DNA of 64,000 nucleotides. It comes from Leptospiraceae bacterium. Lineage in GTDB: Bacteria; Spirochaetota; Leptospiria; Leptospirales; Leptospiraceae. The position numbers were made by a program, and so were the translations under genes. Positions within the stretch are counted from its first letter, which is position 1; each line of letters opens with the position of its first letter. Shown in pieces: positions 1 through 64,000 of this stretch. A model generated the notes under the pieces. That model saw only the letters and a list, made by a program, of their open reading frames with translations, had not been told where the DNA came from and made no database searches. The stretch is from assembly GCA_022402465.1 (NCBI GenBank), contig JAKRSH010000014.1, positions 1-64,000 on the forward strand. The letters run 5' to 3'.

Positions 1-196
1 CGCATATAGAATTGATTTATTAAAAAAATGGTGCTGGGTGCTGGGCGAGACTCAATCTGGAAAAACCGTGTTTTCTGAAATTGATTTCATCGCATTTTCG
101 AAACATTTCAACCGGTCGATAAAAATTATGTCTCTTAACTGCGACTTTCATCCAATATAACAGACAAAACCTACAAGGAATTGATTTTTGTGAGAC

Positions 197-967
197 TCAC
201 CTACCATATTTAAACTCTTTTGCAGGTAAACTAATATAATCGGTAGGAGAATCTGGGTTGTCGCTACATAAATTTAAATTTTCTCTACCTACATGATAGG
301 AAAACTTTGCTTCATCATTATCTATCTGAAATAAAATTTCATTCGGATTTATAATTGTTCCAATTTGTAATCCTTTATTTCTGTTCTGTTCTGAAAAAAA
401 CTCACAATCGAAGTAGATCAAAAATTGTTCAGTTTCGGGAATATATTCATAGCAGTTTCTATTAAAACTTTTAGAAATTATAACTTTCAGTTTGTTTTCA
501 TTATAACATTTTCGAAACTGAAAATTAAAACTATTAGGATTATTTTTGTTCTGAAAGAAAAGTTTATAATCTATTAAGCCTGGGTCATATTTTTCATTAT
601 CAACATTTGATACAAAATATGAAATTAAATCTGATTCCGAGAAAAATTCTCTAGTTAAATAGACTTTATTAAAAAAATAATGAAGTGTTTGTAAACTATC
701 TTTGTTAACTTTATTTAAAAAGTCATCAATTTTAAGATAAGCAATATCTATAACAATATCATAAATAAATGGACTTATTTTGTCATAATTTTCAATTATC
801 ATTTCTTTTTTCATTACGTCATTGCGTAAATAGACATAAAAATTTTCCGAAGGGCTATCAAGTTTACTTAACCCATTAATTTTATCATAATTATCATCAC
901 TACAACCTAGCAATATGTTAATTAAGATTATTGTAGAAATAATAAATTTATTTTTATTGAATATCAT
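197..967 (-). CDS. hypothetical lipoprotein
   Basis: This 256-residue protein has a lysine/asparagine N-terminus, a hydrophobic stretch and a lipobox (LLGC, Cys22), so it should be exported and lipidated. I recognise no family in the body, which is rich in Asn, Phe, Tyr and Lys and has four further cysteines in its C-terminal half. The start is an ATG at 967; the region upstream shows only a weak GAG-type ribosome site. It reads toward the window edge and is followed on its 5' side by a gene remnant and the repeat at 1287. Its AT content is very high, as in the neighbouring accessory DNA, so it may be part of the variable region. Confidence 0.6.
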   Translation of the reverse strand: MIFNKNKFIISTIILINILLGCSDDNYDKINGLSKLDSPSENFYVYLRNDVMKKEMIIENYDKISPFIYDIVIDIAYLKIDDFLNKVNKDSLQTLHYFFNKVYLTREFFSESDLISYFVSNVDNEKYDPGLIDYKLFFQNKNNPNSFNFQFRKCYNENKLKVIISKSFNRNCYEYIPETEQFLIYFDCEFFSEQNRNKGLQIGTIINPNEILFQIDNDEAKFSYHVGRENLNLCSDNPDSPTDYISLPAKEFKYGR

Positions 968-1053
968 TCATAAGCTCTTGTCTTCGAACTATTTAATTGA
1001 AGAAAAATAATAGATCAATTAGTTTATTTTTTAATTCATTTCTTTTTTTATTA

Positions 1054-1286
1054 TTAATACTCTTCAGAAAATATTCCATTTTTTTTATTATTTAGCTTAG
1101 GAGAAACAAGCTCACATAAGAGGTCTATGTCCAACCTTGCCCTAATCCCGAATGAGTTGACACTATTTTCATATTCAAATCTATCAGGATTAACATAACC
1201 TAAATTAGATTAAAAAGATCCCTATTCGAAACGCAATATTGTCACCTACTAGAATGAGATCACTTGGTGATCTGAATGCAGTAAAA
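1054..1286 (-). pseudogene. 3' remnant of an unrecognised gene
   Basis: Reading leftward from 1286, about 26 codons are open (residues such as TAFRSPSDLILVGDN), then a stop. A second frame carries on with about 46 codons ending at a TAA at 1054-1056 (for example RFEYENSVNSFGIRARLD). The two pieces look like one coding tail broken by a frameshift. The 5' part of this gene would lie beyond 1287, exactly where the sulfatase-tail duplication begins, so the gene was probably cut by that insertion. Its function is unknown, and it is only weakly supported as coding. Confidence 0.35.
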
Positions 1287-1571
1287 TACAGAGCCTCACC
1301 TCCCCATCTACCGAATATAACCTTGCTTTTTTAGTATGCCGATGGCATCTGCACCTAACTCTGATTCTCTGCCAGGTGAGATAATTCCTTGACCAGATCT
1401 CCAGATTTGCACCCGAAATTGATTGGGCAGATTGGGAGAGCCATTCTTAGCATCGAATAAGACTTTACAATTATCCACATAGCAACTATTAGGATTAAGA
1501 TCCATGCCGCCAACACCCCATTCGGAAGTATTTGCAATTCTATCATCTACCCAAATTTGGAAGCTAGGAAA
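1287..1571 (-). pseudogene. duplicated 3' end of the sulfatase-like gene
   Basis: These 285 bases repeat 6076-6360 with only two mismatches seen (in the first 30 bases). They include the last 88 or so codons of the sulfatase-like gene and its stop at 1308-1310. There is no start and no catalytic part, so it is a dead fragment. The match ends sharply at 1571, where transposase-like coding sequence on the opposite strand begins, and at 1287, where an unrelated gene remnant begins. The near identity means the copying was recent or the copies still recombine. Confidence 0.9.
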
Positions 1572-2074
1572 AGATAAAAATACAAGAGGGCAAGGAGATC
1601 TATAGAATCACCCAGTATATTGCGTTTGGAATCTCTCATAATAGTCAGATCCAGAAGGTAGATTCTAATCAACAAACATTAACGTTAAGTTATAAAAGCA
1701 ATGTAGAAGCAAGAGCTAAAATAAAATATTACCAAAGTCTAAGGATGCCGATCTATGAATTTCTAGCTCGAATGTTATTTTTTCTTCCAAACCGTAAGGT
1801 GAAATCGATTCGTTACTATGGAATTTACGTCCGACCTGCACGAAAGGTCAAGCTGGACTTTGAAGTATAGAAATCAACTTGGGCAGCAGCCATTAAGTCT
1901 TCGTTTGACGTAAAGTATCCACTAGCATGTCCGGTTTATAAAAACGCTTTGAAAGCAAAGATTATCTATTCGTTTCATGCAAATAACAAGGAAAAGGAGC
2001 TAAAAACGAAATACAACCTTATTCAGGGTTACTTCTATCCTAAACGAGCTCGTGATCCACTACGCGAATCCTAG
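1572..2074 (+). mobile_element. IS91-type transposase, C-terminal fragment with internal stop
   Basis: One frame runs from about 1573 to a TAG at 2072-2074, interrupted by a single in-frame TAG at 1868-1870. It encodes a tail that resembles the C-terminus of IS91-family (Y2, HUH) transposases: a YRITQYIAFGIS segment, a YKSN beta segment, a block ending in FFLPNRKVKSIRYYGIY, then after the stop SWAAAI-like and PLACP segments. The catalytic HUH and two-tyrosine part is absent, so it is a remnant. It starts right at the end of the 285-bp sulfatase duplication. IS91-type elements move by rolling circle and can carry flanking DNA, which would explain that duplication; this link is inference. Confidence 0.65.
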
Positions 2075-2415
2075 GAAAAAATTGTTTTCGTATACCACTG
2101 CCCTACCATGGTAGAGTAAAAAAAGCCCTATCCAATGGCTCGATCTCTTTCTGTTTCATCCATAAGTATGTCACATTATTAGCGATATTTCGCGAAAAAT
2201 ATAGTTGTCTATCACCTAAACAGTGGAGATTTTGTACTTTAATACTTGGATTCTAATTTAGATTTGGTGGCATGGTCTTGGAAAACCAAGAGCAATTTCC
2301 TATATTTTAAATAACCTTTGAGGAGTATTTTGATATTTGCAGAAAAAAATGCTAACTATCGTCGACATAAGGTCATCACAAGAGCATTCTAACTTTGTAA
2401 ACTAATCACAAAAAA
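2075..2415. other. non-coding stretch downstream of the transposase remnant
   Basis: No gene was seen. It holds a 12-base palindrome CTACCATGGTAG at 2103-2114, and the left copy of the diverged repeat described at 2241-2302. The rest is AT-rich and leads into the first cassette gene. Confidence 0.5.
2241..2302 (+). repeat. diverged direct repeat, left copy
   Basis: These 62 bases align without gaps to 6001-6062, with 51 identical positions by hand count. The right copy lies only 13 bases from the sulfatase-tail repeat, while the left copy lies about 165 bases after the transposase fragment. The pair brackets the cassette-like genes from 2416 to 5955. It may be an end of the IS91-type element, but no known terminus was recognised. 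Confidence 0.7.
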
Positions 2416-2982
2416 ATGATAATGAAAAATAACTTTCAAAACTTAATTCTACTTGCATTAATGCTATGCTCATGCACAGCTCAATCTCAAAAACAAACAA
2501 ACACATTAAAAAGGATGAACAATCAAACTATTCAAAAATTTTACGTAATCGGAATTTCAACAAGAACAACCAATGAAAATGGACAATCTGCAAAGGATAT
2601 CGAAGCATTGTGGGGTAAGTTTTGGGGCGAAGAAATTCAAAAACAAATCCCGAATAAAATAAGTGATGAAATTTATGCAGTTTATACCAACTATGAAACG
2701 GACTTCACAGGATCTTACACCACCATTGTGGGATTACCAGTAAGTTCATTAAAAAATATTCCCAAAGGATTTGTTGGCATAACAATTGAAACAGCGGTTT
2801 ATCAAAAATATATATCTAAAGGTAAAATGCCCGAAGCTGTTTTCAATACTTGGTTGGAAATATGGGGAAATAAAGAACTAAACTTAAAACGAGCCTACAA
2901 AGCAGACTTTACTGTTCACGGACAAAAGTATTATGACGGAGATCAAGCGGAAGTTGAGACTTTCATATCAGTAAAAGAGTAA
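2416..2982 (+). CDS. Cass2/GyrI-like effector-binding domain lipoprotein
   Basis: The 188-residue protein has an N-terminal signal peptide with a relaxed lipobox (LCSC near residue 20), then an effector-binding domain of the GyrI/AraC type, closest in style to the integron-associated Cass2 family. The domain shows the phrases IGISTRTTNENGQ, LWGKFWGEE, YTNYETDFTGSYTTIVG and a GFVGI turn. Such domains bind cationic or aromatic small molecules. The gene at 3837 is a clear paralogue (matching LWGKFWGE, TDYESDYTGKYT and HGQKYFDGD blocks) but lacks the signal peptide. An exported version of this domain is unusual. The start is ATG at 2416, or 2422 two codons later. The ligand is unknown. Confidence 0.75.
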   Translation: MIMKNNFQNLILLALMLCSCTAQSQKQTNTLKRMNNQTIQKFYVIGISTRTTNENGQSAKDIEALWGKFWGEEIQKQIPNKISDEIYAVYTNYETDFTGSYTTIVGLPVSSLKNIPKGFVGITIETAVYQKYISKGKMPEAVFNTWLEIWGNKELNLKRAYKADFTVHGQKYYDGDQAEVETFISVKE

Positions 2983-2992
2983 TACTATTGAA

Positions 2993-3027
2993 AAGGTGCT
3001 ACGCCTAACAAATATTATATGCAATGA
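2993..3027 (+). other. possible attC remnant between cassettes
   Basis: The gap after the first cassette gene contains GCCTAAC (3003-3009), which fits the RYYYAAC core of attC sites, and shortly after ATTATATGC (3013-3021), which resembles a GTTATATGC-type opposite core with its first base changed. The pair is much closer together than in a normal attC, so at most this is a collapsed site. Confidence 0.25.
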
Positions 3028-3046
3028 CACAAAAAATTAAAATATT

Positions 3047-3793
3047 ATGAGTATTAACGCTTCAACTTTTAACAATAACTCCAGTCATTACGCAACATAC
3101 AGACCTAAATATCCTCGAGAATTATATGAAAATATTAGTTCACTAAGTAAAAATCATAATTTAGTTTGGGACTGCGCTTGTGGAAATGGTCAAGTAGCAA
3201 TTGATATTTCAGAATATTTTGAAAAAGTCGAAGCTTCGGACATAGCAGAGAATCAAATTGCTAATGCATTCAAAAAAAATAATATTAATTATTCAATTCA
3301 AAACTCTGAAGCTACATCATTCCCGAATGATTATTTCGATGCGATATGTATTGGTCAGGCCCTACATTGGTTTAACCTAAATAAATTTTTTAAAGAAGCA
3401 AAACGAGTTTTAAAGAAAGACGGAATTTTTATCTGCTGGGGATATAGCTTTTTCAAAATAAACGATGAAATAGACAATTTATTAAATCATTTCTTATTAA
3501 ATAAAATAGATACTTTCTGGTCTGAGAATAATCGTTCATTACATAATCAGTATAATAATATAAAATTTCCTTTCAAAAGTATTCATTTTCCTCGTATAAA
3601 TATGATAGAAAATTGGTCAATTAATCGATTGATTGAATATCTAAATACTTGGTCATCTGTTAAACTTTACAATGAAAAATTTAACACTTCCATTGTAAAT
3701 GATCTTGAAAATGAGTTAAAGAAAATTTGGAAAGATAATGAAACTAAAAAAATTAATATGGAGTTATTTATTAAAGCATATATAAATAAATAA
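3047..3793 (+). CDS. class I SAM-dependent methyltransferase
   Basis: This 248-residue protein has the Rossmann methyltransferase signature: motif I as DCACGNGQVA (about residues 44-53), an acidic end of strand 2 (EASD), motif post-I and the phrase IGQALHWFN typical of the Methyltransf_11 group related to trans-aconitate methyltransferases. The substrate is not predictable. It is strongly AT-rich with many Asn and Lys codons, more so than the core genes in this window. It lies between the two Cass2-like paralogues in the cassette-like island, in the same orientation, with only 64 bases to the gene before it. It was probably acquired with the island. Confidence 0.8.
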   Translation: MSINASTFNNNSSHYATYRPKYPRELYENISSLSKNHNLVWDCACGNGQVAIDISEYFEKVEASDIAENQIANAFKKNNINYSIQNSEATSFPNDYFDAICIGQALHWFNLNKFFKEAKRVLKKDGIFICWGYSFFKINDEIDNLLNHFLLNKIDTFWSENNRSLHNQYNNIKFPFKSIHFPRINMIENWSINRLIEYLNTWSSVKLYNEKFNTSIVNDLENELKKIWKDNETKKINMELFIKAYINK

Positions 3794-3836
3794 ATAGTGA
3801 TAATTGCCACTGTATAAAGCAAGCTAAGGAAAAAAT

Positions 3837-4274
3837 ATGGACAATTTTAAAATTATAGGAATTTCAACTGTAACGACAAATGAATCAATGGTTGACATCG
3901 AAAATCTTTGGGGAAAGTTTTGGGGAGAAAACATCGCTGACAAAATACCCAACAAAGTAAGTAACGAATTTTACGCAGTTTATACAGACTACGAAAGTGA
4001 TTATACAGGAAAATACACGTTAATCATAGGCTTTCCTGTTACAACATTGGACTATATTCCTGATGGTTTTGTGGGACGAGAAATACACATTGGAAAGGCG
4101 GAAAAATTCATTTCAAAAGGAAAAATGCCAGAAGCGATAATTAAAACTTGGACAGAAATTTGGCAGAATACTCATCTAAATAGAGCTTACCGTGCAGATG
4201 TAACAGTACACGGACAAAAGTATTTTGACGGAGACAACGCAGAAATTGAAACCTATATTTCTATTATTGATTAA
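3837..4274 (+). CDS. Cass2/GyrI-like effector-binding protein (cytoplasmic)
   Basis: The 145-residue protein is a stand-alone effector-binding domain of the GyrI/Cass2 type, with no DNA-binding region and no signal peptide. It aligns throughout with the mature part of the protein encoded at 2416, sharing LWGKFWGE, YTDYESDYTGKYT, GKMPEAI, TWTEIWQN and HGQKYFDGD-like blocks. The Cass2 family was first described from integron cassettes and binds cationic drugs, which fits the cassette-like context. Only five bases separate its stop from the YcaQ-like gene at 4280, so the two are probably co-transcribed. An AGCTAAGGAAAAAAT leader gives a good ribosome site for the ATG at 3837. Confidence 0.8.
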   Translation: MDNFKIIGISTVTTNESMVDIENLWGKFWGENIADKIPNKVSNEFYAVYTDYESDYTGKYTLIIGFPVTTLDYIPDGFVGREIHIGKAEKFISKGKMPEAIIKTWTEIWQNTHLNRAYRADVTVHGQKYFDGDNAEIETYISIID

Positions 4275-4279
4275 AATTT

Positions 4280-5473
4280 ATGGCGGAAGCATTGACTTTA
4301 CCGCAACTACGTTTTTTAACATTAGAAAGTCAAGGATTAACAAAACCATATCCTTTTGGAAAAGGTAAAGATGCAGTTCTTAGAGCATTTGAACATCTCG
4401 GATATTTGCAAATTGACACTTTGTCAATTGTTGCAAGAGCCCATCATCATACACTTTGGACAAGAATTCACGATTATAAAACGGAATATTTAGATGAATT
4501 AGTTGAAGAAGGAAAAGTATTTGAATATTGGTTTCACGCTTCCTCTTATCTTCCTATGAAAGATTTTCGTTTTGCATTACCTCAAATGTTAGAGGTAAAA
4601 CAAAGCAAAAAACATTATTTAAATGCCGACCCCAAAGTGATGAAATATGTAATGGACACAATTCGTAGAGAGGGTCCAAAAAAGGCAAGAGATTTTGAAA
4701 ATGAAACCAAGAAAGCAGGAAGTTGGTGGAGTTGGAAACCTACAAAAATAGCCCTTGAAAGACTTTTTTTGCAAGGCGAATTAATGATTTCAAGTAGAAA
4801 CGGAATGGAAAAAACGTACGACCTTACTGAAAATGTTTTACCAAAATCAATTAACACAACCTTACCCACTGACCTCGAATTTGCAGAATATTTAGTAAAA
4901 ACGTATCTGAATGCGTACGGATTTACAACTGTAAAGCAAATTACACATCTTAAAAAAGGAGAATTAATACGAAAAAATGTTAATAAAGTATTGAAATCAA
5001 TGGTTCAAGAAGGAAAAATACAACAATTAAATATTGAAAGTATGCCTTTTATTTTTGTGAATAAAAATTTGCTTGAAAAACCCATAAACAAAATTAACCC
5101 CAACATTCATATTTTATCACCATTTGACAATTCAATTATTCATCGAGACCGAGTACTGCAATTTTTTGACTTTGATTATAAAATTGAATGTTACACACCA
5201 AAAGAAAAAAGACAATACGGCTATTTTTGTTTGCCTATCTTATTTGGAGACACCTTTATCGGACGAGTTGATTGCAAAGCTCACCGAAAAGAAATGGAAT
5301 TTGAAATCATACATTTACACATTGAAAAAACACACATTGACATTGATTTATGGAAACAACCATTTGTAGATATTATAAAATCATTTGTAACTTTTAATGG
5401 TTGTAAACATATCAAACTGACAAAAGTTAGTCCATCAAAACTGACAGATAAATTGAGACAATTATTAACCTAA
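4280..5473 (+). CDS. YcaQ/AlkZ-family DNA glycosylase (winged helix)
   Basis: The 397-residue protein belongs to the HTH_42 family of AlkZ and YcaQ glycosylases, built from tandem winged helices. It carries the family phrase LQIDTLSIVARAHHHTLWTR near residues 43-62. The QID triplet (44-46) matches the Q-x-D catalytic motif of YcaQ-type enzymes rather than the Q-x-Q of AlkZ. E. coli YcaQ unhooks DNA interstrand crosslinks made by nitrogen mustards, and AlkZ does so for azinomycin. Full length and an intact motif suggest it is active. It closely follows the Cass2-like gene and is followed by the attC-like sequence, so the pair probably forms one mobile cassette for protection from DNA-damaging compounds; that role is inference. 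Confidence 0.85.
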   Translation: MAEALTLPQLRFLTLESQGLTKPYPFGKGKDAVLRAFEHLGYLQIDTLSIVARAHHHTLWTRIHDYKTEYLDELVEEGKVFEYWFHASSYLPMKDFRFALPQMLEVKQSKKHYLNADPKVMKYVMDTIRREGPKKARDFENETKKAGSWWSWKPTKIALERLFLQGELMISSRNGMEKTYDLTENVLPKSINTTLPTDLEFAEYLVKTYLNAYGFTTVKQITHLKKGELIRKNVNKVLKSMVQEGKIQQLNIESMPFIFVNKNLLEKPINKINPNIHILSPFDNSIIHRDRVLQFFDFDYKIECYTPKEKRQYGYFCLPILFGDTFIGRVDCKAHRKEMEFEIIHLHIEKTHIDIDLWKQPFVDIIKSFVTFNGCKHIKLTKVSPSKLTDKLRQLLT

Positions 5474-5479
5474 AACAAA

Positions 5480-5635
5480 AAGCCGAACGCACAACACCAG
5501 TTTGGCAAAATGGCTGGTTCAATGCTAAATTCAACGGCAGTTCTTCGATTGAACTTTTGTGCAAAACTGAACATCTGTAATTCTATTTCCGCCACTTCGC
5601 CAAGCTGCTAAACGTTATACGCAATCATTTACATT
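5480..5635 (+). repeat. attC-like structured sequence after the YcaQ-like gene
   Basis: This roughly 155-base stretch begins with AAAAGCCGAACGCACAAC and ends with GCTGCTAAACGTTATACGC, where GTTATAC resembles the GTTRRRY-type cleavage core of integron attC sites. Inside are local inverted repeats: ACCAG with CTGGT, and GTTCAA with TTGAAC. It sits just after a cassette-type gene and before another ORF, as attC sites do. The outer arms are not perfectly complementary by eye, and no integrase is present, so the call is tentative. Confidence 0.45.
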
Positions 5636-5637
5636 TA

Positions 5638-5955
5638 TGACAGAATTAAATAAGCACTTTAAAGAACTCACCGATTAATTTAATAAAGCCTGCAACGAAG
5701 TTATTAAACAAATAGATCCAAGCTTTTTCAAACATTCGCACTTCGCTAAAAAGGGTCAAAACTTAGATAGATATCTAAATTGGAAGAAAATCAAAGGAAG
5801 AACATTAAGACTTATAAATAGGCAAATTCTGACTTCTCTGATCCTTTGGAGAATGAAAGACTTACCTTTTTTTGAAAGAATCTACAATATACTTGAGAAC
5901 GAAGAAAATATATACTTAAAAACTAACTACTTTCAAACAGATTTAAAAATATAGT
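5638..5955 (+). pseudogene. small cassette ORF with internal stop
   Basis: An ATG at 5638, two bases after the attC-like sequence, opens a frame of 105 codons ending at a TAG at 5953-5955. It is interrupted by one TAA at codon 14. The downstream part is open for 91 codons (for example IDPSFFKHSHFAKKG and LDRYLNWKKIKGR), with a composition like a real protein. No family was recognised. It looks like a cassette gene inactivated by one nonsense mutation, unless translation begins after the stop. Confidence 0.5.
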
Positions 5956-6000
5956 TTTCATTAACCTAGCCAGCTTCCTATAACGGGGATTGTCTCTCTG

Positions 6001-6062
6001 AATACTCGGAATCCAATCTAGATTTGGGGGCTTGGTCATTAAAAACCATGAGAAATTTCCTA
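6001..6062 (+). repeat. diverged direct repeat, right copy
   Basis: This is the partner of 2241-2302, with 51 of 62 positions identical. It lies directly beside the right copy of the 285-bp repeat. Together they mark the right edge of the cassette-like island. Confidence 0.7.
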
Positions 6063-6075
6063 AGTTGTTAACCAT

Positions 6076-6360
6076 TACAGAGCCTCACCTCCCCCTCTAC
6101 TGAATATAACCTTGCTTTTTTAGTATGCCGATGGCATCTGCACCTAACTCTGATTCTCTGCCAGGTGAGATAATTCCTTGACCAGATCTCCAGATTTGCA
6201 CCCGAAATTGATTGGGCAGATTGGGAGAGCCATTCTTAGCATCGAATAAGACTTTACAATTATCCACATAGCAACTATTAGGATTAAGATCCATGCCGCC
6301 AACACCCCATTCGGAAGTATTTGCAATTCTATCATCTACCCAAATTTGGAAGCTAGGAAA
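6076..6360 (-). repeat. source copy of the 285-bp direct repeat
   Basis: The last 264 bases of the sulfatase-like gene plus 21 bases beyond its stop are the parent copy of the fragment at 1287-1571. The two copies are in the same orientation and 4.8 kb apart, so homologous recombination between them would delete the cassette-like island. Confidence 0.9.
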
Positions 6361-8430
6361 TGAAACATCAGGGTAGATTTGAAAATGAAATTCCTTGGTT
6401 TCTCCTGGTTGAATCAAAAGAGAGAATTCGTTCTTGGACACCAAGGTTTCCGATTTCATTGAGTATACAGATCTTACTTCACCAGAAGAAATTCGAATCT
6501 GAATTTGAACCTTCTTGGTCGTAACTTGTCCAGTATTAATACTGCTATTATTGGAAAATTCTTGCAGAGGACTTTTTGGATTTGAGATTCGAATCGTATA
6601 ATAGGCATTTGGTCTAGAATAGCTTTCTAATTTATCCTTAAGTTCTTTGTAGATTGGATTAGGTAATAAAGATGTATGGTCAATCTTAATGGGATTTTCT
6701 TCGAATAAGTCATTTTTCAAATGAAAGAGATAATCTTTTTCTAAGCCCACGTAGCCTTTCCAGAAGCCAAGCCTATGAAAAAGAAAGGATTTGCGCATTA
6801 ACTTCCAATCATTAATTTGCACAGCTTGGGTTGCTCGTGTTTCGCCATAGTATTCGCGTGAAGTATTTTCCTGCTTATCTAAAATTCTATTTAAGGAAAT
6901 CCCATCTATACTAGATTCTTTGCTTTCATCACCTATACCACTCATCATTCCAATTTCATCAATAATAGTTGGATAGATATCTATGGAACGAGTTAGTGAG
7001 CCTAGACTTGATCCTCCTAGTAAATGATTCTTTGATTGGACAGGATATTTTATAAGCAGGGGAACATGAATATCTTCTTGGTAGAGACTCTGTCCATGAC
7101 CGAACAAAGTGTTCGTTCCAGTGAATAGAGAAATTGCATGCTTCTCATTCATCACCTCACCATGATCCGAGGTAACTAAAATCATGGACTCATCCCAAAG
7201 ACCCAGACGCTTCATTTCTTGAAAAATTTCACCTAACTGCTCATCTACAAAAGCAACCTCGCCTAAATAATCTAAAACCCTAGAATCTTTACCTTCCAAT
7301 TCTTTAGAATTTAGTTCATAGATTCTTTTTGTATACTTAGCATCTGGTGTATAGGGTTTGTGAGGATCATTGAAATTCAAGAAGAGAAATTGCCTTGAGG
7401 GGGAGCCTTGGATTTTTTGAAAGTATTGCAATGCTCTCTCTTTAATCAACAAAGTATCATTAGGTGATCTAGAATACTCTGCAACTGATAAGAATCCATA
7501 GTCTACTCCTATTCCAAAACGATCTGTAACAAAAGGATTATTACCTATCATAGTAGAATGGTATCCGAAATTACTTAAGGCTATTGGAAGAGGTTGGTTT
7601 TTACTTTCATAAAACGCTCTAGCCTCTTCGATAGGTAGAGGATAATCCCAGAAGTTTAGAGGCGATTTAGATGCATAATTTCCAGTGAAAAATATTGTAG
7701 TAGAAGGTCTTGTCCAAGCAGCATTCACCAAATGATTTTGAAACGAGACAGACTGCTTTTGAAATCTATCTAAATTAGGAGTCACACCTTCCTTGCCCAG
7801 AGCATCGTATCGTAGAGAATCAATCACTATAAAGATAATATTCTTAACCTTAGTTTCTGTGGATGCAGTTGCCTTAGGAAGTATTTGAATAAAAGGAACA
7901 GCAATTTCAGAGTCTGTAGGATTGTAAATTCGTAGACTTACCTGAGAACTAAGATTTTCACCACAATTTAAAAGTGCTATTTGATTCTTCCAAGCCAGAG
8001 GATGAGCATTGCAAGAAATTTCCAATTCATCTGGAATTTTATCCTCTGCGACAAGCCTATGATAAGAAGAGGATGGAATTGTATAAACAAGACTCTGCCT
8101 TCCAGCTAAGAGCATAGACTTAGTAAAATTTTCCACTCCCTTCTTCCTTTCCCATTGCACATAAATAGGAAGCTCTGTTTGATTCCAAGGATCTTTAGTT
8201 CGAACAAAATTAGTGAAATCAACATTGATTTCGTTAGGTGAAATTTCCCAAGCAAGTGAAGGATGAGGGTAGAACAAATTCAGTACAGGAAGCGGATCAT
8301 GTTCAGTGGAAGCTTGAGGGAAGAAGTTCTGGATTTTGCAATCAGAAAATAGGAATACAATGCTACAGAATGTACTGAGAGTTAAGATCCCAAATGTTAT
8401 TTGTCTAGTAATTGCAGAGAATATACGAAT
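6097..8430 (-). CDS. sulfatase-like (alkaline phosphatase superfamily) lipoprotein
   Basis: The protein belongs to the alkaline phosphatase/sulfatase superfamily that includes sulfatases and phosphoglycerol or phosphoethanolamine transferases. It shows IFIVIDSLRYD (metal Asp), TPNLDRF, a TRPSTT nucleophile region with Thr or Ser instead of the Cys of true sulfatases, and VTSDHGE. The first usual start is a TTG at 8277 (726 residues), but the frame stays open upstream. It encodes a convincing lipoprotein signal (hydrophobic, ending FLFSDC) if read from an ATT at 8430, with AGG eight bases before it; that gives 777 residues with Cys31 as the lipid site. No ATG, GTG or TTG exists in that stretch, so the start is unusual or mutated. 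Its last 264 bases are duplicated at 1308-1571. Confidence 0.8.
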   Translation of the reverse strand: MRIFSAITRQITFGILTLSTFCSIVFLFSDCKIQNFFPQASTEHDPLPVLNLFYPHPSLAWEISPNEINVDFTNFVRTKDPWNQTELPIYVQWERKKGVENFTKSMLLAGRQSLVYTIPSSSYHRLVAEDKIPDELEISCNAHPLAWKNQIALLNCGENLSSQVSLRIYNPTDSEIAVPFIQILPKATASTETKVKNIIFIVIDSLRYDALGKEGVTPNLDRFQKQSVSFQNHLVNAAWTRPSTTIFFTGNYASKSPLNFWDYPLPIEEARAFYESKNQPLPIALSNFGYHSTMIGNNPFVTDRFGIGVDYGFLSVAEYSRSPNDTLLIKERALQYFQKIQGSPSRQFLFLNFNDPHKPYTPDAKYTKRIYELNSKELEGKDSRVLDYLGEVAFVDEQLGEIFQEMKRLGLWDESMILVTSDHGEVMNEKHAISLFTGTNTLFGHGQSLYQEDIHVPLLIKYPVQSKNHLLGGSSLGSLTRSIDIYPTIIDEIGMMSGIGDESKESSIDGISLNRILDKQENTSREYYGETRATQAVQINDWKLMRKSFLFHRLGFWKGYVGLEKDYLFHLKNDLFEENPIKIDHTSLLPNPIYKELKDKLESYSRPNAYYTIRISNPKSPLQEFSNNSSINTGQVTTKKVQIQIRISSGEVRSVYSMKSETLVSKNEFSLLIQPGETKEFHFQIYPDVSFPSFQIWVDDRIANTSEWGVGGMDLNPNSCYVDNCKVLFDAKNGSPNLPNQFRVQIWRSGQGIISPGRESELGADAIGILKKQGYIQ

Positions 8431-8438
8431 TTTTAAAC

Positions 8439-8828
8439 CTAATTAACTTCAAACATATGCAAAGCAGTCAACCAAACACCAATCATGATAAAACCTATTC
8501 CTGTCCACTGAGTCCAAGTTAACCTTTCTCTGAAAAAGATAGCAGATGCTATTAAGACAACAATGAAACCTGAGCTTGTAAAAACTGGATAAGCAAGAGA
8601 CAACTTCAAACCCTTGCCCAAAACAAATCGATATCCAACCAAGGCAAGGCCAAAGCAGGCAAGCCCACCGATAAAGATAGGATTGAGAAAGTTGGTGATC
8701 ATTCCTAAAATTCCACCTGGCTGCGCCGCTGAAGCGGAATCATTGAGAGAACTGGATTTGATAAGAATATTGGCGAGTGCGTTGAAAAAAACGGCAACGC
8801 AAAATATGACTATAATCTGAACTTGCAC
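8439..8828 (-). CDS. SMR/EamA-like four-helix transporter
   Basis: The protein of 129 residues has four predicted membrane helices, with the last two (YPVFTSSGFIVVLIASAIFF, then WTGIGFIMIGVWLTAL) in the pattern of small multidrug resistance and EamA/DMT half-transporters. These work as dimers that export cations or lipid-linked molecules across the inner membrane. A longer TTG start at 8879 would overlap the divergent hydrolase gene. I prefer the GTG at 8826-8828, which has CTAGG five bases upstream. Its stop lies eight bases from the proposed ATT start of the sulfatase-like gene, so the two probably share a transcript. The substrate is unknown. Confidence 0.7.
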   Translation of the reverse strand: MQVQIIVIFCVAVFFNALANILIKSSSLNDSASAAQPGGILGMITNFLNPIFIGGLACFGLALVGYRFVLGKGLKLSLAYPVFTSSGFIVVLIASAIFFRERLTWTQWTGIGFIMIGVWLTALHMFEVN

Positions 8829-8873
8829 TGTACCTAGCAGAATAAAAATTTGTACTAGTCCGTCAAACCGAAA

Positions 8874-9725
8874 ATGCAAGAAAAATCATTCCGCTTCCAC
8901 GATCTCAACCTGAAATACTACGATTATTCTGAACCCAAGATCGCTTCTAAACCCTTAGTGCTCTTCGCGCATGCAAATGGCTATTCTGCTGGTTGCTACC
9001 GCCAATACCATGAAGCTCTATCTCAGAAATATCGAGTTCTTGCCTTGGATTTCGCAGGACATGGAAAATCCCAATCCACCCTAGCCTTCAAGACTTGGTT
9101 TTTCTTCCGAGATCAGATCCTTGCCCTTTTGCAGTCAGAATTGAAACCAGACCAGAAGGTAATAGGAATCGGACACTCTCTAGGCGGGGCGAGCATGCTT
9201 CTTGCGAGTCAGAAGTCTCCGGAACTTTTTGCAAAAGTCCTAGCCATGGATCCTGTCGTTCTCGGTTGGAGAATTACCACCCTAGCCAAATTCCTGGAAG
9301 GGCCTCTCGCTCAGGGTGCACGCAAACGAAGAAGACAATTTGCTTCGCTTGAGCTGGTTCGACGAGCTTTTTCCAAATTTCCAGCTTTCGCAAATTGGGA
9401 GCCAGAATTCTTCCAAGACTATCTCAATTCCTGCCTAAGACCAAGAGGGAATGGCAAAGAAGTCGAACTCTGTTGCGATCCCAAGGTTGAGGCTAGAATA
9501 TTTTCCCTAGCTTCTTTTCGTGTGATGAGAAAGTACCACTCCATAAAGTCGGAAGTCCATGTTTCCATTCCTGAAAAATACGAGGTCTGCAGTCCAAGTC
9601 TCGCAAGACTCATCACCAAAAGAAATCCAAACTCTTCCATAAAAGTTTGGAAGGATGCATCTCATTTTTTTCCCTTTGAAAATAAGGATAGGACATTAAA
9701 CTGGATTGAGTCGAAGTTGACCTAG
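8874..9725 (+). CDS. alpha/beta hydrolase
   Basis: This 283-residue protein has the alpha/beta hydrolase fold marks: strand LVLFAHANGY with the oxyanion HxNG, DFAGHGKS, the nucleophile elbow GHSLGG (Ser102) and a C-terminal DASHFFPF that supplies the catalytic His. No signal peptide is seen, so it is cytoplasmic. The substrate could be an ester, a lipid or an epoxide and cannot be assigned. The following DUF218 gene starts one base after its stop, so the two are probably one operon. The GC content is visibly higher here than in the island to the left. Confidence 0.8.
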   Translation: MQEKSFRFHDLNLKYYDYSEPKIASKPLVLFAHANGYSAGCYRQYHEALSQKYRVLALDFAGHGKSQSTLAFKTWFFFRDQILALLQSELKPDQKVIGIGHSLGGASMLLASQKSPELFAKVLAMDPVVLGWRITTLAKFLEGPLAQGARKRRRQFASLELVRRAFSKFPAFANWEPEFFQDYLNSCLRPRGNGKEVELCCDPKVEARIFSLASFRVMRKYHSIKSEVHVSIPEKYEVCSPSLARLITKRNPNSSIKVWKDASHFFPFENKDRTLNWIESKLT

Positions 9726-9726
9726 T

Positions 9727-10500
9727 ATGTTTTTTTTCTTCTCCAAAGTCCTAACCATCTTTCTCTTTCCCCTCAATGTCGCAATCTTGCTAGGGATAGT
9801 CTACAGTTTGAAACTTGGCAAGGGTCGAAAGAAATTATACCTTCTCTTTCCTTGGCTTTTTCTTTGGTTCTTCTCTTACTTTCCTGTGGCCCAAGGACTG
9901 ATCCAGCCTCTCGAAGATGCCTATCCCTACCAAACTGTTGAGCAGACTTCCCAGGCAGATGCCATAGTAGTTCTTGGTGGCATGGTTAACAATCTTACCA
10001 GATACCCTGACCGTACGGAACTCACAGGAGCAGCAGATCGTTTAACAGATGCAATTTCACTTTATAAGGCTGGCAAGGCTAAGAAAATTCTCTTCACAGG
10101 AGGATCAGGAATCCTTTTCTTTGAAGGTGTATCGGAAGCAAGCCAAGCGTATCGATTTTTCATAGCTATGGGAATTCCAGCACAAGATATCATTCTCGAA
10201 GATAAATCCCGGAATACGAGAGAGAATGCAAGTTTTTCCCTTAGCATCCTCAAAGAACAAGGTGCAAAAAGCATTATCCTTGTTACATCAGCCTTTCACA
10301 TGAAACGATCCATGCATGAGTTTGCCAATAGGGGAGTTACAGTGAGCGCCTTCCCTACGGACTATAGAACTCTCCAAGATGGACTTTCCAATTGGGATAC
10401 CTACATTCCTTCTGTGGGAGCCTTGGATACTTCAACCATAGCGATCAAAGAATGGGTGGGAACTTTTGCCTACCAAGCGATGGAAAAACTAAGCCAATGA
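9727..10500 (+). CDS. DUF218 (ElyC/SanA/YdcF) family membrane protein
   Basis: The 257-residue protein has two N-terminal membrane helices, then a DUF218 domain with DAIVVLGG, ELTGAADRLTDAISLY, KKILFTGGSG, DIILEDKSRNTRENA and VTSAFHMKRS. ElyC- and SanA-type members affect envelope integrity and undecaprenyl-phosphate-linked steps in other bacteria; the exact reaction is not established. It starts one base after the hydrolase stop. A 54-base gap separates it from ccmE, so they may or may not share a transcript. Confidence 0.85.
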   Translation: MFFFFSKVLTIFLFPLNVAILLGIVYSLKLGKGRKKLYLLFPWLFLWFFSYFPVAQGLIQPLEDAYPYQTVEQTSQADAIVVLGGMVNNLTRYPDRTELTGAADRLTDAISLYKAGKAKKILFTGGSGILFFEGVSEASQAYRFFIAMGIPAQDIILEDKSRNTRENASFSLSILKEQGAKSIILVTSAFHMKRSMHEFANRGVTVSAFPTDYRTLQDGLSNWDTYIPSVGALDTSTIAIKEWVGTFAYQAMEKLSQ

Positions 10501-10554
10501 AAAATCCTGACAATAGAGCCCTTTTTCAAATTCAATCGGAGGTCTAATAATCGT

Positions 10555-10959
10555 ATGAATTCAAAATTTCTTATTCTCACCTTGGTGATAGCTTCCTCTT
10601 TAGCAGGAATAGCTTTTTTTTCTGCCCAAGAAACCGCTTACAAACTTCTAGATGCCTCGGAGCTTGCTGCAAATCCTGTTCAATACAGAGATGAGAACCT
10701 AAGAGTTCGAGGTTTTGTCAAACTAGGCTCCTTAATCCGAGAAGGAAAATCGGCACGATTTGATTTGGAGTTGGAAGATAGGGTCATTCCTGTTTTTTTC
10801 ACAGGTGAGTCTCTGCTTCCTGATGCCTTCAAAGAAGGGGCTCGTGCCAGAGTCGATGGAAAGTGGCAAAATGGAGTCCTAGTCTCCAACCATGTGGAAG
10901 CAAAATGTGCCTCCAAATATGAAGCTGGCTACGCCGAGGAAAAACCAAACAGTTTATGA
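10555..10959 (+). CDS. ccmE: cytochrome c maturation protein CcmE (CxxxY type)
   Basis: The 134-residue haem chaperone has one N-terminal membrane anchor and an OB-fold domain (LRVRGFVKLGS, RFDLELEDRVIPVFFTG, GARARVDGKWQNGVL). In the best-known CcmE proteins a His in an HxxxY motif binds haem covalently. Here the position is Cys118 in CASKY, giving CxxxY, a variant known from archaea and Desulfovibrio. It acts at the outer face of the inner membrane, taking haem and passing it to CcmF. It overlaps ccmF by four bases (ATGA). The other ccm genes (A, B, C) are not in this window. Confidence 0.9.
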   Translation: MNSKFLILTLVIASSLAGIAFFSAQETAYKLLDASELAANPVQYRDENLRVRGFVKLGSLIREGKSARFDLELEDRVIPVFFTGESLLPDAFKEGARARVDGKWQNGVLVSNHVEAKCASKYEAGYAEEKPNSL

Positions 10960-13145
10960 ATGATTTAGGAACTCTGGTCCTTGCGGCCTCCCTTGCTATT
11001 TTACTCTTTTCATTTATTCAAACATCAATAGGAATCATCCAGAAGGATTCCAAGGCTATAGAATTAGGAAGAATTTCCCTTATGGCAAATTTTTTCCTCA
11101 TAGGTCTAGCCTTCCTTATTTTACTAACAGAACTACTTCGAACAGATCTCTCGAACTACTATGTAGTGATGCATTCTTCAGAACACATTTCTTTGTTCTA
11201 CCAAATGACCGCGATATGGGGTGGATCTTCGGGCTCCTTGCTTTTCTGGAACCTACTGCTCAATCTTTTTACCTTCATAGTACTTTGGCAGACTCGCAAA
11301 ATGGTGAATGATCGCATTCCCGTCATGAATGCCATCCTAGCAGTGCTCTCTATGTTCTTCAGTTTTCTTGCTGTTTTTTTTGCGGATGCACAGCCCTTTC
11401 GGGAATTTCAACCAGCAGCCCAGGCAGGACGCGGACTCAATCCCTTACTGCAACATTGGGCTATGATCATCCATCCACCCATACTTTACGTTGGTTATGT
11501 GAGTATTGCCATCCCTTTTGCTATAGCCATGTCAGCACTTCTTACAAGACAAATCTCCCAGGAATGGATGAAGTTTATTCGAAGATGGTCCATCTTTTCT
11601 TGGTTTTTTCTGGGAACTGGAATCCTACTCGGTTCCAAATGGGCCTACGAAGAGTTAGGTTGGGGTGGATATTGGGCTTGGGATCCTGTAGAAAATGCCT
11701 CCCTCATGCCTTGGCTACTTTCCTCAGCCTTCATACATTCCATCATCATCCAAGAAAGAAGAGGAATGTTAAAATTTTGGAACATGGTCTTGATCATACT
11801 AGCTTTTCATTTTTCTTTGTTAGGCACTTGGATCACAAGATCGGGAGTTTTGGAAGGTCCTCATAGCTTTTCGAAATCTACCATAGGAACTCCTTTCATT
11901 ATTTTAATTATAAGTTCTTTTGTTTTCTTTATGGGTGCAGTCATTTTCTACAGAAAAGATTTGCAACCAGATAGAAATTTGGAAGCCATCACTTCCAAAG
12001 AGGGAAGTTTTTTACTCAATAACTTTCTCTTAGTTATGGGTTGTTTGGCGATTTTATTAGGAGTTTTTAGTCCCCTACTCTACTCAACTGAATTCAAGGC
12101 TCCTTGGTTTAATTCCTGGGGAATTCCTGCGGGAATCCTGCTTCTCCTTCTCATGGGAGCCTCTCCTCTTCTTGCATGGAGAAAGGGTGCTGATGCAGTC
12201 TTCTTTTCCACCCTACTCAAGCCATTTATCGTAGGAATCCTAGGTGCTCTAGTTTATATATTCATTTACTCTCAAATTTTTTCTAGAGATGCTTATTCCT
12301 ATGGGGATGTACTTGGAGAAATTTACTCTGTTATTACGGTAGGTTTAGGCGTTTTTGTTATCGCAGGAATCTTCCAAGAATACTACCGAGGTATACGAGC
12401 AAGAAGAGAAGCGGATCCTTCGGAAAATGTTTTCTTAGCCGCTTGGCTTCTTCTCACCAAGAATAAAAGAAGATATGGTGGCTATCTTGTGCATCTTTCC
12501 TTGGTTCTCATCTTTATTGGTTATGCGGGAAATGCTTTCAAGCAAAATACATCCATACGATTTCTCTATGAACTTCTTCCCCCGAAAGACAATGAGATTG
12601 TATATGCAAGCCAAGACAAAGGTATACTTGGCAATTACCAAATTGAAGCATCTACTCTGAAGATTAAGCCTCTACCCTTCCAAGGTGATAAGACAGATTT
12701 CCAAATACAAAACACCATAGTTTCCCAAGAAGCTAGTTTTAAAATTTCAATAGGAACTAAATTTGAATCGGAATTAGTAACTGAAAGAAGATTCTATCCT
12801 CAAATTTCCCATCTCAGCGGTGGATTTGAGACTCATATTCCAACTTCAGAACCAGCCATCCTAAGTAGAACCAAAGAAGATTTTTATGTGCAGTTAGGTG
12901 CTATTGAGAAAGTAGATCTTTCTTCGGAAAACCCAGATCTTCCCTTGATGTATATGGATTATCTTTTTGCGGCCCAAGATATGGAACAAAGGCTTGCCTT
13001 CTTTTCAAGGTTCCCCCAACAAATCGTTGCTAACCTTGAAATCTGGGTAAATCCGCTTGTAAGATTTGTGTGGCTAGGAAGTCTCATGTACTTTCTATCG
13101 GGTCTCTTCATTCTTCTACCTATTGGAGAGAAGAAAAAGGATTAA
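10956..13145 (+). CDS. ccmF: cytochrome c haem lyase subunit CcmF
   Basis: The 729-residue membrane protein has about 15 hydrophobic segments and the WWD haem-handling domain (WGGYWAWDPVEN, around residues 235-246). Conserved histidine-bearing loops such as HWAMIIHPP and FHFSLLGTWITRSGVLEGPHSF are also present. It ligates haem from CcmE to CxxCH motifs of apocytochromes. A periplasmic stretch near residues 540-690 precedes a final helix. It is slightly longer than the roughly 650-residue E. coli protein. It is translationally coupled to ccmE and followed after five bases by the DsbD-like gene. The MbnH-like di-haem protein at 31836 is one possible client. Confidence 0.93.
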   Translation: MNDLGTLVLAASLAILLFSFIQTSIGIIQKDSKAIELGRISLMANFFLIGLAFLILLTELLRTDLSNYYVVMHSSEHISLFYQMTAIWGGSSGSLLFWNLLLNLFTFIVLWQTRKMVNDRIPVMNAILAVLSMFFSFLAVFFADAQPFREFQPAAQAGRGLNPLLQHWAMIIHPPILYVGYVSIAIPFAIAMSALLTRQISQEWMKFIRRWSIFSWFFLGTGILLGSKWAYEELGWGGYWAWDPVENASLMPWLLSSAFIHSIIIQERRGMLKFWNMVLIILAFHFSLLGTWITRSGVLEGPHSFSKSTIGTPFIILIISSFVFFMGAVIFYRKDLQPDRNLEAITSKEGSFLLNNFLLVMGCLAILLGVFSPLLYSTEFKAPWFNSWGIPAGILLLLLMGASPLLAWRKGADAVFFSTLLKPFIVGILGALVYIFIYSQIFSRDAYSYGDVLGEIYSVITVGLGVFVIAGIFQEYYRGIRARREADPSENVFLAAWLLLTKNKRRYGGYLVHLSLVLIFIGYAGNAFKQNTSIRFLYELLPPKDNEIVYASQDKGILGNYQIEASTLKIKPLPFQGDKTDFQIQNTIVSQEASFKISIGTKFESELVTERRFYPQISHLSGGFETHIPTSEPAILSRTKEDFYVQLGAIEKVDLSSENPDLPLMYMDYLFAAQDMEQRLAFFSRFPQQIVANLEIWVNPLVRFVWLGSLMYFLSGLFILLPIGEKKKD

Positions 13146-13150
13146 GAACT

Positions 13151-14389
13151 ATGGGAATCTTAGAAGCAACAGTCTTTGCATTTTTGGGTGGAATGATTCT
13201 CAACCTAATGCCCTGTGTATTTCCTGTTCTTGCAATGAAAGCATTAACGGTAGTTAATTCTAAAAATCTTTCCTCGACTGAAAGATGGAAGGACACAGGA
13301 TTCTACTCCCTTGGAATTCTTTTTTTCTTCTGGATTCTATATTTCCTCTTTCTCATTTTAAAATCGGGAGGCTCTTCCTTGGGTTGGGGCTTCCAATTGC
13401 AGAACCCTGGATTTATCTTTTTACTTGTATTCTTTTTTATCTTTATGGCATTTCAAATGCTTGGTTGGATAGAATTCAGTTTGGGTGTTTCCGGAAAATT
13501 AGCACAACTCACTTCCCACAAATCAGGGCTTGGTTCTTTTCTTTCCGGTGGAGTTGCTGTTCTTGTCGCTACTCCCTGCACAGCTCCCTTCATGGGTTCG
13601 GCACTTGCCTTTGCATTTTCTTCAAGCCCTCTCATCGGATTCATTGTATTTACTTCTCTCGGTCTTGGGATGGCACTTCCTCTTGTCCTAGTACAAAATG
13701 TCCCATTTCTCTCAAAGTTTCTTCCTAGGCCCGGAGCTTGGATGATTACATTTAAAGAGATCCTCGCCTTCCCTTTGCTACTAACAGCTGCTTGGTTGTT
13801 TTGGGTATTTATGGGAATCTCAGGTAAGGATGAATCTTTTTATATCCTTGCTTGTCTTGTGTTTCTATTCTTTTTGATTTGGCTCAGCAAGAAATTGAAT
13901 CAGCAAGCATTGCGTATGACTGTGTATTCATTTTTAATTCTATCTATTTTCGGAATTGCCTATTCTACCGAGAGGCAAACTAAGGAAGCTAATACCTTCT
14001 TGGTTCCCCAATCCTTATTCCAAAAGAATGTATGGAAGGCTGGGTATGAATCCTCTGCTACATATTCTAAAGATAACCTCCAACTTGCACTAGAAAGTGG
14101 ACAACCTGTATTCTTATATTTCACAGCTGATTGGTGCGTTACTTGCAAATACAACGAGAAAACTGTGTTTCGGACAGATTCAGTTCTATCATTTTTAAAA
14201 GATAACAAAGTTCTTGTTTTAAAAGCAGACTGGACCAATGAGGATCCAGAAATCTCCAAAGTTCTTGAATCTTATGGAAGAAACGGTGTTCCTTTGTATG
14301 TATATTACAAAAGGGGAAAGCTATCAAAGCCAGTTTTTTTATCGCAAATACTAACTCCCGATATAGCCTTGCAAGAAATGAAATTGTAA
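13151..14389 (+). CDS. DsbD-like thiol:disulfide reductase with C-terminal thioredoxin domain
   Basis: The 412-residue protein has an eight-helix core with the paired cysteine motifs LMPCVFPVLAM and ATPCTAPFMGS. A C-terminal thioredoxin-like domain carries DWCVTC (Cys329 and Cys332). This is the DsbD architecture without the N-terminal alpha domain. It moves electrons from cytoplasmic thioredoxin to the periplasm and keeps apocytochrome CxxCH cysteines reduced, which fits its place five bases after ccmF. An open frame runs back into ccmF to 13070, but the ATG at 13151 gives the proper first helix. Confidence 0.88.
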   Translation: MGILEATVFAFLGGMILNLMPCVFPVLAMKALTVVNSKNLSSTERWKDTGFYSLGILFFFWILYFLFLILKSGGSSLGWGFQLQNPGFIFLLVFFFIFMAFQMLGWIEFSLGVSGKLAQLTSHKSGLGSFLSGGVAVLVATPCTAPFMGSALAFAFSSSPLIGFIVFTSLGLGMALPLVLVQNVPFLSKFLPRPGAWMITFKEILAFPLLLTAAWLFWVFMGISGKDESFYILACLVFLFFLIWLSKKLNQQALRMTVYSFLILSIFGIAYSTERQTKEANTFLVPQSLFQKNVWKAGYESSATYSKDNLQLALESGQPVFLYFTADWCVTCKYNEKTVFRTDSVLSFLKDNKVLVLKADWTNEDPEISKVLESYGRNGVPLYVYYKRGKLSKPVFLSQILTPDIALQEMKL

Positions 14390-14482
14390 TTATTTTATTT
14401 CATAGTTATCTTTTTTGAATATATTGAATAATTCTAAAAAATTTTCTTGATCCATCCTCATTCAACTAAGCTTAATGCCTAT

Positions 14483-16492
14483 ATGCACAGAACCATTTGG
14501 ATATTACTGGTATTGATGGGTTCTTTGCAATCCTTGTTTTCTGAGCCCGCTCACTTTCAGCTTTATTCCAATAATTTGGAAGAAATACTCTCTAAACATT
14601 GTGAATATTTAGAAGATAAAGATAGATCACTGAATGCTATAGAAGCATTTTCGGAAGATAAGACCTTTATTCCTATTGAGTCCATTCAACCTGGCTTTGG
14701 ATATACAATTTCAGCATTCTGGCTTCGGTGTTATGTTGATAACAATACAAATGCAAATATAGATTTCTTACTTGAGATAGCCTATCCACAACTAGATGAC
14801 ATTCGCTATTACAATTCCATAAGTCGCTCTGGTACCGACGAAATTCGATTAGGCGATACTTATCCTTTCTTACAAAGGAATTTCCAATACAGAAATTTTG
14901 TATTACCTATACAAGTAAAATCCAATTCTACAAAACAGATTTACCTTCGTATTACTTCAACTGGAGCTTTGAATATACCATTAAACATTTGGAGCTATGA
15001 GACCTTTCTTGAAAAAGTTGTAACCGAACAATTGTTATTTGGATTATTTCTTGGCATAGCAATCGTGATGATTTTATATAAATCTTTCTTATATACTTTA
15101 TTTCATGAATTGCATTATTTATACTATGTTTTATTTCTAATTGGCTGGGTTTTTATAGTATCTACTCTGACTGGACTTTCCTTCCAATACCTCTGGCCAA
15201 ATTCTATTTGGTGGGGGAATTATAATTTCCCCATCATGATATTCTTCACATCTGTTTGGGCCTTATTATTTACAAGAGCCATATTAGATACTAAAAGTAA
15301 GAATTTCATACTTGATAGAATTCTAAACTCTTTAGTGTATGTAAATGCATTTCTCATTTCCATACCATTTATTCTAGATTATGTGATAAGCATTAGAATC
15401 GCATTAGTGCTCGCATTCTTGCAAATGATTTTGATTTTAGCAACAGCAATTTTCATACATGAGAAAGGAAATCGGTCTTCAACCTATTTTATCACTGCAT
15501 GGTCTGGATTTTTACTTGGATTACTTGTCTATCAGATGCATTCCTTTTCCTGGATTCCTCAAGTTCATATTATTTCTTGGTCTGTTCATATTGGAGCATC
15601 TTTTGAAATTATACTTTTTTCCTTTGCATTAGCTGATAGAATCAATCAAATCCGAATAGAAAAAGTAGCTGCACAAGAAGAAGTGATCAAGATGCAGAAG
15701 GATGCACTTCAAAGTTTCAAGACCAACCAAAAGCAAAAAGAACATATCATCTCAATCAACCAAGAACTTAAAATAGCAAGAGAAATTCACCAAGCAATTC
15801 TTCCTAAGTCCATTCCAAATATTCCAGGACTAAAGATACATGTCCATTATACACCTATGGCGGAAATTGGTGGTGACCTTTATGAATTCATAGAAGAAGA
15901 ATCTACAGGAAATTTGGGGATCTTAGTTTCGGATGTTGCTGGTCATGGTATTCCTGCTGCTCAAATCGCAAGTATGATCAAAGCTATCTTCACCTTTCAT
16001 AAGAAGTGGATGAATAAACCAGATCGACTTCTTAAAGAAATGAACCTCACTTTAATCGAAGCGAATAACAATCAATTGGTTACAGCAAGTTATATATATA
16101 TCGATAAAAAAAATAAAAAAATACTCTATGCGAACTCAGGTCATCCTCCTTTGCTCATCTACCGCAAAGGTAAAAAGATAGTGGAGAGTTATTATCCCGA
16201 AGGTAAGATCTTGGGTTGGATGCAAGAATCCAATAATAAACTAGATACCATCAGCTTCCAAGAAGGCGACAGCATCTTCATTTATACAGATGGAATTACT
16301 GAAGTTCGAAAAAATTCAAACGAGATCTGGGGTGAGGATAATTTTAAAAATTTTATCTTAGAACACAGCCATCTTGATAAAGATAAGTTTACAGAGAAAC
16401 TCATGTCTACCTTAAAGAATTATTCAAATCTCAAACAAGGATTTGAGGATGATTTAACTCTTTTGATTATTGAATTGCTTCCTAATGCATGA
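14483..16492 (+). CDS. 7TMR-DISM sensor with SpoIIE-type PP2C phosphatase
   Basis: The protein has a signal peptide, a periplasmic 7TMR-DISM sensing domain (about residues 25-165), seven membrane helices (about 180-390), a coiled-coil linker (about 400-440) and a SpoIIE/PP2C phosphatase domain to the end (669 residues). Metal-binding marks are EIGGDLYEF, VSDVAGHGIPAA and EDDLTLL. Such proteins dephosphorylate anti-sigma-factor antagonists in partner-switching systems in response to an outside signal. A TTG at 14447 would lengthen the protein, but ATG at 14483 gives a clean signal peptide. The gene at 27439 is a paralogue of the same layout. No anti-sigma partner is adjacent. Confidence 0.88.
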   Translation: MHRTIWILLVLMGSLQSLFSEPAHFQLYSNNLEEILSKHCEYLEDKDRSLNAIEAFSEDKTFIPIESIQPGFGYTISAFWLRCYVDNNTNANIDFLLEIAYPQLDDIRYYNSISRSGTDEIRLGDTYPFLQRNFQYRNFVLPIQVKSNSTKQIYLRITSTGALNIPLNIWSYETFLEKVVTEQLLFGLFLGIAIVMILYKSFLYTLFHELHYLYYVLFLIGWVFIVSTLTGLSFQYLWPNSIWWGNYNFPIMIFFTSVWALLFTRAILDTKSKNFILDRILNSLVYVNAFLISIPFILDYVISIRIALVLAFLQMILILATAIFIHEKGNRSSTYFITAWSGFLLGLLVYQMHSFSWIPQVHIISWSVHIGASFEIILFSFALADRINQIRIEKVAAQEEVIKMQKDALQSFKTNQKQKEHIISINQELKIAREIHQAILPKSIPNIPGLKIHVHYTPMAEIGGDLYEFIEEESTGNLGILVSDVAGHGIPAAQIASMIKAIFTFHKKWMNKPDRLLKEMNLTLIEANNNQLVTASYIYIDKKNKKILYANSGHPPLLIYRKGKKIVESYYPEGKILGWMQESNNKLDTISFQEGDSIFIYTDGITEVRKNSNEIWGEDNFKNFILEHSHLDKDKFTEKLMSTLKNYSNLKQGFEDDLTLLIIELLPNA

Positions 16493-16582
16493 ATTATTCC
16501 TACTTTTTTCATAAAAAGCACTTCCTTTTTCCTTAGGACTGCTCTGCTAGGATGAGAAATTCAGCTTTTTATTCTATACTGG

Positions 16583-16762
16583 TTGATTAATTTTAATCAT
16601 CCCGAATCTTTATTGGAGAAAAATAGAGATAATCCAGGGTATGTATTTGAATTTTGGATTGAAATTCAGAAAAATACTCTCATTTTTACGCTTTATTGAA
16701 TAATTTTATCTTTTTTTTTGATTTTTTTGCTTAAAAACATCTATATTTGATTAATTTCAATC
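16583..16762 (+). promoter_or_regulatory. two copies of a 16-base near-palindromic motif
   Basis: TTGATTAATTTTAATC (16583-16598) recurs as TTGATTAATTTCAATC (16747-16762), one base different and 164 bases apart. Both lie in the 343-base gap before the small secreted protein gene at 16836. They have GATT/AATC arms, so they could be operator sites or part of a promoter. Nothing else was recognised in this gap. Confidence 0.4.
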
Positions 16763-16835
16763 GACAAAACAGAACCTGCTTAGTCTAATGTATGTAGAGA
16801 AAAACTCTACAAAATTCTTAAAAAGAGGAAACACT

Positions 16836-17162
16836 ATGAAGAATTTCACAAAATCAATCATCCTAACCCTAACTGCACTTACAATCTCTGCAAGTTCTCT
16901 TTCGGCAATTGACCAAAGCACTAAGATTCAACTTTTAGAAGAAGCTTTGATTGAAACAGCAACCACTCCTGCTCAGATGAACGCAGTATCTGCCTACATG
17001 AAAAATGTTGCACAAGAAAAACTTGAATTAGCTAAAGAATATCGTGATAGAGCAAACGGACCAAAAGCTGGTAAAGTTGCTTATAAGAATGCAGAAAAGA
17101 GAGATCTTTTGAAAAAAGCTGCAAGACTTGAAAACGAAGCTAAGAGCTACCAAAAATACTAA
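16836..17162 (+). CDS. small secreted alpha-helical protein
   Basis: The protein is 108 residues when started at the ATG at 16836, which is preceded by AAAGAGGAAACACT, a strong ribosome site. A TTG-like or upstream ATG start at 16788 would put extra residues before the signal peptide. Residues 1-24 form a signal peptide ending in SLSA. The rest is charged and helical, rich in Ala, Lys and Glu, with no cysteine, and probably forms a periplasmic coiled coil. I recognise no family. A long 5' leader with a repeated motif and a strong terminator suggest its own, possibly abundant, transcript. Confidence 0.7.
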   Translation: MKNFTKSIILTLTALTISASSLSAIDQSTKIQLLEEALIETATTPAQMNAVSAYMKNVAQEKLELAKEYRDRANGPKAGKVAYKNAEKRDLLKKAARLENEAKSYQKY

Positions 17163-17197
17163 GTAGAATCTTTCTATTCAACTATTCAAACACTGAA

Positions 17198-17227
17198 GGC
17201 CAGGTAAATATACTTGGTCTTTTTTTA
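17198..17227 (+). terminator. rho-independent terminator
   Basis: GGCCAGGTA pairs with TACTTGGTC (one mismatch, one G-T pair) around a short AATA loop and is followed by a run of T. It lies 36 bases after the small secreted protein gene. Confidence 0.75.
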
Positions 17228-17269
17228 TATTTCAGTACGATTTGTTACAATTAGTTTCTAAAAAAAGAT

Positions 17270-18619
17270 TTAATCACGATCAAAGGTCAATCTTTCTCCG
17301 CGAATACTGTCATCCCAAGAGCCCTTGTTGTAAGCAATCTTACCATTCACCAAAGTCAACTCTACTTCAGAATGAAAGTTCACTGCTTCCATAGGCGACC
17401 AGCCACATTTATAATTCACATTGGATTTATCCACAGTCCAATTTGAGTTCAAATTGAGCATGGCTATATCAGCAAAATACCCTTCCTTTAGATAGCCTCG
17501 CTTATGCACTCGAAAAATCTCGGCAGGTGCATGGCACATTTTATGAATAATCTTCTCTAGACTAATCTGCTTCCTATGGTAAAATTCTAACATTGCAAGT
17601 AAAGAATGTTGTACCATAGGTCCACCAGAAGGTGACTTAAAATAAGTGTTCATTTTCTCATCTATGGTATGTGGTGCATGATCTGTTGCAATTACATCAA
17701 GCTTATCATCTAGCATAGCTTGGAAAAGAGCCAAGCGGTCGGATTCGTTTTTGATAGCAGGATTCCATTTAATAAATGAACCTTTTGTTTCATAATCTTT
17801 GGCAGAGAACCACAGATGGTGGATGCAAGCCTCAGAAGTAATTCTCTTTTCCCTAAGAGGAAGATTACCTTTTTCGAAAAGGGACATTTCTTTTTCAGTA
17901 GAAAGGTGAAGAATATGTATTCTTGCATTGTATTCTTTAGCTAAGCTAATTGCCAGAGAAGAAGAAAGATAACATGCCTCAGCAGACCGAATCTCAGGAT
18001 GCATAGAAATTGGAATTTGTTCTCCGTACTTCTCTCTATAAAGATCTGTATTCTTACGAATTGTAGTCTCATCCTCACAATGAAGAGCAATGGGAATCAG
18101 TGGGTGGTTCTTTGAGAAGACAGTCCTAAGAGTCTCTGGTCTGTCGACTAACATATCACCAGTGGAGGCTCCCATAAATATTTTTACACCGCACACTCTC
18201 TTGGGGTCGGTCCTGAATACTTCGTCCGAATTTTCATTTGAGGTTCCCATATAAAATGAATAGTTAGCAATGGAATTCTTAGCGCCCAGTTGGTATTTAT
18301 CTTCCAATAAGTCTTGTGTCAGTGCCTTAGGAATTGTATTTGGCATTTCCATAAACGAAGTAGTTCCACCAGAAACCGCCGATCTAGATGCATGCCATAG
18401 ATCATCCTTTTGTGTTAGACCAGGCTCTCTGAAATGAACCTGGCTATCAATTACTCCAGGAATTATATATTTGCCACTGGCATCAATAATCTTAGCTGAT
18501 GGATCATTGATACCATTTTCATCAAGACGAATAATCAGTTTATCCTCAATTAAGATATCTGCATTCCAAATTCTTCCCTCATTGATAAGAGTTCCATTTT
18601 TGATTAAAATCTTGTTCAT
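17270..18619 (-). CDS. pyrC: dihydroorotase (cyclic amidohydrolase, Bacteroidetes-like type)
   Basis: The 449-residue protein is a class I dihydroorotase/allantoinase-like amidohydrolase for pyrimidine synthesis, converting carbamoyl aspartate to dihydroorotate. Marks seen are VHFREPGLTQKDD, GGTTSFMEMPNT, KIFMGASTGDMLVD, HCED, HILHLST and ATDHAPHT. The first His of the usual metal-binding H-x-H is Gln60 (DSQVH), and the usual carboxylated-Lys area reads FMGAS. I recall the same Q-V-H pattern in dihydroorotases of Bacteroidetes, so it is probably a working variant rather than a dead enzyme. It stands alone, with 131 bases upstream. Confidence 0.85.
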   Translation of the reverse strand: MNKILIKNGTLINEGRIWNADILIEDKLIIRLDENGINDPSAKIIDASGKYIIPGVIDSQVHFREPGLTQKDDLWHASRSAVSGGTTSFMEMPNTIPKALTQDLLEDKYQLGAKNSIANYSFYMGTSNENSDEVFRTDPKRVCGVKIFMGASTGDMLVDRPETLRTVFSKNHPLIPIALHCEDETTIRKNTDLYREKYGEQIPISMHPEIRSAEACYLSSSLAISLAKEYNARIHILHLSTEKEMSLFEKGNLPLREKRITSEACIHHLWFSAKDYETKGSFIKWNPAIKNESDRLALFQAMLDDKLDVIATDHAPHTIDEKMNTYFKSPSGGPMVQHSLLAMLEFYHRKQISLEKIIHKMCHAPAEIFRVHKRGYLKEGYFADIAMLNLNSNWTVDKSNVNYKCGWSPMEAVNFHSEVELTLVNGKIAYNKGSWDDSIRGERLTFDRD

Positions 18620-18751
18620 ATATTTCTAGTCCTTTATTTTAAGATTGCTTTTCAGAGTTTTATCAATATGAATTCTTTCCAAAATTTACACAGTTCATTT
18701 TACTCTATCTTGGGGATATAGAAAATGAATCCATCAGTCAATAACTAGGAC

Positions 18752-20893
18752 CTAGCTATTGATTTGCATACTTTCATCTTCTGTTTGAGATTTCAAAAAA
18801 AGACTAGAGCTTTTTGATTGAATATTTTGGTATTCTGGTAGGAAACCAATCCATCTTTTGTCTCTCTCGGATTTGGGAGGAAGGCTAAATGGTTTAGGTT
18901 TAATTCTAAGGATGGAATCTTCATCGACAGTATCAATCAATTCAGGAGGAAGAAACTTTATTGCATATTCCTTATAAACTCCAGAAGTTATAAATAGATC
19001 TAATAAATCAGGATCTAAATGATTGTCCTGTTTCATATAACCCATAATTTTCATAGTATCAGACAAAGTTTTTCCTTTTTTGTAAGGTCTATCTTGGGCA
19101 GTTAAGGCTTCAAATACATCAGCTATCGCCATAATTCGAGCGGGGACTGACATATCAGATGCATACAAACCTTTAGGGTAACCCTTGCCATCTAATTTCT
19201 CATGGTGGCCACCTGCATACTCTGGTACTCTTTTCAAATTGCTTGGGAAAGGTAAAGATTCCAGCATTTTGATAGTTTCAACCATATGACCATTGATGAT
19301 GAGTCTCTCATCTTCGGACAAGGTTCCTTTGCGAATGGTAAGGTTGTTAACCTCATCAGTAGTCAGAAGATTCTGAAACTTTCCGCCAACTTGAATTTGT
19401 ATTTGTGCGATTCTATGGATTTCTTCCACAACATCATCAGCTAAAAACTCAGATCCATAATTTGTATTCACAAGTAATTCTTCGAAATTAGATATCTCTT
19501 GGATTTTGAAATTGAATTCATCATCGAGTTGTGCCTTGTTTCCATTGGCAGTATGCAAAGATTTTAAATATTGAATTTCGATATCCCTACGATAAATCTC
19601 TAACCTGGCTTTTACTAACTCAATACGATCAAAAATTGTTTCCAATTTTGTTGCCTTATCCATCACATGAACTGGTGTGGTGACTTTTCCACAATCATGC
19701 AGCCAAGCTGCGATTCTTAGTTCATAACGTTCGGTATCGTTTAAATTAAAATATTTGAATACACCCTCTTCTGTCTTGCAGGCAGCTTCAGCTAACATCA
19801 TCGTGAGAATAGGAACACGTTCACAATGAGCTCCCGTATAAGGAGATTTGGAGTCTATCGCTCCCGCTATCAATTGTATGAAACTTTCAAGTAAAACTTT
19901 TTGGTCGTGAAGAAGTCTTTGGTTATCGACTGCAACCGCAGCTTGGCCAGCCATAGAGCTTACAATTTCATAATCTTTTTCAGAAAAAGAAATCACTTCA
20001 TCACCTTGCATCATTTCAAGTGTAAGCTGCTTATTGAAATTTTTCTTTCGGTTGATTAACTGAATTACTCCAATAATATCGCCTGCTGGATTAGTCATAG
20101 GCAAGGTCATCATGGATTTTGTGTAATAGTTGTGCATCTTATCAAAATCTGAATTGTAATTGTATTCTGAACCTGGCGGCAGATTGTGCACATCGTCTAT
20201 AATAAGTGGCTTTCGCGTTAAGGCTACATAGCCAGCGATGGATTTGGAATTGATAGGCAGAGAAAATTCATCCGCGTCTAGAAGTAGAACAGATTTCATA
20301 AATCGCAGGTGAGTCGCCTTTTCTCCATTAGCTGGTCTTTCAGCAAGATAGATGGAACCACCATCTGCTGCTGTTAATTCACGAGCCTTGAGTAAAATCA
20401 TATCAATCAATTTGCCAAAATCATGCTCTATGGCAAGTGCTTGTCCCACACTCGTAATCCTACGAATATCTTGGGTATTGATAAATAAACTGGATTGGAG
20501 TTGAACGTTTTTTATCTCCAAATCCATAAAAGCAAAAATGGAATTCGCTAAAGAGGATAGATGCTGAATTGAAACATCGGAAGGAATGCAACCAAAGATT
20601 AAATCACCAGGCAAACCAGATTGGTTATAGAATTCTTCGTTTTTATTCGTGAGGACTATGAATTTGACATTTAATTCTGGATTGCTTCGCAATTCATTCC
20701 ATACTTTTCTACCGAGTTGATTGATTTCTACTGCAGTAAGAATCACGACTCCGAAACGAAAGCCATCTAGTCTATAGGATGTTATGTCTTCTTCAAAATC
20801 AAACTTGTGAACTCGAAACTCAGGTTGAGATCTTATAACAATATCAATCTGCTTAGAGATGTAAATTGAACAATTGGACTGATCTAAGGTCAT
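18752..20893 (-). CDS. GAF and HD-GYP domain protein, probable cyclic-di-GMP phosphodiesterase
   Basis: The protein has a degenerate receiver-like N-terminus (about residues 1-125), a GAF domain (about 150-335, with DGGSIYLAER and MTLPMTNPAGDIIGVIQLINR) and an HD-GYP domain. The HD-GYP part shows GAHCERVP, WLHDCGK, then HHEKLDGKGYPKGL. HD-GYP enzymes hydrolyse cyclic di-GMP. About 110 residues of charged helix separate the HD and GYP halves, longer than in simple HD-GYP proteins. The start is ATG at 20893; a GTG one codon earlier is also possible. No membrane segment is seen, so it is a cytoplasmic signalling enzyme. Confidence 0.87.
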   Translation of the reverse strand: MTLDQSNCSIYISKQIDIVIRSQPEFRVHKFDFEEDITSYRLDGFRFGVVILTAVEINQLGRKVWNELRSNPELNVKFIVLTNKNEEFYNQSGLPGDLIFGCIPSDVSIQHLSSLANSIFAFMDLEIKNVQLQSSLFINTQDIRRITSVGQALAIEHDFGKLIDMILLKARELTAADGGSIYLAERPANGEKATHLRFMKSVLLLDADEFSLPINSKSIAGYVALTRKPLIIDDVHNLPPGSEYNYNSDFDKMHNYYTKSMMTLPMTNPAGDIIGVIQLINRKKNFNKQLTLEMMQGDEVISFSEKDYEIVSSMAGQAAVAVDNQRLLHDQKVLLESFIQLIAGAIDSKSPYTGAHCERVPILTMMLAEAACKTEEGVFKYFNLNDTERYELRIAAWLHDCGKVTTPVHVMDKATKLETIFDRIELVKARLEIYRRDIEIQYLKSLHTANGNKAQLDDEFNFKIQEISNFEELLVNTNYGSEFLADDVVEEIHRIAQIQIQVGGKFQNLLTTDEVNNLTIRKGTLSEDERLIINGHMVETIKMLESLPFPSNLKRVPEYAGGHHEKLDGKGYPKGLYASDMSVPARIMAIADVFEALTAQDRPYKKGKTLSDTMKIMGYMKQDNHLDPDLLDLFITSGVYKEYAIKFLPPELIDTVDEDSILRIKPKPFSLPPKSERDKRWIGFLPEYQNIQSKSSSLFLKSQTEDESMQINS

Positions 20894-20973
20894 CACTGGC
20901 TACCATTTTAGATGAATGCTTATTTTAAAGCAAGAATTACTTCTTTGAAAAAACTAGCTATTTTTGTGCGAAC

Positions 20974-21012
20974 AAAAAGCATCCAAATTTTCGGTAAGAA
21001 AACTTAGATGCT
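20974..21012 (-). terminator. probable rho-independent terminator
   Basis: On the minus strand AGCATC and GATGCT, extended by GTTTTC and GAAAAT-type pairing, form a hairpin followed by TTTTTG. It lies just after the four-helix membrane protein gene that ends at 21027. Confidence 0.6.
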
Positions 21013-21026
21013 TCTAGAAGTCTGAG

Positions 21027-21413
21027 TTAAAAAGGTTTAAAAATTGCGATGTAAGCAGAAAGAAATGCAAGAAAAGGAATAGTTAGCCACATAACTTTTG
21101 CTACGGTGGGTTTCCTAGAAACAAGAGCATAAATTCCACCAAATATCAACCAAATCAGTACTTTTGCAAATACCCAAGCTGGCCAAGGGAAATGAACAAT
21201 TTGTAGCCTTGCTAACATTCCAAATCCTGCAAGTAGGATCAGAAAAAGACCAACTCCATGCATAATTCCAGCCCACATACGAAATCGATTGGAGGATTTA
21301 GTTCCTCCATTGGCAGTATAAAGCGCAAGGCCGCTCAAAGAGCCAAGAAGCAGGAAAATTCCAAGTAAATGAATGAGTTTATAAACGGGATACGAAATCA
21401 TTTGTACCTTCAA
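21027..21413 (-). CDS. four-helix inner-membrane protein of unknown function
   Basis: This 128-residue protein consists of four predicted membrane helices. Its helix edges are rich in Gly, Trp and His (LIHLLGIFLLLGSLSGL, RMWAGIMHGVGLFLILLAGFG, FPWPAWVFAKVLIWLIFGG, MWLTIPFLAFLSAYIAIF). Conserved-looking His residues within helices 1 and 2 could be haem or metal ligands, but this is only a guess. It follows the BCCT transporter gene after a 55-base gap and may belong to the same transcript. Confidence 0.65.
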   Translation of the reverse strand: MKVQMISYPVYKLIHLLGIFLLLGSLSGLALYTANGGTKSSNRFRMWAGIMHGVGLFLILLAGFGMLARLQIVHFPWPAWVFAKVLIWLIFGGIYALVSRKPTVAKVMWLTIPFLAFLSAYIAIFKPF

Positions 21414-21468
21414 AATTAGATTCTACTTTAGAAGAATTCTAGACTAGGACTCTAAGGGAACTACAATT

Positions 21469-23025
21469 TCATTCATTTTTGTGTTTTTTGTATTCTGTCT
21501 GGGGTCTGAGAAATTTTGGGTCCTTGCTCAATTTTTTCTGCATGGAAAAGACCAAAACAAAAACTAAGACTGCGAATGGTAAGGATGTAATAATTGCTAA
21601 GGATTGAAGGGATTCCAAACCTCCATTCACGAGTAAACCTGATGCTATTAAGGAAATCATAGTTCCCCAAAGTAGCTTAGAAATAAGACTCGGGTTAGCA
21701 TTCCCATTTGAAGAAAGCATTCCTAGGACAAATGTTGCTGAATCAGCACTAGTAATAAAAAAAACCATAACAAGAGCTATGGCTAGGATACTAATCCAAT
21801 AGCCCCAAGGAAGTTTTTCGAGTACAATAAAGAGCATAGAGGATGGATCAAGGTGAATCTGTGAAGAAATTTTTAATCCCTCATACAATTCAGCAAAGAT
21901 ACCTGTTCCGCCAAGAACTGAAAACCAAACCATAGATAGTAAGGTAGGTAGCAAAAGTACACCGATCATGAATTCTCGAATCGTTCTGCCTCTGGAAATT
22001 CTTGCGATAAATGTTGCAACAAAAGGGGCCCAAGAAATCCACCAAGCCCAATAGAAAAGAGTCCAATTCTTCAACCAAGTTGAATCGGTGAATGGTGCCA
22101 TTCTAAAACTCATAGCGAGAAAATTCTGCAAATAATTTCCAATCGAAGTAAAGAGAAGCTCAACTAAAAAATTCGTAGGCCCAGAAAATAAAACAAAAAA
22201 TACAAGAAGCCCAGCTAGAACCATATTTATATTACTTAATATTCGTATTCCCTTATCTAAACCCGTACAAGCTGAAATTAAATATAAAATAGTGGTAAGG
22301 AACACTATCGTTAACGTAATTGAAGTCCCCGTTGGAAGATGAAAAATACGAGTTAAACCAGAATGAATTTGCAGACTACCTAATCCCAAGGAAGTTGCAA
22401 CACCAAAAGCTACACCACAAATCGAAATTGCATCTATTACTTTGGCAGATAAGGATTCCTCACTTAGACCCAAGGGTTTAAATAATGTGGAAATTAAAGA
22501 TTTTTCTTTCATTCGGAATTGAGAGTAAGCCATGCTCATTCCAAGTAGAGCGTAAATAGCCCACGGATGAACTCCCCAATGAAAAAAAGTATAACGCAAA
22601 GATAAAAATGCAGCCTGAGCAGTCCTAGGCTCTGCCAGTCCCAAAGGTGGTTCTATGAAATGAGAAAGTGGTTCAGAAATTCCATAAAAAACCAAACCAA
22701 TACCCATACCCGCAGAAAAGAGCATGGCTAACCAGCTTTTAAATTTATATTGAACTACTTCGTCATCTTCACCAAGTTTAATGTCCCCGAACTTACTAAT
22801 CATTAGATATATGCAATATACTAATACTATAAATGTTACAAGTAGATACAACCAACCAAATTTTGAAATGATAAAGTTTAGAATAATTGTAGAGTATTCT
22901 TGAAAGATATTTGGTAAAAAAAATGCAAAGGCAAGAAAGCTAAGAAGCAAACCTATAGAAATATGGAATGATTTTATATTTTTGAGAAAATCTATTTTTT
23001 GCAAAAGTGTAGGATTCCCCAACAA
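21469..23025 (-). CDS. BCCT-family betaine/choline transporter
   Basis: The 518-residue protein has 12 or so membrane helices and clear BCCT signatures: GMGIGLVFYGISEPLSHF and WWISWAPFVATFIARISRGRTIREF. The family imports betaine, choline or carnitine with sodium or protons, or exchanges them. It is the third gene of a run after two betaine-synthesis methyltransferases, so betaine is the likely substrate. It overlaps the SDMT gene end by 34 bases if started at the TTG at 23025; a second TTG at 23004 would shorten the overlap to 13 bases. There is no long C-terminal osmosensing tail. Confidence 0.88.
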   Translation of the reverse strand: MLGNPTLLQKIDFLKNIKSFHISIGLLLSFLAFAFFLPNIFQEYSTIILNFIISKFGWLYLLVTFIVLVYCIYLMISKFGDIKLGEDDEVVQYKFKSWLAMLFSAGMGIGLVFYGISEPLSHFIEPPLGLAEPRTAQAAFLSLRYTFFHWGVHPWAIYALLGMSMAYSQFRMKEKSLISTLFKPLGLSEESLSAKVIDAISICGVAFGVATSLGLGSLQIHSGLTRIFHLPTGTSITLTIVFLTTILYLISACTGLDKGIRILSNINMVLAGLLVFFVLFSGPTNFLVELLFTSIGNYLQNFLAMSFRMAPFTDSTWLKNWTLFYWAWWISWAPFVATFIARISRGRTIREFMIGVLLLPTLLSMVWFSVLGGTGIFAELYEGLKISSQIHLDPSSMLFIVLEKLPWGYWISILAIALVMVFFITSADSATFVLGMLSSNGNANPSLISKLLWGTMISLIASGLLVNGGLESLQSLAIITSLPFAVLVFVLVFSMQKKLSKDPKFLRPQTEYKKHKNE

Positions 23026-23822
23026 AGATATCCCTTAGTTCCACCTTCGACCCAATGACCTAATCCTTGTATCATTCTGTCCAAAAATTCTTCTGAGATT
23101 TTTGTTTTAAGTTGTAGCTTTTCTTTAATAAGTATTTTACGAACTCTATCATAGTGAACAGGAAGATACTTGGTATAATCTGTGAATTTATTGTAACTTA
23201 AACCAGACTCTTCAGCTAAGATTTTGTAATAGTTTACTGAGCCTAGTGAATCCAAATGAATTCTATCGTAGATAGCTTGTAGAACACCGGTGGGGCAGTC
23301 ATCCGCCTGCATAGGATCTGTAAAAATTAACTCTCCAGATTGCGATAGAATGCGAGAAATTTCCGTAAATACTCTTGGTTTCTCAGAGCTATGGAGGATA
23401 GCATCTTCAGACCAAATTAAATCAAAGCTAGAGTCCTCAAAAGGCAAATCTTCGAAGTTACCATCAATCACATCAATCAAATGAGATAATTTTGCTTTCT
23501 GATTCATCTCACGGTTTCTTTGGTTTTCAACTTCACTAAGGTTGAAACAGGTGACTTCACATTGGTAGGTTTGGGCTAAATATCTAGCGGCACCTCCATA
23601 GCCTGATCCTAAATCCAAAACCTTTGTCTTCGAGTTCAAGAGATGGGACACTTGGTCTGCCATAGCTTGAACCGTTTTCCTAGATGCCTCTCGAATGGGA
23701 ATTTCCATAGGATCGTAGAGTCCAATGTGAATATCTTCGCCACCCCAAACATGAAAATAAAATTCATCAGCATCCGAACTATTATAATAGACCTTTGCTT
23801 TTTCTGTGGATGCTAAATTCAT
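22992..23822 (-). CDS. sarcosine/dimethylglycine N-methyltransferase (SDMT)
   Basis: The 276-residue SAM enzyme has motif I VLDLGSGYGGAARYLA (about residues 67-82) and the SDMT-like opening VYYNSSDADEFYFHVWGGEDIHIGLY. The substrate-side phrases SEDAILHSSEKPRVFTEISRIL and FTDPMQADDC also fit. SDMT carries out the last two methylations, sarcosine to dimethylglycine to glycine betaine. It lies three bases after the GSMT gene and overlaps the BCCT gene. The order GSMT-SDMT matches the pathway. This assignment rests on family style and on the neighbouring gene. Confidence 0.85.
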   Translation of the reverse strand: MNLASTEKAKVYYNSSDADEFYFHVWGGEDIHIGLYDPMEIPIREASRKTVQAMADQVSHLLNSKTKVLDLGSGYGGAARYLAQTYQCEVTCFNLSEVENQRNREMNQKAKLSHLIDVIDGNFEDLPFEDSSFDLIWSEDAILHSSEKPRVFTEISRILSQSGELIFTDPMQADDCPTGVLQAIYDRIHLDSLGSVNYYKILAEESGLSYNKFTDYTKYLPVHYDRVRKILIKEKLQLKTKISEEFLDRMIQGLGHWVEGGTKGYLCWGILHFCKK

Positions 23823-23825
23823 TTT

Positions 23826-24650
23826 TTAATTCCCTGAACCTATATAAGACTTTTGGGCAATGTGAATATAAAAATCTGGTTCTTCACCATGGTAGGTTTC
23901 TTGAAAGTCCCCGTATGTATCTATTGTTTGGAATCCAACATCCTTGAGCAGACCTCGTAAATAATCCTTTCTAAGTGGAAACATATTCAAGTGGTATTTT
24001 GAATCATCGGGGAATGTATAACAAAACCTAGCGAGACCTTCATCTACAAATTCTGGTTCAGCTTTAACATTATCACCACAGTAATAGTATGTATGCTTGG
24101 TGGAGAAACCATTATCCAGAATAGAATCATAATTTCTTTGATCGATAATGAGTATACCATCATGTCTTAATGCAGCATAGAATTCCGCCAAGGCTTTCCT
24201 TCTATCATTTTCATCAAATAAATGAGTAAATGAATTTCCTAAACATATAACTGCATCAAATTTACCATGGACATCTTTATTCAACCAACGCCAATCTGCT
24301 TGAACTGTTCGCAAGATTAAGTCATGTTTACGCCCGTTTTCAAATGCTTTTGCAAGCATAGCAGGGCTACCATCAACTGAAGTTACTTCAAAATTCTCCT
24401 TCCAAAGACGGACAGAATGAAAACCTGTACCACTTGCAACATCAAGAATTTTATGTTTACCACGCTTTTTCAATTCATCAATAAAAAAGCTTCCTTCACT
24501 TTTAGCACGTGCCTTCCAATCTATTAGCTCATCCCATTTTTCTACAAAGGAATGAATGTATTCATGAGTGTAATGATTGGTATCTCTAGTTTCAGTTGGC
24601 TCTAAGCCAAAGTCCTGGTGTGGTAATGTTTGATTCTGATTCAATTTCAT
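23826..24650 (-). CDS. glycine/sarcosine N-methyltransferase (GSMT)
   Basis: The 274-residue SAM enzyme has motif I ILDVASGTGFHSV and the GSMT-like phrases FVEKWDELIDWKARAKSEGSFF, CLGNSFTHLFDENDRRKALAEF and IIDQRNYDSILDNGF. It methylates glycine to sarcosine and dimethylglycine in the de novo glycine betaine route known from halophiles such as Actinopolyspora and Halorhodospira. The ATG at 24650 has a strong AAAGGGAGAG site seven bases upstream. It is the first gene of a GSMT-SDMT-BCCT run behind a 425-base upstream region, which would be the place for osmotic control. Confidence 0.87.
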   Translation of the reverse strand: MKLNQNQTLPHQDFGLEPTETRDTNHYTHEYIHSFVEKWDELIDWKARAKSEGSFFIDELKKRGKHKILDVASGTGFHSVRLWKENFEVTSVDGSPAMLAKAFENGRKHDLILRTVQADWRWLNKDVHGKFDAVICLGNSFTHLFDENDRRKALAEFYAALRHDGILIIDQRNYDSILDNGFSTKHTYYYCGDNVKAEPEFVDEGLARFCYTFPDDSKYHLNMFPLRKDYLRGLLKDVGFQTIDTYGDFQETYHGEEPDFYIHIAQKSYIGSGN

Positions 24651-25075
24651 AGCTCTCCCTTTTTCTAAAACTTATTAAATATATTGTAAAAGAAATGAAG
24701 TTAAAAATTCAGAAGAAAAGAGGCGAACAGCGAAATAAATAAACTGAACATAAGTTACTTCCGAAATAAATTAACATATTCTTTTTATTGAAATGTAATT
24801 GCAATATTTAGCATATTCTAATTTATTTAGTGAGTTAATAAGTCATACTTTCAGAAGATTTTTTTTCTCATATATGTCAAAGACTTTTTTTATACTTTCG
24901 TAAAGGAGATTTGTTATATGATACTTTTGAATTGAAAGATTTTTGATAATTCATAAAAAATTCGCGGTCAAAATTTGGAATCTAAAGATTTCATCCTAAG
25001 AATTCATTTGAAATCCATAAAATTGGATTTATGTATACTAGCTAATCTGCAATATGGACTCTAGATCAGTAATAT
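24651..25075. other. 425-base divergent intergenic region upstream of the betaine operon
   Basis: It is very AT-rich and lies between the GSMT gene (leftward) and the ArsC-like gene (rightward). Apart from the GGGAGAG ribosome site of GSMT, I see no clear operator, terminator or small gene. It must hold both promoters. Confidence 0.5.
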
Positions 25076-25435
25076 ATGCTTAAGGATAGGAATGGGAACT
25101 TGAATCTTCAAATTTTTGGAACCAAAAAATGTTCAAACTCAAAAAAGGCTGAAATGTTCTTCAAAGAAAGAAGAATTAAATTTCAATTGATCAATCTAGC
25201 AGAAAAGCCTATGTCTAAGGGCGAATTAACAAGTATACTAAGTTCTGTATCTTTGGATGAGTTATTAGATACCGAATCAAAACTTTATAAAGAAAAGAAT
25301 CTTCAATATATGAAATTTGATAAATTAGAAATGCTTTTAGAATTTCCACTTCTTCTAAAGACTCCAATTGTAAGAGATGGAAAGAAAGCGACTGTAGGTT
25401 TTCAGCCAGAGATATGGAAGACTTGGATAGCATAA
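25076..25435 (+). CDS. ArsC/Spx-family glutaredoxin-like protein
   Basis: The 119-residue protein has a thioredoxin-like fold start (LQIFGTKKCSNSKKAEMFFKERRIKFQLINL) with one active-site Cys in C-S-N-S. It also has the ArsC-family middle (EKPMSKGELTSIL) and a cis-Pro segment (LLKTPIVRDGKKATVGF). Family members are arsenate reductases or Spx/MgsR-like proteins. The weak match to arsenate-binding arginines leaves the function open. It stands alone between the betaine promoter region and the phosphate cotransporter gene. Confidence 0.75.
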   Translation: MLKDRNGNLNLQIFGTKKCSNSKKAEMFFKERRIKFQLINLAEKPMSKGELTSILSSVSLDELLDTESKLYKEKNLQYMKFDKLEMLLEFPLLLKTPIVRDGKKATVGFQPEIWKTWIA

Positions 25436-25600
25436 AATAAAAAAAATCCAAATAATTTTATTATGTATCATTATCCTTCCATCATGATTGATAAAATCTT
25501 TCTACTTTTACCAAATTGTAACAAATTCTGAGTTGTTTTGAATGACACAATTCCCCTGTAAGATTTTCTATACCTGAATACTTTTAACTGAGGCAAATCT

Positions 25601-27280
25601 ATGGAATCCTCGAATTGGATAACCCTATTCGGCGGCTTAGGAATTTTTCTATATGGAATGAAATTAATGAGCGAAGCTCTGCAATACGTTGCAGGTGAGA
25701 ACCTCAGAAATTTTCTTTCCAAAATGACTCGCAACCGATTTACAGCAATCATCAGTGGGTTAATTATTACATCCGCAATTCAATCCTCATCAGCAACTAC
25801 AGTATTAGTTGTTGGCTTTGTAAATGCCGCATTACTCACATTAGTCCAAGCGATTGGGGTAATCATGGGTGCAAATATAGGAACAACAATCACTGCTTGG
25901 ATTATCTCCCTAATAGGATTTAAGATTAATATCACGCTTTTTGCCTTACCTGCTATTATTCTTGGTATACTTCTCTACTTTTCGAAAAGAGATACTTTAA
26001 TAGGTTGGGGTAATTTCTTTGTTGGATTTGGACTCTTGTTCTTAGGTTTAGATTATTTAAAATCTTCCATTCCAGATTCAGCGAAAAATCCAGAGAGCTT
26101 TCTCTTTCTGGCTCAATTTACAAATCACGGACTCTATACAATCTTCTTATTTATACTAATTGGAACACTTCTTACTATAGTCGTCCAATCTTCTTCCGCA
26201 TCGACGACTATCACCATCACTCTTGCTTTCAATGGTATAATACCTATTGATGCCGCTTATGGAATGATCCTTGGGGAAAATATTGGAACAACAATCACAG
26301 CCAACCTTGCTGCTATCCCTGGAAATACCAACGCAAAGAAGGCAGCTTTAGCTCACACAATTTTTAATCTATTCGGAGTCGTCTGGATGATGTTTCTCTT
26401 TGCTCCTATGATTCATCTTATAGATTTTATAGTTCCAGGAGATCCTTCGTCTAACCTAGAATCAACCCGCTTTCATATTTCGACATTCCACACTCTATTT
26501 AATGTTCTTAATACTATCGTTCTTGTTGGATTTATTCCTCAAATTGCAAAAGTTGTTAACTCCATTATTAACAAAATCACGGGCAAGCACGAAGATGATG
26601 ATCTTAGAGAGATTAAATTTCTTTCTGCAGGATCTATTCGAACTACTGATATTGCTGTTGCAGAGCTATCGAATTATACTAAAAAAATCATCCGAGAAAC
26701 AAGAAATATCTTTTTAGAATTAAAATCCTTAATTACAGATCCTTTTGATTCCAAGAAGGTTGCGGACATTTTTGAAAAAGAAGAAGAATTAGATAAACTC
26801 AGAGTTCAAATCCTTGCTTATTTAAATGAAGTCCAAGAAGCAGGCGTGCAAGGAAGCTATGCGAGAACGATAGTAGGAATCATGGAGAGAATAAAATCCA
26901 TTGAAGAAATTGGAGACAATTTTGCATCAGCAGCTCGTAAGATTCGCAAAGCACACCGAGATGGCATCCAATTGGACAATAACTTATTGAAAGATTTATC
27001 GGAACAGTTCGATATTGTATTAGAACATTACGATCTTCTATGCAATAACCAAGACAAGGATGATCATTTCCTAGCCTTAGCACAACCAGAAGTTCGAGCA
27101 GAATCTAGAAGACTGAGAGAAAGAGCGATCAAAACCATCAACCATATGGAAAACAAAGTTAAGAAAAAGAAATTTCAAAAAAAGGTCAAATTCTTACCTA
27201 TTCTCCATTACAAAGATCTATCTAGAAATATTGATAATGTCTCAAGGCAGTTGAATGTTGCAATTTATGCTGACAATTGA
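25601..27280 (+). CDS. Na/Pi cotransporter family protein with PhoU-like domain
   Basis: The 559-residue protein has two inverted PF02690-type repeats, each with the QSSSATT/QSSSAST signature and an IGTTITA segment (about residues 61-105 and 190-235), within some eight to nine membrane helices. The C-terminal third (about 345-559) is a soluble helical PhoU-like domain (EKEEELDKLRVQILAYL, RIKSIEEIGDNFASAARKI). It should import phosphate with sodium across the inner membrane. It is convergent with the sensor phosphatase at 27439 and has its own promoter gap of 165 bases. Confidence 0.88.
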   Translation: MESSNWITLFGGLGIFLYGMKLMSEALQYVAGENLRNFLSKMTRNRFTAIISGLIITSAIQSSSATTVLVVGFVNAALLTLVQAIGVIMGANIGTTITAWIISLIGFKINITLFALPAIILGILLYFSKRDTLIGWGNFFVGFGLLFLGLDYLKSSIPDSAKNPESFLFLAQFTNHGLYTIFLFILIGTLLTIVVQSSSASTTITITLAFNGIIPIDAAYGMILGENIGTTITANLAAIPGNTNAKKAALAHTIFNLFGVVWMMFLFAPMIHLIDFIVPGDPSSNLESTRFHISTFHTLFNVLNTIVLVGFIPQIAKVVNSIINKITGKHEDDDLREIKFLSAGSIRTTDIAVAELSNYTKKIIRETRNIFLELKSLITDPFDSKKVADIFEKEEELDKLRVQILAYLNEVQEAGVQGSYARTIVGIMERIKSIEEIGDNFASAARKIRKAHRDGIQLDNNLLKDLSEQFDIVLEHYDLLCNNQDKDDHFLALAQPEVRAESRRLRERAIKTINHMENKVKKKKFQKKVKFLPILHYKDLSRNIDNVSRQLNVAIYADN

Positions 27281-27438
27281 ATAAAACAATTTATACTAAC
27301 AATTGTATGATTGAATTTATTTAGATAAGAAATATTTTTATTAAGTTAGAAAAGCCAAGACCTTGATTTTTTAAACTGAGTGTAAGACTGCTTATATATC
27401 AGTCAAATTGTGCAATGCTATTTCCATAGGATATAAGT

Positions 27439-29418
27439 TTAATCGATATCGATGAGAATAAGAGTTAAATCGTCCATAGGATTTTCTCCTTCTAGCCAAT
27501 CAATAGAATCCCTGAGAATGGCCTCTGAGGCAGAATCAATGTTTGAGTTGATTTGATTTTGAATAGAATTCAGAAATCTCTCTTCCCCATAGGAATCATT
27601 CGTTCTAGGCTTAAGACTTTCAGTCATTCCATCTGTCCAAAGAATGATTCTGTCCATAGATTGTAAGGGCACTTCTAATTCGTGGATTTCTAAGTCTGGA
27701 AAATATCCAACCAAGGAGCCCTTGGGTCGGTATTGATTTATTTTATCTTCCGTTCTTCTATGAAGTATCAATGCAGGATGTCCAGCATTGGCAATTTTCA
27801 TTTTCATTTCGAGAAGATCGATCTTGATTATTGATGCTGTTAAATATTGGTTGTTATAACTATGCATTAAGATCTGATTGATAGTCAAAAGTAAATCTGC
27901 TGGGTCTTTCGATAGTTCTTTCTCAACAGAAAATGCTACTTTTAGCATAGCGGCTTCGAATGCTGCTGGAATTCCATGACCTGTAACATCTGCTATAAGA
28001 ATCAAAATAGTATGATCATCAATAATGTGAAAATCATAAAAATCACCTCCTACATAAGACATAGGATTGTATTTGGCTGATATTTTTAAGCCTTTCAATT
28101 TGGGATTGCTCTGAGGCAGTGTAGACTCTTGCAACTTCTTAGCTATGATCATTTCATTTTGAAAAGATAATATCTTTTCGCTATCTTGTTGTGATTTAAG
28201 TTGAATAATATTGTTCTGAACTTTTAAAACTCGAATGCGATCCGCTAAAGCAAAACTCATGAGTATTACTTCAAACCATTGAGATATTTGAAAAGAATTT
28301 TCTGTAAAGATATTAGAAGGCAAGAATCCATTGTATTTAAGCATAGTTGATAAGGCACCTATCTCAACCAAGAGAAAACCTGCGAAGAAATAATATGCTG
28401 GAGTATATCTCTTTAATATTAATTTGTATGTTATGAATGTGCAAAACAAAAGCACTAAAGCAGCCATACTATCTAATATTTTATTCATCTGAGCGTAAGG
28501 GATAAAATGATACAATGGTAACAGAGCTAATAACAAAAATATCATATAATTGAGTATACTATTCAACTTGGGTGTTTGTTGCTTCAGATTGAGTAAAGAC
28601 TTTGCAAAAGGAAAGAAAGCAAGTATACTAAACAGATAAAATAGATTATGAAAATAGACAGAAGCTTCGCTATAGTCTGGAAGAATAATTAAATGAACGA
28701 AACCATTGAAGAATAATTGGAAAACTATTCCCGTAAAGAATAAATAAACTATGTAATAAATGTATGATTTATCTCTAAGACTTACATACATAAAAATATT
28801 ATAAATTAGCATAACGAACATTCCGCCAAAGTAAATTCCTTGTAGAGTCTGTTCTATGCTAACTGATTCATAAAATCCAACAAGAGAATACAAATTCAAA
28901 GGAACATTCATAGAAGAGTTAGATCTTATACTTACAATAATACGACTTGTATCTTCTGGTTCGATTGAAATTCTAAATGCTGAGCCCCTATATTTTACTT
29001 CCGTTAAATTAGGATTAGTTGCACGACCATGTTGCTTAGTGATGAATCGTCCTTCTTGGTAATAATGCAAGTCTACATGTTCTAATAATGGATACCTACA
29101 TTTTAAAATCATTTGAACTGGGATTTTTGTAGAATTGTGAATACTCAGTCTTAACCATAAGGTATTTTTCGATGCTGGAAAATTTATGACACCATTTGAA
29201 TTATCAACAAATCCATCTTTGGAAAATTTTAAAAATGCTACATCAGAAGTAAGTTCATTGGTCGGATCTAAAAGATATTCCACATAGGGAGAAACATCTA
29301 ATCCGCTCTTTTCAGGATTCCATTCAATTGTTTTAGCTTCTGAATATAAAGGTGAATAAATGAGAACAATAGCGATTAAAAGCTCAATAAAATATTGTTT
29401 CATTCTTCTGATTTTCAT
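27439..29418 (-). CDS. 7TMR-DISM sensor with SpoIIE-type PP2C phosphatase
   Basis: This protein has the same layout as the one at 14483: a signal peptide, a periplasmic 7TMR-DISM domain (about residues 25-170), seven membrane helices (about 180-385), a coiled coil and a SpoIIE/PP2C domain. The phosphatase shows YVGGDFYDF, IADVTGHGIPAAF and MDDLTLILID. I place the start at ATG 29418 (659 residues); the frame is open to 29469, and ATG 29403 is also possible. All metal-binding Asp positions look intact. No anti-sigma factor, antagonist or sigma factor gene is adjacent, so the target is unknown. Confidence 0.85.
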   Translation of the reverse strand: MKIRRMKQYFIELLIAIVLIYSPLYSEAKTIEWNPEKSGLDVSPYVEYLLDPTNELTSDVAFLKFSKDGFVDNSNGVINFPASKNTLWLRLSIHNSTKIPVQMILKCRYPLLEHVDLHYYQEGRFITKQHGRATNPNLTEVKYRGSAFRISIEPEDTSRIIVSIRSNSSMNVPLNLYSLVGFYESVSIEQTLQGIYFGGMFVMLIYNIFMYVSLRDKSYIYYIVYLFFTGIVFQLFFNGFVHLIILPDYSEASVYFHNLFYLFSILAFFPFAKSLLNLKQQTPKLNSILNYMIFLLLALLPLYHFIPYAQMNKILDSMAALVLLFCTFITYKLILKRYTPAYYFFAGFLLVEIGALSTMLKYNGFLPSNIFTENSFQISQWFEVILMSFALADRIRVLKVQNNIIQLKSQQDSEKILSFQNEMIIAKKLQESTLPQSNPKLKGLKISAKYNPMSYVGGDFYDFHIIDDHTILILIADVTGHGIPAAFEAAMLKVAFSVEKELSKDPADLLLTINQILMHSYNNQYLTASIIKIDLLEMKMKIANAGHPALILHRRTEDKINQYRPKGSLVGYFPDLEIHELEVPLQSMDRIILWTDGMTESLKPRTNDSYGEERFLNSIQNQINSNIDSASEAILRDSIDWLEGENPMDDLTLILIDID

Positions 29419-29548
29419 ATAAGACAGTTCACTTTGTCCGGTAAGCCATTCTATAGAAAGCTGAAACATATATCTATCGAATTTTCATTCCATCTTTCTC
29501 ATAAAATACCAAGATTTTCGAAATGGATATGACGAGAATTTTGGACAT

Positions 29549-29583
29549 AAAAAAACCCAAGAAATATGGAATATTCCTTGGGT
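29549..29583 (-). terminator. rho-independent terminator
   Basis: On the minus strand ACCCAAG and CTTGGGT form a stem, with GGAATATTCC pairing inside, followed by seven T. It lies 28 bases after the stop of the gene at 29612. Confidence 0.8.
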
Positions 29584-29611
29584 CTTTAGCAATGCTAGGA
29601 TCTTAAGAAAA

Positions 29612-29941
29612 CTAAGCTACTGCTTGGATTCCGGCAAGTTCTCTCAACTCATCATAAGCCTTATCTTTTTCCTGAACTTTTGTTTTGTTCACTGCTTTGC
29701 GGATGATTACGTCCCATTGCTTTTCTGGATGGTCTTCTTTCATATTTTCTAATAATTCCAAGATATCAACATCCTCAGATGTATTGAAAATTTCTTGGGT
29801 ATCGTAGCGGAATAGATTGAATAGTGCTTCGATGTAATCTCCAACACTCATCTCCTCTCTATCGCCTTTGCCGCCAGGTTTACTTTTCTTCTCCATGCGA
29901 CGGAGTTCCCTTTCTCTTCGTTCGAGTTCGGTACGCTTCAT
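29612..29941 (-). CDS. small charged cytoplasmic protein, unknown function
   Basis: The 109-residue protein starts with a strongly charged helix (RTELERRERELRRMEKK) and a Lys/Gly turn. An acidic helical domain follows (VGDYIEALFNLFRYDTQEIFN, VDILELLENMKEDHPEKQW). There is no membrane segment or cysteine. The ATG at 29941 follows a GGGGGAAAACTT leader, a strong ribosome site. A terminator follows, so it is a single-gene transcript. I recognise no family; the style suggests a conserved spirochaete protein. Confidence 0.75.
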   Translation of the reverse strand: MKRTELERRERELRRMEKKSKPGGKGDREEMSVGDYIEALFNLFRYDTQEIFNTSEDVDILELLENMKEDHPEKQWDVIIRKAVNKTKVQEKDKAYDELRELAGIQAVA

Positions 29942-30048
29942 AAGTTTTCCCCCTGTTTTGGGCTATACGTCCATGATCTAGAATGGCTTTTTCCTGAAAA
30001 CTAAAATCTAATTGCCATTTGGAGGCAGGATTCTTCCATTGTTAAAGA

Positions 30049-30585
30049 ATGATGGCTTATAAAGGATACATCTCTTCCCTTGTAGTGCTTGCGGTAGTAT
30101 TCCAATCCTTATTTATAGCCAATGGTTTACTTGGAATTTGCATTATGGAGAGTAAAGAACTCTGCACTTGCAACCATTCTTCCAAAAAAGAAATTCATTC
30201 TAATCCAGAAGACACTATTTTTATAACTGGATCCAAACAAAAGCAAGTCATTCAATACAAATTTCAGAAACCTCAAGCAAATACTTTAGCAGACCAAGAC
30301 ATAAGCCATAAGTCCCACCATGAAGGCGAATCGGTAAAAGTCCTACCGAATTGCCACAGTGCAAAATCTGGAGAATTGCACCTTTGTTCTTGTAAAAAGC
30401 AAAAGCAATCTGCCGAATCACTCAACCCTCACCTTCAATCATTTTATTCTTTCAACGATTATATCCTTTCGAAACCCATATTTCAAATAGAAATCTTTCA
30501 AAGATTAAATCGCAAAATATTGCTTTCAGGATCCATAGAAGACCATTTTAAGCCGCCCAAATTAATTCTGGGTTCCATTTCTTAA
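30049..30585 (+). CDS. Cys/His-rich membrane-anchored protein, possible metal binder
   Basis: The 178-residue protein has an N-terminal membrane segment (about residues 8-32) and then clusters of metal-ligand residues: CTCNHSSKKEIH, HKSHHEGE, NCHSAKSGELHLCSC. The clusters fit a periplasmic copper or other soft-metal binder, but no named family was recognised. It is the first gene of a same-strand run with the MbnP-like and MbnH-like genes, 186 bases before the former. This position suggests a sensor, scavenger or chaperone for the same metal; that is inference. Confidence 0.65.
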   Translation: MMAYKGYISSLVVLAVVFQSLFIANGLLGICIMESKELCTCNHSSKKEIHSNPEDTIFITGSKQKQVIQYKFQKPQANTLADQDISHKSHHEGESVKVLPNCHSAKSGELHLCSCKKQKQSAESLNPHLQSFYSFNDYILSKPIFQIEIFQRLNRKILLSGSIEDHFKPPKLILGSIS

Positions 30586-30771
30586 CACTCATCTCGAGAA
30601 ATGGAAGTTTATCGATCTGGCCTTGTGGGAATAGAATCAGCTTCTTATTCCCCGGCTTTTTCTGGATAGATAAACAAAAACCTAAACACCAAGAAAATTA
30701 ATATCTTAAGGAAATTTGCAAGCCTAAAAGATATAACAAATATTAAATGTTTTATGAATAACAGAGGTGTT

Positions 30772-31782
30772 ATGAAAAAATTAAATCTAATCATATTAGC
30801 GGTTTTACTTGGAATTAGCATTGTTGCTTTCCAAAGTTGCAATCCGAATAAAGGAAATAGCAATGAAAACAATCTGCTTATAGGTCTTTTCGCAGCAGCA
30901 GGGCAATCTGTTCCAGGTGAAATAAAATTTAGGGCTACTTTGAATAATAGAGATATTGAGTGTGGTTCCACTACATACAATCTTCCAGGTGGTCAGGTAG
31001 TTCAAATGCGTGATCTTCGTTTTTTTGTTCAAGAAGTGCGATTGATTTTAAATGATGGTAGCAAAAGAAAAGTAAGCATCACTCCTAGAGACAATTTTCA
31101 AATTGTTGAAGGAGAAAACACTGTTGCTCTCTTAGATTTCACCAAAGTAGGATCTGGAAGATGTACTGGAACTTCAGACGACGCTGAGACAAATACAAAA
31201 ATTTCTGCTAATTTTCCGAAAGGGAACTTCAAGGGAATTGAATTTGATATAGGTGTTCCGCCTAAACTCAACCATGTCGATCCATCTCAACAACCAAGTA
31301 CAAGCCCCTTAAAGTCAGCAACTGGACTAACATGGTCTTGGTTGTCTGGTTATAAATTTATTCGATTTGAACTTACCGCAAATGCTACGAATTTTCTATT
31401 GCACTTAGGAAGTACAAATTGTACAGGCGATATCAATGCAGGAACTGTAACTTGTGCAAATTCTTACAGACCTACAATAGTTGTTGAACCATCAGGTGGC
31501 TTTAACCCAGATACAGATACGATTACTATGGATTTGGATGAAATCTTCCGTGGCAATGGAGGAGTTCCTACATCGGCTTATGCAGATGGTACCGTTCTAC
31601 AGTGTATGCCTATTGGTAATGCGGGAAGCGGAGCGAATGGAAACCCAACAACTTGTGGACCAATTTTGAAAAATTTAGGGCTAGTTCCAGGGACTGTTGC
31701 AGGGGCAGCAGCCACTGCAGATAGTGGAAAGGGAACGGTTGATTTAACAACCCAACAACCCATTTTCAAAGTTGTGAGATAG
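30772..31782 (+). CDS. MbnP-like (metallo-mystery pair four-Cys) lipoprotein
   Basis: The protein starts at ATG 30772, after a GAGGTG site, rather than the ATG at 30754. That gives a lipoprotein signal with Cys23 (VAFQSC). The body matches the MbnP, or metallo-mystery pair four-Cys, family: an early FRATLNNRDIECG, MRDLRFFVQEVRL, DFTKVGSGRCTG, FDIGVPPKLNH, the tryptophan motif LTWSWLSGYKF and paired cysteines late in the chain. MbnP proteins bind copper, and in Methylosinus a tryptophan is turned into kynurenine by the partner di-haem enzyme MbnH. That partner is encoded 53 bases downstream. Confidence 0.85.
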   Translation: MKKLNLIILAVLLGISIVAFQSCNPNKGNSNENNLLIGLFAAAGQSVPGEIKFRATLNNRDIECGSTTYNLPGGQVVQMRDLRFFVQEVRLILNDGSKRKVSITPRDNFQIVEGENTVALLDFTKVGSGRCTGTSDDAETNTKISANFPKGNFKGIEFDIGVPPKLNHVDPSQQPSTSPLKSATGLTWSWLSGYKFIRFELTANATNFLLHLGSTNCTGDINAGTVTCANSYRPTIVVEPSGGFNPDTDTITMDLDEIFRGNGGVPTSAYADGTVLQCMPIGNAGSGANGNPTTCGPILKNLGLVPGTVAGAAATADSGKGTVDLTTQQPIFKVVR

Positions 31783-31799
31783 TCCAAAAAATGTGAATC

Positions 31800-31822
31800 A
31801 GTGGAGATATTTCGTCTCCACT
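31800..31822 (+). other. intercistronic hairpin before the di-haem enzyme gene
   Basis: AGTGGAGA and TCTCCACT form a perfect 8-bp stem with a 7-base loop. It lies two bases before the AGGAGG ribosome site (31825-31830) of the MbnH-like gene. There is no T run of terminator type. It could stabilise or divide the transcript, or set the ratio of the two proteins. Confidence 0.65.
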
Positions 31823-31835
31823 TTAGGAGGAATTT

Positions 31836-33200
31836 ATGAAATCCAGTAAAGAAAAGAATACATCTTCTTATCCTTTATTTAGTAGTGTTTTACTTGCAGC
31901 GGTACTTTTGATCCATTGCAATTGTAAGATTCCTTTCTTGTCCAAAGAAAAAGAAGAAAATCCCTTTATTCTATTGGGACTTTTCGCTCTAAACCAGCCA
32001 CAAGTCTACCAATGGAACCTTCCTCCTGGATTCCCAGTTCCCCGTGTCCCAGAAGACAATCCCATGTCCCAAGAAAAAGTTGACCTAGGCAGATTCTTAT
32101 TCTATGAAGAGAGACTTTCTGGAAATAATTCAAAATCTTGTGGCTCTTGCCATTTCCAAAGACTTGCCTTTTCCGATGGGAAAATTCTCTCAACAGGAAT
32201 TTCCGGTGAGAAGACTACAAGAAACTCCCAACCTCTTTTCAATGTTGCTTACAATGCAAGACAAACTTGGAATAATATATTATTAATTTCTCTTGAGCAA
32301 CAAATGCATGTTCCTCTTTTTGGGGAAAATCCTGTCGAACTTGGACTTTCGATTCGGGAAGAAGAAATTCGGGAAAGACTTCGTGGAGTAAAGAACTACT
32401 CTGAGCTATTTCAAAAAGCATTCCCTAATGAAGCAGAACCTATTTCTGTTACTAATATTATTAAATCTATTGCCTCCTTTCAAAGATCTATGATATCCGG
32501 CAATTCTGCTTTTGATAAGGCAACTTACCAAGGCCAAGCATCTCGCCTCACCCCATCTGCAAGACGAGGATTTAATTTTTTCTCATCTGAGATTGCGGAG
32601 TGCTTTCATTGCCATGATGGAATCAATTTCAATGACTCAACCTTTCACTCCAATACTTCTGCAAAAATTGAACCATTGTATCATAACAACGCTTTGTATA
32701 ATGTTGCAGGAACTGGAAATCCATCTTCAAACCTTGGACTGATTGAAGTAACGGGAAATCCAGCCCACAGAGGTGGATTCAAAACCCCTAGCTTACGAAA
32801 TATTGCATTAACCTTTCCTTACATGCACGATGGCTCTATATCTTGTGATGATAATTTAAATCCCAACTTGCCTGCCGGTCAAGCCAATGGAGCTACAATC
32901 AATGGTTGCGCTACCCAAGCCTTAGGAAAAGTTATAGATCATTATTCCAACGGTGGTTTCAATTCTACCTGCGGAGCTTTCACCTCTGGGGACACACGAA
33001 ATGCAAGCTTTCCCTGTTCTCCGCATATTACTGAGTATGGAGGTAATTCTGCATTGGCTCCTTCGGCACAATCAACAGTGGATACTGGCTTGATTCGAAG
33101 ATTTCCAATCCAGCCCCAAGAGAAAACGGATCTCATCAACTTCTTACTCTCATTAACTGATGAAGAGTTTATTGTGGATCCTAGATTTAGTAGACCATAG
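31836..33200 (+). CDS. MbnH-like di-haem peroxidase-family enzyme
   Basis: The 454-residue protein has an N-terminal export signal with a possible lipobox (LIHC, Cys28). It has two c-type haem sites, CGSCH (102-106) and CFHCH (256-260), and the MauG/cytochrome c peroxidase phrases [17 protein letters not shown] and [22 protein letters not shown]. Family knowledge: MbnH forms a bis-Fe(IV) state and oxidises a tryptophan of MbnP. It pairs with the MbnP-like gene upstream. Haem attachment would need the ccm system, part of which lies at 10.5-14.4 kb. Four extra cysteines in the last third are unusual and may form disulfides. Confidence 0.87.
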
Positions 33201-33219
33201 TCATAATATACTAATTTAT

Positions 33220-34221
33220 ATGAAAAATAAATGCCATATAATCTTTGTAATATGTAATATATTCTTACATTTTTCTTGTACATTTGGATCTGTTGGGAAT
33301 AGCCAAGAGGAAGAAGCTTTAATTTTACAGAACTTACTTCGAGTAGGTCGTGAAATTCCTTCCTCTTTGGATGTTAACATACTTTCCTATGACACACAAT
33401 CAGATGATAATCTTAACCAGTTTACTATTCTTTCCAATTTACCTTCAGCAAATACTTCTTATACTTTAGATATGGTACCGAGTGAAAGCTTTCTCGATGT
33501 CAATCGTGTGGAATTTCGTTTTAACCCACCAGATAGGATAGGAGGAATTTTTTCTACGAAAGATCAAGCAAGCCTAATGGATGATGAAGAATTAAATCTT
33601 AGTAATAACGAAAATACTGAGAACAAGCTAGAACAAGAGATGAGCAATCAATCTAATTCTTTTGTCAAAACCCACACTCCATTCACTGTGCCGCTCGACT
33701 TGCCCCAAGATGATCCTTATGGAAGAACTTATTCAACTCCGTCCATTCGCATTACCGCATATTCGAATATAAATTCTAATGGAATTGGACTTGGATCAGT
33801 AAATCGCCAAAGGATTGGGATAATTTCCAATGTCCCTCAAGGGCTTGTTGCTTCTACTATTGTCTTTTTCAATCGATTGGATCTTAAAGCAAATATTTCC
33901 CGTACTGTAGCTCCAGCTGGGAATAGGATAGTAACATTATCCCTACGCGATGTTCATATTTCCTTGCCTACGAGATGCCGAATTCCGCTGTTGCCAAATG
34001 TAAGTAAAGAATATCTTTTGGGTTTTAGGTACTCCAGTTTATTTCGAGATGTAATTGCAAATCCTTCTAATCTTTCTGTTTTGAATGGTATTTTTCAGAT
34101 TGGGAGCAATGGAGATTCTCTTATCATCTCTGATTTGAGCAATACAAACATCTATACTAACATTATAAAAAACTTTGAATTACCAGACAATGTTTTCATT
34201 CAGGATACCTGCAGTTTATGA
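33220..34221 (+). CDS. lipoprotein of unknown function in the MbnP/MbnH operon
   Basis: The 333-residue protein starts at ATG 33220; an earlier in-frame ATG at 33160 lies inside the upstream gene. Residues 1-20 form a lipoprotein signal (LHFSC). The mature part has an acidic, disordered stretch (near residues 105-145) followed by what looks like a beta-rich domain ([30 protein letters not shown]). I recognise no family. It begins 17 bases after the di-haem gene and overlaps the next gene by four bases (ATGA), so it belongs to the operon and is a candidate third component of the pair system. Confidence 0.7.
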
Positions 34222-35321
34222 TACCAAATTCAAGATTTCCTTCAACCAAGCATCTTCCTAAGACAAATAATAGAAATAATTATTATGAATATATTTTAAA
34301 TCTAAAAAGTATACTGTTTGATAATAGTAAATTTCAAAAGCTAAACTATCTTATTTTCTTTCTATTGATTACTAGCTTCAGTAATATACAATTGAGTGCT
34401 CACCATACAGGTAGTACAGATAACCCAAATACCACCACAAGATTCATTGATCCATTCACAGGAAAGCGAGAACAACCAGCGAATTACTTTGTTCTAAGTC
34501 AGGATTATTTCAAAGGCACCAATGAAAACAGCAATCTCTTTACTACCACAGCCTTTGTAGAAGTGCCTTTCGCAGATGGAAAATTTGCCATCAACGGATC
34601 TGTGCCTTGGACTTACTTCCAACAAAAGGATAGATCGGATGCGGCAAGAATCGGCAAACCGTATATAGGTGGAAAATGGCTTCCACTGGGTGACTTTGAA
34701 AGAAATTATTTCATAGTTGTGAATGGGGCAGTAGGATTTCCATCAGGTCCAGATACAGATAGATTTACTGGAGGTAATTATTATTCTGGACAAGGCGTAC
34801 TTACCTTGGGCTACCAATGGGAGGATTGGAGTTTTGTAACTAAGGTTGGTGGAGTTGTTCCACTTTCTAAGGCACAACCTTCCAACTTACAAGATAATGA
34901 CGGAATACCCTTTTGGCTACGTCCACCGAGCGCACAAGCTCCTGAAGGACAGTATGAGTTGAAGAAATCTACCGTAATACAAGGATACATTACGTACTAC
35001 TGGAAGCCAACAATCTCTACATTTGGTGGAATTCTCTATCGGACACCCTACCAAGGTGTTGACTTTGATAGAGAAACAAGAGATACAATTCCTCGAATCT
35101 TTCGGGAAGGCACATTCGGACTTAGCTATAATTTTTCAGAAAAGTACAATGTAGTTCTTGCATACCGGCATCCATTTTACCGTGAATCCGATCACCGATT
35201 GTATGATGCGGCTTGGACTGTTGCCTTTTCTATGGAATGGGGTAATACTGATAGAAACGACGTAGATACCGAAAATAAAGAAAATATCCCTACCAGTCTT
35301 GGCAAAGAATCAACTCCATAA
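34218..35321 (+). CDS. outer-membrane beta-barrel protein of the MbnP/MbnH operon
   Basis: The 367-residue protein begins at an ATGA overlap and has an unusually long n-region before a hydrophobic signal segment ([20 protein letters not shown]). If cleaved after LSA, the mature protein starts HHTGSTDN, a possible copper-chelating N-terminus. The rest alternates polar and aromatic strands ([68 protein letters not shown]), typical of an outer-membrane barrel. It is the last gene of the operon and could be the outer-membrane gate or sensor for the metal. Confidence 0.75.
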
Positions 35322-35398
35322 AATTAATCTCAATCTACCTTAGAATAGGAAACAAATTCAGTTTCTTAAAAGGTTCATAAGGACAGTTGATATCTTAG

Positions 35399-35539
35399 TT
35401 AATTTGTATTAAGATAATTGAGGCCTATGATTAAAAAACCAACAGCCGTTATTGCAGGTGGTAGGCCTTGGATCTTCCAAGCCAAAAATAACATAATCAG
35501 TGCTAAAACTAGTAATAGAATTCCAGATATTCTTTTCAT
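35399..35539 (-). CDS. 46-residue small membrane protein
   Basis: Reading leftward, an ATG at 35539 is preceded by a strong GAGGTGAATATA ribosome site. It opens 46 codons to a TAA at 35399-35401. The peptide is one or two hydrophobic segments (GILLLVLALIMLFLAW and ITAVGFLIIGLNYL) joined by a KIQGLPPA turn, a typical small two-helix membrane protein. It lies alone in the 336-base gap between the convergent barrel gene and the AlkC-like gene. Its function is unknown. Confidence 0.65.
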   Translation of the reverse strand: MKRISGILLLVLALIMLFLAWKIQGLPPAITAVGFLIIGLNYLNTN

Positions 35540-35657
35540 TATATTCACCTCGCTAAGCATATAAGTGAGTAGCTTTAATTAATTTTTATTTTAAATTAAA
35601 TAAAAAAAATATTTATTATAGTGCAATCAAAAAATATCAAGCTCTTCTCCTACTTTT

Positions 35658-36782
35658 TCAAATCATTTCAAATTCTTGTCTTCCGTATCTTTTGCCATTG
35701 ATTTGTAATTCAAGGATATGCTTCCCTGGGTAGTGGGTTCTTCCAGCAGTATCTATTAGCTTATGTTTCTTTTGAATTTGCAATTTTTCTTTTGGTTTAA
35801 TATTAGAATTTTTAAGTTTGAAGACCTTCTCTTTAGTCTTACCATTGGCTTTCATAAAATGAATAACATAATCGATTACAAGATTTTCTACTTTCGCTTC
35901 CTTTGATTCAATTTCAAAATCCATAGTAAGAATTTCATTCAACTTAAATTTAAGCTTAGAAATTTTAAAATTTTGAATCTTTATTGAGATAGAACTTTTT
36001 ACTCCAAAAATTTCCAATAGGTCTGAATTACCCGATTTAACCAATGAACGAGATGCATGCTTTACCAGCCATTGAACATCCTCAGAAGGATTCTTTTTCC
36101 ACCTCTTTAAGGTAGCGATAGCAATTTTTGGATTATCTTTTGCTATATCATTGATGTTATTTGCAACCGACCTTCTTACATACAAAGATTCATCATTAAC
36201 AAGTTTATCTAAAAGTTCAATAACAGGTGTGGGATCTTTCTGGAATCTTGGAATCCTCCCAGATAGAGGCAATCTAGGTCTCGTTCCTTCTGAAACCAAT
36301 CGCCTAACATGATGACTGGGATCTCCGCACCATTTATGCAATAGTTTCATGCACTTTTCATAGTCTACACTAAGAAAGGTTCTTAGATCACCTTCAGCAG
36401 AGAATCTTTTCGTCATTTCGTATAAGGCTTTCATAGAAAGATCGAAATTATTTTGTCCAAATTTTGAAACAAAAGAACAAAGAGACATTACAGTAAAACC
36501 TTCCAAAGCAGCAATTTCTGAATTGGAAAGTTCAGGTCCTAATGATTCCATTAAAATCCTTATTGATTCCTCAGGATCTTGGGGTAAAAATTCGAACAAT
36601 CTGTCCCTCAAATGATTGCTTCTTTCAATAAACCCTAGACTTTCTAAATCTTGCAAGGTAGATAAAAGGAATTCTTTCTTTCTGAAACTTGGGTAAACTT
36701 TGGCGATTCGATTCGACAAATCTTCAATAGCTCTTCTATTAAAAACATTCTTTAATGGGTTTTCTTGACTTAATCCTGCCAT
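35658..36782 (-). CDS. AlkC-like DNA alkylation repair glycosylase
   Basis: The 374-residue protein has a HEAT-like helical N-terminal domain (about residues 1-265) with the AlkC-type phrases CGDPSHHVRRLVSEGTRPRLPLS and DESLYVRRSVANNINDIAKDNP. A beta-rich C-terminal domain (about 266-374) resembles the Ig-like domain found in some AlkC proteins. AlkC and AlkD enzymes remove alkylated bases such as 3-methyladenine without base flipping. The cassette-encoded YcaQ-like glycosylase at 4280 is a second alkylation-type repair enzyme in the window. The gene stands alone. Confidence 0.82.
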   Translation of the reverse strand: MAGLSQENPLKNVFNRRAIEDLSNRIAKVYPSFRKKEFLLSTLQDLESLGFIERSNHLRDRLFEFLPQDPEESIRILMESLGPELSNSEIAALEGFTVMSLCSFVSKFGQNNFDLSMKALYEMTKRFSAEGDLRTFLSVDYEKCMKLLHKWCGDPSHHVRRLVSEGTRPRLPLSGRIPRFQKDPTPVIELLDKLVNDESLYVRRSVANNINDIAKDNPKIAIATLKRWKKNPSEDVQWLVKHASRSLVKSGNSDLLEIFGVKSSISIKIQNFKISKLKFKLNEILTMDFEIESKEAKVENLVIDYVIHFMKANGKTKEKVFKLKNSNIKPKEKLQIQKKHKLIDTAGRTHYPGKHILELQINGKRYGRQEFEMI

Positions 36783-37215
36783 TTTGTGCCTTTGATTCTT
36801 CGTAATATTAATAAGACTTATTAGTCTATAATTTGTGACAGCTTTATTCTAACAAAAAAATAGAGAATCGCCACCAAGAATTAAAGACTCTAAAAATTAT
36901 CATAAAAAATCATAGGATTGTTAGATTCAAAAAGAGATTTTCTTGTTGTTTAATTTTATAATTTTTCTACAAAGTCAACTAAAATACTTTAGACAACAAT
37001 ATTAAAAATCATGTAAAAATTTCGATTTAATCTCTTTCGATAAATAGTGAAAATGTATTTTCTTTTTATCAATTCTATATATATATATATAGAATGTTAT
37101 TATCTAAAAAATAATCTAAGTTCAAATTTATAGATCTTTATATTATTTTTTAGAACCTCTAAAATTTGTTTATTGACTTATTAAATTAATTTTATCACCT
37201 ATTAAAATAGGTACA
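36783..37215. other. 433-base AT-rich divergent intergenic region
   Basis: It separates the leftward AlkC-like gene from the rightward lipoprotein gene. The clearest feature is a perfect 24-base palindrome at 37072-37095 with an AT-repeat core flanked by ATTCT and AGAAT. No small gene with a good ribosome site was seen. Confidence 0.5.
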
Positions 37216-38688
37216 ATGAAGAGATTTTTGATTCTTTTAATTTCAGTATCCGTATTCTCAAATTGCATAATCTTTAAAGAATCCGATTTGGATCCTAGTA
37301 GTCTACTATCCAATCTAATCGGCTTAAACCGCTTTATCAATATTTCCCGGAGCGAAGCTTGTCAGACTAGTCCCAATTGGAGTAGTTTTGTTGGAACCAT
37401 TGACATAGCCGATCGATTTTCTTTTCCAACCAATCTAAGAGTAAGTAAGAATTCCGATTTATATTCTTTTATGTTAACTGATTATGATTATGGTTCTTTT
37501 GGAATTGGCTTCCAAGGAGTCGTTGGTTCGGCAACCAATTTCTACCTATCCAAGTTTTCTGGTTCTGGTTCTCCAATTTGGAGTAGATACATTGGACGGC
37601 GATCTGACAGGCCTGATGCTATGGTTCTTAGAGACCGAGATGGATTGTATATCCTATATACTGTGAGCGATACTGGCGGAGCAATACTTCCACCTAACCC
37701 AATTGTTAGTTACCCTAGTTCAGCTGGATCTCGAGCAGTTTTAATTAAATTGAGTGAAGATGGTGAATTTCTTTGGACTCGTCCATTTACAGATGGGACG
37801 AATGGTGATGGAATTGTTTCTGCTTTTCATCTGATTGAACGCTTGGACAAAACGAGTTTGTATGTCCTAGGAGGATCCAGCAATGCATTGACTTCACCTG
37901 GAACTGTTATCGGAACACCAACAGGAGATAATTGGTTTGTCCAAGAAATCGGTTTCGATGGCAATGCTATTTCTACACGATATCTACCTCTCCCTGGAGC
38001 AAGCAGTAGTTTCCGCGCAACGAGGCTAGTTGAAATTCCAAATAATGGAGGTTTTTATATAATTGCTTATGTTTCAGCTGATATAAATAGTGCTAGTTTT
38101 TCTAATGAAATGAATATCTACCCTTCTGTAGCTACTTATATGGTTGCAAAATTCGATTCAAATTGGAACTACCAGTGGCATCGACACTTAGGGGAATCTA
38201 CTTCGCTTGCTCCAGAAGATTCAAATTATCCCATCTCAATAGCTCTAGATAATGGCAGTTTAATTACTTCTTCTGTCTATAATGGTGTGACCTTAGCAAT
38301 TGGACAACCTTATCCTGGCGGAACCGATCCATCTACAATATTATTTGAAATTGCTTCAAATGGGAGTCTTTTGAATTCCTCCTTCGTATATAAGACTACA
38401 TCAGAGAGTGTGGTGATAAACAATGCTAGAGTATTTTCTGGAAATCGAATTTATATGGCAGGTTCTGTTGGTCCCTCTGGATCAAACACTGGATTTATTT
38501 CAAATTTGAATATGCAAAGTTTATCAGAAAATGAAAGGATAATTAGACAAGATGCTTATGTTTCCGATGTTCAAGAAATGTGCGATGGAAGCTTTGGATC
38601 TATTGGCTATGCAACCGCAGGCGTTAGTAGTTCTCCTATCCCATTTGGTATTGGATCAGCGAATTCAATATTTTCTAGATTTAAATAA
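37216..38688 (+). CDS. large lipoprotein with propeller-like repeats
   Basis: The 490-residue protein has a lipoprotein signal (Cys17 in VFSNC) and a long body of repeating beta segments. Phrases such as NFYLSKFSGSGSPIWSRYIG, AVLIKLSEDGEFLWTRPF, YMVAKFDSNWNYQWHRHLG and ILFEIASNGSLL recur every 60-80 residues. The 'K-[FL]-x-x-x-G-x-x-x-W' repeat is like that of SBBP or other beta-propeller surface proteins. It is probably surface-exposed; the function is unknown. It lies alone. Confidence 0.7.
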   Translation: MKRFLILLISVSVFSNCIIFKESDLDPSSLLSNLIGLNRFINISRSEACQTSPNWSSFVGTIDIADRFSFPTNLRVSKNSDLYSFMLTDYDYGSFGIGFQGVVGSATNFYLSKFSGSGSPIWSRYIGRRSDRPDAMVLRDRDGLYILYTVSDTGGAILPPNPIVSYPSSAGSRAVLIKLSEDGEFLWTRPFTDGTNGDGIVSAFHLIERLDKTSLYVLGGSSNALTSPGTVIGTPTGDNWFVQEIGFDGNAISTRYLPLPGASSSFRATRLVEIPNNGGFYIIAYVSADINSASFSNEMNIYPSVATYMVAKFDSNWNYQWHRHLGESTSLAPEDSNYPISIALDNGSLITSSVYNGVTLAIGQPYPGGTDPSTILFEIASNGSLLNSSFVYKTTSESVVINNARVFSGNRIYMAGSVGPSGSNTGFISNLNMQSLSENERIIRQDAYVSDVQEMCDGSFGSIGYATAGVSSSPIPFGIGSANSIFSRFK

Positions 38689-38821
38689 TAATAAAACTTT
38701 ATTGATTTAAAATAATATTATGATTTATATAATATCTCTTTAGCTACAATTTGAATTCATGAGAAAATATTATAATCCGTATCCTGAAATATATATTTGC
38801 TAATTAATTCAATTACCACTT

Positions 38822-41362
38822 TTATGAAAAACTAAGAATCTTAGCGAGTTTAGTTGCTGCTTGGTTATTGGGTTCTTTGTCTATGGCTTCTCTCAATATA
38901 CGCCGAGCCGACTCTTCGTCACCTAACATTCTATATGAATCAGCAAGATTTATTAAATTTGCTACACGATCTGGTTGGTATCTTCTACAGACTTCACCAG
39001 CTTGTTTTGCTGCATCATAATTTTGTAACTGCTTATGGCAGACAGATTTTTCAAACCAGAAAAGGTGGGATTCTGAATTGATCTTATGAAATTCATTAAT
39101 TCTATCTATAGTATCACCATATTTCTTATCTTCAAAGCAAGTTTTGATTAAAAGCTTAAGGACGGGTATATTTGTTTTATCCTTATCCCATATAGTATCT
39201 AGAATGAATTTAGCTTTTGTTTTGTTGCCTGTTCGAATTGCTTCTTGGGCTGAATCTATGCTGATCTCTTCCGACTGTTCATCCATACTTTCTACTGCAT
39301 AGTCTTCTTGAAAACCAATACGCATCAAGCTAAGGTCATCTGTTAATTCCCCTTGGAATTCTATCAATTGTGCGATCTTTGAAATATCTGCCTTCCCTTC
39401 CTCGACTAATCTTAGAAAAAGTGTCTCATCCTCATTTAAATTTCTCTCACCAATCTCTCCAAGATTGATATCATCTCTTCCATCTGAACCAACTAACAAG
39501 ATATCGCCAGGCAGTAATTTATACTTCTTCACTTCAAAATCGAATTCAGATTCCGATCCCAATTTTCTCAGTGATAATTCACTCTCTATAAAGGAGGCTT
39601 TTCCATCACGGTAGACTACTGACCAAGGATGCTCAGCATTAAAATAGTACATTTCACCACTTCGTTCATTGACCAAGCCAAAAACACAAGAAAGAACCAT
39701 GGAACCATTGAATGTCTTAAAAATAGAATCTAACTCAGAATAGGTGTTCTCAACCCATTCCATAGGTGTAATATTTAAAATTCGATTGTTCTTTGCTGAG
39801 CGACTTAAAATATTATTGATAGCTGTTCCACCAACAATGGCGCCTCCGGCTCCTTGCATAGATTTACCCATAGCATCACCATTAAAGAAGGATACCCAAC
39901 GATCTTTTCCATCACCGAATCTTAGATTTCCTGTAACACATAAATCACCTCCCAACTCTGCTGTTTTCTTACGGAAGGTAAATTTCTTCTTTTGGTTGAT
40001 GTAAAATTCTGTTTTAACTAATTTCGATTTATTGAAATTGGTAGAGAGAGGAGTTTCAATTAAAGATGTAAGAAAGTAGTCCCCATCTTGTTGTACTTTC
40101 AATGATTGAACTTCTTCCATTTTCTGGGTAACCTCTGCCGTACGCTCCTCCACTTTCTTTTCTAGATTAGCGTTCAAATCGTCCGTTTCATTTTGAACTT
40201 GTACAAATTTACTTGCAAGAATAAACATAATTGAAGCCATAAATGCAGGAACTCCTAAACCTGCTAAGAAGATAGCTCCTTGGATATTAAAGATAACAAG
40301 TGAAACATCATGAAAGGTCACTATAAATAAAGGAATCAATCCGAATACCATGGCTTTGGCATCTGCATCCTTTTTGATTAATCCCTTCACTACACAAAAT
40401 ATAATGTATACCAAGGTTGGTAAAAATTGAAAAATACTTAATATACCTCTATAAGTTTTCAAGGTTCCATAATCAGGTAATAGAAAAGCTATCAAACTAG
40501 GAATCATTAGAGATGCAAAGTATGTGTATTTAACAACATTATGAATGGGCATCTTGAAAAATTTGCTAAAGAATCTTCCCATGAAATACATCATTCCCGA
40601 TGATAAAAAGATAATGATTTGTTGGTAAAATAAATAGCTTATACCTAAGTATCTATAAAAATAATCACTAAAGAAATTCGTGCAATACAAGGCATAAAAA
40701 AATACAGAAAGAGAATAATACCAATTTTCCACATCCTTCTTTCTCTTGAAATAGATCAAAAGGTGATACATTGTCATGATCAAAAACACAAAGGCAACAA
40801 AAGCGTTTAAATAAGTATTTATAAACCTACTCGGAAAAAGGAAAGATTCAACTTCGGTACTATCACCCAAAAGACTGTCACCATAAATAAATCCTTCATT
40901 TTCTATATATAATTTTATTAATATAGTATTCGTCTCATTTTCTTTAAGTATCCCTTTCGCTATTGTATAATTTCGAATAGAGTTCCAAGCGGACCATGCA
41001 TGAGGTGGATAGTCTCCACTTTTACCAATGATCTGTCCATTAACATATGTTAAATCTGCCCATGCCATGCGTCCAGGTGATATAGAAAATAATTTCGAAT
41101 TCGTCTGATCACCTTTCCATGAAAAGTCTTTCTTTAACCAGATGTATCCTATGCCACCTTCCACCAAACTATCTAAAGATCCTAATTGATCTGCGGGTAT
41201 AGTTTGAAAATTGGCTTCCTTAATAGAATCATAATCATCATTTGGACCACCTAGGGTATACTGCCATTCAGAGGATAAGATCTCAATTTTTTCCTTTTCG
41301 TAACTACAATTGGAAAGAGAAAATACAATAGATAGAACTACGATAGATCGAATAAAATTCAT
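38822..41362 (-). CDS. lipid-anchored 7TM sensor with SpoIIE-type PP2C and TPR domains
   Basis: I start it at ATG 41362 (846 residues), which gives a lipoprotein signal (SLSNC, Cys19); the frame is open to 41443. The order is a periplasmic sugar-binding-like sensing domain (about 25-175), seven membrane helices (about 180-390), a coiled coil (about 395-430), a SpoIIE/PP2C phosphatase (about 460-690) and TPR repeats (about 700-846). Phosphatase marks are ELGGDLCV, NGDAMGKSMQGAGGA and LTDDLSLM. It differs from the sensors at 14483 and 27439 by its lipobox and its C-terminal TPR, which may bind a partner protein. The target is unknown. Confidence 0.83.
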   Translation of the reverse strand: MNFIRSIVVLSIVFSLSNCSYEKEKIEILSSEWQYTLGGPNDDYDSIKEANFQTIPADQLGSLDSLVEGGIGYIWLKKDFSWKGDQTNSKLFSISPGRMAWADLTYVNGQIIGKSGDYPPHAWSAWNSIRNYTIAKGILKENETNTILIKLYIENEGFIYGDSLLGDSTEVESFLFPSRFINTYLNAFVAFVFLIMTMYHLLIYFKRKKDVENWYYSLSVFFYALYCTNFFSDYFYRYLGISYLFYQQIIIFLSSGMMYFMGRFFSKFFKMPIHNVVKYTYFASLMIPSLIAFLLPDYGTLKTYRGILSIFQFLPTLVYIIFCVVKGLIKKDADAKAMVFGLIPLFIVTFHDVSLVIFNIQGAIFLAGLGVPAFMASIMFILASKFVQVQNETDDLNANLEKKVEERTAEVTQKMEEVQSLKVQQDGDYFLTSLIETPLSTNFNKSKLVKTEFYINQKKKFTFRKKTAELGGDLCVTGNLRFGDGKDRWVSFFNGDAMGKSMQGAGGAIVGGTAINNILSRSAKNNRILNITPMEWVENTYSELDSIFKTFNGSMVLSCVFGLVNERSGEMYYFNAEHPWSVVYRDGKASFIESELSLRKLGSESEFDFEVKKYKLLPGDILLVGSDGRDDINLGEIGERNLNEDETLFLRLVEEGKADISKIAQLIEFQGELTDDLSLMRIGFQEDYAVESMDEQSEEISIDSAQEAIRTGNKTKAKFILDTIWDKDKTNIPVLKLLIKTCFEDKKYGDTIDRINEFHKINSESHLFWFEKSVCHKQLQNYDAAKQAGEVCRRYQPDRVANLINLADSYRMLGDEESARRILREAIDKEPNNQAATKLAKILSFS

Positions 41363-41470
41363 GATAGCACTCCGGTTATAGAGTTTCTCAAAGAATGGAT
41401 ATTTTGTAAACAAAATGCTATTATTTTTGTATATTTGAGTCAAAAATATAAGAAAAGCTACTTAGATCCA

Positions 41471-42433
41471 CTAATCAAATATTTTCGGTATTTCGAAAAA
41501 TTGCTTTTTACGAATATAATCAATAATTTCATTTTTTATGAGATTGGCATCTGATTTTCCCATTTCATACGCTGCTCTAACACCAACAGGATTGGTGTAA
41601 TCAAATGAGGTGATGGGGAGTGATTTGGATGGTCTTATGAGAAAACAATCATTCAAGACGGAAGGAGATTTTCCAATTAAGGTTGAGTCCTCATAGTAAA
41701 TGCCTATCTTAGGAAGATTTTTGGGAAAGCATTCTAAAAGCAGATTGTTCGTTAGCCCACCATCCAGATAGTATTCGTTTTGAATATTTTGGATAGAGAC
41801 AACTGGAGGAATACTGGAAGAATTGATAATAATTTGTTCCAAAACTTCAGGACTTATGAAATCTTTTTCAGTAAATAGAACTTCTGTCATGTTCCACTTT
41901 AGCAAAATTTCCTGGACACGATTGCATGGAATCCCTGCTATGCGATCTTTTTCATCTCGAGTAAACGCCTGAGCTGTCTCAGCAATCAATTTGGCAATTA
42001 TATACTTTGATTTTATTCCTTCTTCCACTTGAGGAGTAGCCTTAACAGTATGTATATAAATTCTGGATCGGCTTGATTTAATTTTCTCCCAATTCATAGC
42101 AAAACGAATTGTTCTACGATACATAGTTTCGTGAGGAAATACTCTTTCCCCGAAGAAAAGATTGCTTAATTTAAAATTACTGTCATTGCGTTTTGTGATT
42201 TCTTCAAAGTATTCTACAACACTTTCTTCATTTTCAGAGATTAGACATAGTGCCATAGCTGATCCAGCACTAACACCAGATAGTTGGCTAAGTTTAATAC
42301 CCCACTTGCGGAGTTCATGACCAACACCGAGAGCGTAAAAGGCTTTGCATCCCCCTCCAGCAATTCCGAGGCAGACTTCTAATGGTCGAAAAATTTCTAA
42401 AACTGTTGCGGCTATTCTTTCCAGTGGAAGCAT
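41471..42433 (-). CDS. patatin-like phospholipase
   Basis: The 320-residue protein has the patatin catalytic set: a glycine-rich oxyanion loop (GIAGGGCKAFYALGV), the nucleophile elbow GVSAGS (Ser55) and the Asp of YLDGGLTNN near residue 215. Such enzymes cleave acyl groups from phospholipids. No signal peptide is seen, so it is cytoplasmic or secreted by another route. The start at 42433 overlaps the end of the small secreted protein gene at 42412 by 22 bases, so the two are probably co-transcribed. Its membrane or host target is unknown. Confidence 0.85.
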   Translation of the reverse strand: MLPLERIAATVLEIFRPLEVCLGIAGGGCKAFYALGVGHELRKWGIKLSQLSGVSAGSAMALCLISENEESVVEYFEEITKRNDSNFKLSNLFFGERVFPHETMYRRTIRFAMNWEKIKSSRSRIYIHTVKATPQVEEGIKSKYIIAKLIAETAQAFTRDEKDRIAGIPCNRVQEILLKWNMTEVLFTEKDFISPEVLEQIIINSSSIPPVVSIQNIQNEYYLDGGLTNNLLLECFPKNLPKIGIYYEDSTLIGKSPSVLNDCFLIRPSKSLPITSFDYTNPVGVRAAYEMGKSDANLIKNEIIDYIRKKQFFEIPKIFD

Positions 42434-42711
42434 AGAGAATTATTTTCACCTAAAAATCGGTCAAAATATAAATTTGCTCTACATTCATCCTCGGTCGAGA
42501 CAAAAAAATCATATCCGCCTGATGCATATCGAATTTTACAACAGCCTTTCTTGTTTTTATCCTGGTAACGAATGGACTTATCATCTTGTTTAAGATCTAC
42601 TTGTTTCGCATCAAAGCTCCTATCTGTTTGCGAATACAAAGAAGGAGAGATTCCTGCAATTAGACCTAACAAAACGATTAGCATTTCAAATTTGATTTGT
42701 TTAGCTTTCAT
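42412..42711 (-). CDS. small secreted cysteine-containing protein
   Basis: The 99-residue protein has an N-terminal signal peptide (about residues 1-27, ending SLYSQ). The mature part is basic and has four cysteines (GCCKIRYASGG, DECRANLYF, SLCFHWKE), which may form two disulfides. I recognise no family. It overlaps the patatin-like gene by 22 bases, so it may be a partner or modulator of that enzyme. The ATG at 42711 follows an AAAGAGACCAT leader, a good ribosome site. Confidence 0.6.
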   Translation of the reverse strand: MKAKQIKFEMLIVLLGLIAGISPSLYSQTDRSFDAKQVDLKQDDKSIRYQDKNKKGCCKIRYASGGYDFFVSTEDECRANLYFDRFLGENNSLCFHWKE

Positions 42712-42787
42712 ATGGTCTCTTTAGAGTATCGTAAGTTCTATAGATTTAGACAGATCGAAAATAAAATTAAAAGTCTATTTATCAAAT

Positions 42788-43717
42788 TTATAAATTTATG
42801 CAAAACTTCTCAAAATCAATAAATCGCTTGGGAAATGAGATTTCCGCAAATACTTTTTCTTTGCTGATAGGATGTTCAAAGCCTATACTCTTGGAAATTA
42901 ACATGAGTCCGTACTTTTTGTAATCATTGCCTGATTTAGAATACAATAAGTCTCCGACAATAGGACAACCGATTGCTTGCATATGAACTCGAATCTGATG
43001 AGTTCTTCCCGTTTCTAAATGAATTTCTACTAGACTGAACTTTCTACCTTTTTTGGAGTTAATGACTTGAATCGTCTTATAATGAGTGATTGCTCTTCGC
43101 CCATCAGGTCTGACAATCATCTTCAATCTTTCTTTGGGATGCCTACCAATTGGTAAATCTATGGTTCCTTCTGTTTCCGCAGGTGATTGCAAAACCCAGG
43201 CATAATATACTTTATGTATGCTTCTTTCCATAAATAATTTGGAAAGATAAGCATGGGCTTTGTCGTTCCTTGCTACGATCAATACACCCTCAGTGGGCTT
43301 ATCCAAACGATGCACTATTCCTGGACGACTTGTTCCTGATTGAGAGGAAAGTTGATTGAATTGAAATAATAAACCATTGACTAATGTTATCGATCTATCA
43401 CCAGGACCTGGGTGTGTCGCAATTCCTGCAGGTTTGTGAACGATCCAAAAATCTTTGTCTTCCCATATTATAGGAATATCCATAGACACTGGTTCGAGAT
43501 TTACTTTTGGCTTGGCTATGGAAGTAATTTCATAAATTTCACCTGACGAAACTTTATGTCCCGTCTTCAAAATTTCTTTGCCGTTTTTCAGTACTCCACC
43601 TTGACGTATCCAAGATTGTATGGTAGATCGACTTAGATCATCTGAGAGTGTTTCCATTAAGAATAGATCTAATCGTTGGTCGTTGTAAGATTCTGGTACT
43701 GTTGTTTCAATTTTCAT
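42788..43717 (-). CDS. RluA-family pseudouridine synthase
   Basis: The 309-residue protein has an N-terminal S4 RNA-binding domain (about residues 13-60) and the RluA/RluD catalytic motif HRLDKPTEG with Asp139. Other marks are PAGIATHPG and LETGRTHQIRVHMQAIGCPIVGD. RluC and RluD of this family modify 23S rRNA uridines; RluA itself modifies 23S rRNA and tRNA. Length and an S4 domain fit the RluC/RluD branch. It is a single gene on this strand, divergent from the OmpA-like lipoprotein gene. Confidence 0.88.
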   Translation of the reverse strand: MKIETTVPESYNDQRLDLFLMETLSDDLSRSTIQSWIRQGGVLKNGKEILKTGHKVSSGEIYEITSIAKPKVNLEPVSMDIPIIWEDKDFWIVHKPAGIATHPGPGDRSITLVNGLLFQFNQLSSQSGTSRPGIVHRLDKPTEGVLIVARNDKAHAYLSKLFMERSIHKVYYAWVLQSPAETEGTIDLPIGRHPKERLKMIVRPDGRRAITHYKTIQVINSKKGRKFSLVEIHLETGRTHQIRVHMQAIGCPIVGDLLYSKSGNDYKKYGLMLISKSIGFEHPISKEKVFAEISFPKRFIDFEKFCINL

Positions 43718-43814
43718 ATAAGTTTTTTTAATAAAAAAAAGGTGTTTGTTCGCTTTTTAAACTTGAACTATAGTCTAGAAACAGCAAACTAGACATAGGA
43801 AGGAAGGTCAATCC

Positions 43815-44402
43815 ATGAATTTCAAAAAAATCTTGAATCTTCTCATTATCGCTATATTATCATTAAGCGTAGTTCTTTGTGCTTCTAGCAAACCGAAAGA
43901 ACCAGAGACAACAGAAGAAACCCCAGCAGAAGAGACTGTTGATACATCTACAACTAGATCATTTGATATGAATCTTTTGGATGAGATCAATGTAACCCTC
44001 AAAGAATACAGATACCCTGATGGCGTCAGAAGAAAAGGCTTTAGCTATAAGAAAGCTGATGTAATTAAAGAAGACTTCAATCTTTGGGCAAAAGAAAATG
44101 TGAACTTTATTAAAGAGGCTTTGGATAAACTACCTGCTGATTATAAATTAGTAGCAAGAGGCCATGCAGATGCTTCGGGACCAGAAGAAGCAGAAGGAAG
44201 TAAGAAAGGTAACGTTTATTACTCAACTATTCGTGCTGAAGCTGTGAAAGAAGCTCTTGTAAAGCAAGGTCTACCTGCTGAGAGAATTACTACTCAAGCA
44301 CTAGGATCAACAGAACCAGTTCAAGGTTTTGATGATACTGATGAAATCAACAGAAGAGTAACTTTCCAAGTTATGAAATCAGAAACTCCAGCAGCAGAAT
44401 AA
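43815..44402 (+). CDS. OmpA-family lipoprotein
   Basis: The 195-residue protein has a lipoprotein signal (VVLC, Cys22), an acidic Pro/Glu/Thr linker (about residues 26-48) and an OmpA peptidoglycan-binding domain. The domain shows LVARGHADASG, STIRAEAVKEALVKQGLPAERITTQALGS and DEINRRVTFQV. It probably tethers the outer membrane to peptidoglycan in the periplasm. GGAAGG lies seven to twelve bases before the ATG at 43815. A strong terminator follows, so it is its own transcript and perhaps abundant. Confidence 0.87.
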   Translation: MNFKKILNLLIIAILSLSVVLCASSKPKEPETTEETPAEETVDTSTTRSFDMNLLDEINVTLKEYRYPDGVRRKGFSYKKADVIKEDFNLWAKENVNFIKEALDKLPADYKLVARGHADASGPEEAEGSKKGNVYYSTIRAEAVKEALVKQGLPAERITTQALGSTEPVQGFDDTDEINRRVTFQVMKSETPAAE

Positions 44403-44432
44403 GAATTCTATTCTATTCTTCAATGGAAAAAG

Positions 44433-44459
44433 CCCAAGATGTAAGTCTTGGGTTTTTTT
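44433..44459 (+). terminator. rho-independent terminator
   Basis: CCCAAGA and TCTTGGG form a perfect 7-bp stem around TGTAAG, followed by seven T. It ends the OmpA-family lipoprotein transcript and also faces the convergent aminotransferase gene. Confidence 0.85.
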
Positions 44460-44463
44460 ATAC

Positions 44464-45735
44464 CTACTTAGGATTTAAGTTATTAAATTCTAAAATCAGT
44501 TCCTTTAAGCTAAGTAAGCCCTCTGTAAATTCCTCTTCCTTTTGAATCATACTCAAAACTAAAACTATATTTGGCGATTTTATTCCGTATAAAATTCCAG
44601 ATTGTATACTCTTATGGTGCTTTTTCAATAAACTCAAACAAAAATCATCTTCAAAATCATTTGAAATTTGGGTCTCAAGAATGACATACCATCCTCCATC
44701 CGGAAGCGTCCATTGTAAGAATTGCCCATCTATGATTTCGAGCAACTTACCATAATTTCGTTTCATTCGATTGATTAATTGATTTTGAATGAGCTTCCTT
44801 GCATCTAATACATTAGGAAGCACTGTTTCTGCAAAACCATTCACTGATAAATATGTATCTGCAAGCCATTCCAAGCGATTCTTTAAAGTTTCTTTCATTG
44901 AATTCGGTGCTTGAAGATGAATCCAGGAAAGTTTGGCACTAGGAAGTAAACAAATCTTAGAAAGTCCATTTAGTGTAAAAATGGGAACTTCAGAAGACTT
45001 AACAAAATTATATTGTGAAGATTTGCACCAAGCTATGTAATCTGCAAATACCTCATCTATGAGTATAGCTAGATTTAATTTACTTGCAATACTCTTTAAT
45101 AGGCGAATTTCTTCTTGGCTGAGAATCTTTCCCGTTGGATTATTGGGCTGAACTATTAAAATAGCCTTGGTAGTTTCAGTTACTAAATCTGGAATTTCCT
45201 CTAAACTTTCATACGGAATTGTCTCAACCAATTCCCAACGAGCAAGATGTTCCAAAAGAGGATAGCCAGGATTAGGGATAAGTATACTATCATGAGGATT
45301 AGTGATTGATTTTAGAATATAAGAATATGCTTCACTTGTACTTGCTACCAAGAAAAAATCATCCTTATTATAAAATTCTTTATCTAAAGGAAAACGATCT
45401 TGGTAGTATTTCACAACCGCTTCTTTCGCTATAAGACTGCCACCAGCACTTGGTTCGTAAATAGAATTCCATTCATGAGCAAGACTAGTCGCAATGATTT
45501 CTTTAGGAAAATACAAGCCGCACTTCGTGGGATTTGATTCTGTAAGATCCTGGACAAGTATTCCTTGTTTAAGTAGGTTCTGCTTCATTAGATCTACTGG
45601 ATTTTGCTCAAATTCGGCTGATTTATTCTGATATGCTATTCCATCGCTGCGCTCATCTTCCTTGCGTGCAAATTGTCTCTCGTCTAAAGATTTTTCTTCT
45701 AAATCTTCAAATCTATAGGATTGAAAATGACTCAT
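44464..45735 (-). CDS. class I/II pyridoxal-phosphate aminotransferase
   Basis: The 423-residue protein has the fold type I aminotransferase marks: VQPNNPTGKILS, IDEVFADY and a probable PLP lysine in LNGLSKICLLPSAKLSW. It resembles the aspartate/alanine aminotransferase group. The first 50 residues are charged and not typical, so a start at Met50 is possible, but ATG 45735 keeps the whole open frame. The amino-acid substrate cannot be told. It is divergent from the MFS gene, 29 bases away. Confidence 0.82.
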   Translation of the reverse strand: MSHFQSYRFEDLEEKSLDERQFARKEDERSDGIAYQNKSAEFEQNPVDLMKQNLLKQGILVQDLTESNPTKCGLYFPKEIIATSLAHEWNSIYEPSAGGSLIAKEAVVKYYQDRFPLDKEFYNKDDFFLVASTSEAYSYILKSITNPHDSILIPNPGYPLLEHLARWELVETIPYESLEEIPDLVTETTKAILIVQPNNPTGKILSQEEIRLLKSIASKLNLAILIDEVFADYIAWCKSSQYNFVKSSEVPIFTLNGLSKICLLPSAKLSWIHLQAPNSMKETLKNRLEWLADTYLSVNGFAETVLPNVLDARKLIQNQLINRMKRNYGKLLEIIDGQFLQWTLPDGGWYVILETQISNDFEDDFCLSLLKKHHKSIQSGILYGIKSPNIVLVLSMIQKEEEFTEGLLSLKELILEFNNLNPK

Positions 45736-45764
45736 AAAATGAATATTTATTTAGTGTAATTAGT

Positions 45765-46976
45765 ATGGAAGAACAAAAACTACACGAACACAAGAACGAA
45801 CGCTGGATCATCCTTGTTCTCGCCTTTATGCAATTTGCCCATATTCTCGATTTTGTGATCATGATGCCACTTGGTCCATTTTTCATGAAGGAATTTGGAA
45901 TCAACCCCTCCCAATTTGGAATCTTGGTTTCTGTCTATACTTTCAGTGCAGGCATATTTGGATTATTAGGTGCATTTTATATGGACCAATTTGATAGAAA
46001 GTCAGCCTCTATTTTTGTTTTTGCAGGATTTACTTTGGGAACTCTATCCTGTGCATTTGCCCCCGATTACTACACTTTGTTAGCTGCAAGGGCGATTGCT
46101 GGTGGTTTCGGTGGAATAGTTGGGGCTATAGTTCTTGCCATTGTGGGAGATATCATTCCTTTCTTTCGAAGAGGCAAGGCAATGGGTGCCATTATGTCAG
46201 CCTTTTCTGTTGCATCTGTAATTGGCATCCCCATTGGAATGATCCTTGCGGAAAGTTTTGGATGGCATGCACCATTTCTGACATTAGGATTATTGAGTTT
46301 ATTCTTCATCCCACTTGCTTATAGAATTCTTCCTGAAATGAAAATGCATTTAGAAGGTTTTGATAAAAATAAACCTGTTTGGGAATCTATTGGCAAAATT
46401 CTCTCTTATAGAAATAGTTATTTAGTTTTCCTATTTTTAACCTGTTTAATGTTTGGTGGTTTTACAATCATCCCCTTCTTGACTCCGTACATGGTTGGAA
46501 ATGTTGGAATGCAAGTCAACGAATTGAAATACATTTATCTTTTTGGTGGATTGTTTACTTTCTTTTCGATGAATTATATTGGTAAACTTTCTGACAAATT
46601 TGGAAAACAAAAAACTTTTACCGTGGTCGCAGTTTTATCTTGGATTCCTGTACTTTTTGTAACCAACATGACTAGAACACCTTTGCCTTTGGCTCTTGCT
46701 GCAACGACTATTTTTATGGTTTTGGTTTCAGGAAGAATTGTGCCAGCATTCGCCATCATAACATCTACAGTTGAACCTAGCCTTAGAGGAAGTTTTATGA
46801 GTGTGACTTCCTGTGTCCAACAACTAGCATCTGGGCTTGCTTCCTTACTAGCAGGATTTCTTATTTATGAAACCTCAACCAAAGCACTTGTGAACTACAA
46901 TTTTGTTGGACTGATTGCTGTTGGAGCCTCGCTTATTTCTGTTTTTTTGGTTTGGAAATTGAAAACCACTTCTTAA
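45765..46976 (+). CDS. MFS transporter
   Basis: The 403-residue protein has 12 predicted membrane helices in two halves. It carries the MFS A-motif-like loop after helix 2 (GAFYMDQFDRKSASIF) and its second-half copy (GKLSDKFGKQKTF). The opening RWIILVLAFMQFAHILDFVIMMPLGPF resembles the drug:proton antiporter group. It probably exports a sugar, drug or metabolite. The panB gene starts ten bases after its stop, so the two are likely one operon; pantothenate or a precursor is a possible substrate, but this is weak. Confidence 0.85.
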   Translation: MEEQKLHEHKNERWIILVLAFMQFAHILDFVIMMPLGPFFMKEFGINPSQFGILVSVYTFSAGIFGLLGAFYMDQFDRKSASIFVFAGFTLGTLSCAFAPDYYTLLAARAIAGGFGGIVGAIVLAIVGDIIPFFRRGKAMGAIMSAFSVASVIGIPIGMILAESFGWHAPFLTLGLLSLFFIPLAYRILPEMKMHLEGFDKNKPVWESIGKILSYRNSYLVFLFLTCLMFGGFTIIPFLTPYMVGNVGMQVNELKYIYLFGGLFTFFSMNYIGKLSDKFGKQKTFTVVAVLSWIPVLFVTNMTRTPLPLALAATTIFMVLVSGRIVPAFAIITSTVEPSLRGSFMSVTSCVQQLASGLASLLAGFLIYETSTKALVNYNFVGLIAVGASLISVFLVWKLKTTS

Positions 46977-46986
46977 ACATAGTCTT

Positions 46987-47781
46987 ATGAAGAATATTAT
47001 TTCCTTTTTCAAAGAGAAAAAGAACAAGGAACCTATTTCAATGGTAACTTGTTATGATGCAAGTTTTGCTTCTATTGTCAATAAATCGGATGTTGATTGT
47101 ATTTTAGTTGGTGATTCCCTTGGTATGGTAATCCAAGGACATTCTAGCACTCTTCCTGTAACTCTTGATGAAATGATCTATCATACAAAGGCTGTCAAAC
47201 GAGGTGCGCCCAATAAATTATTGATTGCGGATATGCCTTTCCTTTCTTACCAAACTTCCCTTACAGAAGGAATTCATTCAGCAGGTAGACTTATCAAAGA
47301 AACGAATGCCGATGCAGTGAAATTAGAAGGTTCAGATAAAGAATCTTTAGCTTTAGTTAAGCGACTTGTTGAGATAGGAATTCCAGTGATGGGGCATTTA
47401 GGTCTAACTCCTCAATCCTATCAGACCTTAGGCGGTTATAAAGTCCAAGGAAAAGATTCTAACTCTGCTGAAAAGATGTTAAAAGATTCTATTGCCTTAC
47501 AAGAAGCAGGAGCCTTTGGTATAGTTCTTGAGATGATACCTGAAAAATTGGGACAAGAAATTTCTCAAGCAATCCAAATTCCAAGTATCGGTATAGGAGC
47601 TGGTCGCTATACAGACGGTCAAGTGCTTGTAATCTATGATTTATTGGGACTCAATACAGAATTTACACCAAAGTTTCTGAAAAAATATGCAGATCTAGGA
47701 TATACAATTCTCAACTCAGTCAATACTTATCATAAAGAAGTTGTAGATAAATTATTTCCAGAAGACAAAAATATCTTCTGA
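46987..47781 (+). CDS. panB: 3-methyl-2-oxobutanoate hydroxymethyltransferase
   Basis: The 264-residue protein matches PanB along its whole length: MVTCYDASFA near residue 19, the metal-binding VGDSLGMVIQGHSSTLPVTLDEM, IADMPFLSY, VKLEGSDKES, GHLGLTPQS and PSIGIGAGRYTDGQVLVIYDLLG. It makes ketopantoate from 2-oxoisovalerate and methylene-tetrahydrofolate, the first step of pantothenate and CoA synthesis. It follows the MFS gene after ten bases. The other pan genes are not in this window. Confidence 0.95.
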   Translation: MKNIISFFKEKKNKEPISMVTCYDASFASIVNKSDVDCILVGDSLGMVIQGHSSTLPVTLDEMIYHTKAVKRGAPNKLLIADMPFLSYQTSLTEGIHSAGRLIKETNADAVKLEGSDKESLALVKRLVEIGIPVMGHLGLTPQSYQTLGGYKVQGKDSNSAEKMLKDSIALQEAGAFGIVLEMIPEKLGQEISQAIQIPSIGIGAGRYTDGQVLVIYDLLGLNTEFTPKFLKKYADLGYTILNSVNTYHKEVVDKLFPEDKNIF

Positions 47782-47801
47782 GCTTCTAGTCTCTTTATTA
47801 A

Positions 47802-48686
47802 CTAAAGAATCTTTTCTTTTATTTTAGGATCCTCCAAATTAGTCTCTTTAGGACGAATATAATCTTTTGTTCTTTCGATAAATTCAGCTGGCACTCTCTT
47901 AGGTCTAGAAGTAGACAAACCAACAAATAACTGTTCATCTCTCATTCTAGCAAATAACCTTCCTTGTAAATCTGTGATGTCTTGCCTAAAGAAAAATCTA
48001 ATTTTGTCTATTGAATCTATCCAACTTGAAACCTTTATTCTACTTCCAGGTTCAGGGAGTTCCAAAATTTCTATTTCTCCTCCCATAAAAAATGTGGTTG
48101 TATCAATTTTTTGTATAAATTCCAAATCAACAACTTTTTGAAAAAACAAAAATCTGCCTTCTTCAAAAAATTTCCAAATAGCCTCACCAGATAAATTCCA
48201 AAAACAATTCATATCACTGAATGGAATATACATCTCATGAGTTAGAGTTTGTATACCTGACTGATACTTGCGAATTAATAAATTTTCACGAAGCAGTAAG
48301 TCTGAATCTGAAGTATGATTAAGCGGGAATTGTACAATCTTTTGGTTATTATCAATTAAGATTGCAGTTGATTTTATTTCACAAACAGGTTTAAGATTTT
48401 TATCTACTACCATTTGGATAAAATGCAGAACGGAATCATTGTCTTGAAAGAATTTTGTATTCACATCCAAATTCGTGTCCTGGAATTGTTGGGAAAGAAA
48501 TCGAATCTGATAGATTTGTGGAACCCATTTCATTCCTTCTGCAAGCATTTTCTTCAGTGGATACCCTAGTTTTGATATGAGTTCCATTCTTGCCGCATAA
48601 CAAAATCTTTCATACGTACGAGATGTAACATGTCGATTCCAATCCAAATCATAAGCATGTGTTGTGAGAGTCTTAGTGCTTTCCAT
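47802..48686 (-). CDS. double-hotdog acyl-CoA thioesterase-like protein
   Basis: The 294-residue protein has two hotdog-like halves. The first opens with the thioesterase phrase AYDLDWNRHVTSRTYERFCYAARMELI, in the style of the 4-hydroxybenzoyl-CoA or FatA/acyl-ACP thioesterase families. The second half has FWNLSGEAIWKFFEEGRFLFFQKV. It probably hydrolyses acyl thioesters. Its start codon shares one base with the stop region of the TetR gene at 48686, so both are one transcript. The TetR protein probably controls it. Confidence 0.72.
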   Translation of the reverse strand: MESTKTLTTHAYDLDWNRHVTSRTYERFCYAARMELISKLGYPLKKMLAEGMKWVPQIYQIRFLSQQFQDTNLDVNTKFFQDNDSVLHFIQMVVDKNLKPVCEIKSTAILIDNNQKIVQFPLNHTSDSDLLLRENLLIRKYQSGIQTLTHEMYIPFSDMNCFWNLSGEAIWKFFEEGRFLFFQKVVDLEFIQKIDTTTFFMGGEIEILELPEPGSRIKVSSWIDSIDKIRFFFRQDITDLQGRLFARMRDEQLFVGLSTSRPKRVPAEFIERTKDYIRPKETNLEDPKIKEKIL

Positions 48687-49300
48687 TAAGTCGTCCTAGG
48701 TTTAAATTCAAAAATTCTTTGGGCAATCTCAACCAAATCATCCAATAATCTGATATCACCTGACATACGCCATATCTGCAGTACGCCTTCATAGGCAAGA
48801 AAAAGAAAACGGGCATCCTTACTCGGATTTGAATGAGATGGAATGTAACCAGCTTCTTTCGCTTGTTCTAAGTATAAAGTTAAGGTTGCAATAGTAGCCT
48901 TGGTTACGTTGTGAATGGAAGATAATATCTCTGGTGAACCGTTTGCAATTTGGGAACGAAAGTTAGCCATAGGACAACCAAAAAGATTTACCTTACGGGC
49001 TTCTCGCTTTAATATTCGCATCCAAGCTAAAACAAAATCCATAGGCTTAGGATACTTTTTCATTAATTCTTTCAAGAGTAAAAGATTCTCATCAGAATAG
49101 AGAAGTAAAACTGTCTTACCTAGTTCTTCTTTTGACTTAAAATGCTGGTACAAACTCGCTTTAACCGTATTTGCTTCCGCAACAATTTGATTGAGTCCTG
49201 TTTCGCTATAACCTTGTTTTAGAAAAAGAATCTTACTCACTGCAAGAATCCTTTCCTTTGTTGAAATTCTCTTCTTAGGTTTAGCTCTCAATTCCTTCAT
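48686..49300 (-). CDS. TetR-family transcriptional regulator
   Basis: The 204-residue protein has an N-terminal TetR helix-turn-helix (KERILAVSKILFLKQGYSETGLNQIVAEANTVKASLYQHFKSKEEL, about residues 17-63) and a TetR_C-like ligand domain (LFGCPMANFRSQIANGSPEI) resembling the YxaF/LmrA group. It is divergent from the nitroreductase gene, with two operator-like palindromes between them. It probably represses itself with the thioesterase-like gene, and the nitroreductase, until a ligand binds. Confidence 0.9.
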   Translation of the reverse strand: MKELRAKPKKRISTKERILAVSKILFLKQGYSETGLNQIVAEANTVKASLYQHFKSKEELGKTVLLLYSDENLLLLKELMKKYPKPMDFVLAWMRILKREARKVNLFGCPMANFRSQIANGSPEILSSIHNVTKATIATLTLYLEQAKEAGYIPSHSNPSKDARFLFLAYEGVLQIWRMSGDIRLLDDLVEIAQRIFEFKPRTT

Positions 49301-49342
49301 ATGAATTAGATTGCAATAGAGGATTTTTTCTGCAATAAAAAT

Positions 49343-49392
49343 ATACCAACCGGTATGTATTTTTTATTTACATACAGACCAGTTGGTATGTA
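49343..49392. promoter_or_regulatory. two TetR-type operator palindromes
   Basis: ATACCAACCGGTATGTAT (49343-49360) has a central ACCGGT. The second site, TACATACAGACC plus AGTTGGTATGTA (49369-49392), has perfect 7-base TACATAC/GTATGTA arms. The two share the GGTATGTA half-site. Both lie between the divergent TetR and nitroreductase genes, overlapping where their promoters must be. This is typical of TetR autoregulation. Confidence 0.82.
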
Positions 49393-49413
49393 TTGTAAAT
49401 TTAGAGGTACATT

Positions 49414-50106
49414 ATGGAAGAATTTCTAGATATAACAAAAGCTGCCAGCTCAGTTTCTGAAGCACTCACAACAAGACACAGTATCAGAGAATTTGATAGT
49501 CGTCCTATTCCTGAAAATATACTACATGATATTATCAATAAGTCCCTAAGAGCACCAAGTTGGAAGAATTCACAGCCGTGGAAGATACATATTGTATCCG
49601 GTAATCAAAGAAATCTCTTATCTGAAAAACTTTCCCAAGCTGCAAAATCTGGGCAACCTAATCCTGCTACTCCTTGGCTTGAATCTTATCCTAGTGATGC
49701 TAAGAAAAGAATGTTTGATCTTGGAATGAAAATTTACGGCGTTGCAGGTATAGAAAGAAAGGATAAGAATGCTAGGGATGAATTCATGCTGAGAAACTTT
49801 TCTTTTTTTGGAGCACCAACTGCTATATTTATCTCAAGTACCTTCGATTTGAATTTCTTTATAGGCATTGACCTTGGTTGCTTCTTACAATCAGTACTTT
49901 TGATGGCAAGAGAACATGGATTAGGAACCTGCGCGCAAGCTGCACTGGGAGCATTTCCAGATGTGGTAACATCCCAGCTATCTATCCCTAAGGAAGAGAA
50001 AATAGTTCTAGGAATAAGTTTAGGGTATCCTAAGTCTGAATCTCAATTGAATTCTTACCATACTCCAAGAGAAGCTATGGAAAATTTAGTTCGATTTTAC
50101 AACTAG
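49414..50106 (+). CDS. nitroreductase-family protein
   Basis: The 230-residue protein has the FMN-binding nitroreductase fold marks: RHSIREFDSRPIPENILHDII, RAPSWKNSQPWKIHIV, FIGIDLGCFLQSVLLMAREHGLGTCAQAAL and KIVLGISLGYP. It reduces nitro compounds or quinones with NAD(P)H. It is divergent from a TetR gene and next to its operators, so it is probably induced by a xenobiotic or an oxidised compound. A GTAAATTTAGAGGTACATT leader gives a GAGG site before the ATG. Confidence 0.9.
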   Translation: MEEFLDITKAASSVSEALTTRHSIREFDSRPIPENILHDIINKSLRAPSWKNSQPWKIHIVSGNQRNLLSEKLSQAAKSGQPNPATPWLESYPSDAKKRMFDLGMKIYGVAGIERKDKNARDEFMLRNFSFFGAPTAIFISSTFDLNFFIGIDLGCFLQSVLLMAREHGLGTCAQAALGAFPDVVTSQLSIPKEEKIVLGISLGYPKSESQLNSYHTPREAMENLVRFYN

Positions 50107-50148
50107 AATTATGAGTGCAAATATTTCCATAAACTCCAAACTGTAGAT

Positions 50149-50637
50149 ATGGGAATATTTTTCATCTTAATGATTTTTGCAGGTGGATTTTTACTTTATT
50201 TGTTTCTTTCCATAGTATCGAAAAAGCCAAAATCAAAAAATCCAGCGAAAGTTAAAAAGGATTCTTCTGTAAATAAATTAGTTTCCAAACCTGGAAATGC
50301 GACGTTGGAAACAATTTCTTTACCGATTCAGAGAATTTTATTTGATGCAGGAATGGATAACATTCAAGAACAAGAAGAAGAAAAACTTCTTGAACTTGTT
50401 CAATACTTGCTTGATTCCCCTAGCCTAAAGATTCAAATTATAGGAATCTCTGATTCAACAGGTAACCAATCCCAGAATAGAATCTTTGCCAAATCAAGAG
50501 CAAGTAAGGTATACCAATACATCAAAGGAAAAGGGATAGATTCTTCTCGCCTAGACACTGACATTCTTCCATCCTCACCTGGTATCACCGCTAAAGAAAG
50601 AGAGAATCTAAGAGCCGTAAGGTTTAAAATTATTTAA
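50149..50637 (+). CDS. OmpA-like domain protein with membrane anchor
   Basis: The 162-residue protein has one N-terminal membrane helix (about residues 2-23), a Lys/Ser-rich linker and an OmpA/MotB-like domain. The domain shows ILFDAGMDNIQEQEEEKLLELVQYL, IQIIGISDSTGNQSQNRIFAKSRASKVYQYI and AKERENLRAVRFKII. It probably binds peptidoglycan from the inner-membrane side. It follows the nitroreductase gene by 42 bases. The last codons are convergent with the small gene at 50640. Confidence 0.78.
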   Translation: MGIFFILMIFAGGFLLYLFLSIVSKKPKSKNPAKVKKDSSVNKLVSKPGNATLETISLPIQRILFDAGMDNIQEQEEEKLLELVQYLLDSPSLKIQIIGISDSTGNQSQNRIFAKSRASKVYQYIKGKGIDSSRLDTDILPSSPGITAKERENLRAVRFKII

Positions 50638-50639
50638 AT

Positions 50640-50801
50640 TTATTTCTTACTGTGATCTTCTTTGCTTTCGAGATGGTTATGATGGTTCTTTGCATGCCCT
50701 ATCATCTTCTGGTAAGGAACCGTGCATTCATAAGTGAAAGAAAATGCTAAAGTAAGTAGCATCCCGCAAATAAAAGAAAATGTTGGGAAAGTAATCTTCA
50801 T
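50640..50801 (-). CDS. 53-residue exported or membrane His-rich peptide
   Basis: An ATG at 50801 (with an in-frame GTG two codons earlier) opens 53 codons to a TAA at 50640-50642. Residues 4-24 are hydrophobic (a signal or anchor, FPTFSFICGMLLTLAFSF). The short tail is histidine-rich (MIGHAKNHHNHLESKEDH), which could bind metal. It fills the 179-base gap between convergent neighbours, and 15 bases separate it from the LURP-like gene upstream. No family was recognised. Confidence 0.5.
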   Translation of the reverse strand: MKITFPTFSFICGMLLTLAFSFTYECTVPYQKMIGHAKNHHNHLESKEDHSKK

Positions 50802-50816
50802 CTTCACTTTAGACTC

Positions 50817-51395
50817 TTAACCTTGGCGACCTTCTATCGTTTGCAATAAAATTACAGTAGCAATGCCAAGTCTTCTATCCAATAAATTTGCTGTATCCAT
50901 GGAGAAATCTATTTCAAATTGAGGGACAAATGGATTGAAAGTTTGTCGAAAGAATCCTACATTTTGCCCTTGAACTGTAAGTGTAAATCTTTGGGGAATA
51001 AGGTTAGTCATCATCCTTCTAAGCATGGCAAATAACATACTGTCTTCTTGAACTAGGCCGATTGAATTCTCACCAGAATCCATGATCTCCCATTCATCTT
51101 TCAAGATTGATTTCATACCTTTGCGTCTCAAAGAACCTATGCGCGCTCCTGACTTAGCATCTGTAATATCATAAAAAGATGAAAAATCTATTATACTCCT
51201 AGCTCGGATCTTAAGCAATTCCATGTTTTTAGATTCATCACTGTATACTGTAATATCTTCTCGAAGCTTAAAGGCTTTTTGTTTGACATAGAACAATAAT
51301 CTAGACTTTTGAATATCGTATATTCGAACCTCACCGCCAAATAACTTCCAGAAGCTCTTCTTAGCATAATATTGTGTGTTTGAATATTGTTCCAT
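50817..51395 (-). CDS. LURP-one/scramblase-like (tubby-fold) protein
   Basis: The 192-residue protein is a compact beta-barrel of the LURP-one or phospholipid scramblase type: RIYDIQKSRLLFYVKQKAFKLREDITVY, FYDITDAKSGARIGSLRRKGMKSILKDEWEIMD and a hydrophobic C-terminal helix (RRLGIATVILLQTIEG). Such proteins are thought to bind membranes; the activity in bacteria is not established. It lies upstream of the small His-rich gene on the same strand. Confidence 0.78.
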   Translation of the reverse strand: MEQYSNTQYYAKKSFWKLFGGEVRIYDIQKSRLLFYVKQKAFKLREDITVYSDESKNMELLKIRARSIIDFSSFYDITDAKSGARIGSLRRKGMKSILKDEWEIMDSGENSIGLVQEDSMLFAMLRRMMTNLIPQRFTLTVQGQNVGFFRQTFNPFVPQFEIDFSMDTANLLDRRLGIATVILLQTIEGRQG

Positions 51396-51490
51396 GTTTT
51401 AATCCTATTCTATTTACTAAATTAATCAAGTGAAAAAGTACAAAATGTTCCATTCCAATCACTTTCTTTCTGAAAAATGAAAGAAATTTA

Positions 51491-52474
51491 TTAACCATTT
51501 CCAATCAATACTTTGCCAGCAGTCATATTTTGCTTATAAAACTCTAGAGCATCTATTGCCTTCTCATGAGGAAATATTTTATTTATAGATGTAGAAAATA
51601 TAGTTCCCATATGCTTCTGAACTTCAGCTGCTTCTTTATGAAACTGTTCTATCCCAATTTCCATAATCCAATAGGTAAGCCAGAAACCTTGAACCACCTT
51701 GTCTTGAAAAATCATCATTCCTGCATTGATTGGAATAGCTTGCTCTGAGAGGGCACCATAGGACAGCAATGTTGACTTGGCGGGCATGATAGCAAGTACC
51801 TTACCTGCAATTTCTCCTGCTACGGCGTCGATGCAATAGGTTGCGTTTAATTTTTTACTAAGAACTAAAAGTTCCCTTTCAAATCTAGGATCCGATGAAT
51901 TTAAAACATTTTCCGCCCCGATATCATCCAGAGCCTTCATTTGGTCTTCTCGTCTAACAATACTTATAATGGGAATATTCTTTTCCTTGCAAAGTCGAAT
52001 TACCATTTTACCTAGAGCGGAAGCAGCCGCAGTCTGAACAATACCCTTATGTCCATCTTTCAATGCGCGGTGGACCATGGCCCAAGCCGTCATAGGATTC
52101 ACAAAAAGAGAAGACCCTGCTTCTAGACTAACAGATTCCAAGAGTGGAATGCAATTGGTTTCTTCTGTGACCATATACTCACCCCAGGTTCCATCTCCCG
52201 TACTAGAGACACATGCAACTCTATCACCTTTCTTCAAGTGCTTGATTTCCGAACCAGCTTCTTCTATGATTCCAGACCCTTCAAATCCAGGAATTACAGG
52301 TAGCTTCTTTTTAATTCCGTATAACCCTCGTAAGAACATTAGATCGGATGGATTGATGGTTCCAAATGCGTTCTTAATTAGAACTTGGTTTGCTTTCGGT
52401 TCTGGTTTGTTTCGATCTGGAGTGTATTCCAAAATTGGATTATCAGTATAGTTGCTAAGTATTATTCCTTTCAT
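51491..52474 (-). CDS. zinc-type alcohol dehydrogenase-like (MDR) oxidoreductase
   Basis: The 327-residue protein is a medium-chain dehydrogenase/reductase of the quinone oxidoreductase group: GTINPSDLMFLRGLYG, PVIPGFEGSGIIEEAG, the NAD(P)-binding segment TAAASALGKMVIRLCKEKN and DAVAGEIAGKVLAIMP. The catalytic zinc cysteines are not apparent, as in zinc-free quinone reductases. The substrate is unknown. It stands alone, with a divergent glycosyltransferase gene. Confidence 0.85.
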   Translation of the reverse strand: MKGIILSNYTDNPILEYTPDRNKPEPKANQVLIKNAFGTINPSDLMFLRGLYGIKKKLPVIPGFEGSGIIEEAGSEIKHLKKGDRVACVSSTGDGTWGEYMVTEETNCIPLLESVSLEAGSSLFVNPMTAWAMVHRALKDGHKGIVQTAAASALGKMVIRLCKEKNIPIISIVRREDQMKALDDIGAENVLNSSDPRFERELLVLSKKLNATYCIDAVAGEIAGKVLAIMPAKSTLLSYGALSEQAIPINAGMMIFQDKVVQGFWLTYWIMEIGIEQFHKEAAEVQKHMGTIFSTSINKIFPHEKAIDALEFYKQNMTAGKVLIGNG

Positions 52475-52635
52475 AAACTAAAATATAAAAGACTAATGGG
52501 AATTGAAAAGCGATTTTATAGAATATAAAAGTATTTTCCTTTATAAAATAGACTAGAAATTTCACTTGCAATCCTTTTCTGTTTCTGAGAGAAAGGATGG
52601 AACTTAAATTTAGAAAGAAGAGAGATCTCCTAAGC

Positions 52636-53526
52636 ATGCCTAAAATCAGTGTTATCATACCCACATTAAATGAAGAAGAACTTCTACCTACTCTCTTAGA
52701 ATGCTTGAAGCAACAGACATTTCGAGACTTTGAAATAATAGTAGCTGATGCTGGCTCGAAAGATCAGACACGTAAGATCGCTAAGAAATATGGAGCCCTT
52801 GTTGTCGATGGTGGTATGCCAGGAGTTGGAAGGAATAAAGGAGCTGAGGTCGCCAAGGGTGAGTTCCTATTTTTCTTTGATGCGGACGTTCTTCTTCCCA
52901 ATGACTTTCTTGCTAAGGCGTATGGTGAGATAGAAGAGAAGTTTGTTGATTTAGCAACCTGCGAATTCAAGCCTCAATCTGATCTTCGTTTAGATAAGGT
53001 TCTGTTCCAATTGTCCAATCTATTTGTAAAAATCAACCAAAAGCTCAATCCAAGAGCGGCAGGCTTTTGTATTTTTATTTCTTCTAGGCTATTTCGAAGA
53101 ATCAAAGGATTTGATGAGTCCGTAAAATTGGCGGAAGACCATGATCTCGTTGAAAGAGCTTCCAAGTATCGATCTCTTCATTTTATCAATTCAACTCACC
53201 TAATGGTAAGCATACGAAGACTTGAGAAAGAAGGTAGATTCAGCCTTATTGAGAAATACATGCAAGTAGAACTTCATTTGCTGACCAAAGGAAGCATTCG
53301 TAGAGAAGATTTTGTAAATTATGAATTCGCGAATTTCAACCCCAAGAAAGATAACAAAGAAGATAAGAAATTTCTTGATGAACTTGAGAAGCGAATCATC
53401 CAAATGGAAGAAGGTTACAATAAATTAACCGAAGGAAACATCATTGCTGACCAGAAAGAAAAGTTAGAAAAGAACCTAGACAATATCAAAGATATGTTCC
53501 AATCTCTTTTCAAATTTGGAAAATAA
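52636..53526 (+). CDS. family 2 glycosyltransferase
   Basis: The protein (296 residues from ATG 52636; the frame is open from an ATG at 52597) has the GT-A fold: KISVIIPTLNEEELLPTLLECLKQQ, VVDGGMPGVGRNKGAEVAKGEFLFFFDADVLLP with the DAD metal motif, and KLAEDHDLVERASKY. It is followed by a charged helical C-terminal region (about 215-296). It transfers a sugar, probably to an envelope or lipid acceptor. No membrane segment is seen. Confidence 0.87.
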   Translation: MPKISVIIPTLNEEELLPTLLECLKQQTFRDFEIIVADAGSKDQTRKIAKKYGALVVDGGMPGVGRNKGAEVAKGEFLFFFDADVLLPNDFLAKAYGEIEEKFVDLATCEFKPQSDLRLDKVLFQLSNLFVKINQKLNPRAAGFCIFISSRLFRRIKGFDESVKLAEDHDLVERASKYRSLHFINSTHLMVSIRRLEKEGRFSLIEKYMQVELHLLTKGSIRREDFVNYEFANFNPKKDNKEDKKFLDELEKRIIQMEEGYNKLTEGNIIADQKEKLEKNLDNIKDMFQSLFKFGK

Positions 53527-53577
53527 ACAATAAACGAATGATTCATATCATAAATAATTCCCTTAGATTTTTCCATT

Positions 53578-54387
53578 ATGAGTCTGAATAAAACCTTCTA
53601 TTCCGAGAAAAATATCATAGTAACGGGAGCAGGCGGTGGTATAGGTTCCGAAATTTGCAGACAGCTTTCTGAACTTGGCGCCAATGTCTATTCTTGTGAT
53701 CTGAGTATTGATTTTATGAAAGATCTCAGAAAGATACAAAATGTACACACCGAGAAGCTAGATGTAAGACTTGAAAAATCTTGGCTAGCACTTCTCAAAA
53801 AGTTCTCTAAGATTCCCTTGCATGGTTTAATCCAATGTGCAGGTGTACTAAGGCCTGGCTATGTCTATGATTTTAGAAGTGAGGATATAGACTTTCATAT
53901 TGATATCAATCTTAAAGGTTTAATTCTTGGGACAAGTCTCACTTCGAAAATTCTAAAAAAGCAAAACTTTGGACATATTGTACATATTTCTTCTCTAGCT
54001 GGGCTAGCTCCCATTCCAGGAATGAGTTTGTATTCTGCTTCGAAATTTGCAGTGAGGTCTTTTTCGCTGGCTACAGCCCAAGAATTGAAACCTTTTGGAA
54101 TCACTGTATCTGTCATCTGCCCTGACGCCGTTCGCACTCCCATGCTGGATCTTCAGAAAGATAAAATTGAAGCTGCTTTGACTTTTTCAGGAAGCACCTT
54201 GGACACGAAAGAAGTTGCAGAGGTTGTTCTTTCCTCTTTCACTCGTCCCAAATTAGAAATTGCACTCCCACTCTACCGAGGAATCTTTGCAAAAGTCGGA
54301 AATCTTATTCCCTCTTCCAGTGCATTTTTATACCGACTAATGATTCGATTAGGCATCTCAGGACAGAAGAAATATCAAATTCGTTGA
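53578..54387 (+). CDS. short-chain dehydrogenase/reductase
   Basis: The 269-residue protein has the SDR cofactor motif VTGAGGGIGSEICRQL (T16-G23), the segment LIQCAGVL, a catalytic Ser in HISSLAGL and the YSASKFA Tyr/Lys pair. The C-terminal half (KVGNLIPSSSAFLYRLMIRLG) fits a fatty-acid or steroid-like substrate, but none can be named. It starts 51 bases after the glycosyltransferase gene and overlaps the end of the convergent DUF5009 gene by 13 bases. Confidence 0.88.
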   Translation: MSLNKTFYSEKNIIVTGAGGGIGSEICRQLSELGANVYSCDLSIDFMKDLRKIQNVHTEKLDVRLEKSWLALLKKFSKIPLHGLIQCAGVLRPGYVYDFRSEDIDFHIDINLKGLILGTSLTSKILKKQNFGHIVHISSLAGLAPIPGMSLYSASKFAVRSFSLATAQELKPFGITVSVICPDAVRTPMLDLQKDKIEAALTFSGSTLDTKEVAEVVLSSFTRPKLEIALPLYRGIFAKVGNLIPSSSAFLYRLMIRLGISGQKKYQIR

Positions 54388-55580
54388 GTAATTTTTCGCC
54401 AAATAAATGTTATGCCAATTGTAAAAAACAGATAAACCAAGGAATAGAATAATGAGTTAGCTTTTGGCTCACCAAAAATGCTCACTGTCGACAAGACAAT
54501 CTGCTTTGTAGATTTGCCATCGTGTAAGACTAAATTTAAAATCCTAGAAAATAAGCCAGTGAATACAAATACAAAGAGTGCAGATTGTCCAAGCAGTAGA
54601 ATGGGTTTCAAAATTTTTGCATCCTGCCATGATTCTGGTAAAGAATACAATATTAGAATAAAAAAATATGCTGAGGCACCAGTTACTAAAACAAAACTAG
54701 AGGACCAAAGGCTCTTGTTAATGGGAAAGACATTATGCACTAAGAAGCCTAATATTAGAAAAAATATTCCAACAAAAAAAATCTTACCAACAACTGGAAA
54801 ATATACTTTCTTCTGATTATCAGGGAATAATCGTAAAAGAAAATTCGAAATGGCTCGAATAGAACTTTGTAATTGAAATTTTTCCTTTGAAGTTAAGTCG
54901 ACATTTACTCTTTGATTTATAATGAACCATTCCGAAATCCAAATTCCCATGAGAGCGCTCGCTATGGAAGGAATCGTACTTAGAATACCTTCTGGATCCC
55001 AAACTTTGGTAATCTTCCAAAGATGTCCATTCAGCAAGGAGCGATCAATATAAGCCGCCCAATTGTAAATGGAATCATATCGAAAGGGAACATTTTGTAC
55101 AAAGTTCCAATCAGGAGGAGCTAAATATACAATCCCAATTGTATAAGACAAAAGAATACAGAGATATAAAATAAACTGTAAGCTAGAGTTTAATCTAAGA
55201 TAGATAACATAAGCAAAAAAATAAACTACACCTATTCTCTGTAATACGCCAGGAATTCGCAACTCGGACCATTGGTAATCAGGAAAACCATTTAATAGCA
55301 AACCTATGCTTATTAGAAACAAGGCCCTAAGAAATATATGAAAAAGAATTCTAGCATCCGACTCAGCTAATGATTTTCGTTTCGAATAAGCAAAAGGAAT
55401 GGATGCACCGACCGCGATTAAAAAAAACGGAAATACAAAATCAGCAGAACCCAAGCCATCCCAAGTCGCATGTTTGAAGAAGGAATAAATTTGTCCCCAA
55501 TTACCAGGATTATTCACGATCACCATCCAAAATACTGTGAACCCGCGGAAGAGATCTAAACTTTTATTTCTAGGTTTCAA
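54375..55580 (-). CDS. DUF5009/heparan-alpha-glucosaminide acetyltransferase-like membrane protein
   Basis: The 401-residue protein has about 10 membrane helices and the COG4299/DUF5009 opening SLDLFRGFTVFWMVIVNNPGNWGQIYSFFKHATWDGLGSADFVFPFFLIAVG. Eukaryotic relatives use acetyl-CoA to acetylate a terminal glucosamine across a membrane. The bacterial members probably acetylate a cell-surface sugar. The convergent SDR gene overlaps its last 13 bases. The upstream side opens into the decaying region at 55.6-58.3 kb. Confidence 0.82.
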   Translation of the reverse strand: MKPRNKSLDLFRGFTVFWMVIVNNPGNWGQIYSFFKHATWDGLGSADFVFPFFLIAVGASIPFAYSKRKSLAESDARILFHIFLRALFLISIGLLLNGFPDYQWSELRIPGVLQRIGVVYFFAYVIYLRLNSSLQFILYLCILLSYTIGIVYLAPPDWNFVQNVPFRYDSIYNWAAYIDRSLLNGHLWKITKVWDPEGILSTIPSIASALMGIWISEWFIINQRVNVDLTSKEKFQLQSSIRAISNFLLRLFPDNQKKVYFPVVGKIFFVGIFFLILGFLVHNVFPINKSLWSSSFVLVTGASAYFFILILYSLPESWQDAKILKPILLLGQSALFVFVFTGLFSRILNLVLHDGKSTKQIVLSTVSIFGEPKANSLFYSLVYLFFTIGITFIWRKITQRI

Positions 55581-55826
55581 TGGAGGTTATCCTCTTCATA
55601 AAGGTTTTCTAATGCAATGATAAATCACAGCATTCCATTTGAATGAACAATTATCAAGTAATAGTTTACTTCTAAAAGATTGTTTGGGCGCCTTCTGCCT
55701 TGTTAAAACCAGGGGCTATAAGCTTGATTCTTCTTCGTTGAATAGAAAATGGAAGCTAACATAGAATATGCGGCAATTTGGCATCTAGCTTGCATAGTTT
55801 AAGTTCCCCCCCCCAACGAGGATTTG

Positions 55827-55903
55827 CCCTTTCGAGCCCAAACGACATGGTTGTCGTTTCTCGCACTTTGGAACACGATGTTCCAGAGTGCGACGAGAAA
55901 GGG
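55827..55903. repeat. nested inverted repeats forming a three-way junction
   Basis: Outer arms CCCTTTC (55827-55833) and GAAAGGG (55897-55903) enclose two hairpins. One is AAACGAC/GTCGTTT (55840-55859). The other has TCGCACT/AGTGCGA outside TGGAACA/TGTTCCA (55861-55893). All arms are perfect. This could be a folded single-strand recombination site, a mobile repeat or a structured RNA; no homology was recognised. Confidence 0.85.
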
Positions 55904-55981
55904 TAAACCGAGATCTTGTTCGCAAGCAGTGGTAAGAACAATCCGTCCTCCTACTCTTGAAATATGCGAATCCATCACTAC

Positions 55982-56015
55982 CCCATCACCATTTTCTATG
56001 AAAAATGGTGATGGG
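55982..56015. repeat. 14-bp perfect inverted repeat
   Basis: CCCATCACCATTTT and AAAATGGTGATGGG pair perfectly around a 6-base loop (CTATGA). There is no T run on either side, so it is not a standard terminator. It lies 79 bases after the three-way structure and just downstream of the broken gene at 56057. Confidence 0.8.
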
Positions 56016-56056
56016 CAAAGTCGCTGCGGATACAATCACTTCAACCAAACCTGCAT

Positions 56057-56848
56057 TCAATAAGGATTCCGTTTCCCTTTCAATTCTGGCAATTCGTCTA
56101 TTTGTTTTAAAATCTCCTCATAGCTTCCCCAACCTTTGCGTCCCATATAATAATCGGAAGTACATAGAGGCATATTCTTCTCGCCAGGATATACCTCTAA
56201 GACTTTCAATTGGATTGCAAAGATATTCCCAAATAAGGTAGTCGGTTTGAGCGGATGATAGGTTTGCATTGCATCGATGATCTTATCCTCTTCTTTGAGC
56301 TCTATATCATAACTAATAATTTTTTTAAATTTAATAACAATTTTGATATTCATCATATTATTTACAGCATTATAAGGTGCATCGAAGTAGGTGAGCTTCA
56401 TCTTTTTTATACGCGCATAACGGGTGTCAATTTTTCCGTCAAACTCACAGTAATTTTTGAAGTAAAATTTAAAATAATCTTTCAAGTCGGTTGGTATTTG
56501 TCTGGATTCTCTAATATCATCATCGTAAAAATCATGTGTATAATCAGCCGATACATAGATAGCTGGTTGTGTTCCTTGCCAATTGCTCACAAACCAACGC
56601 CGCCTATCGCCTGATTTTTCGATTATTTCAGCTTTATCTTCGTATTGTAATATTCTTTTAAAAGTGCCCTCTTTAGTTTAATAATTTGTTATATAAAATA
56701 AATCGGCTTCTAGAGAGGTAATTAATGTTCCAGTCATAAAGCCATTATTGTGATACTCTATCTTTTGTTTAACTTTTTCTAGATCTTGTGTATCTGTTGT
56801 AAAGAGTAAATTTACAGATAAAATAAAGAATAATACAGCTTTTTTCAT
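56057..56848 (-). pseudogene. secreted protein gene with one internal stop
   Basis: An ATG at 56848 begins a signal peptide (VLFFILSVNLLFT), and the same frame continues to a TAG/TAA-type end at 56057. It is interrupted once by TAA at 56678-56680 after residue 56. Without the stop it would be a 263-residue exported protein with segments such as YEDKAEIIEKSGDRRRWFVSNWQGTQPAIYVSADYTHDFY. The downstream 177-residue part is open from 56590. No family was recognised. A single nonsense mutation, an assembly error or a short exported peptide would each explain it. Confidence 0.65.
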
Positions 56849-57223
56849 TTATTTTTTCTCCAAAACAGTAGACCATCGGTTTCCACGTTCGAAATTTGTT
56901 CAGGCATTTTGAGAATGTATATCATTGCCGTAGGATTGAATCCTACAGTTTCCCTCAAATCAATTCCATCAACAACAATACACCATCCTACCTTTTTTAC
57001 ACTAGATTTTTATGTTCATGCTCCCAATCCACTACTTCCATAAATCATCTTCACAGATGGATTAGTTTTTGTGAGGATAAGTCACAACCTAATAACTTTT
57101 TTCTACGAAAAATGCTGTAAGGTCAGGCAAAGCTCAAGGTAGTAGAATATTATGCGAGGCAAATACGAATTATCTAACCTTCTAAAACTCTTCATTAACT
57201 TTTTCGGCTAGGAGAATCTTAAT
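56849..57223. other. 375-base stretch without a recognisable gene
   Basis: I see no gene, terminator or repeat of note. It separates the broken secreted-protein gene from the dead antitoxin gene. The open frame at 56896-57120 has no ribosome site and no protein-like composition. Confidence 0.4.
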
Positions 57224-57442
57224 TTAAGATTGGTATGGAACATCGTTTTTGTTTGCTAATATTTTAAGCCTTTCTAACAAAGATTCAGGAAGTCGTAAAG
57301 AAATCATTTTGTTTGTTGGTTTTAAATTCGGGAATGAAACTTTTTCTAACTAATTAAAGTTAAAATAATCTGTTCCATCATTATTATCCCAGAACTTTAC
57401 ATCTTCATCTGAATTTTTGAATTTAGGTATTTTTTTGGTCAA
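57224..57442 (-). pseudogene. brnA: BrnA-type antitoxin remnant
   Basis: Reading leftward from a TTG at 57440-57442 that overlaps the end of brnT, the frame encodes KIPKFKNSDEDVKFWDNNDGTDYF. It then has one in-frame TAG, then SFPNLKPTNKMISLRLPESLLERLKILANKNDVPYQS and a stop at 57224. The second part is the ribbon-helix-helix domain of BrnA antitoxins, which normally continues a few residues (LIKIFL-like) after YQS. The internal stop and the early end mark it as inactive. Confidence 0.8.
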
Positions 57443-57738
57443 TATTTTTATAAAGATTCCGTTCTTTCTTACTCATATCTTGAGCAGAAATAATTCTAAT
57501 TTTACTTTTTCGAATCGTAAAAATGACAAATAATTTTCTACCCTCATTGGTTATTCCTAGAGCAGCAAATCTAAATTCATTTTGGGAATGAGTTTCATCT
57601 GCACTAACCAAAAATGATTCGTTAAAAAATTATCTCTTCTATCTCACCTGGTTTGACCTTCTGACTAATCCAATTCTTATCAATGTTTCCTTTATCCCAG
57701 TCAAATCCATCGATATTGGAAAAATTTAGAATCTTCAT
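57423..57738 (-). pseudogene. brnT: BrnT-type toxin gene with frameshift
   Basis: An ATG at 57738 starts KILNFSNIDGFDWDKGNIDKNW, a BrnT N-terminus. The frame ends at a TAA right after a six-base T run (A run 57624-57629 on the plus strand). Removing one T joins it to FNESFLVSADETHSQNEFRFAALGITNEGRKLFVIFTIRKSKIRIISAQDMSKKER, the conserved BrnT core with its Arg and His/Lys active-site region. BrnT is a ribosome-dependent or RelE-like ribonuclease toxin. The gene order toxin-antitoxin is normal for brnTA. The break sits in a homopolymer, so a sequencing error is possible. Confidence 0.82.
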
Positions 57739-58282
57739 TTATATTTATAAGATATACAACCGAATCTTTTCAATCATCACTTTTTTTGTCATCCTAAGGG
57801 TGCTTGCGAAAGAAGATAATGGATCACCTTGCACTTCGTTATACTATGATTTAACTTTAGGCTCAACAAAGAAACTCCTATCCCTTCCGTAATCGAAAAA
57901 CCACTTGATTCCAGGTTAGTTTCTACTCCTGTCTTGAATGGATTGTATCATACTTATTCTTAGCAAAAAATAGCTAAAATTTTTACCTTAAGGAAACAAT
58001 CTTTTGTTAACCAAAAATCTACGAGGAAGCTATATCCGTGCAACTTGAGAAGTCTGCAAAATGGCTCTTTTTTCCTAATTTTTCTTTTTAAAAGTCTAAA
58101 CTTTTTAAAGAATTCAGTTTATTATCTTTCTTAACTGTAACTTCCATCAAATATCATGAACACTTGATTCGCTTTATTATTTTTTGTAATATTCAGTCAT
58201 TCAGCACCATTTCTAACGCTCAATCTTCACTTCGCTAAATGGTGTTGGATGCTGGGCTTAGGCTCACAGGTAGCTTGTCACA
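57739..58282. other. 544-base gene-free stretch
   Basis: No coding sequence with a ribosome site was seen. Near its right end CACCATTT (58205-58212) and AAATGGTG (58237-58244) form an inverted repeat. The following GGTGTTGGATGCTGGGC is like ATGGTGCTGGGTGCTGGGC at 28-46 near the window start. The rest is AT-rich. Confidence 0.4.
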
Positions 58283-59122
58283 TCAGAAAAGGCTAGATCT
58301 TCTATCTTCGTCTTGCTTTTCCCATTGGAATATGGTTTCACGTAGTTGGGGAGTTGCACCTTCAACAGTGGCAACTAAAGTAGATTGATTGAGTGTTGCA
58401 TTTCGGTGGGATTTACGCAGAACGTATTTTCCACATTTGATAACTTCGATGACATGTTTCTTGAAAGGATCTCTTTCCTTTTTGGAAAGTTCTTGCAGGG
58501 AATAGTAAAATGTTGTAAGACCTTTGTAGTACCAATCCATTTGCTCACAACTTCCAGTTGGCCAGAGATCTTCTAGCAAGAATTCTGGATCTTGGATTAA
58601 GGATTTGCCTTGGAATGGTTTTTGTAAGAGTCTGCAATGGAAGTAAATTTCAAAATCTAAATTACGATCCTTGCCAGCTTCGAAGTCAACTTCTATCCAT
58701 CGTATCCATGATTTCTTTTCTTCCTTAGTAAGCATAGGAATGAGTGCGAATAAATATGCTTGTTCACGAAACAGACGTTCTACGGAAAAATATTGAAATA
58801 TCTCCAAGGGAATAGTAAAATGATTTTTCTTCCATTCAATTACGTACGGAATGTTCTTGACATCTGTATATTCAGGAGGAGTCTCTATGGATGTTGTATC
58901 TCCGAATTGAGTGATAATAAAAATTAAAGATAATAATTCTTTTTTACTTAGGCTCTCTAAAATACTATGAACTCCGCCTTTTTCCACTAAAGCTCTGAAG
59001 ATCATTCTTTTCTGTTGTAGTGCTGGTTGGTGAGGCGATAAAATAATACCTAGATGCTTCTCGAAACCTCTTAAGGATTCCCGTTCAAATCGTTCAACAT
59101 TCCCAGCTATAGCAAACGGCAT
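58283..59122 (-). CDS. conserved hypothetical cytoplasmic protein
   Basis: The 279-residue protein has no signal peptide or membrane segment and is rich in charged helices (ERESLRGFEKHLGIIL, MIFRALVEKGGVHSILESLSKKELLSLIFIITQFG). It has scattered cysteines (HCRLLQ, GSCEQMDWYYKG, VIKCGKY). I recognise no family. It begins three bases after the purD stop, so it is in the valS-purD transcript. Its operon position and intact length suggest a real but unassigned gene. Confidence 0.72.
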   Translation of the reverse strand: MPFAIAGNVERFERESLRGFEKHLGIILSPHQPALQQKRMIFRALVEKGGVHSILESLSKKELLSLIFIITQFGDTTSIETPPEYTDVKNIPYVIEWKKNHFTIPLEIFQYFSVERLFREQAYLFALIPMLTKEEKKSWIRWIEVDFEAGKDRNLDFEIYFHCRLLQKPFQGKSLIQDPEFLLEDLWPTGSCEQMDWYYKGLTTFYYSLQELSKKERDPFKKHVIEVIKCGKYVLRKSHRNATLNQSTLVATVEGATPQLRETIFQWEKQDEDRRSSLF

Positions 59123-59125
59123 AAT

Positions 59126-60409
59126 TTAAAGTGCTCTCCTACCAATGTCTTTCCTATAAAAAAGCGAATCAGTTTTAAAACTATTTATAAACGAGTAAGT
59201 CTTGTCAATAGAATCTTTTAAGCTATCTCCTAATGAGACAATTCCTAGAACTCTACCACCACTACTCACAATGTTACCATCATCTGCAAATTTTGTTCCT
59301 GCATGAAAGATCATAGTATCTTTTTCTTTAGGTTTTATTGAATCAATCAAAATAGATTTAACATATTCGCCAGGGTATCCTTTTGCTGCAAGAACTACTA
59401 TGGATGAATGTTTGCTTGAGATTTTTATTGGAGGATTGTTGATTAAGTTATGCGTACTAACATTATAAAAAAGTTCCAAGACATCTGATTCAATTAATTG
59501 TAGAACCGCTTGGGTCTCTGGATCACCGAATCTACAGTTGAACTCTACGACATAGGGATCTGCCTTAGAATCAATCATTAAGCCTGCATAGAGTACACCC
59601 TTGTATGGTTTGCCTTTCTTTATTAATTCTTCAAGCATAGGCTCTATAATTTTTGTCCTTACCTTTGCTATGACAAGATCACTTGCTATGGGTGCAGGAC
59701 AGTATGCACCCATTCCACCTGTATTAGGGCCCTCATCATTATCATAAGCTCTTTTGTGGTCTTGTGCTGCTGGCAAAAGTACGTAATCCTTTCCGTCACA
59801 AATAGCGAAGATACTTGCCTCTTCCCCTTCAAGAAAATCCTCAATTACAACTTGGTTTCCACTGCTACCGAACTTTTTTTCTAGAAAAATTTCTTTCAAG
59901 GATTGTTCAATTTGTACGGATTCTAGGCAAACTGTTACACCCTTTCCAGCTGCAAGACCATCTGCTTTAATTACAAGTGGCAGTGTTTTTTCTTTGCAGT
60001 ACGCCAATGAAGAATCATAATCCGTAAACGTTCTGTATTGAGAGGTAGGAACTCCAGCATCTAACATCAGTTTTTTGGCAAAATCCTTGGATCCTTCCAA
60101 TTGTGCACAATACGCTGAGGGCCCAAAACACGGAATTCCAAGCTCTTCCATCCAATCTGCTACTCCTGCAACAAGAGGATCTTCAGGTCCTACTACAACT
60201 AGATCATAGTTTCCCTTGCATGCTGTTTGGAATTCTTCTTTGTTGTTCCAATCTAGACTGCCTTGAGGTAGCAACTGGTCTTTGTTAAATCCTGCATTTC
60301 CAGGATAGACTTTTAAATCAGCAAGGTATGGCGATTGTAAAATGGAATGGGCGATAGCATGCTCACGCCCACCACTGCCAAGCAGTAGAACTCGGTATTT
60401 TTTCTGCAT
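59126..60409 (-). CDS. purD: phosphoribosylamine-glycine ligase
   Basis: The 427-residue ATP-grasp enzyme matches PurD throughout: VLLLGSGGREHAIA at residue 7, VVGPEDPLVAGVADWMEELGIPCFGPS, KLMLDAGVPTSQYRTF, VIKADGLAAGKGV, EDFLEGEEASIFAICDG, AYDNDEGPNTGGMGAYCPAP and YVVEFNCRFGDPETQ. It makes glycinamide ribonucleotide, the second step of purine synthesis. It lies one base after the valS stop. An operon valS-purD-58283 is likely. Confidence 0.97.
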   Translation of the reverse strand: MQKKYRVLLLGSGGREHAIAHSILQSPYLADLKVYPGNAGFNKDQLLPQGSLDWNNKEEFQTACKGNYDLVVVGPEDPLVAGVADWMEELGIPCFGPSAYCAQLEGSKDFAKKLMLDAGVPTSQYRTFTDYDSSLAYCKEKTLPLVIKADGLAAGKGVTVCLESVQIEQSLKEIFLEKKFGSSGNQVVIEDFLEGEEASIFAICDGKDYVLLPAAQDHKRAYDNDEGPNTGGMGAYCPAPIASDLVIAKVRTKIIEPMLEELIKKGKPYKGVLYAGLMIDSKADPYVVEFNCRFGDPETQAVLQLIESDVLELFYNVSTHNLINNPPIKISSKHSSIVVLAAKGYPGEYVKSILIDSIKPKEKDTMIFHAGTKFADDGNIVSSGGRVLGIVSLGDSLKDSIDKTYSFINSFKTDSLFYRKDIGRRAL

Positions 60410-60410
60410 C

Positions 60411-63101
60411 TTAATTTCCTAATCGTTCGATAGCGTTTTTAATAACGTCTTTCTTATCTTGAAGAACTTGCATCTTTTGTTTTTCTTTGTCAACCACATC
60501 AGCTTTGGCTTTTTCAAGAAATCCAGGATTCGAAAGCTTTTTATCAATCTTATGGATCTCTTCATCTAGTTGATTCAATTCTTTGCTCAGCCTTTCTTTT
60601 TCTTTTGCAAAATCTAAAATCCCTGATAATGGCAACGCAATCTCCCCTTTAGAGAAAGGACCGATAGCATCCGATTTATCTGGGATATAATTGCTTATTA
60701 GCTCAATAGATTCAGCCTTGGCAAGTTGCATGATATAAGTAGATTCAGTTTTAACAATTTCTGCAACTATGCTATCAGCAGACTTTAGTATCACCTTACA
60801 CTTCTTATCCGGCTTTACAGAAAGTTCAGCTCGCATAGCCCGAATCTTGTTGATGATTTCTATCATAAGTTCAGTCTTAGCAAGTCCTGAAGAAGCCTTC
60901 CAATAAGCAGTGATTGTAGTATTCTTGTCAAAATCCTTAGCAAAAGATTCGGGGAATGATTCAGTAGCAAGTAAGTTATCACTGAATAAAGAATGAATCT
61001 CTTCTGTGATAAAAGGCATAAAAGGATTCAGCAGTCCCAGAGCTTTCGTAAGAACAGATACTAGAACGTTCTTAGCCGTGTTAGATGATACCTCTGTTGA
61101 CTTGCCATAGATTCGTGGCTTAACCAACTCAATGTACCAATCACAAAGATCTCCCCAGATAAATTCATAAATCACTTGAGCCATTTCAAAGAAATGATAA
61201 TTACTATAGGCTTTTTCATATTTTTCTAAGGCTAAATCAAAACGAGATAATATCCATTCATCATTTGGCTCCAGCTCATCCTTGTTAATTGGTTGAGGCT
61301 TGAAGTCATCAGCTAGATTCATTGTTATAAATCGAGTAGAATTCCAGATTTTGTTACAAAAAGAACGGTAACCATCCAATCTACTCTCATCAAAAATTAT
61401 ATCTTTTCCTTCGGGAAGAACAGCCGCCAAGAAAAAGCGGAAAGAATCGGTCCCGTATTTTGCCATCATATCCAAGGGATCAACAACATTACCCAAACTC
61501 TTACTAAACTTTTTGCCATCTTTGTCACGAACCAATCCATGAATGAGAACTTTATGAAATGGAACATCATCCATAAATCTAAGTCCAAACATAATCATTC
61601 GTGCAACCCAGAAGAATATAATATCAAAACCTGTTACAAGTATAGAATTTGGATAAAATTTTTTGAGGTCTTCTGTCTTCTCAGGCCAACCGTACACACT
61701 GAACGCCCAAAGTCCTGAAGAAAACCAAGTATCAAGAACATCCTCATCTTGCTTGATATCTTCTGCTTGAACACTCTTTCCCAATTTTGTAAATTCTTGG
61801 ATAGCCTCATCCAAAGATTCAGCTACAACCATATTTCCATCATTCAAATAATAAGCAGGAATTCTATGGCCCCACCAAAGTTGTCTAGAGATACACCAAT
61901 CTTTGATATTCTCCATCCACTCAAAATAAGTCTTCTCCCACATCTTAGGTATGAATTCTACTCTACCACTTTTCACTACGTCGATAGCAGGTTTCGCAAG
62001 AGGTGCGATATTAACAAACCACTGCGTGGAAAGTAAAGGCTCAATTACAGCACCACCTCTCGTATTGTGTCCAACTGCATGAGTGTGATTTTCAATTTTA
62101 TCAATAAGGCCAAGCTTTTCTAAATCTGCGACCACCTTCTTTCTTGCTTCAAAACGATCCAAGCCAGCATACTCACCACATAACTCGTTTAAGCTTCCAT
62201 CCAAATTCATAATCAATACTGGCTTTAGACCTAACCTCTGCCCAGCTTCAAAGTCATTTAAATCATGAGCAGGAGTAATCTTCACCAAACCAGATCCGAA
62301 CTCTTGTTCTACGAAACTATCCATTAGGAGTGGAATCTGTCGATTGGTCAATGGAAGTTGAATACTTTTGCCTGCGAGCTTAGAATATCGAATATCATTT
62401 GGATTCGCACAAACTGCAACATCACCAAACATGGTTTCTGGACGAGTTGTTGCAACAACAGCAAAACCAGATCCATCTACAAATGGGTATTTGATATGAT
62501 ACAATTTGCCATGCTTTTCCTTGTATTCTACTTCTATATCAGAAATTGCAGTCTTGGATACAGGGCACCAGTTGATAATTCTTTCCCCTCGATAAATCAA
62601 GCCATCATCGTAGAGATTTTTGAAAACTTTGATTACTGCCTTAGACAAGCCTTCATCAAAGGTAAATCTTGCCTTACTCCAATCTACTGATTCACCGAGT
62701 AACCTTTGTTGGTTGGTAATTTGTCCGCCAGAATGAGCCTTCCAATCCCAAACCTTTTTTATAAAATCTTCTCTGGTAAAATCTGTACGTTTTGCACCCT
62801 CTTTGGCAAGTTCGCGCTCAACAACCATCTGAGTTGCAATTCCTGCATGGTCCATTCCAGGTATCCAAACAGTTGATTTCCCTTTCTTACGTTCCAAGCG
62901 AATGATGATATCTTGGATGGTATGATTTAGAGCATGACCTATATGCAGAAATCCCGTGACATTGGGAGGTGGAATCACGACAGAAAAATTTCCGTTCTGG
63001 GAATTTGGACTAGGTGAGAAAGCCTGCTTCTCTTCCCATGTATCTCGCCATTTTTTCTCTACAGATTCGGGTTCATAACGATCGCTGATATTTTTCTTCA
63101 T
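60411..63101 (-). CDS. valS: valyl-tRNA synthetase
   Basis: The 896-residue class I synthetase has the HIGH motif in [16 protein letters not shown] (about residues 43-58) and the KMSKS-type motif as KKFSKSLGN (about 528-536). It also has an editing domain with [37 protein letters not shown] and [17 protein letters not shown]-terminal coiled-coil arm ([25 protein letters not shown]) is typical of ValRS. It charges tRNA-Val with valine. It starts 115 bases from the divergent small gene at 63216. Confidence 0.98.
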
Positions 63102-63215
63102 AGTTTGTGCTAATTTCTCTTGGAAGTCTCGTTCTACAGTAATTTTGGTCGAGACCTAGGGTCAAGAAGCTATATGTACCTTGACCTAAAAAAGCATATT
63201 CTGGAACCTGTTCCC

Positions 63216-63365
63216 ATGAACGCAAAAACTGTAAAACTTCTTAAAAAATTCGCGACCCTGAAAGGAATTTCTGATAAACAAATCAAACGTGAATGGCTAG
63301 GTAAATCCCCTGTTGAGAAAGATAAGAAAAAACAAGAAATCCTGAAAGAACTTACTAAGGCTTAA
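63216..63365 (+). CDS. 49-residue basic protein
   Basis: The ATG at 63216 has GGAA nine bases upstream and gives 49 residues (NAKTVKLLKKFATLKGISDKQIKREWLGKS, then a Lys/Glu-rich tail). ATG 63174 would give 63 residues but has no clear ribosome site. It is very basic, with the helix-turn shape of a small nucleic-acid or ribosome-associated protein, but no family was recognised. It is divergent from valS and lies 27 bases before the Kunitz-domain gene. Confidence 0.55.
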   Translation: MNAKTVKLLKKFATLKGISDKQIKREWLGKSPVEKDKKKQEILKELTKA

Positions 63366-63392
63366 GACTTTTCCTTCTTCAAATAGGAAACT

Positions 63393-63701
63393 TTGATTTT
63401 GTTACTTGATCCAACTAAAGCATCTACCAAAATTTCCTATACTATTCTACTTTTATTATCTGTATTTTTCTCTCAACAAGCTTGCTCCGATGGGAAGAAA
63501 TCGAAACCCATAGAGAAAGCTGAAATACAAATTGACAAAGAGAGATGTACACTTCGTCCTAATCCTGGTCCTTGCAAGGCTATGTTTACTGGTTATTATT
63601 ACAATCATTCCAAAACGTCTTGCCAAGAATTTGTTTATGGAGGTTGCCAAGGCAGTCTCCCTTTTAAAACTCTAGAAGATTGTGAAAAAAGCTGTCTATG
63701 A
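63393..63701 (+). CDS. Kunitz/BPTI-domain lipoprotein, probable protease inhibitor
   Basis: The TTG at 63393, with AGGA eight bases before it, opens a 102-residue protein: a signal peptide with Cys31 (SQQAC), a short linker, then a full Kunitz domain. Cysteines lie at 52, 61, 77, 85, 97 and 101, with spacings 8, 15, 7, 11 and 3, against 8, 15, 7, 12 and 3 in bovine BPTI. The phrases GPCKAMFTGYYYN and CQEFVYGGC are the classical inhibitor loop and core. P1 is Lys62, which predicts trypsin-like targets. Kunitz domains are uncommon in bacteria. It probably sits on the cell envelope and blocks outside proteases; that is inference. Confidence 0.88.
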   Translation: MILLLDPTKASTKISYTILLLLSVFFSQQACSDGKKSKPIEKAEIQIDKERCTLRPNPGPCKAMFTGYYYNHSKTSCQEFVYGGCQGSLPFKTLEDCEKSCL

Positions 63702-64000
63702 TTTTATCTTCCCTGATCCGCTAGTATTTCGTTTTTTTCATCTAACACTACTTAATCTAATATCAAATCTATCCATTCCCTTAGTTGGAATTGCAGATAC
63801 CATCTTTTTGGGGAGATTTACAAGTTCTGAACATATAGCTGGAGTTGCCCTTGGTATCGTGCTTTTTGAATATCTGTATTGGGGATTATCCTTTCTCAGA
63901 ATGGGAACAACTGGAACTACTGCAATACAAACTGGACTTGGAAATGAACTTGGCGTACAATTAGTACTACTTCGCTCCATAATCATTGCACTTATTTTAG
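63682..64000 (+). CDS. MATE-family efflux transporter, partial (5' end)
   Basis: A GTG at 63682, inside the end of the Kunitz gene (20-base overlap), opens a frame that runs off the window. It encodes KKAVYDFIFPDPLVFRFFHLTLLNLISNLSIPLVGIADTIFLGRF, SSEHIAGVALGIVLFEYLYWGLSFLRMGTTG and TTAIQTGLGNE. This is the first repeat of a MATE/DinF-type exporter, which pumps drugs or metabolites out in exchange for Na+ or H+. The overlap suggests translational coupling with the Kunitz gene. Confidence 0.85.
   Translation, partial: MKKAVYDFIFPDPLVFRFFHLTLLNLISNLSIPLVGIADTIFLGRFTSSEHIAGVALGIVLFEYLYWGLSFLRMGTTGTTAIQTGLGNELGVQLVLLRSIIIALIL

What the first reader, a model, noticed from the sequence alone, without database searches (positions are those of the whole stretch)
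55827..56015. Nested perfect palindromes in gene-free DNA
A three-way-junction fold (outer 7-bp arms and two inner hairpins, one with 14 paired bases) is followed by another 14-bp hairpin. Such folded repeats are typical of single-strand recombination sites or transposable repeats. No transposase gene was seen nearby.
Basis: seen in the sequence. Interest (0 to 1): 0.5.

Follow-up and report, generated by a model that had tools for sequence, protein, structure and literature searches.

The report
Mosaic palindromes beside orphan toxin genes
The folded DNA is a worn copy of a palindromic repeat seen in this genome but in none of the relatives searched; its sister copies, and other palindromes like it, tend to lie where the start of a bacterial toxin gene meets its toxic end, so they may help join new toxin ends to gene starts.

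Summary
The palindromes are real at the stated coordinates and fold far beyond shuffled DNA (z -7.7 and -6.7 as RNA, -8.1 as DNA). They are multi-copy: 11 loci of the own genome, window included, carry pieces of two cloverleaf elements, A (103-104 nt) and B (102 nt). None of 60 other genomes searched matches.

5 of the 11 loci lie within 5 kb of Rhs or similar toxin-like genes, where 1.4% of the genome does (copies not independent). A leader found six times (79-99% identical) is followed by A, or by other palindromes, F or G; A against F/G is near shuffled identity, F against G weakly alike. F or G is read in frame into an Rhs core in 6 of 6 cassettes checked; A/B into a downstream gene in 2 of 5.

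The window copy is a relic: A cut in a hairpin loop, fused to B, beside a broken gene and a separate hairpin; no toxin tip, no common leader.

No integron boxes (0 of 11 loci), no integron integrase above cut-off; the genome's two Y1 transposase genes have other palindromes. It works somewhat like Rickettsia palindromic elements; membership is not shown. A joining role is inference.

The parts
55817..55918 (-). Element B, 102 nt, cloverleaf (outer stem 55827-55833/55897-55903; inner hairpins 55840-55859 and 55861-55893)
   Evidence: One of 5 full B copies (plus 3 half copies) in the genome; aligned; folded (z -5.8).
55919..55952 (-). Left fragment of element A, cut inside the loop of its first hairpin and continued by B
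   Evidence: Matches the left end of other A copies; the joint lies in A's AGGAC loop.
55982..56015 (.). D-like hairpin, 14 perfect pairs, 6-nt loop
   Evidence: 90% match at G000:C40:70977-71024; looser look-alikes of the CCAGCACCATTT type elsewhere in the genome.
55799..56035 (-). 78-aa open frame through the D-like hairpin, A fragment and B; 43 of 48 residues equal to the in-frame linker of the C33 toxin-like gene; no toxin tip follows
56057..56839 (-). Broken gene (one internal TAA), 70% identical to the intact 258-aa gene L018:5282-6055, which directly follows a gene with a weak C39-peptidase-like match; read as an immunity-type gene (inference)
   Evidence: (PF13529, 22.9 bits, just below its cut-off of 24).
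55703..55783 (.). Stretch shared with the flank of the C24 copy (..AAACCAGGGGCTATAAGCTTGA..GCGGCAATTTGGCA)
   Evidence: Seen by eye; no separate search made.

Best explanation
The window holds a worn copy of a mosaic palindromic repeat. Shown: in this genome palindromes of several sequence families (cloverleaves A and B, and the 84-nt hairpin elements F and G) lie at or next to the 5' ends of truncated Rhs and other toxin-like genes; F and G sit in frame between a leader and the Rhs core, and the same leader is also followed by A. Inferred: they act as portable joining modules. The palindrome folds, breaks or switches template at a hairpin loop and, together with homologous recombination between the repeated leaders and cores, joins leaders to new toxin tips; because the modules are mostly free of stops the fusions can stay readable. 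The window copy (A fragment joined to B, D-like hairpin, broken immunity-type gene, no tip) would be the relic of such a cassette.
For: 11 loci carry A/B pieces. 5 of 11 lie within 5 kb of an Rhs-core gene or of the second toxin-like family, against 1.4% of the genome (binomial P 2.6e-7). Six leader copies, 79-99% identical, are followed by A (2), F (2) or G (2); A against F or G is 47-55% identical (shuffled 47-49%), F against G 62-65% (shuffled 49-50%). Read-through in frame into the core or toxin-like gene: 6 of 6 F/G cassettes, 2 of 5 A/B cassettes (C21-A, C33). The three A-B joints (two sites in A, one in B) fall in apical loops, which are 10 of 104 nt in A and 7 of 102 nt in B. Hairpin 1 of A has two forms, GCGAAC..GTTCGC and GCGAC..GTCGC: pairing is kept although length and frame change. 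The listed named Rhs matches (10 listed of 42 records, Leptospira plasmids) begin at residue 29 of the query, where F ends.
Against: No recombinase, nuclease or transposase has been tied to the elements. Copies share flanks, so counts are not independent, and the two joints in A may descend from one another by a deletion between CAGGA repeats; shared letters leave joints uncertain by a few bases. 3 of 5 A/B cassettes are not in frame (C15, C36-A, C17). Only 4 of the 8 in-frame cassettes have the common leader, and neither of the two leader-A copies (C24, C36) reaches an Rhs core in frame. The window lacks the common leader (alignment scores 19-21, shuffled maxima 22-29). C35 shows no toxin-like gene in the 4.1 kb read, where its contig ends (by eye). 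F and G fold less convincingly (z -1.8 to -3.6). D-like hairpins also lie beside ordinary genes.
Confidence: 0.4

Rival explanations
1. Selfish palindromic elements (Rickettsia-palindromic-element-like or MITE-like) inserted into tolerant spots; orphan toxin cassettes tolerate them, and copies spread further when cassettes are duplicated. No role in joining.
For: Multi-copy, palindromic, about 100 nt, several families, in-frame fusions in part, as passages of PMC10969869 describe for Rickettsia elements. Half-B plus its AT-rich tail is flanked by 15-nt direct repeats ACAACCGCCCGCACT in C30 (by eye). Shared flanks of several copies fit spread by duplication.
Against: No empty site or constant target duplication found; in the 11 loci no A/B copy was seen inside an ordinary gene (by eye, ORF lists); three palindromes behind one leader is more than random insertion would easily give.
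Confidence: 0.36
2. Site-specific folded-strand recombination sites (attC-like) used by an unrecognised recombinase to swap toxin cassettes.
For: Different sequences with like folding behind one leader; a shared right end ACAACCGCCCGCAC joined to Rhs tips, D hairpins and another toxin-like gene (by eye); four reading frames with tyrosine-recombinase matches in the genome.
Against: 0 of 11 loci have attC boxes; no integrase above the TIGR02249 cut-off; the element lies inside the reading frame in 8 of 11 cassettes checked and not behind each gene.
Confidence: 0.07
3. RNA-level signals: terminators or translation controls of toxin cassettes (the conserved leader holds its ribosome site in the loop of a hairpin).
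For: Strong folding; arms GGTCAATAAATTG..CAATTTATTGACC around the ribosome site and start codon of the leader (by eye; arms checked). Six T follow the right end of A in C24 and C13, and six T start 11 nt behind B in C33, C25 and C30. The terminator scan finds hairpin 1 of A in C24.
Against: F and G, and A/B in C21 and C33, are read through in an open frame. The terminator scan finds none in window 55500-56300 and 2 against 0.9 expected by shuffling in L015 3600-4400. No Rfam family reaches its gathering score in window 54300-58400.
Confidence: 0.13

Closest known systems
Rickettsia palindromic elements (RPE)
   Same: Palindromes of about 100-150 bp, several families per genome, in-frame fusion with reading frames in part (passage of PMC10969869).
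   Different: Here near toxin cassettes and their joints, not in unrelated metabolic genes; no sequence comparison with RPE was made.
Orphan rhs-CT/rhsI modules
   Same: Truncated Rhs core plus variable tip; rearrangement by homologous recombination is reported in Salmonella (passages of PMC3967940).
   Different: The Salmonella orphan lacks translation initiation signals; here six leader copies have a likely start site, and a palindrome lies between leader and core in four.
REP/RAYT systems
   Same: Dispersed palindromes; this genome has two Y1 transposase genes with palindromes of their own beside them.
   Different: A and B are longer cloverleaves, unlike those palindromes, and not found beside the Y1 genes.
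Integron attC sites
   Same: Palindromic, sequence-variable, able to fold as single strands (recalled description).
   Different: No R boxes, no integron integrase above cut-off.

Membership tests
Rickettsia palindromic elements | Palindromic elements of about 100-150 bp in several families within one genome | tested here: met
   A 103-104 nt, B 102 nt, F and G 84 nt; RPE described as about 150 bp, ten families, in a passage of PMC10969869.
Rickettsia palindromic elements | In-frame insertion into reading frames | tested here: inconclusive
   6 of 6 F/G and 2 of 5 A/B cassettes in frame; no empty site to prove insertion.
Rickettsia palindromic elements | Insertions in unrelated metabolic genes | tested here: not met
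   No A/B copy seen inside an ordinary gene in 11 loci, by eye on the ORF lists.
Rickettsia palindromic elements | Sequence relation to known RPE | not tested
   No RPE sequence was compared.
Integron attC | RYYYAAC and GTTRRRY boxes at the ends (recalled consensus) | tested here: not met
   0 of 11 loci.
Integron attC | Integron integrase in the genome | tested here: not met
   Best TIGR02249 match 93 bits, cut-off 265.
REP/RAYT | Same palindrome next to a Y1 transposase gene | tested here: not met
   Two Y1 genes; longest A/B match in the 5 kb around each is 12 bases.
MITE | Terminal inverted repeats with target-site duplication | tested here: inconclusive
   Outer arms present; 15-nt direct repeats only around half-B plus tail, seen by eye.
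Orphan rhs-CT cassettes (sister loci) | Truncated Rhs core followed by a variable tip | tested here: met
   8 TIGR03696 matches on 4 contigs; truncated cores with palindrome in front read. One core (C44:52161) lies at a contig end and may belong to a full gene.
Orphan rhs-CT cassettes (window copy) | Rhs core or toxin tip downstream of the palindrome | tested here: not met
   The frame stops at 55799 and no Rhs or toxin-like sequence was seen behind it.

The most novel reading that the evidence does not exclude
Folded palindromes of different sequence are interchangeable in-frame docking sites: a dedicated enzyme recognises their shape, cuts at hairpin loops and splices a standard leader to new toxin tips, a toxin-diversifying system outside integrons.
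Probability: 0.1. Interest if true: 0.8.

Novelty: new variant of a known kind. Interest (0 to 1): 0.42.

Why it matters
In the Salmonella case seen here, orphan toxin tips reach a usable gene start by recombination over a long homologous stretch (PMC3967940). Palindromes at the joint, in frame for F and G, three kinds behind one leader, and A-B joints in hairpin loops would suggest a second, testable route and a reason why such loci rearrange.

Tried and rejected
attC membership and REP/RAYT membership failed on tested features. Rfam gave three matches in window 54300-58400, all below their gathering scores. No match in plasmids, in viral contigs by patterns of A and B or in genome contigs by the A pattern (records near this genome may be left out). 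A genome-contig scan with the right-flank protein gave 19 pattern stretches and no relative. In 6 relatives of the family the right-flank gene (58283-59122) and purD are side by side; the left-flank gene was not found in the 3-9 kb read there, and in the 4 relatives that have a match it lies on another contig (in the fragmented assemblies this is weak evidence). So the repeat probably sits at a synteny break, and no empty orthologous site could be read. I thought at first that the window carries the common leader; the alignment test did not support it. I took the two joints in A as independent at first; a deletion between CAGGA repeats can turn one into the other. On checking I found my statements that no T run follows A or B, and that sister copies of this repeat are mostly in frame, to be wrong; they are mended and the confidence of the joining reading was lowered from 0.45 to 0.40.

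Paper searches (listings seen, with only the first rows of long ones) showed no title or abstract opening describing palindromes at Rhs cassette joints; one search returned 0 papers. I saw passages only of PMC3967940, PMC10969869 and PMC12306157; all other papers as listings.

Full report
Observation.

Copies. BLAST of window 55800-56040 finds 17 matches in the own genome (3.99 Mb, 45 contigs), including the query itself and its own hairpin in reverse. They fall at 12 contig places; 11 hold pieces of elements A or B and one (C40) only the D-like hairpin. A query from the C24 copy finds the A loci again and several D-like or leader matches. B has 5 full and 3 half copies; the other 3 of 11 matches in that call are two 21-base pieces and one weak match. 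None of 60 other genomes has a match, nor plasmids, nor viral contigs by pattern, nor genome contigs by pattern.

Anatomy. Read on the strand opposite to the window, A is a 103-104 nt cloverleaf (outer stem of about 12 bp, hairpins of 8 and 13 bp; the shorter variant has one pair less) and B a 102 nt cloverleaf with the larger hairpin first; 5 of 5 A and 4 of 5 B copies show both inner hairpins, C15 being the exception (z -3.8 to -7.3 for A, -4.4 to -7.6 for B). In the window, C33 and C25, A is cut in the loop of hairpin 1 and continues as B; in C35 and C15 it is cut in the loop of hairpin 2; half copies of B (C36, C30, C17) begin in the loop of B's second hairpin. The first two joints share CAGGA and may be related by deletion. 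Hairpin 1 of A occurs in two lengths with pairing kept; with five full copies this is slight evidence for structure.

Surroundings. Rhs-core genes occur at 8 places on 4 contigs and a second toxin-like family at 3 places. Of 11 A/B loci, 5 lie within 5 kb of one of these (C33, C25, C36, C24, C21) where 1.4% of the genome does. C15 and C17 also run into an Rhs-like end NRPHLYVEGNPVGFRD that the family search did not list. C13 lies beside a gene with a weak C39-peptidase-like match and its partner, C30 beside toxin-like genes by eye only, the window beside a broken copy of the C13 partner gene, and C35 beside genes that look ordinary, at a contig end. That these genes are toxins and immunity genes is inference from Rhs architecture and gene order; of 10 sister-locus proteins or pieces scanned per call few matched anything: NCBIfam matched 2 of 10 (both Rhs_assc_core), Pfam matched 2 of 10, both below cut-off.

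The leader. An exact 24-base search of 28 own-genome stretches finds a leader six times, on four contigs. It is 172-178 nt as cut, with a GGAGG ribosome site in five of six (GAAGGTAG in C44) and a likely GTG or ATG start between hairpin arms of 13 bases (by eye; arms checked). The leaders are 79-99% identical, yet are followed by A (C24, C36), F (C24, C36) or G (C21, C44); A against F or G is 47-55% identical (shuffled 47-49%), F against G 62-65% (shuffled 49-50%). Behind the palindromes comes an Rhs core cut at different points: YTGQEEDRESGL, YYDAKIGRF, GRGNVLAGG, GGAQGEEG or RPHLYVEGNP.

Frames. I checked 11 cassettes in which a downstream core or toxin-like gene could be named. The six with F or G are all read through in frame (four with the common leader, C21-F and C24-F2 without). 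Of five with A or B, C21-A and C33 are in frame, both without the common leader; C15, C36-A and C17 are interrupted by a stop in the AT-rich tail behind B or half-B. Not among the 11: C24-A, C13, C30 and the window, where no downstream core follows directly, and C25 and C35, whose contigs end just behind. So a complete leader-A-core gene was not seen.

The window copy. It has the A fragment, B and a frame equal at 43 of 48 residues to the C33 linker, but not the common leader (scores within the shuffled range) and no tip. Its D-like hairpin resembles C40's and more loosely a CCAGCACCATTT hairpin found also beside ordinary genes.

Terminator reading. Six T follow A directly in C24 and C13, and start 11 nt behind B in C33, C25 and C30; the window has no run of four T within 30 nt behind B. 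The scan finds no terminator-like site in window 55500-56300 and two in L015 3600-4400 against 0.9 expected.

Mechanism. Shown: multi-copy cloverleaves, nearness to toxin-like cassettes, three palindromes behind one leader, F/G in frame, joints in loops. Inferred: breakage or template switching at loops plus homologous recombination between leaders and cores makes new fusions. That DNA palindromes form hairpins and cruciforms and are break hotspots is said in the abstract openings listed (PMC3315005, PMC4245961); rhs orphans recombine with main rhs genes in Salmonella (passages of PMC3967940). Closest in behaviour are Rickettsia palindromic elements (passage of PMC10969869). Integron and REP/RAYT membership fails on tested features; RPE membership fails on gene context and was not tested by sequence.

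Verdict. A real repeat family, seen only in this genome so far, with an unusual place; the window copy itself is a decayed example. New variant of a known kind, interest 0.42.

Noticed in passing
window 56928-56946: Small palindrome GTAGGATTCAATCCTACGG, the same letters as one beside the Y1 transposase gene at G000:C42:230192: a likely REP of a RAYT-type pair.
   Followed up: partly
window 57224-57740 (-): Broken frames that look like a BrnT/BrnA toxin-antitoxin pair (recalled resemblance, no family search made).
   Followed up: no
L013, L015, L097, L098, L099: Six similar leaders with ribosome site and start codon between the arms of a 13-base inverted repeat, four of them ahead of in-frame orphan Rhs genes; possible control of toxin translation.
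   Followed up: partly
window 58190-58260 and L101-L105: CCAGCACCATTTAGCG..AAATGGTGCTGG-like hairpins dispersed beside ordinary genes.
   Followed up: partly
G000 contigs C25, C35, C33, C30: Contigs end close to the copy (C25, C35) or are only about 6 kb long (C33, C30); the repeats may have broken the assembly, so copies may be missing.
   Followed up: no
L099, G000:C44:48772-49014: A further Rhs core with a stop just in front of it; no A, F or G noticed in the 330 nt before it (by eye).
   Followed up: no
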